Shown piece by piece: positions 1 through 64,000 of a DNA stretch of 64,000 nt (positions are counted from its first letter, which is position 1; every line of letters begins with the position of its first letter). The DNA is from Taiwanofungus camphoratus. Taxonomy: Eukaryota; Basidiomycota; Agaricomycetes; Polyporales; Taiwanofungaceae. The notes below the pieces were generated by a model, which worked only from the letters and a program-made list of their open reading frames with translations, did no database searches and was not told the DNA's origin. The translations under genes and the position numbers were made by a program. Where the stretch lies: assembly GCA_003999685.1 (NCBI GenBank), contig CP021227.1, positions 1,757,499 through 1,821,498 of the forward strand, read 5' to 3'.

Positions 1-565
1 AACAAATAATACAGGATATTCCATCCAAGGGAGATAAAAGAATGTACTCACCAGCAGGATTCCATGCACTTAGGATGATTCTGCGGTCAGTCGGGTCTTC
101 TTTGATTTTGCGTATGCATTCTTGCAACTGGTCTACACCCTTCCCTGTGTAATCGGTATCGCAATCTTCATAGGTTGCACCAAAATGCCTCCATTGAAAC
201 CCATATACGGGTCCAAGGTCGCCCTCTCTGCGATGGCCTAGGCCTCTCTTATCCAGGAACTCCTTCGAGCCGTTCCCGTCCCAGATTTTCACCCCCCTGT
301 TTGATAAGAGTTTTGAGTCGGTGGACCCACGCACGAACCAGAGAAGTTCTTCAACAATCCCGCGAAGAAATGTGCGTTTTGTTGTAAGTAAAGGGAGAGT
401 CGCATCGGCGAGGGAGAATCGAAGAGAGGGCGGTGCGAAGATGGAAAGGGTACCAGTCCCTGTGCGATCTGGACGAGGTGCGCCAGTGTCAAGGACTCTG
501 CGAATGAGGCCGAGATATTGATACTCATCGTGGCAATGCTCGCCCCGCTCGACGGCGACAGTCAT
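1..565 (-). CDS. CDC21: Thymidylate synthase, 5' part (runs off the left edge)
   Basis: Thymidylate synthase methylates dUMP to dTMP using methylene-tetrahydrofolate. The minus strand opens with ATG at 565 and reads [21 protein letters not shown], then the family blocks: RTGTGT (folate/dUMP loop region), [33 protein letters not shown] and [15 protein letters not shown]. Exon 1 spans 52-565 and ends at a GTGAGT donor (intron begins at 51). The active-site PCH block and the C-terminal half lie beyond the window. The gene is divergent from separase across a 223-bp promoter rich in MCB boxes, the classic G1/S control element of this gene in yeasts. The identity is secure; only the missing 3' exons are unknown. 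Confidence 0.95.
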
Positions 566-788
566 AGCTGAGGCAATCCTAATTTCTATGGTGTAAAGAC
601 GCGTTGAGTCTGGGAACGCGTTGATGAAGGGTACGCGTGGTACCTCGGTCACGAGACCAGTACGCGAACGCGTCTTTTGGCGGCCACAAACTGATCAACT
701 AGACTCGAATAGCTACTCCGACCACCCACTCATACCGACTATTCTCTAACGACATTCAACCGACAGCACTTTTGGCTTCCAATACATT
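566..788. promoter_or_regulatory. Divergent promoter with four MCB (ACGCGT) boxes
   Basis: This 223-bp gap separates the start codons of thymidylate synthase and separase. Perfect ACGCGT hexamers lie at 599-604, 616-621, 633-638 and 668-673, with a near match (ACGCGA) at 662-667. ACGCGT is the Mlu I cell-cycle box bound by MBF (Mbp1/Swi6 type), which drives G1/S transcription in fungi. Four copies in 75 bp cannot be chance at this base composition. The inference is joint cell-cycle control of both genes. Confidence 0.8.
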
Positions 789-3700
789 ATGTCTTCTGCT
801 CCCATCAAGACCCGCTCGGATACTCGGTCGACTACTCGGTCGTCGCGACCTCTCACGTCGAGGTCCAAAGTGCAGACCACTTCTTCGGAAGATCTCGCTA
901 CGACACTAGAGACGAAATTGACCATCTCAGATGCTAAAGGGAAGTCAAAGGCCAAAACGACACAACCAACGGTGGAAGAACGTCGCATTAACGCCATGCG
1001 CGACATCAACGCTACGTCTAGGAGTCTCTCCGCTGTGCTCGACTCGGCAAGCCAAAGAACCTCCAGCGTAAAATACGACGATACAAGTATATTTGAAAGT
1101 GTCTCCACTGCAAAAAGTGCTCTGCAGATGTTGAGGAAACTTAGTCCCGGAGAGATGGACATTGAGCGCGCAGCGTCGAGTATTGTGGGGAAATTGGTTT
1201 CTCTTGAGATGGTAGGTACCCATCCTTGCTTTCAACGGTATTTGGCTAGATATGCTTGCTTTAGGACGATGCGGCTCTACAAATAATATCAGACATGCAT
1301 CCAGCACTAATAGCGATATACAATGTCGATCACTGCCCACTTCGACAGCCTCACACGTTCCGATTTCTGTGTCTCCCGGTATTCGCCGGAGTATTGTCTG
1401 ATGCTGTTCTTGCACTTATTGCGACATATCTACTCCATGTTATCATCATCCATTCTCGCATCAGTACTGACTCCGTTGATTTCGTGTCTGCCCTATATGA
1501 CACCCCGACGCTCCTCACTTGGGTCCCTCGCCTAGGCAGTCTTCCACCAAAACAACATGACTCGATCCTGACTCGTGCGTACACTGCTGTGGCGAGGTGT
1601 GCGTCATCTCCTGGCGTCTCAGCGGTCGTTGCGTTCCGTCTGCGCACGTATGGTCTTCTGTGTCTCGCGCAAACTCGCCCCTCGGTCATCGTACCGAACA
1701 CATTCTGGGACCAGGCGGTCAAGTTTGCTGCTGCGTTTGCCGGTGAGATTGAAGCGGAACAAAAGAAGGCTGCTGTCGTTGAGCAGTTGCTGAAGACCTA
1801 CGATGAACTCGTCGCATGCGCTCAGAGACGGAAGGACAAGGATGATTTCATGAGTGGGCCCGGTTTCATTGAATTTTGTGAGCATTGGATAGGATTTGCG
1901 AGACAGGTACATTATTGCACTCCTACATTGCGTAGTATTGTCTCATTTAGACTGCAGGGAAACAACCTCCAGTCTCTCAGCAGCATCACTAGGTTGATGC
2001 GAAGCATTGGAGAAGATACGACAAATAGGCATGGGGAGCAGGAATGCGTACGTGAGCATACGGCACTAAAGGCGGCGACGATATGTGCAACACTCGCACA
2101 AACTGTAGCCGTCTTTGATCAATGGGCAGGTTGGTTTTTTCTGCACTACCAGCATTGTTTCGGTCTCACATTTGGACCAGACCATACAGATAACCGGGCG
2201 TTGCGTATTCATGATGCTGCTATGTCAATCAAGAACTGCCAGCAATTCTTGATCGAAGTCAACGAAGGAGATGACAGACGTACTGCTGATAAAGTGAGGC
2301 GAGCGCTTGAGAGGCTGAGGCGCAGTGCAGTCAAGGTCTTGGAGTTGTCGTCATCAGATGGCGCTTCGTCAAAGTCTGGGCAGGTACGGCAGAGTGCGGA
2401 GGTCATACTCAAAGAGATTGTTGACGTCCTTGCCACCACCGTTAAAGAGGTAACATGGTATATGTTGACTGAGGTGAACCAAGACTGACAGTTGCCGCAG
2501 AGAACTACAGTAGCCCAGGGTACTCTTACCCCAGCTCTGGACTCGCTCTTTGTTCTCGCTCGCAACTCGCTTGTTGTCTCCAATCCAGACACGTATTCAT
2601 GCGCATATGAACTCCTGTCGCATGCTTCGTCACTCGTTGTTGGGCTTAGTCCAACCGATGCGGATGCAGTCGCCTCTTATGCAAACTACGTCCGCTGTGT
2701 CTCAGGAGCATTTCATAATCTTGCTGGCATCTTGTATCAGGCAGGACGATTTTCGCATGCTGTGCCCTTCCTGAAGGAGGGGTGCGTACTTGGTAATCGG
2801 GCGCTGGAGATATACAGAAACGGCGGCAAAAGAAAAACAGACGAGGAAAAGAAGGACGCGTGGAAACAGCTTGAGGAGCAATTGTATCGTCGATGGGAGA
2901 TCCTGGCGGTTTGTCAGTATAAGACTGGAGATCGCAAGGTTGGTGGTCAAGTGCTCGTGTTCCATTTCATCAGCCTGATACCAGTGACTTCTGATTGCAG
3001 TTGGAGTACGAGGCATATTTAGAGTGTATGAGGGCATTCCCCTTCTACCAGGCATCTTTCATGCAGCTTACACGCACGAGCTCCTTAGCTCACGCTTTCG
3101 AGGCGTCTTCAACTCTGAGGCAGATGGGCAATATTGTGGATAGAGTGACGTATATGGGAGTATGTGACCTCTTCCGAGATTCTGCAGAGTTATCTGCAAA
3201 GACGTGGCTCGAAGGCGTCGCAATGATGAACGATAGTGCGGATTGTATGGAGAGTACGCAGACGTGGAAGTGCGTCGTCGGAGCTCTGCTCGAGAAACAG
3301 GCGGTAGGACTTGAGGGAAGTAGATGGAAGCCCGGCGTGCGCAAAGTCATGCAAACTCTATTGAGTCATGCCCTCGACATATATTCCGCTTCGGAGAGGC
3401 CCATCAGGAGAGCGCGAGTCCTATTGACATGCTTAGAGCTCGCGTATTATACACCAACTGGAGCTTCTGATTCGCTCTGTCGCATCACTGAGATCGGAGG
3501 AGAAGTCCGTGCTCTCTTATTGGTGGAGGTGTGTAGTCTTTGCTGTCTTGGGATCCTTTCGTCTTCATGTCCTTGACTAATCTTCTCTTTAGAACGTGGG
3601 ATACGATGCTGAGCTGGTACAGTTCCGTACCCAGTATCTCGCTACGCTAAACCTTTGGCTCGCATTGCATACTCATCGCCGAGGAAACACTCATGAATTT

Positions 3701-6700
3701 TCTTCCATCGTGACCGGTGTCGAGGAAGCATGCAAGATCCTCAAGTCGCTTCTACCAAGTGTTCCACGTCAGTCGCTTGTCAAAACTAAGTCACCAAGAG
3801 ATGCGACTACCGTGAAGAGATCCGCCATAAAAGGTGGAGTGGGTACTACTCGTACAATGTTGCCGAGATCAAGAGCGAAGAAGGCAGTCAATGCAGACCC
3901 TCCAGTGACCCCAAAGGCTCGAAAAGGTGAGCGCATGGACTTCAGTAATTCCGTGGATGAAAACCAACTTACTCGATGATAGTGCTCAATGATGTATCAT
4001 TAAATACTGTGACCGCACCTCTGAACTCTTCAGCGCTGCCTAGCAAGTCCTTCACATTGGATCACTTCAAGAAGCTAATGAATCTCGTCCGTGAGTATTT
4101 CTGCTTTAGCCCTTGGCTTCAAAATTTAGAACTTTAATTGATTGCTCCACTTGGAAGAGATGGCCTCTGAACTACTCGGATTGATGGGCTACGTTCTCGC
4201 GAAGATTCATCTTCTCAGCGTGGCCTGGAAATTGAGTGAACATCAAGAGGGTCCTGCATCTGAAGGTAAGGCTACGGTGATTCCATGCATTCCCTGTCTC
4301 AAACATTTTCAAGAATATATAATCATGTCCGTCGACCTTGCACATGAGTACGTCAAGCTCGGCAGGGCCGAAAAGGCCGCTTCAATCTACAGTCAAGCTC
4401 TCACAGCAATTCGTAATGTTGGAACCACTACGGAAATTCGCACTTTATTTCTCCTGCGATACGCAGAATCTTTGGCTGCTAGCGGCAACGTTCTAAAGGG
4501 GTAAGTGAAAACAACGTCCATGATCATCCAGCTTAGACGTCAAGTTGAACAATAGGTCGAGTATATATTGCGAAGCCTTGGCATTGTCAGATGCTCTCTC
4601 TTCCGACACGAAAGGGTTATCAACCTCGCAACGGGTGAAACTACGGGTAGCGGTTCTGCAACGGGCAGCCATTGCTGCAACCACGTTTTCAGCTATACAA
4701 TACTGTAAAGTCTGTCGTGAATTTCTCGTTGGCATCTTTCGCGTCTCAATACTTTTGATAGGACGATCCTGCGATGTCATTCAATGGTTTGTTGCAGGCA
4801 CTACGGCTGTGGAACCGCGCTATTGAAACTCTTGCCCGCCTGAGCTCCTCTTCGTCCAAAAGTAGTGGGGAAGAAATTAACCCATTCGAAGTGACTCATA
4901 GCGAAGATGCACAATCCAATCCTGGTAACAGATGTACACTTAGCGAGCAAGTTGCACCATCAAGAGCATTGTCACTGAAATCCTCCATGGACGGTATGGA
5001 GTGGCGAATAGCCGCAGGGGCACTTGAAACTCTTCTCGCACTATCTCAGGCTTACTTTGCTAGGGGTTCACCGCGTGAGGCAGAATATTTTGCGCAGCAA
5101 GCACATGATTTGGCTAAATGCCTACATGCACCTGCCATGATCAGCCGTGCGCTGGCGCAAGACGGGGAGATTTTGCTTCATTTAGGTCGTCTCGACGAAG
5201 GGTATGATGCCCTTGTGCAGGCGGCAAGCTTGATAGCAGATGTATTGGGGCCTGATGCAGTGAACATCCGCCGTTTGCACGGTCATTATAGTCAACTGAG
5301 GGCGAGACATGGTGATGCTCAGCGGCTTTTTGAGGAAGCTATGAATATGCTCGACGAACTATCACAGGCGTTTGCAGCATTTGACGGCGCTACAATCGGG
5401 TAGGTTAAATGTTATAGGTTGAGGTATAGATCGAGGGTACCACTAATCCCACCCTCAGCACCAGAAAATCTCTCGGAATGTCTCCTCGGGGTCCAACGGT
5501 TCGACGTGCCAACGACGCCCTAGTCCCTACCCTCCTGGCAGCGGTTTTGCGACAGCACAGTTAGTGCCCTCAAAATTTGTCGTACCACTGCTCTGATTAA
5601 TTGATTCATAGTATGGCTCTTGCGTGACACGGGAGAAGAATACAAGACTCTGCTCGAACGGTTTTCTACATTGCCGCCTACTGTAGAAACAAAGGTGATT
5701 CGTGAATACTGTTATCAGTCTAGTCAGGTATACTTATTCAGAATCAGGCTGAAGAAAGTGCGCTTATCGCTAAGCTTACCCTTGACGATGTATACTCGCG
5801 ATTCCGAGCAGACATGTTCCTCAGTTCTCTGGCAGAATCCGGTGGGTTTAATATGTTTCCCGTCATGCCATACACAGACTCATATGTGCTCAGCGATCAC
5901 AATTCCTGTGGGGATGTCTAGCTCACGGACCACTTCTATATCTTCTGCCGCACAAGATATCCTCCATACTTTGACCGCTGTGGAGAAGTCGTTGTGGGCT
6001 GATTTATCTCTGATCGCCCACCGAGGCAATGTTCCTCATGTTCGTGATACTGCTACATCCTTGGCTTTGATCAGAGCACTGCAGACGTCTCTGGGATCTG
6101 GAGGGGAAGAAGCGTCTGGCATTGCTGCTCATCTGATAGGTGATTGTTTCGTGGCAAGCTTCGTCTTACTCAACTATTCACGCATAGTTTACCAGATGTC
6201 TCATCAGCAATTACTTTACATCGCGAGATGCTTGAGGCTATCCAACATAAATTTATTGATCCAGTGTCATTCAATGATATGCGCTGGCCTTCGATGACCC
6301 CGAACGGTTCGCCATTAGCCCCTCGTACACAAACCCATAGTCGTTTCGAACCAGCTGGTGACTCAGATGAAGAAGTAGATGATGTATGTCACTCATCATC
6401 GCTCAAGGATTACTGGAATTTGGTGCAAAAGAAGTATCGATCTCGAGTTTTTGATCCTACCGCTATGTTAAATGATCAGGAGTATGACTTGCCTTCCCAC
6501 TGGACAGTTGTAAACATCAGTGTCACGGAGGACAAAAACTTGATGTTCATCACACGGCAAAGAGCTCAGCGGAAACCCTTGGTATTCTGTTTACCGTTGA
6601 AAGGGCGACGTGACAACGAAGACGAAGACTACTTGGGTTTTAATGATGCCATCAGCGAATTGAAGACCATTATACAGCTGAACGACGAAGGGACCAAGCA

Positions 6701-8107
6701 AGCAGCAAATGTCCGGAAGGATGATAAGGCTGCCAGGGCAGCTTGGTGGGCTGACCGGACCGCACTTGACAGACGGCTGAAAGAGCTGTTGGAGAACATT
6801 GAATTCTGCTGGCTAGGTGCATTTAAGGTTTGTCGGTCATGTTCACTCGAACAATCCAAATCTTCATCACAATTGCATAGACTATCCTTAGCCAACCAGT
6901 GAACCATTCTCTGGATGAACTTGCCACCCTTAGGTCGCGACTGGATAAGGTTTTCGAAGGCAGCCTCGTACTCAAAGATAAGAAGCAGACAGTCCGTGTT
7001 AAATTAGAGGATACCTTGCTAGAGTGTATTTCTTCTCTTCCCCTCAATTGCAGGGATGAAGAACTCGAAGATCTCATCTACTTTATCTTGGATCTATACC
7101 AGTTTCACGGCATCCCTGTCGCCATCGCGGAAGTAGACATCGATCAAGTTGTCGTAGACCTCAGAAGCACACTGGCGGAACACGCGGCGAAGACGAAGGG
7201 ACGGACGGCGCCGGACGATGATTGCCATATGTTCTTGGTGTTGGATAAGAACGTCCAGGGAATTCCTTGGGAGTCTCTTCCAACTCTGAGAGGCAAGAGT
7301 GTCAGCCGAATCCCAAGCATGAACTTCCTGATGGATCGGATTCAATCTTTCTACTGCAAAAGTGGCTCTGTCGAAAAAGTCTTTCTGGACAGCTCCAAGG
7401 CACAGCACGATAGAGCAAGCGTGGATCCTAGGAAAACATTTTACATATTGAATCCCAGTGGCGACCTCAAGGGAACAGAGGGACGGTTCGCGAGTTGGCT
7501 CAAGGATATGAGACCTGCCGGGTGGGATGGTCTCATTGGTCGTGTACCTACTGAACAGCAATTCATCAATGCCTTGACCAGGAATGATTTGGTCATGTGA
7601 GTTGCCGACCCTTTCATTTTGTAATACTTACACGCCTTCTCGGTTGTCATAGATACTTTGGCCACGGGGGTGCTGAACAATATGTACGTTCACACAAAGT
7701 CCGTCATCTGTCTCGATGTGCGGCGACGATGCTTTGGGGCTGCTCGTCGGGTACACTTCGAGAAATGGGGGATTTTGATCGAACCGGTACACCACACAAT
7801 TATATGTTAGCTGGCTGGTTAGTGTCTTTCTTTCGTAGTTGGCGCCCTGGAATGACGTCTCCTCCTCAGCCCAACACTTGTTGCAAACTTGTGGGACGTG
7901 ACGGACCGTGACATCGATAAATTTTCACAGGCTGTCTTTGATGGACTGTCCTTGAACCCCTCAGCTGTGAAGCAGTGGCGGCGCGACGATGATACCAGAA
8001 GCGAATGTTCAGTTGTGACAGCTGTTGCTCGGGCAAGAGAGTCTTGCAAGTTGAAGTACCTTACAGGTGCCGCGCCGGTTATTTATGGCATTCCATTCTA
8101 TCTATGA
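789..8107 (+). CDS. ESP1: Separase (cysteine protease that cleaves cohesin), multi-exon
   Basis: Separase is a caspase-like (clan CD, C50) protease that cleaves kleisin Scc1/Rad21 at anaphase. Translation starts at ATG 789 (MSSAPIKTRSD) and ends with the family's typical terminus, APVIYGIPFYL, at 8107. The catalytic domain is clear: YFGHGGAEQY with the catalytic His at 7663-7665, then LWGCSSG with the catalytic Cys at 7741-7743. They are exactly 26 residues apart, the spacing known in yeast and human separases. After these come GDFDRTGTPHNYMLAG and CPTLVANLWDVTDRDID, split by a short intron. Upstream is a long alpha-helical, TPR-like region with little sequence conservation. About twenty introns of 45-65 bp interrupt the gene (for example 1212-1292 and 1907-1957). 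I estimate about 2,000 residues; not every splice site was resolved. Confidence 0.95.
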
Positions 8108-8431
8108 AGATGTCTACACTTGCTGACGTGCTTGCATCCGCATTATCGTTATTCCTAGTATACCATGTTTATCCATTGCATGTCATGTGGCAATTTCACT
8201 ACCTAAGGAGTCAAACAACTGAGTATAGAAATTTTGAGTCCTCGACCTACCTAAACGATGACTCCTCACGATGAACATGTAGTCCACACGTAAGTTGACT
8301 TGGAGCATTTAAGGACAAGAACAGAGCAATGTCATATAACAAAACAATGATTGATATAACTTTAATAGTTTACAGACTTAAGAAGGTGAGGAGATCTGAT
8401 AGAATAGATAGTTAAAGATACATAAAATCAG
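8108..8431. other. Convergent 3' intergenic region
   Basis: About 320 bp of AT-rich sequence lies between the stop codons of separase and YCG1, which face each other. I see no coding potential or repeat; it should hold both 3' UTRs and poly(A) signals. Confidence 0.6.
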
Positions 8432-11400
8432 TCAGCCAATAATTTGATCTACTTCCTCTTCCTCCTCGTCTTCGTCTTCTGGGGCATCAATGTCCCCATC
8501 TAATCCTTCAGCATGGCTAGTGGATCGAAAATTAGTAAAGGATACCATCCGAGAGAGTGGAATAGTCAAATTTACCTTTCTTTTGTTCTCGAGGATGAGG
8601 GAGCAAGTGTACCTTCTTCACCGTCATCATCGTCTTCACTGTCTCTCCTAGGAGTAACCGCCGCAGAGATGGCTCGTCTCGATCTCTCCGCTCTAAAGTG
8701 AGGAATGATTCATTCAGCATTTTCAACGGGAGAAAAATACGGTACACATACGCAGAACGCCTGGGCATCACCCGCGTTGGTGCAACGGATGTGGGAGGTG
8801 TCGATCCAGTCTCTGTACGAGTGTCGTCATCGGATTCATCATCTGACTGAGATAGACGTCTTCTCCTGTAGGTACGTCTGAATGAACGATTCGAGTAACC
8901 TCTACAAGAGATGCACTCACTTGGCTTTGCCCTTGTGACGTCGGGGTGACGGAGGAACACTATCGATTTCTTCGGACACACCACTAGCGGTTGAAACTGT
9001 GACAACACTCTCAGATCTCCTGATGTAGAACGTGAGACGAGGAAGGTCTCGAGCTTTCTCGAAACGAAGTGAAACATACCGCTTCCTGGTTTTCTTTGGT
9101 TTTTCGTCTTCTTCGCTGTCCGACTCAATTTCGTCCAAAAATTCGAAAAGACCCTTTAAGTTCTCCAGCTGTCGATATTCTTCCTCGCTGAAGCCTTCCA
9201 GTTGCCTTTCGAACTTTTTCGAGATAGCGCTGTCGAACTTGACAAATGCATTCTGAGACGCGGTATCTCGAAGAGGTCGCCGCTAGTCAATAATTAATGA
9301 GACGACAGGAATCCTAATGTGCAATTGAGAGTAACACCAACTGAGCGCAGATTATGAGTGAGAAGCTTCAGAGTGCGTAATTTATCATCGTCGAGAATGT
9401 CGGGAATGTGGAGTTTGCCAAGCAGTTGACACAATGCTTTCTTGTCATCCTCTGACGGCCGGAAATGCAATGCATAAGTCATGACGTGGGCACTATCCAT
9501 ACGACCGAGAGCAAATACTCACTCTCCATTTCCTTGCTGAACAAGGCTTTGACAATATCACTCGCTAAATCTATGTGGATGGTATCATCAGCAGGGTTGT
9601 CTCGCAACCCCTTAGTGACGGTACTACAAAAGTCGATTTGAGGGGAGATTACTGGCAGGTCAAGATATCGAAGACGTACGCTGCCTTCTGCGGATCTGTC
9701 CAATCAACAAACATGAGTCCTACTTGTGCAGGCGTGACTATCTCTTCGTCCCCATCCCACTCCATGTATGTTGATATCAGGTGCTCGTACAGAGGAATAA
9801 ATACCTATGTGAATATGATCGGATATCAAATAGCTATTAACCTCTGTTAGGTGACAGTAAGATAGAGACAAGATCACCTTCTGCATCCGCCGTTGGTTGG
9901 CGGCTGATGAATAACAATACACAGGGAAGAAGTATGAAAGGCATTGTCTGAGTTCCTGGTTCGTCGCAGTTTCTGGCGAGATGAAGACGAGCACCAAGCT
10001 CTTCAAGACCTATGCACAATGGAAGTCAGCGAGCCTCCTGCAAAGCTCGGGATGATAGTACTTGCCCGATCATCGGTGATCATACCGGAGAGCATCAGCT
10101 TCGAGATCCCAATGCAGAGGAGTGCCTGCACTTGGTCTGAGTCCTCCTTTTCTAGCAGATGGAGGAAGTATTCGACAATACGGTCGCCCTGCTCTCGCGT
10201 CAGTACTACTACAACGGATAAGAAGGTATAAGTTCACGTTCGCACTCCCGGGCCCGAGGAAGTCACCCTCGTGCACCATGAGGATGTCGAACACTATCTG
10301 CAGCACGCTGATCTTAATAACTTCCGGTGCGGACTGGATCTGACTCAAGAATAGCTGAAACGAGTTCAATGCCATGCGCTGTACGGTGGGGGTATCAATA
10401 AAAAGAGACTCTGTGAATGGAGGCAAGCATACCCGTGCGATTAGACAACAAAGTCCGAGACTGACGAGGCCCCGCTGCCTCAGTAACAGCTCCTTGCGCT
10501 TTACAGCGGGAATAATCAGCTCGCCCAAGATTCCCTCTAGCGTCGAGTTCTCCTCGAAAGTCTGGAAGACAGTCAGCTAGTCTTGGCATGTTCATCGAAG
10601 CAGACTTACCCCGTTTACTCGCTCGAGCATCCCGATACAGAGGGAGAGGCAGCGTAGGTCTATCGCGTCAGCATGCGTCTTCTCCTCCGGCGTCATCTCA
10701 GAATTAGGTTTGGGCAGAGCACGGACTGTGCGCGCTGTCGTGGGAGTCTGTCCAAACTCACTCTCGCCATCGTTGGCTTCCCGCTAGCGCATGGGCGGAT
10801 CAGGTTTGACAGGTATTCACCTAGACAGTGTAGGGCTCACCGAATCTTCCTCTGGGTCACTCGGATCTCGCAACTCATGAACGACCTCGACAACGACACG
10901 AATTAGGTCACGTTCGTCCGGTGAGAGGATCCTGAGTACGTCCAGACAACGCGCAACTAGACTCTCTGGCAACACATCCTGCGAGATCATATCGCCTATA
11001 GCATTTCCTCAGCCCAGTCCATCGCCAAGGCACAATGAAAAACACTCACGGACTAGCTGGAACATCCGCCTCCTCCCAATCTCGTCTGCATAATCCAGAC
11101 CGACTGCGAGCCGCAGCATCTCACCGATAATAGACTCGCCATCCATCCGCTCCTCCTCTCGCCTCGCACGCTCTTCCTCCTCGTCTTCCGCGGCCTTCTC
11201 GTCTCTCATTCCAGCACGGAGTAGCTGGGCCTCCTCCTCAGCATGTACGAGCGCGATGAGCGCGTTGTACGCTGCCTGGATGCGGAAGGCCATTGCGGTG
11301 ACAACGGGAAGCGCGGACTCGAGCCGGGCATTGTCCTGTATCGCGGCGCAGTGCTCAGTGAAGACGCGGGCGAGGAAAGCTTTCTCTGGGGTGAGAGCAG

Positions 11401-12861
11401 CCCAGAACCCATCTGCGACTGCAAATATCAGTAACTACCAAGTTGGTCAGCAAGAGGGCTTACCGTCAAACTCTAAATTGTCTAATATATCCGGGCGCGT
11501 CCTGAATACGCTCAGCAGCGCATCCTCCGCAATCTTGCCCTCTGCAGCGGCGAGGTCGAATAGTTCCAGGAACGCCATTACGTCCCCTCTCGCCCCATCT
11601 TCCTTCTTGGACCCTCCATCCTCGCCATCGTCTTCTTTCTTCTCGTCCTCGGCTTCCCCTTTGGCGCTGCCAATCCTCACAACGTCCACCCACGCCCCTA
11701 CAAGTCTTTCCGCGGCGGACCGCACGCCCTCCTCCCTGTCACCCAGGCCATTTCGAACGATCAGCTCGCGCTGCGCGATCGTCAGGGCACGGGGATGCGT
11801 CGGGCCGATTTCGGCTCCGTTGTGTGCGCCTGCAGCGGGATCGGGGAGGACGTGCGGCTCGAAGACGGCAGTGTAGACGAGGCGCCGGATACCGGGGTCG
11901 ACGTCACGCGTGCGAGCGAGGAGAGCGGGGAGGGTCTGCGGCGCGACAGGGGTGTTGAGTAGGGTCGCACGGCGGACGTCGCTTTAGGAGAGTCAGAAAT
12001 GAATGAGCCGTCAGCAGAAATATGACGAGGGGGAGGGTACGGACGGTGAGGTGTCATATGCAAGGGTTTCAAGAAGGACGTCGAGAATGCTCTGCTCGTC
12101 AGGCTCGAGGTCCGCAGGGTCCTCAGAGCCGGCGAGCTTGGTGAGAGCGGTGGCGGCTTGAGCGCGAATGGGAGGCTCTTTGTCGCGGACGCGCTCAAGG
12201 AGTGCAGAGCGGAGTGTGGTATACAGATCCTCGCTTATCGTTAGAATAGGGAAAGGGTGAGGTCAGTTGGCACCATCCCAGCCTCGAGATATGATAGGAA
12301 ATAAGAGGATACGCACTCGATCTCGCCAAGGTGAGAAATCATGTCTGCAATGCATTGAACAACCCGGAAGCGGACAGCCTTGTCCTTAGCGACGCAGCCC
12401 GCTAGGAGGAACTTGAGCACACGCGCGATGAACCGCGAGGCAGTCGTGTCCTCGTCCTCATCCAGGTCCTGCTTCTGCCGCTCCTCCGCGGCTAGCACCG
12501 CATCAGTTCACGCCTCCCACGGCAAAGACTCAGGTTAGCACGCACCTTTCTCGTTGATGAATCGCGCATACGTCCCGACAAACTTGACGATCCTATCCGC
12601 GACAGTCACGCCCTTCTTCACGGGGAGCACCCGAGCAAGCATGCCAACAAAGATGTCCTCAAATGTGCGTTCTCCAACGAGCCGCACGCTCCGCCCTCCT
12701 TGCGTGGGCTCAGTGTGCGATGCAGCATCAGAGTGCAGTTTGTAGAGCGCGACACAGTTCTTCTGGTGATTCGCGGACGTCGTCTGCACCTGGTCAAATA
12801 TCTTTGGAATAGCCGTGCCAAGTGCCTCGAGAGGAGTGATAGGACGCGTCCGGGCAGGCAT
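8432..12861 (-). CDS. YCG1: Condensin complex subunit 3 / CAP-G (HEAT-repeat)
   Basis: CAP-G/Ycg1 is the HEAT-repeat subunit of condensin that helps clamp DNA during mitotic chromosome compaction. Translation starts at 12861 (MPARTRPITPLEALGTAIPKIF) and ends at 8432-8434 after a very acidic tail (EDEDEEEEEVDQIIG). The diagnostic block is SRFIARVLKFLLAGCVAKDKAVRFRVVQCIADM, followed by HEAT-type helices: VRRATLLNTPV, DVDPGIRRLVYTAVFEPHV, QRELIVRNGLGDREEGVRSAAERLVGAWV and VVEVVHELRDPSDPEED. A charged linker rich in Glu/Lys/Asp sits around 11580-11660. It has many short introns; about 1,100-1,200 residues are expected. It is tail-to-tail with separase, and two MCB boxes lie upstream of its start. 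Confidence 0.88.
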
Positions 12862-13409
12862 TTTCTAGAGACGAGAGTGTGTAAGTAAGAGATTAAAGTC
12901 GAACGCCCGACGCGTCGTGGCTACCAGTTGAACGCGACGCGTAGATCACGTGTTCCGTCTGACTACTCGTGCGAGAGCTCGACTCATCGGAATCATAAAC
13001 CTGCCAAGTTTACTGAGAAGGACTAGTACTCAGTCTAGTCGGTTTACAATTATTCTGGAGCAGCGAATCTATGCCAGCACCTATACTTTATTGTCCATAT
13101 GACAACCAACTCGAGACGGGCGAGCACGTGAATTGATCTTCGGATACCAGTGAAAGTCAGCTACAAAGTTGGTACCCTGCAGTTATCTGGTCGGTATGAA
13201 GTTGCTAGTTTAGAGCTCGCGATGATGCGATGTAGCGCTATAGGAATATTGTAAAATATCTTCAACTATAATCGAACAATAATGACATGCCAGGGTATCA
13301 GTGGAGTCAAATGTGCTGACAAGCGTGCTCTAGTATTTATTATAAGAGAATCCAGTAGAACGGCTCGAAGAGGAGGATACTGACACAGCATAAGGTGTAG
13401 GATGATGGG
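12862..13409. promoter_or_regulatory. YCG1 promoter with two MCB boxes, then downstream intergenic region
   Basis: ACGCGT occurs at 12910-12915 and 12937-12942, 50-80 bp upstream of the YCG1 start codon, with CACGTG just beyond. This repeats the MCB arrangement of the thymidylate synthase/separase promoter. The rest of the interval (about 13000-13409) is AT-rich 3' flank of the next gene, with nothing else recognised. Confidence 0.6.
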
Positions 13410-16400
13410 TTAGAGTGCCTGGCCCACCTCACTTTGACGACCAAATGTCCCTTGACTGGGTTCGCGTGTAAGGGTACCAGAGGGTCGCAAGAGTGTAGAT
13501 CCGAGCGACGTTTTGGAATGAGCCTGAGGGCTCTCATCAAAATAGGAATTCAGGATCGACATATGTTCGGGGGTGACTTCCATTGGTGGCACAGGGAAGT
13601 CCGACAGCCCGGACATGCGGGAAAGATTGGTATCCGCTGTCATGAAGCTGGAGCGACCTGCGTCTGAGGACACCTGGGCACCCAAGCTGGAGTTGTGTGA
13701 AGCGACGCGAGGAACAGGTTGTTCGTGTGGTGGATCGGTGTCGCCGTGTGCAAAGTGAATAAGTGACAGGCGACTTGAGAACCGTGGAGGTGTTGCGAAA
13801 GCAGGAGGAGTAGCCAGTGCTTCGATAGCGCCGACACGCATTTGTTCTGAAAGTTAAAGGCTAAGATATGAGATCGTAGATTATGGTAATGACGAGCTCA
13901 CCGTCGGGTCCTTCACGCAGGGGTGACTCGAGCACAGACGAAGCCCGAGATGACGGCTCAACGTCCTCGGGTACATTTATCGTTGGCTGTGTCAACGATG
14001 TGTGCTGATCAAGCGGAAAGCGCAACGGTGAGGTTGCATCCGGGGGCGAGCTCGCGCCCGAAGAAGTTGGAGAGAGGACGATATTTGGATCAGGCCCAGC
14101 ATCGTCGGGACGTTGACCACGAAGCCCACCGAAGCGTCTGCCCCACATGGGCGACATGTCTTCTCCGCTGTCGATAGAGTCCCTTGCCAATTCCCGTAGC
14201 TCCTCGATGTCCTCAGTTAGTTGACGCGCCAAGGTCGTCAGTCCACTCACGCTTCGCGCGCTTTGGGAAGAGAGGTCCATCGGGGCACTCGCCTCGCGAG
14301 AAACCGCTGGGAGGAAAAGCTCCTCGGATGGCGTCCTGCGGTTGTCCGGCGGTTGATAGAAGAGATCACGGAAGCGCTCAAGGTCATCGGGTGCGTTGAG
14401 CGGGCGGGGTGACAGAGGCGGTGAGGACTCATGCGAAACCATACCTGGAGATGAGCCTGACGAATGTCCTGTCTGAGGCCCGGTTGAGTGTGTCCGTCGA
14501 AACGTGGGCGGATTGATGTGCTCCATGGGCGACGAAGCCAAGGTATGATTCGACGATGCTTGTGTGGTTCCGCGAGTTGCACCGGGTCGTATGCGTGGTC
14601 CTGAAGGCGCGCGCTTGGAAGGCGAAGGCAGATGCCGTGGCTCTTCTTCCTCTGGACTGGCAACAACTTCACTGTTATGCAAAAGTTGGGCGGCACGCTG
14701 CCTCAACTCAGGCTCTTGGTCCAATTCATGACATTCGCTTGTCCCAAGCCCGCTATCAGCACTCCCGCGCCCCCTGAGCGTGTGAGTCAGTGCATCCGCA
14801 AAGCCCCACTCGCTCATGCGTTTGGCCTGAGGGCCATACGGATGTGAACGAATGGATGTGTTTGTCTGAGTGACACCCTTCGGCTCCGATGATAGGGTAG
14901 GGTCTGCCGGAGTGAACGGAGAGTACCTGATCTCATCAGGTTGAATCTCACGGATGTGGCCAGGGGTTAGCTCAGCATACATAGAACGATTTGAGGGAAC
15001 CTCGATGTATTGAGGTGAATCTGTATCCTTCGAAGATTGGCCTGCATGATGAGTCGCGGCATAGGGATGGGCACCCTGCGCATAGGGCGAATACGGGTGA
15101 ACGATAATAGGATGCCTTTGGCGATTCAAACCATCATCGACTCCCGCCGCATTCGTATGAGATTCTGAAGGTGGTTTTGCAGAGGCAATTTTTGATTCCA
15201 ACGCTGGCGTTACTTGGTGATACCCATAAGTAGCACCCTGGGCATAAGGATGTGCCGGCATTCTGAGGCGCTCCCTGCCAGCATTGTGCTGCCAGGAATG
15301 ATCATCCGATGGAGGAGGAGTGGATATTGCAAGGCCCACGCCTTCGCCGGAGGTTGACGTACCTGACGGTGCTGGAGACACGCCGTCCGATCCATGAGGT
15401 CCGCTGCCAGCCTCAAGTACTGCTAGACCGCGATGCGGACCACTGGGTGATGGCGGCGATGTAGGCGTGATGACCACAACATTCTCCCCGCGTCCCTCTC
15501 TCTGGCGCTCCTCCACACGCGCTTGATCCTGCAAGCGGATTGTACGCGTTCCTTGTCGCCTGAGCGCAACTTCAAGGAGGTCTGGGCCAGTCGCCTGCTG
15601 TGAATGTGAGACTGTGCCCTTCTCCTTCATTTTATCCCTTTCATGTTCTTTCTCAGCGCCCACGAACCCACACAGATTTACCGCACTTGACGCCGTCGTG
15701 CGCACGAGCCGGATGGCAGACTTGCCAAGAGAATGTGCACGCGTATGCCCAGCGCCGGCGCCGCCCCACATGAACGACTCCTCCGTCTCGTGGTGCGATG
15801 CGGACGTAGCCGTCCCCAGCGAATTGGAGTGCGTATGCGAGCGCGAGCGCGGACGGGGGTGAGAGTGTGAATGTGTGTGGTGCGACGTCGAAGTGAAGGT
15901 GCTGATCCCGACGCCCGTGCCCGTCATGGTCGTCGTGCCTTGGTCGCCTGACCTGCGGAAGACCTGCGACTGAGATGGATGAAGACGGACATGCACAGCC
16001 GGTGGGCGCGACTGATTTCCCATCAGAGTGCGCTCGGCAAGGTAATCAATTGTCGCACCGCGCGGGCGGACGCGGGTGTGCGAATTTACGAGCGACCGTG
16101 CTTGCGTGCGAGACAGTGAGCGGGCACGCTTGTTCTGGAACGAGCGCGTTGCCTGTGACTGCCATGCTTTACGGTCTTCCTCCAGCTTCCTTCCGTCCTC
16201 GAGAACCCTGTGTAGTGAAATGTCAGACATGGCACATTGAAAAAGTGCGAAAGAGGACAAGAATCATGAGACAATCGAACTGATGGAAACAGATGGCCCA
16301 AGACGCGTGCTTGACCAGGCACCAGGCGTATACAAAACTCCACTTACTTCGCTAACGAAGGAACCGGACTTGGTAATGCAAGATCATCCAGTGCAAAGCT

Positions 16401-17885
16401 CTTTGGCCTCGGTACTCTTAAAGTCGAAGGACCTGCTTCCGCATTATCGCCGCCGCCACCACCCCCCTCAACTTCACCAACTCCACTACTTGACACAAAG
16501 CCTGGAGTGCGCTCTCGCCGCTCCTCGACAACCGGGGGCTGAGGCCTTACGGCAGCGATGACGTTGACCCTAGGAGGTGAACCTAGCTGCCCTGCCGACC
16601 TCGATTTCCGCACGTCCCGACGTCGGCTTGCATTCATCTCCTGGAAGCCACGCTCCACGACAGACACCGATGTCATCTGGGTGCTCGTCTGTGCATCAGG
16701 CTCTGTATCGTGCGGCCATATAGGGCTATCAGGAGGGCTGACAATCCGGCCGCTTCCACCCCCGCTTCCAACGTCGGTTCTGCTCGGCCCAGGATCTGCC
16801 ATGCGTATCGCGAAGCGCGGGCGCGGGAGGATGAGCGCATCGCACCACGTCTCCGCTGACAGCCATCTCTGCTTTCCTTTCGGCAGGGATTGCGGCGGCG
16901 GGGCCGAGCGGGGTTGCGGCAGCGTGGACGGCTGGCGCAGGTTGGGCGTTGAGATCGAGGCCTTGATGCTGAGCCGTGATCGCGGAGGCGTGGCCTTCAA
17001 GTACGAAGGCACGGCGGGTGGCGAAGGCTTACGCGCGGAAGGGTCAAAAAGGGGGAGGGTGAGTTTGGACATGCGCTTACGGTGCGGCGGCGGAGGATGG
17101 GATGTAGAACCTGAAGGGCTTGATACATGTGGAGGGGGCGCCACGGCTGTTGAAGAAGGCATCGAGAGGAAGGGGTACGCATATGGGTGTCGCCGTGGGG
17201 CAGGACTGGGTTCAGGTTCTATATGGGGCTGTGGATGAGACGGGGAGTCGGGGTAGACAGATTCGACTGAGGTGCGTCCGGGGTGAGTGGGAGAAGATGA
17301 AGCCATGTTGCGTCCGAGCTGGCCAGTCGATGCCGAATGATGGATCACGAGTCCCCGCTTTGTTCCCTGTCCGAACGTGAGGATGCTGGCGAGACTGGTG
17401 CGATTCGGCTCGGGTCGTGACTGCTCCTGCGAGCTGCGCTGAGGCATGGGGGACTCACCGATGCCACCTGGGTCGAGGTGTATGAAGGAGGAAATACCAG
17501 CGCGGGTCGCACGACGCGACGATATGTTTTTATGACTGTGGTCAGCGGTCGCAGATGAGAGGGTGAGATGGGACGCGTTAGATACGGCGCGGGAGCGAGT
17601 CGAGTGGGCGTGTCTGCGATCCGTGTTGCGCTCACGCGGTACATTCGCGTCCTCCGTCAACCAACCGCTGACGAGGTCTCCCCAGCTGTCCCTGTCGTGC
17701 ACCTGGTTGACTGCTGTTGGCTGCTCGTACGGACCGTTGTAAGGAATGTACCAGTCTTCTTCAGCAGTCCGCTCGGGCTCAAATTCACGCGCAAGAGGAG
17801 AGGACGGGCGAGACTTGAGACCAAACGCAATGCCCAAACGTGAGAGACGAGAGAGCGGAGACGATGGCTGGGACTTTGCAGCCAT
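13410..17885 (-). CDS. Large Ser/Pro-rich disordered protein, unknown function
   Basis: Three exons join cleanly in frame. Exon 1 is 16348-17885, exon 2 is 13902-16207 and exon 3 is 13410-13846, with GT-AG introns at 16208-16347 and 13847-13901. The product is 1,426 residues. It starts MAAKSQPSSPLSRLSRLGIAFGLKSR and is dominated by Ser, Pro, His and Arg, with repeated SP and RSxS phosphosite-like patterns, a poly-Gly run near the end of exon 1, and a His-rich stretch (HHTHSHSHPRPRSRSHTHS) near 15870. A charged segment (VLEDGRKLEEDRKAWQSQA) opens exon 2. There is no signal peptide, membrane segment or catalytic domain that I recognise. The composition suggests a phosphorylated scaffold or regulatory protein, which is inference. 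The gene model is more certain than the role. Confidence 0.8.
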
Positions 17886-18369
17886 GCATAGGTATCCAGT
17901 GGGCGGGAAAGGAGGGAAGGAATGACCGACAGATGGAAGGAGCGGTGACTGATCTCAGTTTGCTAGCCGTGATGGATTCAGACGCATCAGTACCGCCTCT
18001 CGGATCGAGGAGGACGTCTCGCACAGCGGGAACACACCTGTGCTCGATGTCGAGAACAGCGACAACGGCCGACGCTTGCCCGGCCAAAACTGCGGTGGGC
18101 GCATCACAGCAAGCCCGACCTTTTCTCCACATAAAACAGCCACGTGGGCATACACTACCTTATATGGATACTCACATGCCCTTTCAGGAGATCGGCTCCC
18201 ATAGCGCACGTCTCTTGTACTTTCGGTCCCTTCGCAGCCTCCTCGCAACACCGACTCGTCCCTGCACGGGTAACTATCTCGCACAGCCATTCTAGAACTG
18301 TTAGACTTCTCGACTCCATCTCGTGAAAAAACAATTCCAACTGGGGATCCATCTATGTAAGGTTCAATA
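17886..18369. other. Intergenic region without a clear gene
   Basis: About 480 bp lie between the start of the Ser-rich gene and the 3' end of the glucosyltransferase gene. Open frames exist on both strands, but none shows a recognisable domain or a splice pattern that extends it. I see only the promoter of the Ser-rich gene and a 3' UTR. Confidence 0.4.
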
Positions 18370-21300
18370 TTACAGTTCATCCCGGGGACGCTCGTCCTCC
18401 GCCCCCTCTGTCGCACCTGCCGCCGGACGTGCTGCGCCGACATCTGCGAGCACATTAGCATCCGCAGCAACAATCTCCGACCGTACTTTGCCCTCTTCTG
18501 CCAGCTTCCGAGCAAAGCGTGCGATCTCCGCATCGTATTCTTCCCATTCCGGAATCTGTCTGGCCCGCGCGAGCTTCGGTTCTTTCTGCGTTGCATCACA
18601 CAGGAATAGTCAGCAACAAGGTCGCGAGGACATGCAAAGTGACGTACTGTGAGAGGGTTCTGGCAGAGGTCAATTGTTTTGGCCCGGTGTAGACGTTCTT
18701 TGCTGCCTATAATGGAAGTCTCAATCAGCCTGCGCGTCTACTGGGAAGATTGCACAACTGACACCACGTTTCGCACTGAAGAAGACAGATCAACATGAGA
18801 GAAGGAAGTTGTCTCAAACGTAACACGTACCCACAACCAGTCTTCCGGCAGTGAGAACTGTACCGCAAAAACAATCGGATTCCAGCTATTACAGACAATG
18901 CTTACGGAACACGCACTATAGGTACTTCTCGCTGCAAGTTGTTTGGCAGATCTGCGAACGAACATGTGCTCCGGATCAATATTGAGCCACCTGATGTCAC
19001 GCACCTTGGTCTAGATTGGCGAGAGAGTCAGGATCAGCGGAGAGTTGCTGATAATGGCCTCGAAGTATGTCCTATCATAGAAATTCTCAGTACGGCATCG
19101 AGGAGGGTACACATACGAGGCAACGCTCAACGCTCACCCCAGCAGCCAACTGTGTGTTCATCATCAGTTATCACCACGAGTACACTAGATGGCTTAGACC
19201 CGTACCTGGCGGAAACGCACTAGATCCACCACGTACAACGCACTTGCCCCAATCGGATCAGAACACAAAGACTGCGGCTCTTAACGGACAAGGTGTACCT
19301 AATATGATATGGGAGTCCGCGCAGGAACTCCTTCCAATAGCCTGTCTTCCAGAAGCGGAAGCCCTCCATCTCGACATTATCGTCCCCCATTGGGGTGTAT
19401 CCGTACGGCGCGCCATGCAAGTCAAGCTCAATGAGTTCCTTGAGGTCTGTCCGCACAATCTGGTCCGCATCGACGAAGATGACTTTCTTTAAGTCCATGG
19501 GGAAGAGTACGTCGAGGAAGAGGATCTTATACGCCCAGATGATGCGCTGCTTCTCCTTCTGAGTACGCAGCCAAGATGGCCACTTGTATGTCACCAGTTC
19601 GTACTTGAAGTTGTATGCTTCAGCAAAATGGGGAATAAACTCCTATAGATCAGTACGTCATGTAAGATCAAATTTAGGAACGACTACTGTATCAGGGCGT
19701 ACCAAGAAGGATGGAGACAGGAAATTCTCGATGAACCAGAACTTGACACTGCTGTTAGTGTTGCGAAGTACACTAACAACCATGATTGACACGAAGCGCT
19801 GAAGATACGAGTATAGATCAGAACGTGCGGGAAGATCTGGGCAACGACGCACCTCATACAGCAAGCCGGATGCAACAGTGAAAATATTAATGTCAGCTTG
19901 GTCGTTGGGCTTCGCCACATCATTGTCAGTGTGTGCTTTCGATGGAAGTAAGGATGCCACCCTGTAGCATGTGCGTGAGACAGGTCAATCAGCAGTACAG
20001 AAAAAAGCTTACCATGACATAATATCCCCGAACAGGCCGTTCGAGCCCTGTCGCGCAACTGCAACTTCTGCAAGAACGTCCGCGCGCTCCATTCCTGGAA
20101 GCCTCGCGAGACGCGGATACAGGGTCAAACCTTCGAAGCTTGTCAATGTAATTTCGTCTCCACCCTCTTCCACGGTGGGGCTGTTCCACCCTTCGTTACC
20201 AACACTTTCCATCCCGAAGATTGCGCGTCCTCGTCCAGGACGAATCTCGAGACGAAACACACCCGGCTTCGCGCGGAACTGCAAATACCCGAGGTTTGCG
20301 ACCACCTGCGTATCTGCAATAGGTATATCTTCGCTCGTCGTAAGCTGCAATTGGACTCCGCGCGGAGGTGCATTGGTCAGCGTGTCACGAGCGTGACCTT
20401 CAATAGCTAGATAGTCGAGATCAAATACGGCTCGCACTCCCTGCAGGCTATCGTGAGCCGACATTGAGCCGAGTTGGATGTTGTCAAGGTCGTGAAGTGC
20501 CTCACGGGGCCGGACGAGCCATGACTGCGGTACATCCATGGCAAGAGTGTAAATAGGCTCAACGGGGAGGCCAACAAACTCAGTCTGAGCATGCATCTCG
20601 ATTCTGAAAGATGTCAGAACAAGTATGTCATATTGTAGGAGTACTTACTCATTCTCGTCAAATTTAGGCCGTGGATGAAGATTATAACGGTAGAATCTCT
20701 TCAAAGGGAGCTAAACTCTTTTTTAATGCCACTACTTGCTGGAAGCTGGAACCATACCGACCTCACGATACCTTGCGGGATTGATACGCAGCTCAACGAA
20801 GACATGTGGAATATCCAGCAGCCACTATGTTGGAGTGTATCAGCCAAAGATCAATCAGCGGATGTATAAGCTGACCTCCAGCAAACCTGACCATCTCTGC
20901 GCAGCTTCACTCAAAGGATCGACCAATATCCCGAAATGATAAATAGAAGCAGACTTGTCTCCTAGCATGAAGGCGCTACCGGACCCATATTTCTAAGTAG
21001 TTTTCCAAACAACAAATGGACAACGACCTACGTATATTTGCCATCCAGAAGCTGATAACTGCGCCGCCGAGTCCTTTGCGGCGCATTGAATAGTCCCGAC
21101 TCACTCGGATCCGGAACCTGGATAGCGGAGACGATCGAGGCTGCCATCGAGACTGTCTCAGAGAAACCATAACTGAAGTCATGGTGAGCGTCTTCACACC
21201 ATCCTAGGTAACAAGAACGCTATACATACTGATCCAAAGCCTCGGACGACTCCAGAATCTCTTTCAGTGCCTCGACTACAGGTTGAGTTCTTTTGTTAGA

Positions 21301-24300
21301 CTCGTATTCCATCAGTATCTCGAAGTCCTCCGAAGTGAATTCTCCCGGCTGCATCGGACCGAGGACCTGCATATAACCGAGAAATAATCGATGAAAGCCA
21401 GTATGGAGTATTCAAACTGAACTCACACGCCCATTCACAATAACGGCTTGCTCACCGGGAGCAAGTCTGAGCTCATGGGCCATTAGACGACTTGACTTCA
21501 GGTAAGCCTCGTACTCGGCATCTTCCAGGATGGATCCACCAAGAATATCGTCCAAGGTGCCCTCCGACGATATTACGATCTGCGTGCTGTCACCAGGCGT
21601 TGCAACATTACCAAGACCGAGGATTTCCAGAAGACGAGAAGGCGCCATTCTGTGTAGTTTTCTTTTAAGAGTAAGATGTGCCAAAAGGGATGAGATGTGC
21701 GCAGGTTTGCTCGGTACCAAACTTTCTTCTCCACTAGGATTGTGAACAAAAGAGAAGCGCGAGGGAACGCCCCCCAAGTTCTGTTCCGCATCGCTACGAT
21801 CAGATGTCACTCAAGGAGACGATGAGAACCTTTTACCGCAGAGTTCAAGGCGTGCTTCATAAGGAAGAGACCACCTTCACTGTTGAAGTCCGCCACGATA
21901 TATGTCGAGAAGGGAAGAAACTCCGAATCCGCTGTGACTTCTGTAAGGAGTCATGAATTTGCCACAGTGAAAGCAAAAGCAACGAACTAGGATACAGGAA
22001 CGACCCTGAATCTCTGGGGAAAGCAGTACGGTCAAGCAATTCGGGCAGGCTGACCACTCGCAGGCTTCCTGCTTTGGAAGAGGGATATATATATCGATTT
22101 CTCCTTTTGGCGGCCGCAGGCAAGTCGTAGAAGTATGTTGAAATTCTCCCTAAATCGTTATCAGAAAGCTTCCCTAAAGAGAGCTAGACAAAAAATCAGT
22201 TTGTAACAATACCCAATTGTGAATAGTTATAACGGGCAATGTTAACCGACCTGTTCTTGTAGGTATTGCATCTGATGCCCAAATTCAATTTGCATATTGC
22301 GCAAAAATTCCTGAAATCACAGCGGTTCATTGGCAACAGTTGCGAGAGCGCTGAGGCAAGGGAAGTTAACATACGTCATCGAGGTCAAAATATTTCCCAT
22401 TCACGAACGCATGACCTTGCGGAGCAGATGCCAGAGTTGTTCCGAGCCTCACAGCATAGTCACGCACTTTGGCCAACTGTGCGCCCGACTGTCTGTCAAG
22501 GCCGCCGAGTATTGAGTCTAAGTTGGTGGTAACTCCTTCGCCTAGCGGACCACTGGTAGTCACAAGCGATCTGAATCCTGAACGAACTAGCGCCCAATCC
22601 ACTGTAGGTTTCAGGTACTGCATTGGCACTTCCGCCTGAGATACCTAGGGACCGGAGTCAAAACAAACTGGCGGTGATCCAAACCTTACCCCCAAGTCAT
22701 ACATACATATCTCAGGAACTCCATCGCCTTTGCCCGACCAAAGTGCTCAATCAAGAAGTAAAACAGTCTGGCCATCCGTGTGCCTGTCTCCACCGAGTCG
22801 GTGTACCGCGATGGTTAGATGTATGCGAGCTACGTACCGTCTTCTGTCTCGGCAATAGGTACAACGCCCCAGCGAAATGGGAAACCCCTGGTGATAATGT
22901 TCGAGACGGTGACGGAAATGAAATGTAAGCTGCTCGATTGAGACAGGTCGACGGCGAGAATAATATTAAAGAGGTTCGCTTTGACGTTCGGCCATTGACC
23001 TGGGTAAAGAGGTCGTAGGAGCTGCACAGCACCGTAAGCATTTTAAGCTCCAAATGAGGAGGAGCAAGGGTGTCAAAGCATACTTACTAGCCTCAACGAC
23101 GCACCCCACCGCGAGTAACTAAGTCATTGGAATCAGACGAGATGCGATGGATTTAGACACTGCGTCTGGCCTACGAACCGATCATCTTTCTCAAGGTCAT
23201 TCCACCAGACGATAACATCCCCTTCTTCTTGACGATCACTGGCATCGACCAGGCCATCTAAGACATCCGACTGACTCTGTGCAGCACCAATCGAAGGATA
23301 AGTTAGGAGCTCAACGGCCTGCTCTGGGGAGAGTCCCAAAGACATCAAAGAGCGCATGATGCCCCGCTCCTTTCGCAGTAGCCTCAATAAGCTAAAATAC
23401 ACCGCGTCAGCACGCAACTTGGCTGATCATAAACTACGAGATATGTTACCCAAACGGATTCATATCCCTCTCATGAATCACCATGCCGTTCAACCAGGCG
23501 ACGCTGGCACCGCCCTGCGCCTTGATCTGATTCTCTTCCACCTCGTCGAGTAGGTCCGGGTCAATTGTCACCCGGCGCGCGAGCGAGGTTGCATACTTGG
23601 GGAAATTCTGCGAAAGCTGCTTCAGAGTAGACAGCGGCTCTTCTGCATTGTATATGAGCTGGGCTGCTTGGAGGCCGATGTCTGAACGGGCTGTTTAGGC
23701 GATTTCCGTGAACACTATACTTCGTGCAATGCGTACCGAGCAACTCGTCCTCCGTTAGAGGGGTGCTTGAATCTAGAGTGTTGTTTTCTGGGTATTGATA
23801 AAGTAGAGCTTGGATGGGATCCGATGCAAAAGACAGATCGACGTCGTCGTCGGCATGCCTGTCTTGTGTGTTGGTGGCTGGAGAATATATATCACACATA
23901 AATATTTATCTTCACAGGCTGAAGTTAACTGTACCACGGTGCCTGTCATCTAAAGCAAGATAGTCCATCTTCTTCAAGTCCAGAGTGACTCCATAGCCGG
24001 ACAGATACGTCCGTTGGGAGAGATTGCGGCCGTCAGGAGGGATTGGTCGAAGAACATATTCGACATATGGTGGGGAAGCTCGGGACGCAGCGAAGAGATA
24101 AGAATGCAGCTCCCGAAAGTTGTCCGATGTCAGTGAGGCGTAGAGGATGGCAGTACGTGGAGGCGGCTTCGATATCTGAGAAGACGACGGGTGTACATGG
24201 TCAAATTGAAGGAGTTTTGGACGAGGATATTCACTTGGCCAATAGAGCGTTAATGGTTCCAGATTCAAGATAGGCTCTTTAAGTATGCAAGACTTACTTA

Positions 24301-24872
24301 TCTACGCTGAAGCCCGAATGGCCTGTCGCCTCGGCATTGACAAGACGAGCTAATGTCTCTGCATCACAAATTACCTGCCCATACCAATCAACCCATGAGC
24401 CGCAGTTGGTCGCCTGGGAACTACTTGTCCGCGCGGAATGGCGATCAACGTAATATTGGTAGAAAGCCTCTATTTTGGGAGCGGCTGCATGCAAAGCCAT
24501 GCCCATTTCTGCCACAGCATAAACGTCTGGCTCCGAGAGGAATCCTGCAGAAATGGACGTTTCGAGTGCATGCCGATACAGCGCCTCGGGCGAGTAAGGC
24601 GGTGAATTAGGCAGTGTCTCGAAGTCGGTAAGGGCGTCCACCAGCGGAAAGAATGCATCAGGCTCTTCTATGGAAATAGACTCGCTATGTACTTTTCTTC
24701 AATATGGGATAGAAATCTGACGCAAGACGACTACGCACATGCACTCCAGAACGAACGGAGGTGCGGGCCAAGAGGACCGCAGCTCGACTTTGACAGAAGG
24801 GCTTGATGCATAACTTTTACAACCACTCAGAAAAAGTGATGTCAATAAAATCGCATAGAAATGCTTCGTCAT
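18370..24872 (-). CDS. gpt1: UDP-glucose:glycoprotein glucosyltransferase (ER folding sensor)
   Basis: UGGT re-glucosylates N-glycans of misfolded glycoproteins in the ER lumen so that calnexin can rebind them. ATG at 24872 gives a signal peptide ([22 protein letters not shown]), then [20 protein letters not shown], the conserved UGGT N-terminus. Thioredoxin-like domains follow. The C-terminal GT24 catalytic domain is plain near 19260-19600: [40 protein letters not shown] with the metal-binding DAD, then RTDLKEL and [12 protein letters not shown]. The last four residues before the TAA at 18370-18372 are RDEL, a KDEL-type ER retrieval signal. More than twenty short introns interrupt the gene, which should encode about 1,600 residues. 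The identity is firm. Confidence 0.95.
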
Positions 24873-26029
24873 GCGGATAGAGACCCAAAGGACAAGAATC
24901 GCTTGACAGTCTGAGCCGCTGCAGCAACGTTCTAGTAGCTGTTGTCCTAGTCCAAGGTCCAAAGGTCGGTGAGATAAGGTTCCTTTCTAAATTGCAGGCT
25001 GACAAGTCTGCAAAACAAATGTATTGAAGTGATATAGGGTGCACAGTGTCCTCTGAGAATATCGGGGATTTGTTCAAGTGTGCAGGTGCACTACCAATGC
25101 GTAAGTATATGATACAGCTACGCGTTCTCAAAGCCACGTGGCACGATCGTACTGTCACATGCGCGCGTCTACGCGCCTTCCAAGTTGCCCTACTATTTAT
25201 TGCACAGCAAGCTTCAAATCTTCGGACGCCTTTATCCTTGGTTTAATACAAGAAGACTGAAATCTGTCGCGGGCCCAAAACAATCCCAATCGGTCTCCCT
25301 AAGGCAACTGGTGCTACCCCAGGAAAGCCCAATTTTACCTTGGTGCACATTGTTTCTTACATGTCCTGCACGACTTGATAAGACTGGATAATACCGCTAT
25401 GAAAGCAATTCAAGAACTGGGTCTGCTTTTTCGTCTTGCGGTCACTTAAACTACTTGATTAAGATGAGTAAGAACAATAAGTTACGAAAGCAGAAGTTGG
25501 ATTTTGCCCTTCGCGGCTGGAGGCATTTATGTCGCTATATGTCTTGCCAAAAACTCTGTACCTTGTCGTTACTGAATGCTCCTACCTCCTTTCGCTTTCT
25601 TGACTATTCTGCAAAGGTGACGGGCTCGACATGAGCCGCGATAAATTCAAGCCGAAGCAGGAGTCGAAACGCTGGGTCGGATCCACTTGAGTGAGTGCAT
25701 ATGTGCCATGATACTCGCTTCTGCTCACCGCACACGATCTTATCTGCTACGCGCATTCCGCCGCCAACAATGCCACATGAAACATGAAGTAGAAACGTTG
25801 CCGCATTCAGCGCTGGCTACTGTTGAAATATGAAGACAGTCAAAGGCGAGACGAGGAGCGCAGGAAGTAATGGGGCGCTTCCTCGGCCATTTCCGCGACG
25901 AAATGGCCTTTTCCAAGAAAGGAAAGACGAGTCTTGTATTTGGAATTCGAACCATGTCAGTATTAGGTTTGTCGGCGCATGCGAGTATGAGCGCCTCAAC
26001 CAGCACTGTCTCCTTGTCTTTCTTCCACC
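24873..26029. promoter_or_regulatory. Divergent promoter region of UGGT and the RBR ligase gene
   Basis: About 1.15 kb lie between two divergent start codons. A 10-bp palindrome, GCCACGTGGC, sits at 25133-25142, about 260 bp upstream of the UGGT start. Its ACGTG/CCACG core is the type bound by bZIP and bHLH factors, including ER-stress regulators, so a stress element for UGGT is possible but unproven. No coding sequence was recognised. Confidence 0.35.
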
Positions 26030-29000
26030 ATGCCATCCGTGTCCCACTTGGATGTCGCACGATATTCCAAACCTTGTCGTTTCTATGCTCAAGGTAACTG
26101 CAGGTACGGAGCATCGTGCAGGTTTGCGCACAATCCAGATCCTCAGGCGAGTGGCTCGACATCCGTTCCACGTCCAGCGTGTACTGAAGCATGGCCCGGG
26201 TGGACTGCAGGGTACCTCAGCATTTCGGACCCCCTCTAGTGCTATAAACGTCGATAAAGACCTCCAAGATACCAATCGCATGCCCACCAAAAGGCGTCCG
26301 GGCGAGCAGCCGAATCATGTCAACATTCAACCGTCCGCGTCCTCAAGCGCGTCAACAGCAGATCGCCATGCTGCCGTCTCCAATTCCCACAGTAGGCCTC
26401 CTCGCCCCTGTCGTGCATGGAAGGCCGGAGCGTGTTCTTGGGGCGCCAAATGCTGGTTCGCTCATGATCCCGAGGTGCGCCGTCCCGCTCAGAACTGATA
26501 CAAACTGCCTACAGTTCGCATCTATCTAGTCACAAGGAAGAGAGACACCACTACAACCAGCGCAGACTGAACGGGAGGAGTCATTGCGACGAGCCGGGGA
26601 ACAACTGCAAGAAGCACTCAATCGTGCACGCCAAGCAAAGATAGAACAAGACGAAGCTGCACGTCAGCTAGAACTACAGCGGCAAGCAACACTTCGAGCA
26701 GAAATCGTAAAGCAGGAGGCCGCGAAGACCATCCAGCGTGTGGTGCTTGGATCCGTTATCACGTTCAGCGCGGGCCTGTGCGTCGCGCGTTTGATCACCG
26801 GTTTCGAGTCGTGTACGGTGCATATTAAGAACCTCCCCCCTGACGCGCGCGAGGACGAGGTGTGCGCACTCTTCACGCAACAGGGAGTCGAAGCTGGGCG
26901 ATTCCTCATTGTGGGCGGCCTCAAGCGCATGCCGGACGGGAAGCGGGAGGCGAAGGTCATCACGGACGCCGAGTGCGGGCACACCGTTGCCGTGGGCCTC
27001 GATGGGATCCAGTTCCGAGACGAGACGCTCGTGTTTGAGGCGGGCGCATTCAATAGTCCCGGAAGCATGTTTGCCGCTGCGAGGCGCGACACCGAGGTGC
27101 TTACTATATCCTGGCCGGCCCCGTCTACTCGCTATGTTGTCGAGTATCCCGATATTGCTCATGCAGAGGAGAAGGCCCGCGTACTCAACCGTGGCATATG
27201 TGCCGGGCGCCGTGTCAAGGTTGAGATGAACTCCCCGCCTCCCGGGCGCATCGTACCGCGTTTTCGCCCGAACTCGATCAAGATCAGCAATCTTCCGCTG
27301 ACGGTCTCTGATAGGGACGTCGAGCATTTTTCTGGGTCAACTTTGACCAGACGGTTGGCAGACGTGGCTTACAATGTCGACAATGCTATAACAAGTTTGC
27401 GCACAGTTCTTGAAAGCGCTGCTCCTGGCACGCTCATAGCATTCGATCAACAGTTGGGGGCTAGCACTAGCGGCGTTGACAACATGATCTCTGTCCGAGC
27501 ACAATTCAACTCGTGGGACGATGCGCAGAAGGCATATGAGCGCCTTTCTGGCCAGAGATATCCCTTCATCGGCAACACGTTCTTCCGTCTTCGCCTCCCA
27601 ACCCCAATGCACTACACGATTTTCATTGCAAGCGAACAATATCAGGCGCAGAGGATGCAGTGGGACGCGCTGAGCCAAGGTATCAAAGCTCGGAAGGCGT
27701 GTACGTTGGCAGTATTTGAGCAGGGGAATGAGGTCCGCATCCGTGTCTCGGGCTCCGTGAGGGAGGCCGTCGGTGCGCTCAAAGTCAGAGTGGAAAGCCT
27801 CACTGAAGGCCAGCGGGTGGACGGATGGCACCGCTCCCTGGGCGCCGCGAGCAATGCATTTGTGCGCTCTGTCTTCAGAGAGACAGGCGCGCACTTGCAT
27901 GCCGACTGGCGGCGGCAAACGCTCAAATTGTACGGTGACGCAGACGCCGTGGAGCGCGCTCGTGCACTCGTGAAGGCTGAGCTCGAACGGCTCTCATCGT
28001 TGGAGTACACCATCGTCTTGAAGAGGCAGTCTGTGAGGTACTTCATCCAGGCTGGCCTTGCCGCGCTCACGACGACATTTGGAGAAGACAACATAAGATT
28101 CAGTGCAGCGACAAGAAAACTGACAATTACAGGCGGCGAGGAGGCCCGACATGCTGTGGAGCGTCAAGTCGAGAAGTCTCTCCGCGAAGACCATTCTCTC
28201 GCTAACGGTGCCTCAGCGCAACAGGTGTGCCCTGTTTGTTACGATGACATATCCTCCCCTGTACAACTTGGGTGTGGACATATCTATTGCACCGCATGCC
28301 TGCGCCATTTCTTGATGGCCGCACTCGATGCATCGGACAAGTTTTCGCTAACTTGCATAGGCGACGAGTCGCGATGTGATGTGCCGATTCCTATTCCGAC
28401 CATACAGAGCTTCCTTCCCCCGGCAGTGTTCAACCGTCTGCTCGAGATGGTTTTCGTCGCGCATGTCGAGCGCCGCCCACAAGAGCTCCGACATTGCACG
28501 ACGCCGGACTGTATGCAGATCTATCGGGTCGCAGGCACGGGGAATGCAATGGCGCTTCAGTGCCCGTCTTGTTTTGCAACGATTTGCGCAGCCTGTCATG
28601 GGGAGGCACACGAGGGGCTGAGCTGTGCAGAGTATAGGCTCCAGAATGACTCCACAGAACAGGAGCGGCTGAGCGAGGAGTGGATTGAAGCACAGAACGG
28701 GCGTGTGAAGAAATGCCCATCATGCAGCGTGCCGATTGAGAAGCTCGAGGGGTGCAACCATATGTCATGCCGGTATGTTACCATGCGGTCAAACTAGAAT
28801 TCGCGCTCACTTAGATTGTCTCATCATGGGGCAGGTGTGGTGTACACATCTGCTGGCGCTGTATGGGTATATTCGAAGCCGACACGATTTATCAACACAT
28901 GCACAGTGCACATGGTGGAATCCATGACAATGATCCTGTTGTTGACCACTTTGACTTCAGAGAACAGCAAGAAATGTTGCGCCAGGCAGAAGTTCGTCGT

Positions 29001-29225
29001 CAACAGGCACTAGATCGTCAGCGCAGATTAGACATTGCTCAGCTGGTGCGCCCACCCCAAGTCGTAAACCAGGACAGGGAAGGCCAGGAACAGCACAGAC
29101 GAGATCTACTGAGACAACATACAGAAGAAATGGCGAGAATACGCAGAGAATGGGAGAGACAACACACGGAAGAATTGCGGCACAGGGAACAGCAGCAACA
29201 AGGCTGGGGTTGTACTATCATGTGA
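26030..29225 (+). CDS. RBR-type E3 ubiquitin ligase with two CCCH zinc fingers, RRM/KH-like region and CaaX terminus
   Basis: RBR ligases pass ubiquitin through a catalytic Cys in RING2. Four exons join in frame to 1,004 residues, with introns 26147-26210 (GC-AG), 26475-26529 and 28773-28834. Two CCCH fingers (CX7CX5CX3H) come first: CRFYAQGNCRYGASCRFAH and CRAWKAGACSWGAKCWFAH. Next are RRM-like units (CTVHIKNLPPDAREDEV and IKISNLPLTVSDRDVEHF) and KH-like repeats (FVRSVFRETGAHLHADWRRQ). RING1 (CPVCYDDISSPVQLGCGHIY), IBR (CTTPDCMQIYR and CPSCFATICAACH) and RING2 (CPSCSVPIEKLEGCNHMSC, HICWRC) follow. The predicted catalytic Cys is in GCNHMSC at 28753-28755. A Gln/Arg-rich coiled coil precedes the C-terminal CTIM, a CaaX prenylation motif. 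The layout resembles the C-terminal part of plant DEAH11/12 RNA helicase-RBR proteins without the helicase. Confidence 0.9.
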
Positions 29226-30935
29226 ACGGTTATTGTAAAGCTAGTCTTGTACCATCCTTCACGCGCGATGCGCGCATGCAACGTTAAATGGCCTTGTCTC
29301 CCAGATGAGCCCTCCTACTTTAAATAAGCACATGAGTGAAAGGACTACGTCAATAAAACGAAAGGACCATGCTGACGCGCCTAGCGAGTGTTCTGTCTGG
29401 CTGAGTCTCTCGTGCAAAGGCGCGTCTGGATCACCTGCGGACTGTATTCGCGTTCGGCATGTACTCTGCTCTAATTCGTCGCATGCATTCAAGGGCCTTC
29501 ATACTTCATAGTCCGATATCATCCTGTGTCTACACGCATATGAGCACAGTCTGCATATATAGTATAAAGGAGTAGCGCAGGTCGTTACTGGAACCGTTTC
29601 TCTCTGAGGACGCGGCGGAGTTGCAATCAGGTTCACACTACCTACTTGAGTCTTAGAGAACAAAGTGGTAGGAGGCCTGGCGCCATCAGCTGAATGAGCC
29701 TGTGGTGAACCAACTCCAGGCGTAGGGAGTGTATGAGTCTGAATAGATGGATGGACAGACTAGGCTGAGTGTGTTTCATGTGTTATGCTGGCAGAGCACT
29801 AGATTAGCTGGTAGCAGGGACACGGATAAAGACGTCTTTGCAGGAGGGGTGGACAACTCTGATAAGGAAGACAGACAACTTAATTGAGGAGAGTAGCCTA
29901 ATATCACGTAGGGATGAGCCACATCTTGAACAAGTGGCATTCATGCAATACAGCCAGGCTTTAGCGATGGCTCCAGGGGAGCCATGCACAAGAGTATCTG
30001 TATATGCGGCAAGGCCATTGCCGCTGATGTAACTCGTATACCGTTTATATTGCGGCACAGTCAGAGCCTTTTTGAGGAGCTAGCTTCGCCGAGGCGCATT
30101 CAATTGTCACTGGTGAGATGTCCATTTCCAAATCAGCCAAATTCTCTATCAAGGTAGTGCGTCGGAGAAAATTCAAGGTTAATGTATGTGATCAACTTGC
30201 GTACAAATTGTGGTTGTTTCAATGACAGCAAAGATGACGAATGATAAGCACCATCTATATCGACCTTTTCCAGGAATGAGGCATTGGAACTTGCGACATT
30301 TAGAAACACTCTAGTGGCATGCTCCCACCTTTTGCCAGGGATGGTAGTGCAGGCCTAAGGTGACACAAGCGTCAGCACGCTCATATCAAAAGGCGATACT
30401 GTTCCTAATTAAGGGCCTGAGATGGCGGAAGTATACACTACCCATAACTGCGATGATTGAGGCAGACGAATACGGAAGGGTTGATTCTATCATTAAGGAG
30501 CGTACGTATCTCGCATAACGTTGGAATCGGGGCCAATCCTTCGCATATAAATTACCGTCATGAAGATACCGGGAGACCGTGCGACCTTGTCAGAACTGCG
30601 ACATAGCGTTCTATTGAACAGTACTTACAATCAGAGGCATATTGTCTTCTCCTCCCATAAGTGTCTACACTGTTGAGGGAACGCCATTGATGTATGTACG
30701 AGTAAGTACTTGACAATGAGCTATCGACATCGTCGAAATCGGAGTTTGAAACACAGTATGCAAGAGTTCGATCATCGTCGATTTCAATTCGATCGCATCC
30801 ATGGCGGCTGGCACAGACGGATAGCAACAATGTTAAGCAGATTGTTGAATAAATGCTGCTTATCAGTAATTCCTTTGGATACGTTCGTAGTTTGTCTTAT
30901 TCTCTCTGCACGAGCGCATTTATCTGTTCATTTTC
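29226..30935. other. Long gene-free interval
   Basis: About 1.7 kb follow the RBR ligase with only short, unrelated open frames on both strands. I found no protein motif, splice-linked frame, repeat or RNA fold. Part must be the 3' UTR of the RBR gene and the promoter of the DUF1295 gene. Confidence 0.4.
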
Positions 30936-32656
30936 ATGGCTGCCGTCAATGTCCTCGACCGGTTCTATTTGTCCATAACTCTTCTGGTTACTATAGGCTA
31001 TCAACTCTTCGGATTTCTGCTAGCGTGGACGTTTCAAGTGATTAGCCTCGAGTCTCGTTCCATCCTTATATCATACTTATTCTTGCATGTTCGTAGTTTG
31101 ACAAGCTCACAGACTTCACCGGAGGTTCGCCGTGTCTTTCCTTTGACGATGGTTGTTGAGCTATTGTTCTTACATCTCACTCTCAGGTTCAAATTTTCTC
31201 TTTCTCGGTCAGCATTGCGTTTTCCAGAAGTCCTTTGAAGGTCCCATGGCTCACTGTGTGTTTTGTCACAGCATTGCTTACCCTTCTACTCGGCCAATCT
31301 TTCAGTGCACGAAACATTGTCGCGAGTGTATTTGTCATGGTATGGGCATGCCGACTTGCGGGTGAGGATTTCCGATAGGAGACTGGCTCAGCTACATGTC
31401 GCCTCTCGCTGATATACACAATGCTAGGGTTTCTCCTATTCCGTGTACTCAAGAGGGGAAGCGATTCTCGCTTTGATGATATTAGGTCACACTTTTTCAA
31501 GTTCCTTGGTATGTCCTCAATTCAATATCCCACGTCTCAAATACTCACTGTATGTACTGAAAAGGTTTTTGGATCGGTGTTGTACACATATTATGTTTTG
31601 CGTCGCATGTTGTTCTGATAATTCTTTATGGGAACATGGCACAGGCCAGATTATCTGGGTGAGCTTTGAATACTCATCAGCCCTGCGATCTTTCGCGTCA
31701 ATGTCCTGGTTATCCTGTCCGTGCCGTGCTGACAGCATGATCAGGTATGGGCTGTCTCTCTCCCGCTCACGGTCCTGAACTCCCCGGCCGTTTCTCGCGG
31801 CTCAAATGTTCGTTTCGGCACTGCGGCTGACATCGTAGGTGTCATTTTGTGGGCGCTGGGATGGGCAATCGAATCTGTAGCGGACGCACAGAAGGCACAC
31901 TACATTTGTTTTCCTACCCGCACTGCCGGCTGACGTAGACGAACCAACAGTACTACTATAAGAGTACGAGCCCTCAGAAGAACATGCCAATAGCAGTATG
32001 TCTCCTGACTTGATGGAGCCGTGGCGAGTAGCTTATGCCTAATTATGCCTAGTTCGGCCTGTGGGCGTGGTCGCGCCATCCGTCTTACTTTGGCGAGTCA
32101 GTGAACAAGCTATCAACGAGAATGAGTATACTGACGGCCAGAAACAGGATGCTCTGCTGGTGGGGCATCTGGCTGTTGTGCCTCTCCCCAAGCTCGAACG
32201 GCGATCAGAGTGCATCAACGAAGGCCGCGCAGTATGCATCAGTAGTCTCACCTGTCTTTACCGTCCTGTATGTTCATGCCACCCTCACTGTCGTGCCAGT
32301 TGTTTGCCATCCGCTGACGTCTGGAGCGCAGACTGCTCATGTTCGCATCGGGCGTTCCGACTGCCGAGAAGCCTCAAGCACGCAAGTTCTTTCTCCTCTC
32401 GTATCCGGAACACGCCGAGGGAAGCACGAACGACTGCGAGACCGCGCCCTTGGCCGCCCGCCGTCCCGAGAACGATGCATGGGAGAATTACAAGCGCTAC
32501 CGCGCACAGACTTCTTTGCTTGTACCACTTCCCCCTGCGCTGTACCGTGCTCTCCCAAGGGTGGTCAAAAAGACGATCCTGCTCGATTGGCCTATGTATA
32601 CCTTCAAACCTGAGCAGGAAGCAGGAAGTGCAGGACAGGCCCGGACCCACGCATGA
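30936..32656 (+). CDS. DUF1295 (steroid 5-alpha reductase-like) integral membrane protein
   Basis: The family comprises multi-pass membrane proteins related to steroid 5-alpha reductases; the substrate of this fungal branch is not established. Spliced blocks in order are: MAAVNVLDRFYLSITLLVTI (first membrane helix), FDKLTDFTGGSNFLF, LLTLLLGQSFSARNIVASVF, MVWACRLAGFLLFRVLKRGS, DSRFDDIRSHFFKFLGFWIG, QIIWVWAVSLPLTVLNSPAV, then the hallmark [20 protein letters not shown] and SLLVPLPPALYRALP. The stop is at 32654-32656. Two micro-exons lie in the middle, 31565-31576 (12 nt) and 31645-31658 (14 nt). The stretch 31896-32052, which should encode a short loop between the DAQK and GLWAWSRHP blocks, could not be resolved. 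It may hold another small exon or a defect. Confidence 0.82.
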
Positions 32657-32856
32657 GCTGTGCAGGTGAATACAGAAGCGAGATGGTATCCACTTGTGTC
32701 AGGGACTTTTTCGAAACATTAGAATGGCAATGTATTTGTATTCAAGGTACCGTCGACGGGGAAAGTATCATAGTCTCAACAGCAGGACAATATGTTTTAT
32801 GTTGCAAATGGCTCCGAGACAATATTGGTATCTTAGTCATGACCCTCGAGGATTCA

Positions 32857-33900
32857 CTACTTCGAGCGGAAGACTGAAAGCGTTGTATTGTAAGCTGTAC
32901 GCTGCTCGATAGAATGTTTCAAGGTATTGCCAGATGCTGTGTATTCCGAGTGCGCACAGCATCTCATATACCAGTCTTGTATAGCAAGTCCGAGGAGGAA
33001 AAGTACATAGAGGGTGCCGATGTCACCGACATAATTGAGGAATGGCCAAGAACGGTTGAGTTGATAGAGCTGAGTTTTCACTCTAAGCTCATCCAAGTCT
33101 GTCTCGTCTGCAGCGCTAGTGATAATGTTCACTGTCGTATGTCAAGGACAAATTACGCAGGTTCGAGAGGCATTGAACCAAACGCCTCGGTTCTCGATAT
33201 GACCATTTTTCGTCCTCAGGGTGTGTATCAAGGGAAATTTGACGGATGCACGTCTGAAACATGCATGGTTCAAGTGTACCACCTCAAGCGTGGAGGCATA
33301 TTTCGCGAGCAATGTTGCCACGTCGGAGTCGTCATCGCTATAATCACGATACAGATGTATCTCTACAACCGATGAACGCAAGCCCTGCAGCATGATGCGG
33401 ATCTGGATAACAACACCATCAAGTTCGAGAAAGTTGCCGTTAGTGAGCGCAGAGAACGCGGAGTCGTGAATCTGCCTCAAGTATATGTTGAATATGAAGG
33501 AAAACAAGCTCTTTAAATTGCTGGGCATGTTTCAGAACCTCGGTCAGAAGACCGATCTTGGGAGAAGCACTGAAAGAGCACCTTGCACTGAAGGAGAGTC
33601 GCCGCAGATACAGGAACTACGCTGGAACGTCGACAAGCATAAAGGCAGCAGAAAGACTTGACTTGACTAGCATTTGATGCATTGATGGCCAGTCCAATCG
33701 GGTACCAAGTTTCAACAAATGCATGACACTTATCGAATAAAGGTTGCGACACGATCTCATGAGAGACGCCACGTCGGATTGAGAGAGTGATGCCAATGAA
33801 AATGAGCAGCACATCGCAGTCAAGGATCGTCCTTAAGCTTGTAATCTGTGCAAAATATGTATACGCACGGCATGGGAAAAGTTTCATTTAGTGGATAAAT
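32857..33900 (-). pseudogene. Probable F-box/LRR-type gene, structure unclear or degenerate
   Basis: Minus-strand frames contain pieces typical of expanded basidiomycete F-box families. SLSQSDVASLMRSCRNLYSI near 33700-33790 matches the F-box-like pattern in which an Asp-Val-x-Ser-Leu-Met-x-x-Cys-Arg-x-Leu-Tyr block follows the first helix. ALTNGNFLELDGVVIQIRIM, TLLAKYASTLEVVHLNHACF and LDELRVKTQLYQLNRSWPFL downstream look like leucine-rich repeat strands. The pieces lie in different frames. Some could be joined by short introns, but I could not find a full set of splice sites or a confident start. It could be a real multi-exon gene or a decaying copy. The expected role is SCF substrate recognition. 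Confidence 0.45.
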
Positions 33901-34153
33901 CTTTGCTAAAGTACTTATACTTGTCTCGAAATTTGTGAATGGCGGTCACCGATAGCGATCTAATAAAATATTGATCGGCTCTAGACTGAACTACATAAGT
34001 AGATTGTCCTACCGACAATTTCCCGCTCAACTCAAGTGATTCTCGCCAAGTAGTCATCACCGTCCCCAGTCCGGTCACCCAGGCCGATAGCATGCACGTA
34101 TATAGGCACGGTTTCCCCTTCAGCGGGGTTTGTCCGACTCTGACCCCTTCGCA

Positions 34154-35112
34154 ATGGCCTCCTTCACCTGGTTGATCACCGGGTAAGTCTCAAGCGCAGA
34201 CTATCCTTTTGATTGCGGTTGCTGACCCTCAGTCGTCCATAATTGCAGCACAAATCGCGGCATCGGCCTCGAGCTCACCAGGCAGCTGCTTGTATCACCG
34301 TCCAATTTGGTGATTGCGACGTGTCGTAGCCCAGACAAGGCCACCGCATTGCAGGCGCTGAAAAGTAGTGCGAAAGGCACTCTGCACATCTTACCACTCG
34401 ACGTAAGCAGCGAGGCATCCATCCGCGACTCCGTCAAGCTTGTCGGGAACGTTCTGGGCGACAGGGGCCTTGACTACTTATACAACAACGCCGCCATCGT
34501 AAGCGCTGATTTGTTGATTCGAACACACTCTGGCACCGCCCATGCTCACCGCTCACATGTCAACTAGAATCCAACGGACGACTCTCCGTTCGACTTCTCC
34601 TACTCGACCCTTCTCGAGGTCTTGCAGATTAACGTCGCAGCGCCTGCCCTCCTCGCGCAACTCTACTTCCCTTACCTGGAGAGGGGCCAACGCAAGGTCA
34701 TTGTCAACATGACAAGTGGGCTCGCAAGCATCGGACTCGACATAGGTCCGAAGTGCACCTCGTACAGCGTCAGTAAGACGGCGCTGAATATGCTGGTCAG
34801 TGTGTAGTTCCTTTTGTCGCTGACAAATATACAACACTTCGTCGAACAGACGCACAAGCAGGCCAGAGCACGGCCTGATTTTACCGCGATCGTTCTCGAC
34901 CCAGGATGGGTCAGGACAGGTCAGTCAGTCACTAGCAACAACACGTACGTGGTGGCATAGTACTAACCATGGCTTCCAGCCATGGGTGGCGAAGGCGCCA
35001 TCCTCGAGCCAGAAGACAGTGTGACTGGGATTGTCAAGGTCGTTACATCCATTACTTCAAGGGACTCCGGAAAATTCTTCAGATACAACGGTGATCAGCA
35101 TCCATGGTAACG
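34154..35112 (+). CDS. Short-chain dehydrogenase/reductase (classical SDR)
   Basis: This is a NAD(P)-dependent oxidoreductase of unknown substrate. Spliced exons give MASFTWLITGTNRGIGLELT with the Rossmann TGxxxGxG motif spanning the first intron, then LDYLYNNAAI (NNAA motif) and VNMTSGLAS with the catalytic Ser. TSYSVSKTALNML holds catalytic Tyr at 34763-34765 and Lys at 34775-34777. LDPGWVRTAMGG follows. It ends NGDQHPW with stop 35110-35112. Five exons with GT-AG introns; roughly 240 residues, typical for the C-factor/sniffer-like fungal SDRs. It converges on the P450 gene, 370 bp tail to tail, so a shared pathway is possible but not shown. A degenerate paralogue lies 4 kb downstream. Confidence 0.9.
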
Positions 35113-35482
35113 TGCAGAGGCTGGGGCTCGATTTCAATTAGAGATACCGTTCCACAGCAGAAAGTGGTTGTTTTTATACCTGATAAATACAGAGCGAGCA
35201 ATATTCAATAAGAGATGATGTTTATCGGTCTCCAAAATGTCTCGCTTCCGTCTTCTCGGCTCAAAGAAGACCGTTGTCAGCTTGCTGGTGAGCATGTGCT
35301 CGACAGACAAATATGATTGCACCATTAAATATAGGTGAGATTGGACACTTGACCTTGTCCGATTTACAAATATATTTTCCGAAGACAGGGTACCAGTTTC
35401 AAACATCTAGGGCACAATCTGAGTAAACGCATAGATCTCACCAGCTGCAAATATGCTTCACGATAGCACGTAATTTGATACC

Positions 35483-37532
35483 TCAAAGATCTCTACGTTT
35501 CATACCCACCATACAACCAAGGGGCTTTCTGACAAAACTCTCGTGCACGAAAAGCTATGGCAAGACATTAGCGAGGATTGTCCACAATGATTAGAGGATT
35601 CATCGAGTTCGCACCTGCTGGCCCGGTTCAAGAACGATATGGTAGCGACGGAATACAGTTGCAATCAGGATTTGCAGCTCCATCAATGCAAGGTTGCGCC
35701 CGATACACGACCTACGCATACCGATACGTCAGTCCAAACTTGGAGCAACGGGCAAAGTGCAGGGGTGTGGCTCTTACCTCGGACCCACCGAAAATGGTGC
35801 AAACGCTTTCTGCATTTTTATCTTCTCGTCGTCACCCTTTTCGATCCAACGTTCGGGCCGGAACTCGTTTGCGTCCTCTCCCCATACCTCCGGCATCCTG
35901 TGAATGCTGTATAGAGGTGCACTCACCCAAGTGCCCTCTTTGAATGTGTGCCCTAGCACTGTGAGACCGCCGGGAGGCGCAACGCGCGGGAGGTTCGCTC
36001 CCACGGTGGTATGCAGCCTCAGGCCCTCGTTGATCACTGCCTCCAGGTAGGGGAGACGCTTGGTCGCATCGAACGGCACGACGCCTGAACCGGACACATC
36101 CCCAAAGGCTATATCAAGCTCGGCCTGAAGTTTTTGCTGTACCGTTTGGTCGCGCGCGACGTAATACGTGATTGCACAAGCGGAACTGCGCGAACAGAGT
36201 GAGCGCGTTAATATAAATGCTGGTCAAACAAGCATTTTGCTCACTTGGACACACTGTCCGAGCCGGCAACAATCAAGGTAATGGCCTCTGCGCTTAGTTC
36301 CTCTGGTCCCATTGGATTCCCATTTTCGTCACGACTGCTTAGCAACTTCTTCAACATATCCTCGCGGAATTCGGGTGCTGCGAGGCGTCGTGCAACAGCC
36401 ACAACAGCCAGTCCTGTGAGCTCTCTCATTCCGTCAACGCCGCGACGGAGTCCAGGAAGTCGCTGGATCAACGGGCGCCAGTACGGAGGGACCATGCCGA
36501 GGAGGGAGGATGCCTCGTTACGTGCATTCAACATCTCAATGGCAGCGACCTCTTGGACCTCATATGTAGAGGCTGTAGAAGCAAGAGACGGAGATGTGGG
36601 AAGTGCATATGCCTTCATGCCAGCTTGAGGAGACTTTGCTATTTGTGCCACGTCTCTGGCAGCCGGGAGCATACCAAAGGGAGAACCGAAGGCGAGGTCG
36701 CCTACCAGAAACGACAGAGACAGGTTAAGACGAAAGTAAAGCGCGAGAAGTGAAGGACGCGTACCAATCGTATCGAAAGCCCAGAAATTGTACCCTAACA
36801 TGTCAATATAGACCATAGATATGATTTGTTCTCCCATCAACTCACATGGCATACAATTGAACCACACTTTACCCTCCTGCGCCTTCCAGGCACATGTGCC
36901 TAGCTGTCCCTCCTTCGTCGCCTCAGGTTCGATGTCCTTCGTAATTGCACCCTCACATAGTTTGTCCCATTGCCGCAGCAGACCATCCACATGCACATGC
37001 AAGAGGCCCTCAAGCTCACGCACACTTTGTGGCGCAAACATATGCGACATGATGCGGCGCTTCCGTGCATGCTCGGGACGTGATCTCGCATTGAAGACTG
37101 ACCTCTGCTTCACGGTTGCAAAAGCATCATAGAAAGGCGCCTTGGGAGCATTGGAAGAGTGGCCGTAGATCTGAGAAAGTGCGGTCGGGGAGGCAATAGA
37201 TACGTGATTAGGAGCGATCTGAACAAACGTCCCTGTAAATGCGATGTGAAGCAGTCTGAGCAAGCGAGTCAAAAGGTTGTAATGCGTAGGCCCCGCGTAC
37301 CGTATTTTCGATGCAGTACATCAACAGATTCTGTCCAATGGCCTCGAGTGATGGCCCAGGCCTTCCAACCGTGTGTTAGTTTGGCAAGGAGTGGTCCGGG
37401 ATAAGCACGAAGTCCGTCTGAATTGGCGAGATATGGAACGATGAGCACAAACAGCACAACGACCGTAACAGCAAAAATCAAAGAGATCGGGTTCATAAGA
37501 ACATGCGTGAGGACATCATGCACGGATATCAT
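35483..37532 (-). CDS. Cytochrome P450, CYP53-like, membrane-anchored
   Basis: This is a haem-thiolate monooxygenase. ATG at 37532 opens with an N-terminal anchor ([20 protein letters not shown]), then the proline-bearing hinge [17 protein letters not shown]. After one intron comes [20 protein letters not shown] and [15 protein letters not shown] (helix C Arg region). The I-helix motif is AGSDSVS, with Ser in place of the usual first Thr. The ExxR motif is EGLR, the PERF-type motif is FRPERW, and the haem-binding loop [14 protein letters not shown] is split by an intron just before the ligand Cys exon. The gene ends [14 protein letters not shown], stop at 35483-35485. The N-terminal half resembles CYP53 benzoate 4-hydroxylases. 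That subfamily call is from memory of the family and is tentative. Confidence 0.88.
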
Positions 37533-38618
37533 GATGAAATCGCAACGCCTCCAAGTGATCCACCAGAAACGCTAGTACTCGCTTGCTAGAAAGTATGCTG
37601 GTGGATGCCTTGTTATACTCGTCTTTAAACTTAGGCGGCTGAAGGTATGCCGGCATAACACAGAAATCCGCATACTTTGCAGGACCCCAAGAGCGCCTCC
37701 GTGATGGTCGCTACGCTCAGTTCGGAATTACGACTTCGAAGTTACTCGTGGCCAGGCAATGAAAGCGGAATCAAACACTAAAAGTAATCAAGATGTCAGT
37801 CTGGGCCAGAAACGAGGAGTACGCATGATTATGCATTGAGACGTCTGTGATGCTTATCAAAGGAGCTTTTCAATGTCCAAGTGGCGTAGAGGCCGAGAAT
37901 TCTTCGTCGGACAGATGATTTCGGTTTCCTACAGATTCATACAAGTTGTACTTGTCCGGGAAGCTGAGAAACTCGCACCTGACGCAGCCGTCAACGATAA
38001 ATCAGGATTTGTCACGGTTGTCTTCCCTGTTGAGCTCTTGAGGATGCGAATTTAGGAAGTCCTTTCTTCAAGCTGCGAAGTAAGGTTTGTAGTTCCACGT
38101 CTTGAGGGGGTCAGGACATTGGAGGATAGTTGAAGTATCCACTGTACTGGCATTGTAATCCACCAGACAGAAGGTGACCGGGAGCTTCAAGTTAGGGAAT
38201 TCGATCACGAAAGACCTTACAATGTAGGCAGAACCAAGCACGTTTATATAGCCGTACTCATTAGGCAGTCACAATAAATGACTGTTACCACACTTAAGCC
38301 TTGACCACAGCTCGATCAGAGGCAGACAAAACGTAAGAACTTGAGCTTGCCTGGATGCGAACGGCGCACTCCACAAAAGGAAATTCTTCATGACTGGAAA
38401 GCTTGGCCATCACTTATATCCATCTACCCACCTACCTCTATAACTATGCTAAACACAATTATAAATGTGAGTGTTGCGAAAGCACTAAAGTAACACATTA
38501 GCATTGTATAAATGCCCTTCGTCAGCCTGAATAAGCGAACAGCATGCTAAAACTTTCTTCTGTGGAACGGAACATCGCTACATCCTCAATATAGTTGAAC
38601 CTCCCCTGTTATGGGAGG
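37533..38618. other. Gene-free interval upstream of the P450
   Basis: About 1.1 kb with one short open frame (37873-38055) and no recognisable domain. It should include the P450 promoter. Confidence 0.4.
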
Positions 38619-38815
38619 GTCAAATTTGACAGCGAAGTGCTGACCCGGGTCAGACCAATTGACTTGACCTTGGTCAAGGTCAATGCGTAACCCGATAATA
38701 TTAATAGCCGCCCTCCCAAAACTGAAATTTGACGCCTTGACCCTTGACGCGAATCAAGCTCTCGACCCGGGTCTGACCTGGTCTGACCTTTTGAGTCAAA
38801 GTCAAGAGTCAATGG
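38619..38815. repeat. Cluster of TGAC-type palindromes
   Basis: This 200-bp block contains perfect or near-perfect palindromes built on GTCA/TGAC: GTCAAATTTGAC (38619-38630), TGACCCGGGTCA (38641-38652), TTGACCTTG-GT-CAAGGTCAA (38664-38683) and ACCCGGGT near 38766-38773. Further TGACC and GTCA half-sites continue to 38815. GGGAGGG at 38614-38620 faces CCCTCCC at 38711-38717. It ends just before the relic SDR reading frame. It could be a small palindromic transposon remnant or a regulatory cluster. Confidence 0.5.
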
Positions 38816-38839
38816 CTTGAATACGGTCCGACGGTCTTC

Positions 38840-39492
38840 ATGAGTGAGCAGCGGCTGTTATCCGCATTGACCAAGGCCAAGGCCAAGGGTCTGTCCCAGG
38901 TTAGCACATCGCTGATCAGGCCTGAGCTTGTCAAACAACTTGGTGCATCACCTTCTAACTTCGACATTGCGGCGTGCCGAAGATCAAGCAAGGCAAGTGC
39001 TCTGCACGCGTTAAAGAACAATGCACATGGAGCTTTACACATACTGGAACTAGACGTCGCTGATGAGGCCCGAGGCGTCTATCCGAAACTCTATATCGAA
39101 AGACGTTGGCGTACCGTCAATGTGAGCAGCTCGCTTGCGAGCATTGGACTGATCAAGGGATCTGGAATCGCTACCCATAGTATCAGCAATGCTGCCCTGA
39201 ATATGCTTGTGCGTTACCACCAGACTCTGTGACTTTCCCCGAACCTCATGGGTCCCGCCTAGACGTATAAACAAGCGAAACAAGGCCCGATATCATCGCG
39301 GTCATCATCAATCACAGGTCAATTGCGCTCAATCACTATCGAGTTCGCGCTGTGAGACTGGTTTTGACGACACCAGATATGAGTGGCAGTGATGATATGT
39401 TTGAGGAGAGTATATCTGCGATTATTAAGACAGTCTCGTCCGTCACAACTGGCAAATTCTACAATGACAGTGGCAAGGAGCATACCTGGTAA
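38840..39492 (+). pseudogene. Degenerate SDR paralogue (catalytic Tyr and Lys lost)
   Basis: The sequence is clearly related to the SDR at 34154-35112: RPELVKQLGASPSNFDIAAC and ASALHALKNNAHGALHILEL align with its LTRQLLVSPSNLVIATC and LQALKSSAKGTLHILPL segments, and VNVSSSLASIGL aligns with VNMTSGLASIGL. The Rossmann TGxxxGxG start is missing and the NNAA region is deleted. The YxxxK active site reads THSISNAALNML: Tyr is replaced by His (39176-39178) and Lys by Asn (39188-39190). Downstream remnants (FEESISAIIKTVSSVTTGKF) change frame before the TAA at 39490-39492. This is a dead copy. Confidence 0.8.
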
Positions 39493-40583
39493 ACGATCGG
39501 AGCGGCTGAATTAATTTGACAATGGTCAAATATTGCTAAACAACTATATACAGAGAGTGAAGGGTGCGGTACAGTTGTACTATGGTTTTACTAGCTTTGA
39601 AAAATTTTCAGCGAATTTTTGAATAACTTCACAACAACATCATGCGCTGGTCTCGGAGTTTCAGCAATGCATGGCCGAAGGTCCTCACTACGATTCTATC
39701 TACTAACATGTTGAAAAAATGAGGATAGGGAGGCAGAGTAGTGCCGATAAAAAAAGTGAATGTCTAACACATATTGCAAAATTTTGTCACACTGTGTCAC
39801 GGTATGCCGCACGGCCAATTCTCGGCTTCTTCGGCAGTTCAACCTTTGCAAACACACTAGCTTTCAGTTAGTGCTGCTGCCGCCACTGGCCGAATCGGGG
39901 TTATCTAGCGTGATTCCCTTTCTGAGCAATGTGGCTGTCATTTGTCACTCTTGCACAATGTCCTGCTTTCTACACAAAAAAGAGCTAATTCAATATTTCA
40001 CTCAGTGGAGGGCCTGAATGAAAGGAATGAAGCCCTGATGCACTGAAATTTTTAGGAAGAACCATGGGCAGGATCGGACTAGATCTGCTCATACATGGCC
40101 TTATCTGAGACTCACAACGATGCATTTGTGTCTCGTAAGATGGCTACAGTGAATGGTTTTATACTTTAAGTTGATAGTACAATAGAGTATTACTAGATAC
40201 ATATATCCAACAAATTCCTTTAGGTTTGATGAGGGTTGTCGTGCTCAGGAGACTATTTTGCAAAGCCTGTTCATTTTACAAAGCTAGTAAAACCATAGTA
40301 TGATGGCATGACGAAGATTCACTTGATTCAAGACGAGAGCTTTATATAATGTAAAGTAACCATGAATCTGGTGAATGGGCATCCCTCATGAGATGGTCGG
40401 GATATTCGTATGCAGGAATGCGATGATGCCTACACATCTTTGTTTAGGTGGCCTTGATAACTGAACCTTGGGCGAGTCCCGTATATCGCAGCATATAAAC
40501 AGGGTGACGAAAATGAAAAGCTACAAAGTGTCATCTACATCTCACGACCTTACTAAACGGATACATGAGAATACAGGATGGTG
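39493..40583. other. Gene-free, AT-rich interval
   Basis: About 1.1 kb between the SDR relic and the 3' end of NMD3. One short frame (39760-40017) has no motif. Nothing else is recognised. Confidence 0.4.
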
Positions 40584-42363
40584 TTAAACCTCGTGACCTT
40601 CGTCCAGAGTCATCTCGTCGAAATCCTCCAGAAGGTCATCAAGCTTGACCTCCGGGAAGTCCGGCTCATCTTCCTCCTCTGGTTCGGCAGGCTGCTTAAG
40701 GGTCTCAGCCTGACTCGCACCTTCGTCTACATCCATCCCAAACTGTGCCTTCTTCCGCGTCTTCCCGCCTGCCAGACCCGAGCCAGCTCCAGGTTTATTC
40801 GACCTCGTTTTGTAAAGGTTCACCGCACCGCGCATCTCCTCGTCTTCCTCCAGGTCCCTGAGGAACAGCTCATATTCCTCCTCTACCTTCTTCTGGTCGC
40901 GCCCGCCCATGCGGCCCACAACTCCTCGTCCACCGCCTGTGTCGCCCTCCTCACCTTCCTCCTTCGCCATACTACGGAGTTTCCAGTTCCGCGCGCGATT
41001 CTTTTTCCTACGGTTCGGATACGCCTTCTTCACGAGCACGACGTCCGGGATGCGGTGTGCCGGCAACGCGGCGAAGTCGTCCGAGTTGAAGTTCGCGTTC
41101 GTGAGGTGGTAGCCCATGACCGCATCACCAGGTTGCAGGATCCCACCGAGATGCGTGCGCGTGTGAAGGATTTGCGAGGACAGCTCCGCGCCCTCATAGT
41201 CCATCCCATCGTCGTCGTGCATCCCCGACGACCGGAAGGCGCCGGACAACGCGACTTGGGCGTCGGCGAGGACCCATTTGCCGCGCGTCTGTCCAGACGG
41301 CTCGATGTCCAGCACGGTGAACTCCACTAGGTCAGTGACGGTAGCGAGACAGTCAAAGGGCGTGCGCCAATATATTGGCGAAGTCAATTCGACAAATTGC
41401 AGTGTCGATGGATCGAGCAGATGCAGCGAGTTGCCGACGCGTGAGCAAAGTGTCAGAGGGTTAATATTGCTTAGTTGTCGCGCCAATTTCTGAGGCACAC
41501 AGACAAGGTCATCCTTGCATATTGGTATGATTTCGATTGAGTAAGTGTATTTAAAGTTCGCTGTATTCGAATGTGTGTCTGATGACAGCAGTTGTTCAGA
41601 TGCTTTTGACCTAAATCGCAATATTGTCAGAAAATCGGACCGAAACAGTGATGGTCGAAGCTCACCGTATGGGAACGACACCGTTCAGAAATTCGACCAT
41701 TTTTAACGCATGACTGCGTTGGCTGTAGAAGAAGTCAAGCCCGTCTCTCACCTCCTTGACTGAGATGGTATCTTTCTGAGCGCCGTGCTTCAAGATTAGC
41801 TGCTCTAGGAACAAGAATGTCCGCTTGTGCGGAACTTTCTGACGGACTTGGACGAGCGCCTTCCATGTGTTCTTCGCGGCGAGCTTTGTACAGTCAGGAC
41901 ATTGCCCGTACTGCACAAGAAACTCGATTTCAAACACCTGCTCGAGGATTGTTGAGGTAAGGACTTCTTTTTGGATCGTGAGGGACACGCGGAGACGTTT
42001 GGAGTGTGGCTCGGTCCAGATAAAGTGCGCCTCCGTCAGGCGGACCTTATTGAGACCCTTGAGCTTTCTGAGGCAAATGGCAAGGAGCTCTTGTGACTCG
42101 GGTCGCACAATTGCCCATGTTGTCGGCGGTGACAAGAACCGCTCGCAGTTACGACAAAATGAGATGGACGCTAGAAACTGGTCAGATGCACCGACACACA
42201 AAATCTAGAGTAAAGGCTGCACACCTTGCTTCGGAATACCTTCCGTGATATCTACGGTGTTTCTGAGACATGCGACGCATAGATTGGCAGAGTTTGGGAC
42301 GATAGGTGTACCACAATCGGCACAGAGTACGCGATGGACTGCAGGGGCGGGAACGAACTCCAT
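40584..42363 (-). CDS. NMD3: 60S ribosomal subunit nuclear export adapter NMD3
   Basis: Nmd3 binds pre-60S subunits and brings Crm1 for nuclear export. ATG at 42363 gives MEFVPAPAVHRVLCADCGTP, VPNSANLCVACLRNTVDITE and GIPKQ, the hallmark zinc-binding N-terminus. Further zinc-ligand pairs follow in ISFCRNCERFLSPPTTW and QYGQCPDCTKLAAKNTWKAL. HKRTFLFLEQLILKHGAQKD, GLDFFYSQRSHALKMVEFLN and DGMDYEGAELSSQI are also conserved. The C-terminal part has a basic NLS-like run (NRRKKNRARNWKLRSM) and ends with an acidic leucine-rich segment, LDDLLEDFDEMTL, which fits a Crm1 export signal. Three exons are joined by short introns near 41610-41665 and 42172-42226. About 550 residues, the normal family size. 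Confidence 0.95.
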
Positions 42364-43197
42364 CGATTGTACAACTGCGGGTAAGGAGTAGCCGAGAGCT
42401 CGGCGACATGGACGCAGAACATGGGTAATGTTATGAAATTTGACTCACTGCTTCTTTACAATGCTGTTTCGCAGTCCTTCCAGTCAGACCAAGAAGACGG
42501 GGAAATGATCACAAAAGTACGAGACACGCTGCCGATGAGGAGGTATCTTTTGTGAATCTGAGCACTCCTTGCACAGGTCGGGTGTGCTGCAGTTTCAGGA
42601 ATTGGCTAGCGATACAACACTGAGAGCGAGAGAATTGAAAGTGAATGTACAAGGTGAATGGTTACTTTCGAGTTAACAAACTCGGACCCGCCAAGTCTCG
42701 ATTGGAAAGATTACCGATCAGGCAAAAATGGGTGACATTTTGTGTAATGTGTGACAGTCGTGACGTCCAAAAAGGTCCGGGCAAATGGCAGCGATTACAT
42801 AATCCGAAGATCGGGTCGGTGAGTCTTTGGTTATGATTTGACTGTAGTGGTGTGTGTTTTTGTCTCGTTACGCCTTTGCAGCGCCGCCTTTTGGGTCAAT
42901 GTTATAAATGTCCTTATCGGCTGTACTCCTTTCGCATTCAATTGATGTATTTTTGTGGACCATCTGTGTCAGAGACCCTGGTCGCATGGCCACCGAGGTT
43001 ACTTTTGTCATTCCCGCCAGCTTCCGCCCAGGCATGTTTGCGGTTCCCATCGTGTATCGGTTCACCACCATGCGGGTAATCTTCTATCCCCTTTCCCGTA
43101 ATTCTCGCGAGATATAAGTATACCTCATCACTTCTGCTCGCCTCCACCCTCGCACTCGGGCACATCAGACGACTACGTGTCTCTCAGCTTAGTCGTT
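42364..43197. other. Divergent intergenic region between NMD3 and the aspartic protease
   Basis: About 830 bp separate divergent starts. The stretch 42460-42840 is AT-rich with no coding signal. 42850-43197 precedes the protease; a short frame there opens upstream of ATG 43198 but has no better start. No repeats were noticed. Confidence 0.4.
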
Positions 43198-45135
43198 ATG
43201 TTCAAGTCACTCGCAGTCTCCGTCGCCCTCGCCATCGCTGCTGTTGAAGCGGTCACTATTGACCTCACCCCAGTACAGGGCAGGACCGGCTCTTACCTCA
43301 AGGGTGCTCCCGACGCCGACCGTGCTCGTGCTGCGTTCTTCAAGAGTAGGGGCTATGCAAAGACCACCACCGTTCCCGCGACCAACCTCGACTATGTCCA
43401 ATACACTGCCTCGGTTGGTGTTGGCTCTCCACCCACGTATTATAACCTCATTGTAGACACCGGTAGCTCCAACACCTTTGTGGGGTCAGTATCGTTTCTG
43501 TTGTCTTCTAATATGTTTTAATGCGCCTCCAGAACTGGGAAGGAGTACGTCCGTACTTACACCAGTATTCCTACCGGAGAGAGCGTCAACGTCACATACG
43601 GAACCGGCTTTTTCGCGGGTAAAGAATGTACGTGTTGACCGTCCCCATTTATTAGTCGCGCGGCCCAGTTACAAGCAAGTTTGGGAAAAGCGTTAGTGCG
43701 GCGATAGTTGTTGGAGATGATAGTGTGAATACCGGCCAAGTTCGCCGAATCAGCGATATAAATCTGATTCTAAGGTGCATTTGGTGGAGCTGTTGGGAGA
43801 AGGGAGAGAGGAGTCTCGTAAGCGCATGACAGAGGTCTCCGATCATATGGTTCTGTTCGAAATACTTTCACGAAGACTATGATCAGAAGCGAGCAACGCC
43901 TAACCTTCTTTTCCATGTACGATTTGCAATGGTAACGCTTGTTTATTGACTTCGCGTTGTATTGCGTGCCCTTCTCCTGTAGATATCGATCAGGTCACGA
44001 TCGCACCCAACTTCGTGATCTTGGGTCAGTCGATTGGTGATGCCTTGCAGTACGCAGACTTTGGGTACGTCAATAATATCATCAATACAGTCTTCAAATT
44101 ACTGATGAACCCTCTTTAGGGGCGTTGATGGCATCATTGGCGTCGGTCCCATCGATCTCACCGAAGGCACGCTGTCCCCCGACACCTATGCGGTGATCCC
44201 GACTGTCATGGAGAATGCCTTCTATCAGGGTCTCATACAGGAGGAGGTTCTGGGCGTATCTTTTGCGCCGGCCAACACATACAGTGCCACAAGTGAATGC
44301 TCCAACCCACAAGTAAATGCATCGCTGACTGAGTAATCCTTTTCCAGACGGTGCACTGACCTTCGGTGGTATCGACCCGTCCTTGGTGCGCGCACACCTC
44401 CCCTCGTTTTTGTGTTTGCACTCATGTGTCTGCCTCGTGTGATAGTATACCGGTGACATCACATACACACCAGTTACTACCACGTTTCCTTCGAGTTATT
44501 ACTGGGGCGTGAATGTCACTGGCGCCATATACGGTACCACAACCGTCATCCCAGGTTCATATGCTGGTATTGTTGATACCGGAACGACCCGTACGTCTCA
44601 TTCCTCCTTGCTTTACTATTTTCACAATCGACCTCTTTAGTGATCTATATCGCGGATGACTGGTTCGCGACCTACCAGGCGGCAATTCCCGGGAGCTACG
44701 TCGACTATAACACCACGGGCCTCTTCGTCATACCCGAGACCTCCGTTGCGGCTATCCAACCGTTCAATTTTACGATCGGCGGGAGCGCCTTCACGCTGGA
44801 TGCGGAGGCGCAGCTGCTCCCTGCGGACCAGAACGAGGCGTGGGGTGGCGTCGACGGTGTGCGGTACGGTTATATTGGCCCAATTGGCGCAGACAGTGGA
44901 GAGGGGCTTGACTTCATCATTGGCCAGAAGTTCATGGAGCGGTATTATGCGGTGAGTGCAGTACACAGTCAGGGTAGTTGAGTTATGCTGACATACTTTG
45001 CTATTCAGATCTTTGATACGACGAACGAACGTGTCGGATTTGCTTACACGTGAGCTCCTTTGTCATCACTCTCCTCAAATGCTCACTCTAAGTGCCCTCA
45101 TTTATCTTCACAGCACTCACACATTCAGCTCGTAA
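43198..45135 (+). CDS. Secreted aspartic protease, polyporopepsin-like (pepsin family A1)
   Basis: This is an acid endopeptidase secreted by wood- and litter-decay fungi. ATG 43198 gives a signal peptide (MFKSLAVSVALAIAAVEA). The propeptide runs to about VPATNLDYVQYTASVGVGSP. The two catalytic motifs are IVDTGSSNTF (Asp at 43456-43458) and IVDTGTT (Asp at 44575-44577). VTYGTGFFAG is the flap, and GVDGIIGVGPIDLTEGTLSP with SGEGLDFIIGQKFMERYYA mark the polyporopepsin branch. Several N-glycosylation sequons (NVT, NFT, NTT) are present. It ends FAYTTHTFSS, stop 45133-45135. Most introns are 50-80 bp, but the one at 43628-43982 is 355 bp. An upstream in-frame ATG at 43177 would add MSLSLVV, which weakens the signal peptide, so I prefer 43198. 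Confidence 0.93.
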
Positions 45136-45673
45136 TCGAGCGCCGCAGCTTTGCGCCCTATCATAAGTCAATGAACACAGATTCCACGTTTCACTGCGAC
45201 TAGAGCATCGTTCCTATCTTGGACAGACGACAGTGGTTTTCGCAAATGGACACCAAACGTTTTCCTATCATTGCTGACGATTATGTGTGTTCTGGGGCTT
45301 TGTTCGTCGCTGTAGCCATATTGTTATTGGTGCCTCCAAACATTTTCAGGAGATAAATCTCTTGTAAAGTGGGTCTAGCTCACGTGCTCCACAACCCGTT
45401 TGTGACCAACTGCCGGGCGTCTCTTACTAGCAAGATAAATCCACCTCTTGCTGACTGCAATGATATCAGGGGTACCGTCATGTATCGTATATGCCATGGA
45501 GGCTTGCATCCTCTTTCGTTTACATGGTGCTGGTCCGCCGAGGTATTCAGGGAACTATTGTGTATTAGCCTGGACAGACTGACAGTCAAGTTGTCTGGGT
45601 GACAGTCATCTCAGGTCCCAGGATCCCTCTGTTTGGTGGCAAAGAGCGATAGGACCTGATTGTCGTATACTCA
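45136..45673. other. Intergenic region
   Basis: About 540 bp of 3' flank of the protease with no recognised gene or repeat. Confidence 0.4.
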
Positions 45674-46063
45674 ATGAGCTCTGTACTCTCAAACCGTCGT
45701 CATCTGAGACTCATGTTCGCCATACTGATTGTGTTGTCAATGGTATCTGGAATGATAATTAAGGTCAGGTTCGCTACTACGTCCCCTTCATCCCTCTCTT
45801 ATGCAAGTTCCGATAGGTACACAAGATTAGCCATGTGCAGTTCGTTGTGTTTAGCTTTCGACGTTTCTTCGGATGTGTTGGAGTTCTCTGAGAAGGTTGA
45901 ATCAGATATTCTTGAGATTAGTATAAGTCCTGATAGCATTTCAGGTACGATGCATGCACAAGGCGGACATATCGAACGGTCTCAGTTCTTAGCACACAGA
46001 TTTCGGATAGTTAGTGGGTACTTGCGGAACCGAACCACAGATAGTGATCTAACAGACAGGTAA
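45674..46063 (+). CDS. Small hypothetical protein with one hydrophobic segment
   Basis: A 129-residue intronless frame begins with a true ATG: MSSVLSNRRHLRLMFAILIV followed by LSMVSGMIIKV. This looks like an uncleaved signal anchor after a basic start. The rest (Ser-rich, then acidic EFSEKVESDILEISISPDS) has no domain I recognise. It lies just upstream of another small membrane protein gene. It may be a real small membrane protein or a chance frame. Confidence 0.3.
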   Translation: MSSVLSNRRHLRLMFAILIVLSMVSGMIIKVRFATTSPSSLSYASSDRYTRLAMCSSLCLAFDVSSDVLEFSEKVESDILEISISPDSISGTMHAQGGHIERSQFLAHRFRIVSGYLRNRTTDSDLTDR

Positions 46064-46257
46064 GCGGTTAACATGATGTCCGTTTCTATCGTACAATGGA
46101 ATGTTCTTCAATGCTGAACGTGAGCTGAATTCAAAAATGCAAATAGAATAGCACACAGGTCAAGGGTTAAATCGTACAAAACGATGCATGGGTCCTTCAG
46201 ATCTCAAGAGCTTCGGGAATTACACGATTATCTTTGTCCTTTATCCTTACTGAAGGC

Positions 46258-47113
46258 ATGATGTCCTCGAGCTCGTCCGTGGTTGACCCTCCGGTTCTAC
46301 CTCTACCGCTCATATCGACGGCAGATCTCGTACAGGCAATCACGCAATACGCAGCCAGCACCCCGTGTACGACACAAACTCAAATCCCTGTCGCATCTAC
46401 TTCATTTGTTGTCTGTCAGACGAGCGGTCTTTCTCGTTCATGTAGCAACGATACATACCCAAGTCTTTTCGCGACACAGTCCTGTCTTCCGGTTTCCCAC
46501 GACACTGCGCCCTGGATCGCAACAATAGTGTTGGGCTGCGTTCTTGGGGCAATTCTTGTATTGCTACTGTTGGTGTTTTTCATTGTCGTATACAGACAGT
46601 CGAGGCGAGTGGAGGCGGACATAAACATCATTACGCACAAATTTGTGGATGGTGTGTAATATTTTCCTCGACGCTCATGGCAACATAGCCTAATGTGAAT
46701 GGTTAGTTGAAGCAGGACTATCTCTTCCTGCTACCCCTACGCAAGCCACACTACTCGAGATGCCGACTTCGCAGCAACAGACTCAGGCCCGCCACTCCTT
46801 CCTAGTCTCTCCGCCTTCGAGTGATAACTCTGCCTCACCCTCTAGTGAGGCACAGTCCAGGAGTCCGCCTGCTTATTCTTACATGCAATCACCTGAAATC
46901 CAACCTCGGCACATTCACGAAAGATGCTGCATGCTATCCTCATCCAACACCTCCCTTCCGTCTGAGAACGAGATACCTTTCGATCAGCCAATTATGAATG
47001 GTCGTGTATCTGAGCAAGAAGATGATACGGTCTGGCAGATTGCAGATCCACCACCTGCATACATGGATGGGCAATTTCGCTTCTCTGTCAATTCGCGCTA
47101 TTCGTTGATGTAG
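46258..47113 (+). CDS. Single-pass membrane protein with two PPAY (PPxY) motifs
   Basis: Two exons (46258-46651 and 46716-47113, intron 46652-46715) give 263 residues from the tandem ATG at 46258. The N-terminal part is Ser/Thr-rich and short, with Cys residues (CTTQTQ, CQTSGLSRSCSN, QSCLPVS) suggesting a disulfide-bonded outer domain. One strong membrane helix follows (IATIVLGCVLGAILVLLLLV), then a basic stop-transfer (YRQSRR). The cytoplasmic tail is Ser/Pro/Gln-rich and carries SPPAYSY and PPPAYMD, both PPxY motifs of the kind bound by WW domains of Rsp5/Nedd4 ubiquitin ligases. The layout resembles fungal cell-surface sensor or adaptor proteins. No clear cleavable signal peptide is seen, so a further upstream exon is possible. 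Confidence 0.65.
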
Positions 47114-47471
47114 TAGACTCTAAGTGGGTCAACTTGTTGAACGTCTTATTTTCTATTTACTCCGCTATCAGGTCTCAGGTACTGTATCATGCGGATGTTC
47201 GATCTCCGGAACAGCGTGTACCACGAAGAAGGCTTTCAGCTATACTGTCCGATAAAATGTAGTCCCTAGGTTAGCTAAGCACAGACAACCTTCACACCGG
47301 CTTTACATGTTCGATCCTGGCGATCTGTAGATCAGGGGGATATGGATATCTCTGTTCCATCGTAGTATACAAAGCGAGATAATGTTATAATGATAATCAT
47401 CGTACTCGTACAATATAATCATTATAGTCTGGTAGCATAGTCATCCGTTTCGTCATGACGGTCATTACGCA
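47114..47471. other. Convergent intergenic region
   Basis: About 360 bp of AT-rich sequence between facing 3' ends, including TATAAT/ATTATA-rich runs near 47380-47425. No gene. Confidence 0.4.
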
Positions 47472-48815
47472 CTAAACCATTATCCTCACATCGGGATGGT
47501 TCAAATTTCGCCGAGACAAGAATTGGGCAGATGTCGAGCAAGGCGCGGCACGCCTGTGGATGTAGTCATCTGCGAGATTAAACTCGTCATCTTCGTAATT
47601 TGCCGCAATGAAGAATTTGGTGGACTTTGAATGCGTCGATTTCTGCATCGGCATCGGATTTTCCATGTGGGTTTCCTCGATGTCTGCTGCGACAGTGGAC
47701 TCTTCAACAACGGCTGGGTCCTGAGGATAACATGTATGTTCCGCATTTGTTGGTGCGAAAACTGCTCCTTGCTGGTACTGACTCTTCTCCATAAGAATTT
47801 GCCAACGTGCATACCAGTTCCATTCCCACTCCCTGGCAGAATAATCGGCATGCGCGACCTTCAACTTTGCTTCGTGACCATCATAGATATGAGAATCGTC
47901 TTCACTGACCAAGGTTCTCTCGTCATCACTCGATTCCGGAGAACAGGATCTCGCGCTGACAAAAGCGCCATGCTTCGGCTTAGCGTCCCGCCCATGGATG
48001 TTGAGCGCTCTGTGGAGCATGTCATGGAGATAGAGGACCTTGTGAATAGTATACATGGGAAAATTGCAGAACACACGGTCAATAATTGCCGAGTGAGCGT
48101 CGTGAAGTTTGGAGAGATCGCCAAGGCGGGGATAAATGGGTGCATTAGGATCAGCGCAAGCCACGCGCGGGCTGAGTTCTGCTTTCGTGCTGCAAGAGGT
48201 GTCGCTTCCCGGGTGCGAACACTCTGGAGAATTCCGGTGGTCTTGTTCTGGTGTATCAAAGCTGTCCGATGGATCTATTCCGTCGTAAGCAGCAGCGGCT
48301 GCCTGCACGGCTTCATTCTGCAGGTTCCATTTTGACCACTGAGCACGCCGAGTGTCCCAAAACCGTTTGACGTTGGCTAAAGCATTGTGAGACAATCCGT
48401 GGTCATTTATTACCGGAAGGGGGAATTCGAGGTCGATGGTATTCGCCGCTGGAGGTGGAAGAGGAGGGAGTGGCGGGAAAGACGGGGTGACGATGTCTTT
48501 TGTGCGCCTTTGACATGTTCCTGTATCGACAGGTTCAAAAAATATTATCTGAGCAAGCTCGTCATCTTCATCTGAGCCTGAATCATCCGAACAGTCAGAT
48601 TCAAAGCTTTGTCTTCTGCCGGAAGACTTCAGGAAGGCTTCACAAAAGCTCCGGTCACACTCATCATCTGATAAGTCATCGTCGCTAGTGTCGCTTGAGG
48701 ACCCAAATAGGTTGTACGAGGCATTTACACGTTTGAGTTGTGGCCGTTTGATCCCAATACGACTTGGGCAGCGAGGAGGGATGTCGTCGTGTTTGTCTTG
48801 GAATCTGCCTTCCAT
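47472..48815 (-). CDS. Acidic hypothetical protein, intronless
   Basis: A 447-residue uninterrupted frame from ATG 48815. It starts MEGRFQDKHDDIPPRCPSRI and soon has a strongly acidic Ser/Asp tract (SSSDTSDDDLSDDECD and SDCSDDSGSDEDDELAQIIF), then a poly-Pro stretch (PPLPPLPPP). A more ordered centre follows (VKRFWDTRRAQWSKWNLQNE, LSKLHDAHSAIIDRVFCNFP, HKVLYLHDMLHRALNIHG), then a Trp-rich helix (YSAREWEWNWYARWQILMEK). I do not recognise a family. The acidic tract beside the hydrophobic AQIIFF could be a SUMO-interacting motif, but this is speculative. Good codon continuity over 1.3 kb makes it likely real. Confidence 0.75.
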   Translation of the reverse strand: MEGRFQDKHDDIPPRCPSRIGIKRPQLKRVNASYNLFGSSSDTSDDDLSDDECDRSFCEAFLKSSGRRQSFESDCSDDSGSDEDDELAQIIFFEPVDTGTCQRRTKDIVTPSFPPLPPLPPPAANTIDLEFPLPVINDHGLSHNALANVKRFWDTRRAQWSKWNLQNEAVQAAAAAYDGIDPSDSFDTPEQDHRNSPECSHPGSDTSCSTKAELSPRVACADPNAPIYPRLGDLSKLHDAHSAIIDRVFCNFPMYTIHKVLYLHDMLHRALNIHGRDAKPKHGAFVSARSCSPESSDDERTLVSEDDSHIYDGHEAKLKVAHADYSAREWEWNWYARWQILMEKSQYQQGAVFAPTNAEHTCYPQDPAVVEESTVAADIEETHMENPMPMQKSTHSKSTKFFIAANYEDDEFNLADDYIHRRAAPCSTSAQFLSRRNLNHPDVRIMV

Positions 48816-48879
48816 AACGATTGATGAGGTTTGCTGCTAATATTCGTTCTATGTTCAAAGATAGAGAGAAAGAAAGCTC

Positions 48880-49410
48880 TCAAGAGGATGACATGCGAAG
48901 GCGGAGGTAAGAGATTGTGGAAAGGCGGCAGCAACAACGAGCTCAGCCACGAGAATCGCAAAACAAACACGACGCGTCAATCACGTGTGCGTGGCCACCG
49001 ATTTTTGTGCCAACGCGAGTCAAGTCGTTGGTCTTTTCTTACCTTTCATCCATGGCAGCAGACTCGAAGCCGCGATGCTCGTCCCACACAGGACGTTTTG
49101 CGTCCATCTTCACGAGCGGGCAAGGTCTGAGTTTTCTATTCCTCTTGATCAATCCTAGCAGGATTCGACCTCGATGGTTGAGCGACGCAGCAGAAATACA
49201 CTCGATCCTTCATTAGCACCCGGAGACGCTTCTTTTGAAGCAGAGAGTGGATTCCCGGGTTTGGGATACGTAGCAGGGACTGGGCAGCACATCGGTATTG
49301 TCGATACACCCACCGCCTTATCGGCATCTATTCGTGTCTACACGGACAGAAGGACTGGCTACCTTCTGTATGCTTCTTCAAAGCTAGTTCAGCGAAGTCA
49401 CTGCATTTGA
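48880..49410 (+). CDS. Possible small two-exon gene
   Basis: A frame ending PTQDVLRPSSRAGK (to about 49127) can be joined, by a very short 37-nt GT-AG intron ending at 49164, to DSTSMVERRSRNTLDPSLAP, then GFPGLGYVAGTGQHIGIVDT, ending near 49410. The intron is shorter than others in the window and the start codon is uncertain. It overlaps the likely promoter of the acidic protein gene. No family is recognised. Confidence 0.25.
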
Positions 49411-52183
49411 CTGGGGATCATGTGCAAGCGTGCAAGGTGATGTTCCTAATTTTGGTGCATAACCGCTGGCTACGGCTTTACCACCGCTCTCATTGCTTTC
49501 ACGTGAAACATGATTCCTGCCGAGACATACACTGGCTAAGAGCCACCCGATTGTTCATCTGATTGTCGCCGTGCACGAAGCTATCCAATTTGCAGGGAGG
49601 TGCATTGTCACGGTGAAATCATCTGAAGTTCGACCGGGAGCACCGTCAGAACGACGGGACGCGCAATGCTTCCGACTGCTAGCATACCGAACTGAGTAAG
49701 CGTAGATTATCTGTTTGTCTGGATCGTTTGTCCGGGCAGCAGGTACGCGTCGCCTGACCGGCCGGTAAGGTTAGGCAGAGCGAACGTGCTATGCAATCTT
49801 GCAATCATAAACTTCAAGCACGGTCCGCCTCATTCACGCCTCCTATCGTGATGCAATGGTAGACACCATGGAACCTGATGGACTTTTTATGCAGTCTTCG
49901 GGGAAATGACGTGCTGGGAAGATCGACCTCTAACCTGGTTAGCCGATCAGGGTGACCGACTTTCCACAGTGACTTTCAATGGGCCAGATGTACGAGAGGT
50001 GTGTGCAGTGAGCCTTGACTCTACCGAAAATGTGCTCGTCCTTTAGTGCACTTCGCGGCGCACAATTCTTGCCGGACCTTTCATGGTTCCCTTGTGAATG
50101 TGTAACTCGAGTCAGACTACTCCTTATCTGCTGCCTTTGGAAATTTTTGGAGTTATTTCACCTCTTTACGAGGCTGAGCTTCATCCTGCTCGTATTTTCG
50201 AGCAGTGAACGAGTTGTGTTTTTTTCTCTACATCTTCAAATTACTTGTTCAATAACTAGCCATTTTATGACTGTCATTTTGACTTTCTATTTTGTGTCTG
50301 TTGCGTGTGGTATGAGCGCAGTCCATTCTTGTCACCTCCATTCGAGTTGATATATAGGCTGCATTGTGCGTCATGGTCATGAATGGTGGTCTTGTAAGTG
50401 CTTTGATTCTTGTGTCTGCTTATCTTCGGCTTCCACTGAATGTGTGTAGCTTGATCTTACGCAAACGTATTCGTTGAATGAATCATGCCTTGAGCGCGAA
50501 AGATGCGTAAGTTCTACTTGTCACCTCCAGCGACTCTGCATCATCAGTTTCGCCACAGAGGAGACGAGCTCTAACTTGTGCTCCAGTGTGCACACAGGTA
50601 TGTAACCTCCGATTTGAAAAAATACCATTAACTTTCCATTGAACTGAATCGGGGCTACCAAACTAAAAAACTGGGGATCACACAATGCAGTTTGCATCAG
50701 TCTGCAGAAACGATTACAGACTGTAACCAGGACTGTCGTTCACAAAAAGATGGTGTAGTTGTCTTCAGAGTGTTATGCGGAGGATATTGGGTTTTGCTAG
50801 GACTGCAATTATTCAGGTTCCGGCAGGCTGTCTGACTTCAGGGTCTTCGCTGGCCATATATTGTAGCGTGTCGATGCTTGAACACGACTTCAACTGGTAA
50901 CGATACTCTGAACTTCTATACACAAAGACTTGATCTGAGGGTGCGTATATGCCATTACGGTGTGAACACTGAAGGTGCGCTCGACGATGACCTTGAAAAC
51001 CCGCTTTGTTTTGATTTGCCAATTTCGCCACGTGTTGCAGGTCTCGTTCTGCAGGATATTTTTTAAACAGCCCTTGATCCCTCGGCCAGGATATCTCCCG
51101 GTCAAATTTCTTACACAACAGTGCGTAGTGCGTTAAGGAGCTCCGGTATCGGGACTCTGATAACACTCTGACGCTGGAACCCCCACTTTTTCTTGCAGTC
51201 TCGAGACTCACCCAGATCAATTTCCCTCAAATATATAGGTCTAATGTCATTTAATACGCAACACTGCTAATCGACGCAGGCCTTCATAATTGTGGCCCAA
51301 AAGATACTGACGACCAGGATGCCGCTGCATTTGAAGGACTAATACACCCTTCAGCAAATGTGATTGAACAGTGTTCTTTTTGCATACCTCGTCTTACGCC
51401 CTTGCGATGGGCGATCTTGATGTCGAGCAAGCGTGACCCTTACTATACCCAATTCCCTATCATCCATATGTTCATCACGTATCTCAAGGATGGCACTGTC
51501 GAGGACGGTATTATGTCCACTTAGTTGAAAATTTCTCTTAGGAACAGTCTGTACGTTATCATCCAAATGTTATATTCGAAAATGCTAACTACAGGGTGTA
51601 GCTACATTGATGCTCGATGGCCTGATAACAACCCTAATCGGCGCAAGGCGATGAATAAGAAATGCCACCGACGCAGCTGCGCCTGATCAGTGGGGCTCAA
51701 GGCGCGAAACACATTCTCTAAGTTTGCTTTGGAATATAATACCTCATCTGTATAATCGTCTAAGACATGCAATGCCAGCTGGCTTGTTTTCAGTATTTAA
51801 CCCTTTGCAGAGAAGCGATATACGTCAAACTATTGATTCTCTCGTCGGACTCAGTCATGATGATACCGATAAGCACCGACGCAGCGGTTCAGACCTCATT
51901 TTTTCTCTGCTCATCCCGAGCAATAACTAAAGTAAGCTATGCAAGCAAACGAAAAGAATGCTACTACCAGATCCAAAGTACAGCTCGGATGACTCGAGTG
52001 CTAATGTCCGCCAGCGGAATAATGTTCGTACTGCAATGTAATGTGGGGGATACATGCGAGGGTCACGTCGGTCACCAGAGGTATGCTATGAAATGTTACA
52101 ACGTGCATGCGTAGATGGAGCGTACAAGTAGATGCTGAGAAACAAAGTTCTATCGCACGTTGAGAGAAGAGTTGACGGAACTG
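49411..52183. other. Long gene-poor interval
   Basis: About 2.8 kb with only short unrelated frames. The longest, on the minus strand at 50813-51220 (135 codons), has no domain, no splice partner and unremarkable composition. No RNA gene or transposon ends were recognised. Local AT-rich runs occur near 50190-50300. Confidence 0.4.
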
Positions 52184-55100
52184 TCATGCACGTTGCAGGA
52201 CGTCCGCACTGTCCAAACAGAGCATGATGCGGCATACCGGACAGGTCTTGCTCGTAGAGAGCCAACGCCGCAGGCAGCGCTCGTGGAACCTATATGCCCA
52301 TGCCATCGTCAGCACAACCCCATGCAAACGACAATGTACGCAGGACAAAACAACGGTCGAAATGACAAAACACTCATACTCACGCGTGCCCACAGATGGG
52401 GCCTAGCGCGCCCATTTCGTGGTCCTTAAACTGCCGCATACAAATCGCGCACTTATCCACGGCCGCGCCAAGTAGCGTCAGCCTGACCTTTATGCGTCCG
52501 TCCCGTAGAACGCGCCGCTGGGTCATCTCGACGAGGCCCACGAAGGGGGTTGCGTCTGCTGAGCTTGCATGGGGAACAGAGGAAGAGTGGGGGATGGCAG
52601 GGCCGAGGACGTCTGAGAGAGTGAGGAAGGCCTGTAACGCGGGTGGGGTGCGGGTCCGAGTCAGCGTGCGGGGCAAAGACGAGAGGGAAAGGTACGTTGA
52701 AGCAGGTCCGCTGCGAGGTGGCTCACCTCGTAGTTTTGCCCGTGCTCGTTCCCGTCTCCCAGCCGCGCGACAAAGACGTCCAGGTCCGTCATCTGCGCGA
52801 ATGCACTTGGACCTCCGCTCGTGTGCCCTGTATCTGCGTGTACGTGTCCTCCGCCCTCGTTTTCGTCTCTTCTTCTGGCTGTTGTCTCGCCGTTTGAGAC
52901 CGACACGTTGCTGTGCGCTGGGCTGGCCATCGCGATCTGAATCTGCCCTTCCCCATTTATCACTCGCTCCTTCTCACTGATTACCATCGCTGCGGTTACT
53001 GGAGAGCCCGGAGAAGATTGCGGAGGTTGCGGGAGCGGCCTACCGAGGTAATGATGCCCTGAGGTGGGTGTCGTGGGCGTTGGTGGGTACGCTCCCTGTG
53101 CATGTCCCTGTGCCTGGTCTGGCACTAGGACAGGCACAAGGGACAAGGTACTTGGGGTAGGTGCCAATGTATGCGACACTGAGGGAGCAGGGACAGCCCT
53201 AGGGACGGACCTGGGGGCGGACAAAGGAGGGCCAATCGCGTTGGCGGTAGCGGTGGTGTCGACACCCGAGACGGAGCGATCAGACGCAGGGGAAGCCATG
53301 CACGATGGAATATCCACGCCCAGGTCTGAGCTTGTCTCGCTCGAGGCTGGAGCATGAACGTACGCAACATGCTTGGGCGGAGGTGGAGAGGGGCCGCTTG
53401 CCTCGTCGGGACCTGAAATTTCCGTGTGCGCTGTCCAGACGACCGAAGCGGGCTTGTGCTGTCCGTGCCTTTCGGGCTCGAGCCTCGCGATGGACTTTGG
53501 TTTGGGTGGAGGGGGGGGAGCACGACGGCGGGGCTTCTTGCTATCCGCGTCAGGAGGGGCAGCCAGAGGAGAGTGCGGAGAGAGGACCGCGGAGTCGGGA
53601 TAGGTGTATACAAGCGGGCATGACCCAGCGGAGGACTTTTGTGTGAGTGATAAGGGTGACTTTTCGCAGAGGGGCGACGGACCAGAAGTTAGACTTGGTC
53701 CGCCGGGTGGGAAGGGCGACACTTGACCGGGCCCGCGGCGGAGAGGGCGGTTGATGAAAGCGGGGAGCGCAGGACGCGGGCGCATGGTCGTGGTAGGGGA
53801 CACCGTGCGGGTATCACGAGTAGGGTGTTCGTCCGAGCTTGCAGTTGGGTCAAGCACCTCCCAGTCTTCGAGCAGCTGAGAGGCGGGGGAGGGGGGTTCA
53901 TGGGCCTTGTCGCGGTCTTTGCCCTTCGCAAAGAGCCGTCTGAGGCCAACGCTCTCTTTGTGTCTGAGGGTGGGCGGGAGGGAGGATGCAGATGGCTTGT
54001 GGGCATGGGAAAAGACGTTAGAAAGGGAGAGGGTGACATTACTTGCCCAGGGGCTGGACATACTCGAGGCAGGACTCGTGGGGGACATAGGCGAGGAGGG
54101 CGCGGAGGCAGGTGAGGGCGAGGAGATAGCTAGGGTGCGCCTGGGGGTGTTCTTCCTGCGGGGGAAGAGGCTGCGAGGGGAGCCATGTAGAGACACCGTC
54201 TCGTGCCCGCGCTCATCGCTATCGAAGAGTTCCACGTCGGGATCGTGCTCGTCTGCGCAGTCGAGGGGCCGCACGGAGCCACAGTGGGAGCAGCGGTGCG
54301 GACGGTGGGAGTGAGTGGGCGTCGTAGGCGGGGATGGCTGTGTGCTAGGGTGAGGTGTGCCGAGTGCGAGGGTGAGGGAGGATGTGGCGGCCTGCTGGCG
54401 GACTAACTCGCGTGTGACGCGCTCCGTGAGGGGAAGCCCGCGCGTGCGATCGGCCTCCCATTGCTGCGAGGGCTCAAGCGAGACGAGCTCCACGCTCGAG
54501 ACAGACGAAGACGAGGAGCTGGAACGGGATCGAGTCAGCATTGAGACAAGCGGCGAGGTCGTGTGAGGCGTGACAGGCGAGGAGGCGACCTGCGGGGTTC
54601 CACTGGAGGCAGGTGTCGTCACCGTATCAGTGGAAAGAGCGGTATTGACAGAGAGTGGTTGAGAGGCACCGGGCGGGGCCAGCGCGTACGGCGCGGGGGC
54701 GGAGATGGCCTCGAGGAATGAGGGTGGGGGGTAATCAGGGATCGGTGTATCGAGCACTCCACACGGCCATCAGCGAGCGTTGGCGCATGTGGAATTGCGC
54801 ACTCACCATCTAGCAGCGGATGGTGCTCCCTCGGGGGTTGCGACGCCGTTTGCAGCAGTTTGCGGCTGCGCGCAGGCTGCAGCTTCCGTGAGGACGAGGG
54901 TGGTACCGCCGTCGTGAACCGCGGCTCCTCATCCCGCTCGCGCTCCCTCTCTCGCGCTCCTTCTCGTTCCCGCTCGCCCTTTGTCCGCTCCGCCCGCTTC
55001 TTCTTCCCGCCTGCCGGCGCCTTGCGGATGTGCCCCGCGTTCTGTGGCGGAACGAGCGTGAGCTGCCCGTGGTGCGCTATCATGTGTGTCAAGTACGGCG

Positions 55101-55248
55101 CGACGGTGACGGGTACGTGCGACGGCTGTGAAGAGGGCGTCGTAGGTGTCGTAGGCGTGTGCGTCGGCTGGGCTCTCGAGCTGATCATAGACAGAGGTAA
55201 GCGAGGACTGCACGAGGCCTCCTTGCGTTCAGGCTTACCGCAAGCCAT
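52184..55248 (-). CDS. RING-H2 protein with long disordered N-terminal region (putative E3 ubiquitin ligase)
   Basis: Four exons on the minus strand: exon 1 is 54807-55248 (ATG 55248, MACGKPERKEASCSPRLPLS), intron 54757-54806, then a 2-kb exon, a short GTGAGC...ACAG intron around 52637-52720, and a last intron inside the RING. The RING-H2 (C3H2C3) reads CAICMRQFKDH, ICGHAFHERCLRRWL, KTCPVCR, with the HA|FHERC junction formed by splicing. The stop is at 52184-52186 after DSADVLQRA. The preceding 800 residues are Ser/Pro/Thr-rich with a basic KKKRAERTKG run, RE repeats in exon 1 and one isolated CSHCGS pair. The RING at the extreme C-terminus suggests an E3 whose substrates or adaptors bind the disordered part. 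Confidence 0.85.
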
Positions 55249-55330
55249 GCTGCAGTGGTAATGTCTCCCGTCATGTGACCTATCACGGCAGACACGGGCC
55301 AATTGATGAAGTTCAAAGAGGCTTACAGCA

Positions 55331-56089
55331 ATTATATAGGGATTTTCATAAGTCAGTTAGGGTTTGGGCAGGGTTCATTTAAGGATAATGGTGAATATTG
55401 CACGCGGTGAGTATGGTAAATACGATGCACGAAAATGGGTGCTGTGATGTGTATGTATGTAATTTGTATTCTACTGGGTGTGATATGATGAGTATGTGGT
55501 GATTGAAGTGTAGTACTAGTAACAAATGACAACGAGAAGAAGAAGAAGATATGTAAGTATTGGGAGGGGATAGAAATGGTATATGATATTGAGGGAACGG
55601 ATGAAAAGGGAAGATGTTGTGTGCCTTTAGGCTTGTTACTGGAGGCGCACAATTGAATGGGTGTGATGGTGAGATTGTGTGTGTGGTGAGGCTGTTTACT
55701 GGTGGCGCGCGGTCAGTCGATAGTCTGAAGGCGCGCGGTCAGTCAAGAGCCCGAAGGCGCGTGACCAGTAGAGAGCCCGAAGGCGTGCGACCAGTAGAAA
55801 GCCTGGAGGCGCATGATAGAGATGATGTGTGTCTGGTGACGAGAGTCGGATGGAGTGCTATAGATATAGATAGAGTCAATGTTTGTCAAGCAGATCTGGG
55901 AAAGATGATAGAGTATTAGTGACATGCCAGAGAAGATGGAAGAGAAGATAAGGAAGTGACGATCTAATCAAATAAGGCAAGATGAGTGGAGCGATCTGGA
56001 CAGGGGGTCTAACTGAAGAAGGCAAGAGTTATCTAGATGAGGAACTGACAGAACGGAGCACCTTGAGGCAAGAGAACTGCGTGCAACCT
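55331..56089. repeat. Subtelomeric repeat A, copy 1
   Basis: This copy matches 56958-57719 nearly base for base, from ATTATATAGGGATTT to the GAACTG...CAACCT end. It differs mainly by scattered substitutions and by the length of an AGA microsatellite near 55540. It contains four to five units of the 26-bp GC-rich minisatellite (55700-55815). Frames inside both copies are similar but change by substitution and lack a convincing start, so I do not call a gene. Copy 2 lies directly upstream of the ParB-like gene, so repeat A may be the 5' flank of that gene family. Confidence 0.9.
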
Positions 56090-56102
56090 ATATATATGCT
56101 GT

Positions 56103-56126
56103 CTGGAATAGGGTACCCTATTCCAG
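56103..56126. repeat. 24-bp perfect palindrome
   Basis: CTGGAATAGGGT is followed immediately by its exact reverse complement, just past the end of repeat A1. It could form a cruciform or be a binding site or a recombination joint. Confidence 0.85.
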
Positions 56127-56154
56127 TCAGGTCTGGGAACAAGCTTTCCCATCC

Positions 56155-56376
56155 CTTTTTGACAATTCTGAGTAGACAGAATCGAAGAGCATCATCAATA
56201 ACCTATCCGAGAACTCCATAGATGTCCAATTATCTCACTCCATTGCCTGTTCCCGGGCATGGACATTGTGGGCCTCTGAAAAAACTTGTGAGGTCCAGGA
56301 ACAAGCTTTACTAGGGCCAAATTGTTCGGGAACAAAGGCACAGGCCTTCAGAATGCTTCAGAGCAGGTGCCTGTGC
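56155..56376. repeat. Subtelomeric repeat B, copy 1
   Basis: Diverged direct repeat of 56467-56682. Shared blocks include TGA(C/T)AATTCTGAG, TTATCTCACT, GTCCAGGAACAAGCTTTA and CGGGAACAAAGGCACAG. The right end holds a hairpin, GCACAGGC facing GCCTGTGC. Confidence 0.75.
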
Positions 56377-56466
56377 AAGCAGATCATAAAAAAGTTGAAT
56401 ATTGAGCCCTTGACACTGTGATTACCAGTGACAGAGCACACATTGAGCAAGTGACCTTCTGGTGGG

Positions 56467-56682
56467 AAATTGATAATTCTGAGAGCACAGATGGAAAGAC
56501 CATGATCAATAGACCATGGGGAGGTCAACAGGTGTGGCATTATCTCACTGCTTTGCTTGTTCCCAGACCTGAACATTATATGACTACAGAAAACCTTGTG
56601 GTGTCCAGGAACAAGCTTTAAAATGAGATATTTGCCCGGGAACAAAGGCACAGACCTTCTAAAGGTCTTAAAGCAGGTCTGT
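56467..56682. repeat. Subtelomeric repeat B, copy 2
   Basis: Second copy of repeat B. It ends exactly where a short TTAGG tract (56684-56697) and element S1 begin, so it sits at what looks like an old chromosome end. Confidence 0.75.
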
Positions 56683-56697
56683 ATAGGTTAGGTTAGG

Positions 56698-56957
56698 AGG
56701 TGGAGCGAGCAACGACGAAGGAGTTGCGAGCGTTGAGAAGACTTAATGGAAGCTAGTACTAATTAGCCCGATATTGCTATCGGACGGCTAATTTCGACTA
56801 AGTCTCATCAGAGCACTAGCGTCGCTTATAACCAAGTTCAACCAAAGTCACGCTTATGGTTGAGTCAGGGCCCGGGGGCCGGTGACTAAGTCAGTTTGAC
56901 CTTACCAGGGCAAAGGGTTGCGGATGGGAGCGAATCACGTCTCTCCCTCCTATCCTG
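56698..56957 (-). mobile_element. Telomere-attached element S1 (interstitial copy)
   Basis: The left boundary is TAGG plus two TTAGG repeats (56684-56697), then AGGTGGAGCGAGCAACG. It carries the hammerhead at 56752-56820, the paired CAACC/GGTTG hairpin, GGCCCGGGGGCC and TGACTAAGTCA. It stops at CCTATCC, where repeat A2 starts. It is the same family as S2-S6, which lie 5 kb closer to the telomere. The sense strand is taken as minus because the ribozyme folds only on that strand. Confidence 0.85.
56752..56820 (-). ncRNA. Hammerhead ribozyme (type I), copy in S1
   Basis: Minus-strand reading: stem I 5' strand GCTAGTGCT, core CTGATGA, stem II GAC-TTA-GTC, GAAA, stem III ATTAGCC...GGCTAAT with an upper CGATA/TATCG stem (loop GCAA), then H17 = T and stem I 3' strand AGTACTAGC. 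All nine stem I positions pair, one as G-U. The predicted cleavage is between 56761 and 56760. Every invariant core base of the hammerhead family is present. Confidence 0.93.
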
Positions 56958-57719
56958 ATTATATAGGGATTTGCATAATTCAGTTAGGGTTTGGGCAGGG
57001 TTCATTTGAGGATAATGGTGAATATTGTGCGCGGTGAGTATGATAAATACGGCGCACGAAAACGGGTGCTGTGATGTGTATGTATGTAATTTGTATTCTA
57101 CTGGGTGTGATATGATGAGTATGTGGTGATTGAAGTGTAGTACTAGTAACAAATGACAAGAAGAAGAAGAAGAAGAAGATATGTAAGTATTGGGAGGGGA
57201 TAGAAATGGTATATGATATTGAGGGAACGGATGAAAAGGGAAGATGTTGTGCGCCTTTAGGCTTGTTACTGGAGGCACATGATTGAATGGGTGTGATGGT
57301 GAGATTGTGCGCGCGGTGAGGCTGTTTACTGGTGGCGCGCGGTCAGTCGATAGTCTGAAGGCGCGCGGTCAGTCAAGAGCCCGAAGGCGCGTGACCAGTA
57401 GAGAGCCCGAAGGCGCGCGACCAGTAGAAAGCCTGGAGGCGCGTGATAGAGATGATGTGTGTCTGGTGACGAGAGTCGGATGGAGTGCTATAGATATAGA
57501 TAGAGTCGATGTTTGTCAAGCAGATCTGGGAAAGATGATAGAGTATTAGTGGCATGCCAGAGAAGAAGGAAGAGAAGATAAGGAAGCGACGATCTAACCA
57601 AATAAGGCAAGATGAGTGGAGCGATCTGGACAGGGGGTCTAACCGAAGAAGGCAAGAGTTATCTAGATGAGGAACCGACAGAACGGAGCGCCTTGAGGCA
57701 AGGGAACTGTGCGCGACCT
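56958..57719. repeat. Subtelomeric repeat A, copy 2
   Basis: 762-bp near-identical copy of 55331-56089. It follows S1 without a gap and ends 86 bp upstream of the ATG of the ParB-like gene. It includes an expanded AGA microsatellite near 57157-57178 and minisatellite units at 57320-57447. Confidence 0.9.
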
Positions 57720-58684
57720 CGAGTCTTGCCAGCAAACCACTATCATCTGTGCTTCACTGCTAAAAAGACTTGCTTTACATTTCATTGTCTACTGTACTGA
57801 AAGCTATGCCTCCAAAAGGGAAAGGACGAGCCAAGGATGCCGGTGGAAGGGTGAAGGTGAGTGATTGTTTTGAGATGCCGTTGTGTTTTGAGAGAGCGAA
57901 CGAGCGCTAAGTGTGCTGTGTTGGATGGGACAGGGCGGGGGATCGGTGCGTGATTGATTGGTGGTTTATGTGTGTGATGGACTGATATGTTGTGTGGGAT
58001 TGATAGGGGAGCGATCTGGAGAAGATCAATTGGGAGGACCGGATGCATGAGCGAAGGGAAGCAGCTGTGTACGACGAACCGATCATCTCGACGAAGTGGA
58101 TGAAATTGGACAAGGAGTTGTCTGAGGCGTTCCTGGGGTATACGAAGATGGACATACTGTCTGAACGACCGTTCAAGATTGTATTCCGGCGGTGGAATCT
58201 TCGGGATGTGAACGACAAGTGGACGCGGGAGCTGTACGACAGCTTCCAGCTTGCGTATCTGCCACTGATGGAGAAAAATGCGATCCCTCTTATGGTAAAT
58301 CGAGACGACATTCGGACTGACAATTTAGCGCAGGTGGGAACGTTAGGGAATGATCTGCCTACGCTGGAGCTGCGGGATCCGAAGGGCGGAACGATTACTG
58401 TGTGGGCAGCGTCTGGGCAGCATCGGCATGCGGCTGCGAAGCTAATGTATACGAACCTGGAGAAGCAGCGCAAGACGTTACTGGAGAACATCGAGAAGAT
58501 CCGACAGAAGAGGGTGAAGAATCGGAACGACGTTGAGCGACACGACACCTTGCAGAATGAGCGGGACAAGGTGTTGGGGACGATGAAGGTGACGCCGATA
58601 TGGTGCGTGAAGATATACGACGTCAGTGAGTATTGTATTATGATTTGTATATACATATGTAGACTACAAGGGAGGGAGCTGTAT

Positions 58685-58815
58685 TGACCGCGTTGCGCGC
58701 GGTCAGTAAGTAGCCTCGTGGCGCGCGGTCAGTAGGCAGCCTTGTGGCGCGCGGTCAGGAGACGGCCTCACGGCGCGCGGTCAGCAAGTGGCCTCATGGC
58801 GCACGATGGATGCGT
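58685..58815. repeat. 26-bp GC-rich minisatellite inside an intron
   Basis: Four to five head-to-tail units of GCGCGCGGTCAGTAAGTAGC plus CTCGTG lie wholly within the intron between the KIYDV and LAENLSDE exons. Units differ by a few substitutions. Confidence 0.85.
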
Positions 58816-59854
58816 GTTCAATGGTCTGCGATGTGCGCGCGCTCGGGCTATATACTGACAGCGCGCGACAGAGAGGATGGACTGAGTGCTGACGAGAGCT
58901 TTGGCAGAGAATCTGTCGGATGAAGCGTGCAATCAAGAGGCGAGAAACGGTGGTCTCCACGAGTTCAAAGAGACAATAGAGGATCAGCTTTCGGAGCGGG
59001 CGAACAGGCTGCGTCGCGCAGCTCAATACGGGAAAGAGGACTACATGAAGGCATACGAGGAGAGCATGCAGCTGACGTCGTCGAATACGCCGTTGTCAAG
59101 GGTGCTCAACTGTGAGCAGATGATGCGGAGTCTGAGCGGGCTGTTGATGTTTGGGGACCACTTTCGACGTGGTCTGATGTTCAAGGTGTTGCGCGTGTCG
59201 TCGATGATTCAAGTGTACGGTGGTGTAAGTGATGCAATTGGTCACGATTTTATTGATGATACATGCGCTGACGATACGTGATGCTGTACTACGTGCAGTT
59301 CATGGTCCAGGTGATCGAGTTGGGGATTCGACGTTTGCAAGCGTTGTCGAATCCGTACGAGGAAAAGGTTGACGAGCGGATCGCAGTTCTTCTGGTGAAG
59401 TTTGGGAAGATGCAGAGCGTCGATGAGAAGAACCCGACGGTGGTGGAGTTGAAGGAGCTGCGAGAGACGGTGCGTGGGTTCCAGAAGATGGAGTTTGACA
59501 TGTGGAAGGGCGACGTGCTGAAGAAGATCGACGAGGCGTATTTGATGAACATTCACACTGTGGAGGTGATCGGGTTCAAGACGAACGAGGCGTTGAAGGA
59601 GATATCTGATTACTCTGCGGACGTGGAGAAGTCATTGGTGCCATATCTGAAGAGCGTGACGGGCAACACGGAGGAGGAGGAGGTGATGCGGGTTGCGTTC
59701 GTGAACCGGATCAAGCTGGAGTTGCAATACTTGCCTGGAGATGAGGAGGCACCCATGCCATTGATGACGAACCAGTTTCTGGAGACGATGGCGTTATCGT
59801 TTTCTGGGGCGAGCGATGCGATCCAGGAGGTGAGTGAAGATGTGTATGATGTGA

Positions 59855-60330
59855 CAAGTGCATTGCGCGCGGTGAGGCTACTTACTGTGGGCGCACGCAC
59901 GTCACTTGTGATGGGATCACGATGACATGACACACAGAAGCTCGTGCACGGCCAGTATGTAGCCCCACGGCACGGACGTCACCAGACATGCCCACCTTGT
60001 TTGCGCGCTGTCAGTAAGTAGCCTGACGGCGTGCGAACGGGGTGTGTGGATACACGACTCTACAGTCAGGTGTGCTCTCGTGCGCGGCCAGTAAGTAGTC
60101 TCACGGCGCGGACACTGCTAGATATAGTCACCTTGTTCGCGCGCCGTGAGGCGTGCTACTGTGGGCGCGCGAGAGCAAGTCTGATTGCAGCAGTCTCATC
60201 TCTGTGATGAGACTGACTGTTGCTCTTGCGCGTGGCCAGTAACTAGCCCCACGGCGCACGAACAAGATGGACATACCTGGTCTGAGGTGCGCGCGCTCGG
60301 GCTACTTCCTGATGGCGCGCGAACAATGCT
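59855..60330. repeat. Dispersed minisatellite units, both orientations, in an intron
   Basis: At least six copies of the same core (CAGTAAGTAGCCTCACG or its reverse, CTACTTACTG) lie in the intron between the SDAIQE and VSRWYEGLGD exons. Each is flanked by GCGCG/CGCGC arms. Inside is a larger inverted repeat, 60165-60232, with arms GCGCGAGAGCAA and TTGCTCTTGCGCG plus an inner CAGTCTCATC/GATGAGACTG stem. Confidence 0.8.
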
Positions 60331-61726
60331 CTCATTTTTATAAGGGATGTGTACTCACGCTATCCGGTCTCCAGGTCTCCAGATGGTACGAGGGCTTGGG
60401 CGATTACTTCGGCAAGGGCTCGAAGAACCACGAGCTGGACGACTATTCGATGGCCATGTTCAGGGCCATCCGTCAGATCCCCAAGATCGACCAGAACGGT
60501 GCGACGGAGGCGGTGAGTGTCTTACACCACAACCAGTTTCGTGGATTGTACATGCTGACCAGAGTTGTTGTAGGTGTGGAACGTGATCTGGAAGTCCAGA
60601 TACACGGCCCTCCATCACCTGAACCTGCTCCTCGGCGAAACTCGCGTCCAGCTCGCGATGGACCGTGAAGTCGATCGCGCCGCACTGAGGAACATGGTCG
60701 AGAACGAGAGCATGGACGCGGACGACATCCTCGCAAAGAACAAGGTGGTCGAGCCTGAGCGCAAGCTGGTGCTCGCCCGGCTGATGAATACAATGTACAA
60801 GATGACGTCGGAGCTCGCGGGGGAGAAGTTGTCGAAGAAGAAGCTCATGGACATGGGCGAGCTGGGGATCGGATTGACTCCCAATCTGTCGTGGCCCGGC
60901 ATGCAGCTTCTTCTCCAGACGACTTGGCCATGGTTGAAGGCGGAGCGCATGAAGAACGTGAACCGGGACGCGTTGCCTCCAGCCGCGGCCGCCCTGAACG
61001 AATACTACACGGTCAAAGAATATCGGCACCTTCTGATGGACGAGGTCGTCCATCAGTTTCGCAACGACCTGTTCAAGGCGACTTCGGAGAACGAGACCCC
61101 GACGATGCTGGTGCGAGGCCGTCAGCGGGTGTGGAATTGGGTCGACGGGCTGTTCGACATCTGTCCAGATGCTGCGGTGATACACGAGCTGGACCAGTCT
61201 GAAGACGATGTCGCAAACCAGCCGGCGAAGCAGCAGCAGTCAAAGCAGCAGCAGCAGCAGAAGGGGAAGGGGAAGGGGAAGGGGAAGGACAAGGTGAGTG
61301 CAGGTGTGGAGGGCAGCAAGAGGACCGCTGTCACATCGAAGAAGTCCGGCATACGGAAGAAACAGACGAGCGCGTCTGCTGAAGTCGGGGATGCGGACGT
61401 CGAGGACAGCGAAGATGATGAGGTCCAGATCATCGAGGCTCCCAAGGCCAATCTCCAGGCCATCTCGAAGAGAAGACAGGAGCTGCAAGCGGACCAGAAG
61501 ACGATCCGTGCCCTCATCATGCGTATCGAGATGTTTCCGCTGACGAGGCACTCGTACATGGACGGCTCGAAGGGGCCTATCGTGAAGGACATTCACGATA
61601 CGCTGGACTACTTGAGCGAGGTGAGTGATATGTTCATTTCAGCATTTCTATCGCTGAATAAGTTTTCGACGATCTCACTCTCAGCTGATAGAGGAGAACG
61701 CGGCGTGTTTCCGCTATCGTCGAGAG

Positions 61727-61741
61727 TTAGGTTAGGTTAGG
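61727..61741 (+). repeat. Interstitial telomeric tract at the gene break
   Basis: Three TTAGG repeats directly follow the broken last intron of the ParB-like gene and precede S2. This is the signature of a broken end that received telomere repeats. Confidence 0.85.
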
Positions 61742-61908
61742 AGGTGGAGCGAGCAACGACGAAGGAGTTGCGAGCGTTGAGAAGACTTAATGGAAGCTAG
61801 TACTAATTAGCCCGGTATCGCTACCGGACGGCTAATTTCGACTAAGTCTCATCAGAGCACTAGCGTCGCTTATAACCAAGTTCAACATAAGTCACGCTTA
61901 TGATTGGG
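61742..61908 (-). mobile_element. Telomere-attached element S2 (167 bp)
   Basis: Same 3'-end type as S1 (AGGTGGAGCGAGCAACG). It carries a hammerhead and stops within the CTTATG hairpin, where TTAGG/TTAGGG repeats (61909-61924) begin. In sense (minus) orientation this is a 5' truncation. Confidence 0.87.
61796..61864 (-). ncRNA. Hammerhead ribozyme, copy in S2
   Basis: Same core and stem I as S1. The upper stem III is CGGTA/TACCG instead of CGATA/TATCG, a paired A-T to G-C change that keeps the helix. Predicted cleavage is between 61805 and 61804. Confidence 0.93.
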
Positions 61909-61924
61909 TTAGGTTAGGGTTAGG

Positions 61925-61992
61925 AGGAGGAGACAACAGCGCCGCAGGTTAGGTTAGGTTAGGTTAGGTTAGGTTAGGAGGTCTAGGTTAGG
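61925..61992 (-). mobile_element. Two ultra-short element copies separated by TTAGG repeats
   Basis: 61925-61948 is a 24-nt copy beginning AGGAGGAGACAACAGCGCC (the S3 end type), cut before the ribozyme. Six TTAGG repeats follow (61949-61978), then a 6-7-nt copy (AGGTCTA, the S4/S6 end type), then another short TTAGG tract leading into S3. Both keep the RNA 3' end and lose the rest. Confidence 0.7.
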
Positions 61993-62228
61993 AGGAGGAG
62001 ACAACAGCGCCGCAGGTGCTGTTGGTGCGCTAAGAAAGGAAGAGGCTTAGGAGAAGCTAGTACTAATTAGCCCGATATTGCTATCGGACGGCTAATTTCG
62101 ACTAAGTCTCATCAGAGCACTAGCGTCGCTTATAACCAAGTTCAACCAAAGTCACGCTTATGGTTGAGTCATGGCCCGGGGGCCGGTGACTAAGTCAGTT
62201 TGACCGAACCAGGGCAAAGGGTTGCAGG
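61993..62228 (-). mobile_element. Telomere-attached element S3 (236 bp)
   Basis: Begins AGGAGGAGACAACAGCGCC, includes a hammerhead, the CAACCA/TGGTTG hairpin and TGACTAAGTCA. It ends GGGTTGCAGG at a TTAGG tract (62229-62253). Confidence 0.87.
62056..62124 (-). ncRNA. Hammerhead ribozyme, copy in S3
   Basis: Identical fold to S1 with CGATA/TATCG upper stem and loop GCAA on the minus strand. Core CTGATGA...GAAA is intact; predicted cleavage is between 62065 and 62064. Confidence 0.93.
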
Positions 62229-62253
62229 TTAGGTTAGGTTAGGTTAGGTTAGG

Positions 62254-62719
62254 AGGTCTATGTATCAACACTACAAGGGCTGCGAGTGCAGGGCAGGAGG
62301 GGAGGCTTAGAGGAAGCTAGTACTAATTAGCCCGATATCGCTATCGGACGGCTAATTTCGACTAAGTCTCATCAGAGCACTAGCGTCGCTTATAACCAAG
62401 TTCAACCAAAGTCACGCTTATGGTTGAGTCATGGCCCGGGGGCCGGTGACTAAGTCAGTTTGACCGTACCAGGGCAAAGGGTTGCAGGTGGGAGCGAATC
62501 ACGTCTCTCCCTCCTATCCTAATCAGTCAGCGATGAGCAATCATCATTGTCTAGATTCGCCTAGACACCATTACTGATCAGATGTCAGAGTCATCTGATT
62601 AAGATTAGAATCCGGACCGCAAGCCTAGGCTTTAAGATCCGAAATAAAAGATAGGAAGTCCGGGCCGGAGGTTAGTCCGGGCCGGACATAGATAGGAACA
62701 ACATAGCCGGTGCCGCACC
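62254..62719 (-). mobile_element. Telomere-attached element S4 (466 bp)
   Basis: Begins AGGTCTATGTATCAACACTA. It extends past the S3 end point through CCTATCCTAATCAGTCAG, a GC-rich block (GTCCGGGCCGGAGGTTAGTC) and ATAGCCGGTGCCGCACC, then meets a TTAGG tract (62720-62749). The extra sequence also occurs in S6, so S4 is a longer, less truncated copy. Confidence 0.87.
62316..62384 (-). ncRNA. Hammerhead ribozyme, copy in S4
   Basis: Same fold, loop GCGA. Predicted cleavage is between 62325 and 62324, about 71 nt from the element's RNA 3' end. Confidence 0.93.
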
Positions 62720-62749
62720 TTAGGTTAGGTTAGGTTAGGTTAGGTTAGG

Positions 62750-62974
62750 AGGTGGAGCGAGCAGCGCCGCAGGTGCTGCGAGTGCGATACGGGCTTGAAA
62801 GGAGGACTTAGAGGAAGCTAGTACTAATTAGCTCGCCTATGGAGGGGCGGGCAGCTAATTTCGACTAAGTCTCATCAGAGCACTAGCTGTCGATTTTAAC
62901 CGAGTTCAACCAAAGTCATGCTTATGGTTGAGTCATGGCCCGGGGGCCGGTGACTAAGTCAGTTTGACTTAAGG
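62750..62974 (-). mobile_element. Telomere-attached element S5 (225 bp), diverged
   Basis: Begins AGGTGGAGCGAGCAGCGCC. It is the most diverged copy: the region after the ribozyme reads CACTAGCTGTCGATTTTAAC instead of CACTAGCGTCGCTTATAAC. It ends at GACTTAAGG and a TTAGG tract (62975-62994). Confidence 0.85.
62817..62887 (-). ncRNA. Hammerhead ribozyme, diverged copy in S5
   Basis: Core, stem I and stem II match the others. Stem III keeps pairing by compensatory change (ATTAGCT/AGCTAAT instead of ATTAGCC/GGCTAAT), and the upper stem is replaced by CGCC/GGCG with a longer loop. Predicted cleavage is between 62826 and 62825. Confidence 0.92.
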
Positions 62975-62994
62975 TTAGGTTAGGTTAGGTTAGG

Positions 62995-63854
62995 AGGTCT
63001 ATGTATCAACACTACAAGGGCTGCGAGTGCAGGGCAGGAAGGAGGCTTAGAGGAAGCTAGTACTAATTAGCCCGATATCGCTATCGGACGGCTAATTTCG
63101 ACTAAGTCTCATCAGAGCACTAGCGTCGCTTATAACCAAGTTCAACATAAGTCACGCTTATGGTTGAGTCATGACCCGGGGGCCGGTGACTAAGTCAGTT
63201 TGACCGTACCAGGGCAAAGGGTTGCAAGTGGGAGCGAATCACGTCTCTCCCTCCTATCCTAATCAGTCAGAGATGAGCAATCATCATTGTCTAGATTCGC
63301 CTAGACACCATTACTGATCAGATGTCAGAGTCATCTGATTAAGATTAGAATCTGGACCTTAAGCCTAGGCTCAAGATCCGAGATAAGAGATAGGAAGTCC
63401 GGGCCGAAGGTTAGTCCGGGCCGGATATAGATAGGAACAACATAGCCGGTGCCGCACCGATCATGTGACCGGGCCGCTTTTCCGGGCGTCTACTAAGGGC
63501 AGCGTGGACCACTGAGGAAGCATCATGTCATGGCACAAACCTGGGAATCCCCGTGAACACCCTGTCCGAGCCATGCGGGGCGGGGGAAGGATATTCAATA
63601 GGACCGCGTCCAGCAAGTTGCCGCACCGTGCTCTAGCATGTTACAACCCACAGATCACCAGATCATGGACTAACACAGCAGAGGGGCGCTGGGGACCATA
63701 GTAGTTATCGCGCGCTCCGCTAGCATGCGGGAACGGCGCGTACCGGGCCGCAGTGAAGGGCCGGTCCGTACTAAGTGCCGAACATATCATGTGACACGTA
63801 AGGCGTCTATCTATTTTAGGCAACCCTAAGCGCAGGACTGGGTAAGTCCGGCGG
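62995..63854 (-). mobile_element. Telomere-proximal element S6 (860 bp), longest copy
   Basis: Begins AGGTCTATGTATCAACACTA like S4 and follows it to about 63458 (GGTGCCGCACC). It then continues about 400 bp farther (63459-63854) into sequence not repeated elsewhere in the window, ending at the terminal TTAGG array. No reverse transcriptase or other long frame is present. Its position and length fit the most recent, least truncated addition. Confidence 0.82.
63056..63124 (-). ncRNA. Hammerhead ribozyme, copy in S6
   Basis: Same sequence as the S4 ribozyme. Predicted cleavage is between 63065 and 63064. It is the copy nearest the telomere. Confidence 0.93.
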
Positions 63855-64000
63855 TTAGGTTAGGTTAGGTTAGGTTAGGTTAGGTTAGGTTAGGTTAGGT
63901 TAGGTTAGGTTAGGTTAGGTTAGGTTAGGTTAGGTTAGGTTAGGTTAGGTTAGGTTAGGTTAGGTTAGGTTAGGTTAGGTTAGGTTAGGTTAGGTTAGGT
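63855..64000 (+). repeat. Telomere: 29 uninterrupted TTAGG repeats
   Basis: 146 bases of exact TTAGG pentamers reach the window edge, G-rich strand 5'->3' toward the end. Interstitial TTAGG tracts between S elements have the same unit, with a single TTAGGG at 61914-61919. Most studied basidiomycetes use TTAGGG. Confidence 0.93.

Follow-up and report, generated by a model that had tools for sequence, protein, structure and literature searches.

Predicted hammerhead ribozymes in a subtelomeric array assigned to a Penelope-like retrotransposon of a fungus

Described relatives and the array at the chromosome end

Telomere-linked Penelope-like elements of basidiomycetes go by the name Coprina, and MoTeRs, which are retrotransposons of a different type, have to our knowledge no known hammerhead ribozyme (HHR). 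HHRs have been described in Penelope-like elements and beside the telomere-pairing repeats of rotifer Terminons (PMC6431247, PMC12477314), and basidiomycete fungi are named among the hosts (PMC12477314). Terminons / Athena are Penelope-like elements that lack an endonuclease and reside at the telomeres of bdelloid rotifers (PMC6431247, PMC12477314). The role of the hammerhead in Penelope-like elements is unsettled in the field; for the Anolis element, HHR cleavage is described as needing protein (PMC11167929).

The window analysed here, a 64-kb stretch of fungal DNA that ends where contig C8 ends, closes with 148 nt of uninterrupted TTAGG, and the array of HHR-bearing units sits among TTAGG repeats (Table 1). 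As judged from the sequence, this array is made up of consecutive solo terminal repeats (pLTRs), most of them truncated at the 5' end, from a putative Penelope-like retrotransposon, intact coding copies of which are found at other chromosome ends of the same genome. The original prediction was right about the folds and the strand they lie on, and about the telomere repeats that surround them at a chromosome end, but missed the parent element. At the 3' end of unit U0 stand two telomere units (56686-56695), and its distal end is fused to a repeated subtelomeric segment. U1 is joined to a broken gene through three telomere units (61727-61739), and the arrangement of U7 recurs in locus L032 (5687-6560). 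For the subtelomeric gene, two relatives were found.

Table 1. Units of the array, their predicted hammerheads and the terminal telomere (window coordinates)
Feature	Position	Strand	Description	Basis
U0	56696..56957	-	internal 5'-truncated solo pLTR	sequence, repeats D2/D3
HHR of U0	56752..56820	-	alpha form	geometry scan; model R1 56751-56821, E 3.5e-8
U1	61740..61907	-	5'-truncated solo pLTR	sequence
HHR of U1	61796..61864	-	alpha, paired changes GGTA/TACC in helix III hairpin	geometry scan; R1 E 1.2e-8
U2	61923..61946	-	mini-unit, tail only, truncated before HHR	sequence
U3	61977..61984	-	8-nt mini-unit consisting of the tail end, telomere repeats on both sides	by eye
U4	61991..62226	-	5'-truncated solo pLTR	sequence
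HHR of U4	62056..62124	-	alpha form	geometry scan; R1 E 3.5e-8
U5	62252..62719	-	5'-truncated solo pLTR	sequence
HHR of U5	62316..62384	-	alpha form	geometry scan; R1 E 1.4e-8
U6	62748..62972	-	5'-truncated solo pLTR, distal limit placed to within 1-3 nt	sequence
HHR of U6	62816..62888	-	alpha, different helix III hairpin, without GNRA loop	geometry scan; R1 E 1.3e-6
U7	62993..63852	-	outermost solo pLTR, reaches usual pLTR start (GCCGGACTT...)	sequence
HHR of U7	63056..63124	-	alpha form	geometry scan; R1 E 1.4e-8
Terminal telomere	63853..64000	+	TTAGG repeats to end of contig C8	

Hammerhead folds and their conservation

A geometry-only script applied to the 64-kb window identifies six complete type I HHR folds on the minus strand, where they had been predicted, and covariance model R1 agrees. 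All six have the CUGAUGA/GAAA core, three helices opening at helix I, a 3-bp stem II, a 7-bp helix III including A15.1-U16.1 and an NUH triplet, here AUU; the same type I features are found in 112 HHRs of the fetched host DNA. Stem I has the claimed 9 bp in five of the elements, but 10 bp in the fifth, which spans 62816-62888 and not 62817-62887. The six motifs are confirmed to fit the type I hammerhead, for which self-cleavage is predicted. Under looser geometry rules, the rest of the window yields one weak match (+ strand, 9900-10041; helices of 4, 3 and 4 bp) and 200 order-1 Markov resamplings of the window yield 0.05 matches per window, with a stem I of at least 7 bp in none of them. It counts against the assignment that the minimum-free-energy fold of the commonest HHR form is a competing pairing and not the hammerhead, and for this reason minimum-free-energy folds were not used as support.

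The proposed check against Rfam gave no HHR in the window at gathering thresholds and, at E up to 10, subthreshold matches of all six to RF03152 RAGATH-1-hammerhead (22.7-25.1 bits, E 0.98-3.4; gathering score 56.3 bits, best window HHR 25.1), so that Rfam alone neither confirms nor refutes them. Rfam was not taken as arbiter since R1, a covariance model built from the beta HHR form only, which occurs in the same genome and was not found in the window, separates the six cleanly: it returns exactly these HHRs from the window (E 1e-8 to 1e-6), and its sequence-only twin finds 0 of 6. The HHR form described here is one that Rfam thresholds miss. No HHR core was found in the viral and bacterial collections.

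The HHR is more conserved than its flanks: diversity among alpha copies is 0.000 for the 3' strand of stem I and 0.0086 across its 5' strand, the core and stem II, whereas the flanks show 0.124 and 0.354. Between alpha and beta, both partners of nine stem pairs differ, and most sequences still form the pair. This compensatory change in the HHR helices comes mainly from that one contrast and is accompanied by broken pairs (I-7 in 2 and I-9 in 3 of 24 distinct sequences) and by poor retention of III-5 to III-7. The predicted cleavage triplet is AUU in alpha and GUU in beta. Both the low diversity and the paired changes argue against the HHRs being inactive relics, or a structural landmark for the reverse transcriptase (RT), with cleavage having no role. 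Such a reading draws on the many identical HHR copies, on the competing best fold of alpha and on the insertion of the Anolis element in vitro without need for HHR cleavage (PMC11167929), and we consider it unlikely.

The parent element and its telomere joins

The full element has the arrangement pLTR-ORF-pLTR, as seen in L032, with an HHR-to-HHR period of 4.68-4.77 kb (element 4.7-4.8 kb), and its single long ORF encodes a telomerase-like reverse transcriptase of ∼1,180 aa. Of 58 ORF candidates, 40 were scored, of which 38 keep an uninterrupted frame of 1,173-1,182 aa, all close to ends and directed inward; the spacing from ORF to HHR is near constant in the 16 ORFs examined, the HHR lying 281-347 nt before the ORF match. 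The fold of P0050, a relative of the ORF, is most like telomerase. RVT_1 falls below the Pfam cut-off for the ORF, which counts against the assignment. By sequence, the best match in the PDB is an RT (E 0.007). No relative of the ORF was found in the viral and bacterial collections. A genome search with PF00078, in which 150 of 419 candidates were scored, was not informative on the element, its candidates being taken as mostly Gypsy-like RTs. The telomerase-like RT, the pLTR/tandem arrangement and the HHR in the terminal repeat are traits that the element shares with Penelope-like elements; the GIY-YIG endonuclease domain of canonical (EN-bearing) Penelope/Poseidon elements was not detected, neither in two ORFs searched at E up to 1 nor in 14 proteins searched at E up to 0.1.

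HHR cores, about 200 in number, occur at every one of the 28 nuclear contig ends and lie on the strand that reads toward the centromere. The 294,918 fetched bases hold 112 complete HHRs (76 on the + strand at left ends, 36 on the - strand at right ends), none of opposed orientation, and at every listed place the element's sense strand reads from the tip inward; the test of end confinement covers the alpha places listed among 134, with 34 of the 134 outside the listing. One internal core-like HHR match occurs in the genome. A fixed tail end, CCTCC, lies 65-80 nt past the predicted cut in all 112 complete HHRs examined, followed by telomere-type repeats in 92 (6 with one unit only) and by the ORF leader in 20. 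The 3' join of the element is at CCTCC|TAACC. The 5' ends of the pLTRs are scattered, with telomere repeats outward of them. Confinement to chromosome ends, the inward sense strand and the 3' telomere join are together those of telomeric endonuclease-deficient Penelope-like elements.

The element is a fungal relative of known HHR-bearing Penelope-like elements, with a fuller, strongly conserved ribozyme. It shares with Terminons / Athena a 3'-end HHR followed by reverse-complement telomere repeats (the 92 joins above), no need of EN at chromosome ends, 5'-truncated copies capped by telomere repeats and head-to-tail arrays (PMC6431247, PMC12477314). However, the telomere join follows the cut only after the 65-80 nt tail, for which the Terminon review has 'immediately downstream' (PMC6431247, PMC12477314), the element is far from the Terminon giants of up to 40 kb with accessory ORFs, the host telomere repeat is TTAGG and the relatives are fungal, with homologues in Bondarzewia, Fibroporia, Armillaria and Lentinula. 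The Anolis element PAc is similar in its pLTR arrangement, its HHR at the pLTR-ORF junction and a nearby start of reverse transcription inside the RNA; unlike canonical elements and PAc, the element described here has no detected GIY-YIG and a start site complementary to telomeres, and its HHR does not overlap the start codon as the PAc type does (PMC11167929). Penelope-like elements at mushroom chromosome ends are described for Agaricus bisporus and other basidiomycetes (PMC7473861), a likeness drawn by text; the text of that source has 0 occurrences of 'ribozyme'. MoTeRs of Pyricularia are likewise fungal retrotransposons in telomere repeats, with truncated relics between telomere tracts (PMC8381367). 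A literature search by title and abstract found no treatment of hammerheads in telomeric fungal Penelope-like elements, which we do not claim to be unpublished.

Proposed mechanism and predicted transcripts

It is very probable that the array consists of pLTRs of a chromosome-end-homing, telomere-primed Penelope-like retrotransposon, and that the HHR is an RNA-processing part of this element rather than a separate host telomere device. Each HHR lies just ahead of the stretch with which the element seems to grip the telomere. The joins suggest that the 3' end of the TTAGG overhang would pair with (UAACC)2, an internal site of the element RNA that marks its pLTR-ORF junction directly downstream of the ribozyme, and prime reverse transcription onto the chromosome end. 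Synthesis would run back through the ribozyme into the pLTR, often halting early, and telomerase would re-cap the end afterwards. In the element's own transcript the HHR is presumably active, and its cut would separate the 5' pLTR from the ORF message, in which case only uncut or re-joined RNA could template an HHR-containing insertion.

A tentative extension is that the HHR might act as a switch: cut RNA would serve as ORF message with a 5'-OH, uncut or re-ligated RNA as the telomere-primed template with pLTR and pairing site, and the one unit with its 5' end at the cut site would mark a rare insertion of cut RNA. If so, a telomerase-like retroelement gated by a ribozyme would, beside telomerase, shape all chromosome ends of this fungus. 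That 5' end was rejected as proof that cleavage occurs in vivo, since it is 1 of 8 ends that fall within the tail or the 3' half of the HHR, which is not significant, and it shares one base with the telomere repeat. In this element the HHR lies between pLTR and telomere-complementary start site, in two forms with stems changed on both sides and the fold kept. The 92 joins to telomere-type repeats, which lie at nearly the same distance from the predicted cut, could allow RNA ends in one fungus to tell insertion of cut RNA from that of uncut RNA.

TERRA is the G-rich type of telomeric RNA. The HHR-bearing transcript is predicted to run from the tip inward and to carry CCUAA, and is thus not of this type. 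Read-through of the window array would give pieces of 239, 501, 260 and 260 nt instead of a single unit length. The HHRs may release such RNAs or may process C-rich transcripts of the telomere. Tandem HHR units cut into 239-501 nt pieces would also suit retrozyme-like non-autonomous elements, in which two HHR cuts give a circularised unit that is inserted from circular RNA by the full element's RT. Plant retrozymes propagate in this way and carry HHRs in the terminal repeats of a retroelement, but are non-autonomous with circular RNA (PMC6155905), whereas the fungal element has an RT gene; the single 3' join and varied 5' ends are already explained by linear, internally primed copies, which makes this route improbable. 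Least probable of all is a host-used telomeric satellite whose tip-to-centromere transcripts would be cut at every unit to limit C-rich telomeric RNA and whose HHR is kept for chromosome-end function, not for a transposon, since full elements carry the same HHRs at a fixed distance from intact RT genes and 5' truncation accounts for the numerous solo units without ORF that would favor it, along with the cores at every end and the strong conservation of the HHR. It counts against pLTRs of a telomere-primed retrotransposon that recombination between ends may, alongside retrotransposition, have distributed the near-identical copies.

Fold and conservation of the hammerheads

The six minus-strand hammerhead ribozymes (HHRs) are confirmed by a geometry-only scan where the original prediction placed them, between window positions 56752 and 63124. 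In all six, stem I comprises 9–10 bp, stem II 3 bp (GAC-UUA-GUC) and helix III 7 bp including A15.1-U16.1, and the triplet is AUU. The chance background, from 200 Markov resamplings, is 0.05 loose geometry matches per window and zero with a stem I of at least 7 bp. In the search against Rfam suggested as a check, no HHR was recovered from the window at Rfam thresholds; at E up to 10, all six weakly match RAGATH-1-hammerhead.

Further evidence comes from a second HHR form of the host genome, beta, whose stems differ from those of alpha, the only form assigned to the window copies by the geometry scan before the beta search. A covariance model built from nine of the eleven distinct beta sequences and run across the entire window returned precisely these six HHRs, with E values from 1.2e-8 to 1.3e-6, and nothing beyond them at E up to 10; a sequence-only model of the same alignment gave no window match. 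Two-sided changes between alpha and beta, with pairing kept in most sequences, are found at five pairs of helix I (1, 2, 4, 7, 9), two of helix II (2, 3) and two of helix III (2, 3), and amount to essentially one evolutionary contrast. Counting against the fold, among 24 distinct HHR sequences pair I-7 is broken in two, I-9 in three and I-10 in ten, and III-5 to III-7 are poorly kept in a simple register. Within beta, 99.6% of cells are paired, compared with 28.9–50.5% when partners are slid, and a GNRA loop closes helix III in 103 of 112 HHR copies.

The hammerhead is conserved. Diversity, with gaps counted as a state, was computed for 77 fully flanked alpha copies (54 distinct): the 5' and 3' flanks have values of 0.124 and 0.354, and the HHR itself has 0.0086 (stem I 5' strand, core and stem II together), 0.094 (helix III) and 0.000 (stem I 3' strand). 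For 33 beta copies (18 distinct), the 5' and 3' flanks have 0.095 and 0.084, and the same three parts of the HHR have 0.017, 0.114 and 0.000. Since the copies are related, these figures do not represent independent events.

Genomic distribution and the parent element

The window is the right end of contig C8 in a 33.2 Mb host assembly of 15 contigs. Complete HHRs number 112 in the 294,918 bases of fetched DNA, 78 of them alpha and 34 beta, the most distant lying 34,611 bases from a contig end; 76 are on the plus strand at left ends and 36 on the minus strand at right ends, with none opposed. Genome-wide patterns matched 134 alpha cores (up to two mismatches; backward control, one) and, with at most one mismatch allowed, 42 and 23 beta cores (controls, zero). 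All 100 alpha matches listed of the 134 are near ends, as are all beta cores in the full listing of both patterns, and fetched DNA and patterns together place at least one HHR core at all 28 ends of C1–C14. A looser core pattern gave 208 matches versus 11 in its control; among the 100 listed, 93 are subtelomeric alpha or beta forms and seven are internal, about chance level. One of these seven, at C3:1924200 (minus strand) and far from any end, also has a 3-bp stem II. The 10 kb fetched from C15 (150,773 bases; L045) contain no HHR cores or telomere repeats, and their ends appear AT-rich; this contig is perhaps the mitochondrial genome.

A single long ORF occupies the interval between successive HHRs, whose spacing is 4,679 or about 4,769 nt. 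A genome-wide census gave 58 candidates, 40 of which were scored: 38 are open over 1,173–1,182 aa, one carries a TAA and one is cut short at 1,018 aa. All 40 point inward within about 33 kb of a contig end, and they form two subfamilies (81–83% identity). The next HHR follows the ORF end by 900–901 or 912–937 nt (16 of the 40 checked), and 280–281 or 337–347 nt separate the upstream HHR, present for 15 of these 16, from the ORF match. Pfam returned a weak RVT_1 match, under its cut-off, and no GIY-YIG in the ORF. The four organisms named among 120 listed relatives (343 found) are the mushroom-forming fungi Bondarzewia, Fibroporia, Armillaria and Lentinula. An AlphaFold model of P0050, a 681-aa relative (mean pLDDT 81.6), has telomerases as its best structural matches. 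A host gene with a telomerase RNA-binding domain is also present (E 6e-14).

A 2017 review describes HHR motifs in all available Penelope-like elements, usually minimal and without helix III (PMC6155905), and by that description the T. camphoratus HHR is fuller. Since such motifs, and telomere-linked Penelope-like elements in Agaricus (PMC7473861), are known, the element is probably a further Penelope-like case. It unites features of the Anolis element, in which the HHR lies at the junction of terminal repeat (pLTR) and ORF, copying begins within the RNA, insertion in vitro proceeds without HHR cleavage and the HHR cleaves only with protein present (PMC11167929), with those of rotifer Terminons, in which telomere-pairing repeats follow the HHR (PMC6431247).

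Joins to telomere repeats and a proposed mechanism

The 3' join is constant: in all 112 HHRs the tail ends in a CCTCC-type motif lying 65–80 nt beyond the predicted cut. Telomere-type repeats follow in 92 (90 TAACC, one GAACC, one TAACG; only one unit in six of these), and the other 20 continue through (TAACC)2 into the leader of the ORF. Solo units, pLTRs lacking the ORF, therefore stop where full elements carry, ahead of the ORF, a short stretch complementary to the telomere. The 5' ends vary. The 249 ends of telomere-like runs divide as follows: 81 fall inside telomere-like tracts; 79 are pLTR starts, 57 of which follow CGCTAA(A)T, a tract of the element itself, and 22 plain telomere or tail; 20 represent the internal tail-leader junction; 21 continue into host DNA; and the remaining 48 are other ends, spread from the leader through to the tail (five of them, in the 3'UTR/CCTAA stretch, possibly misplaced). 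One of eight 5' ends in the region of the predicted cut coincides with it, which is not significant; this is the end of a mini-unit in L047, a contig-end stretch (C13:1458921), its first A being common to the telomere repeat.

The joins suggest that a telomere overhang may prime at the telomere-complementary stretch just past the tail. Uncut element RNA would serve as the copied template, with telomerase re-capping the end after copying, and the element HHR is likely to be active as a ribozyme.

Other features of the chromosome end

Additional features of the window
Feature	Position	Strand	Remarks
Nuclear RNase P RNA	49058-49404	+	32.3 bits (Rfam gathering score, 28)
Subtelomeric gene, intron-bearing	about 57797-61726	+	broken at 61726
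Subtelomeric segment, ~750 bp, two copies	55331-56080, 56958-57700		93-95% identical; flank internal unit U0
GC-rich 26-nt unit, arrays of about four copies	55704-55812, 57334-57443, 58691-58802		in or beside the subtelomeric gene

Host telomeres, at window 63853-64000 as at other contig ends (L031-L050), consist of a 5-nt repeat, TTAGG, which is unusual for a fungus. A literature search with whole-word matching found no paper joining TTAGG, basidiomycete and 'telomer'.

Four pieces of the subtelomeric gene gave no Pfam match. Two relatives were found, one of which, P0001, is 97% identical, and the sequence diverges beyond the break at 61726, where the telomere repeats and HHR array start and the innermost terminal-array unit adjoins the broken gene. 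The break resembles a chromosome end that was truncated and then healed when a telomere was added. The duplicated segment around U0, a solo unit, is arranged as if a former telomere had joined another subtelomere.
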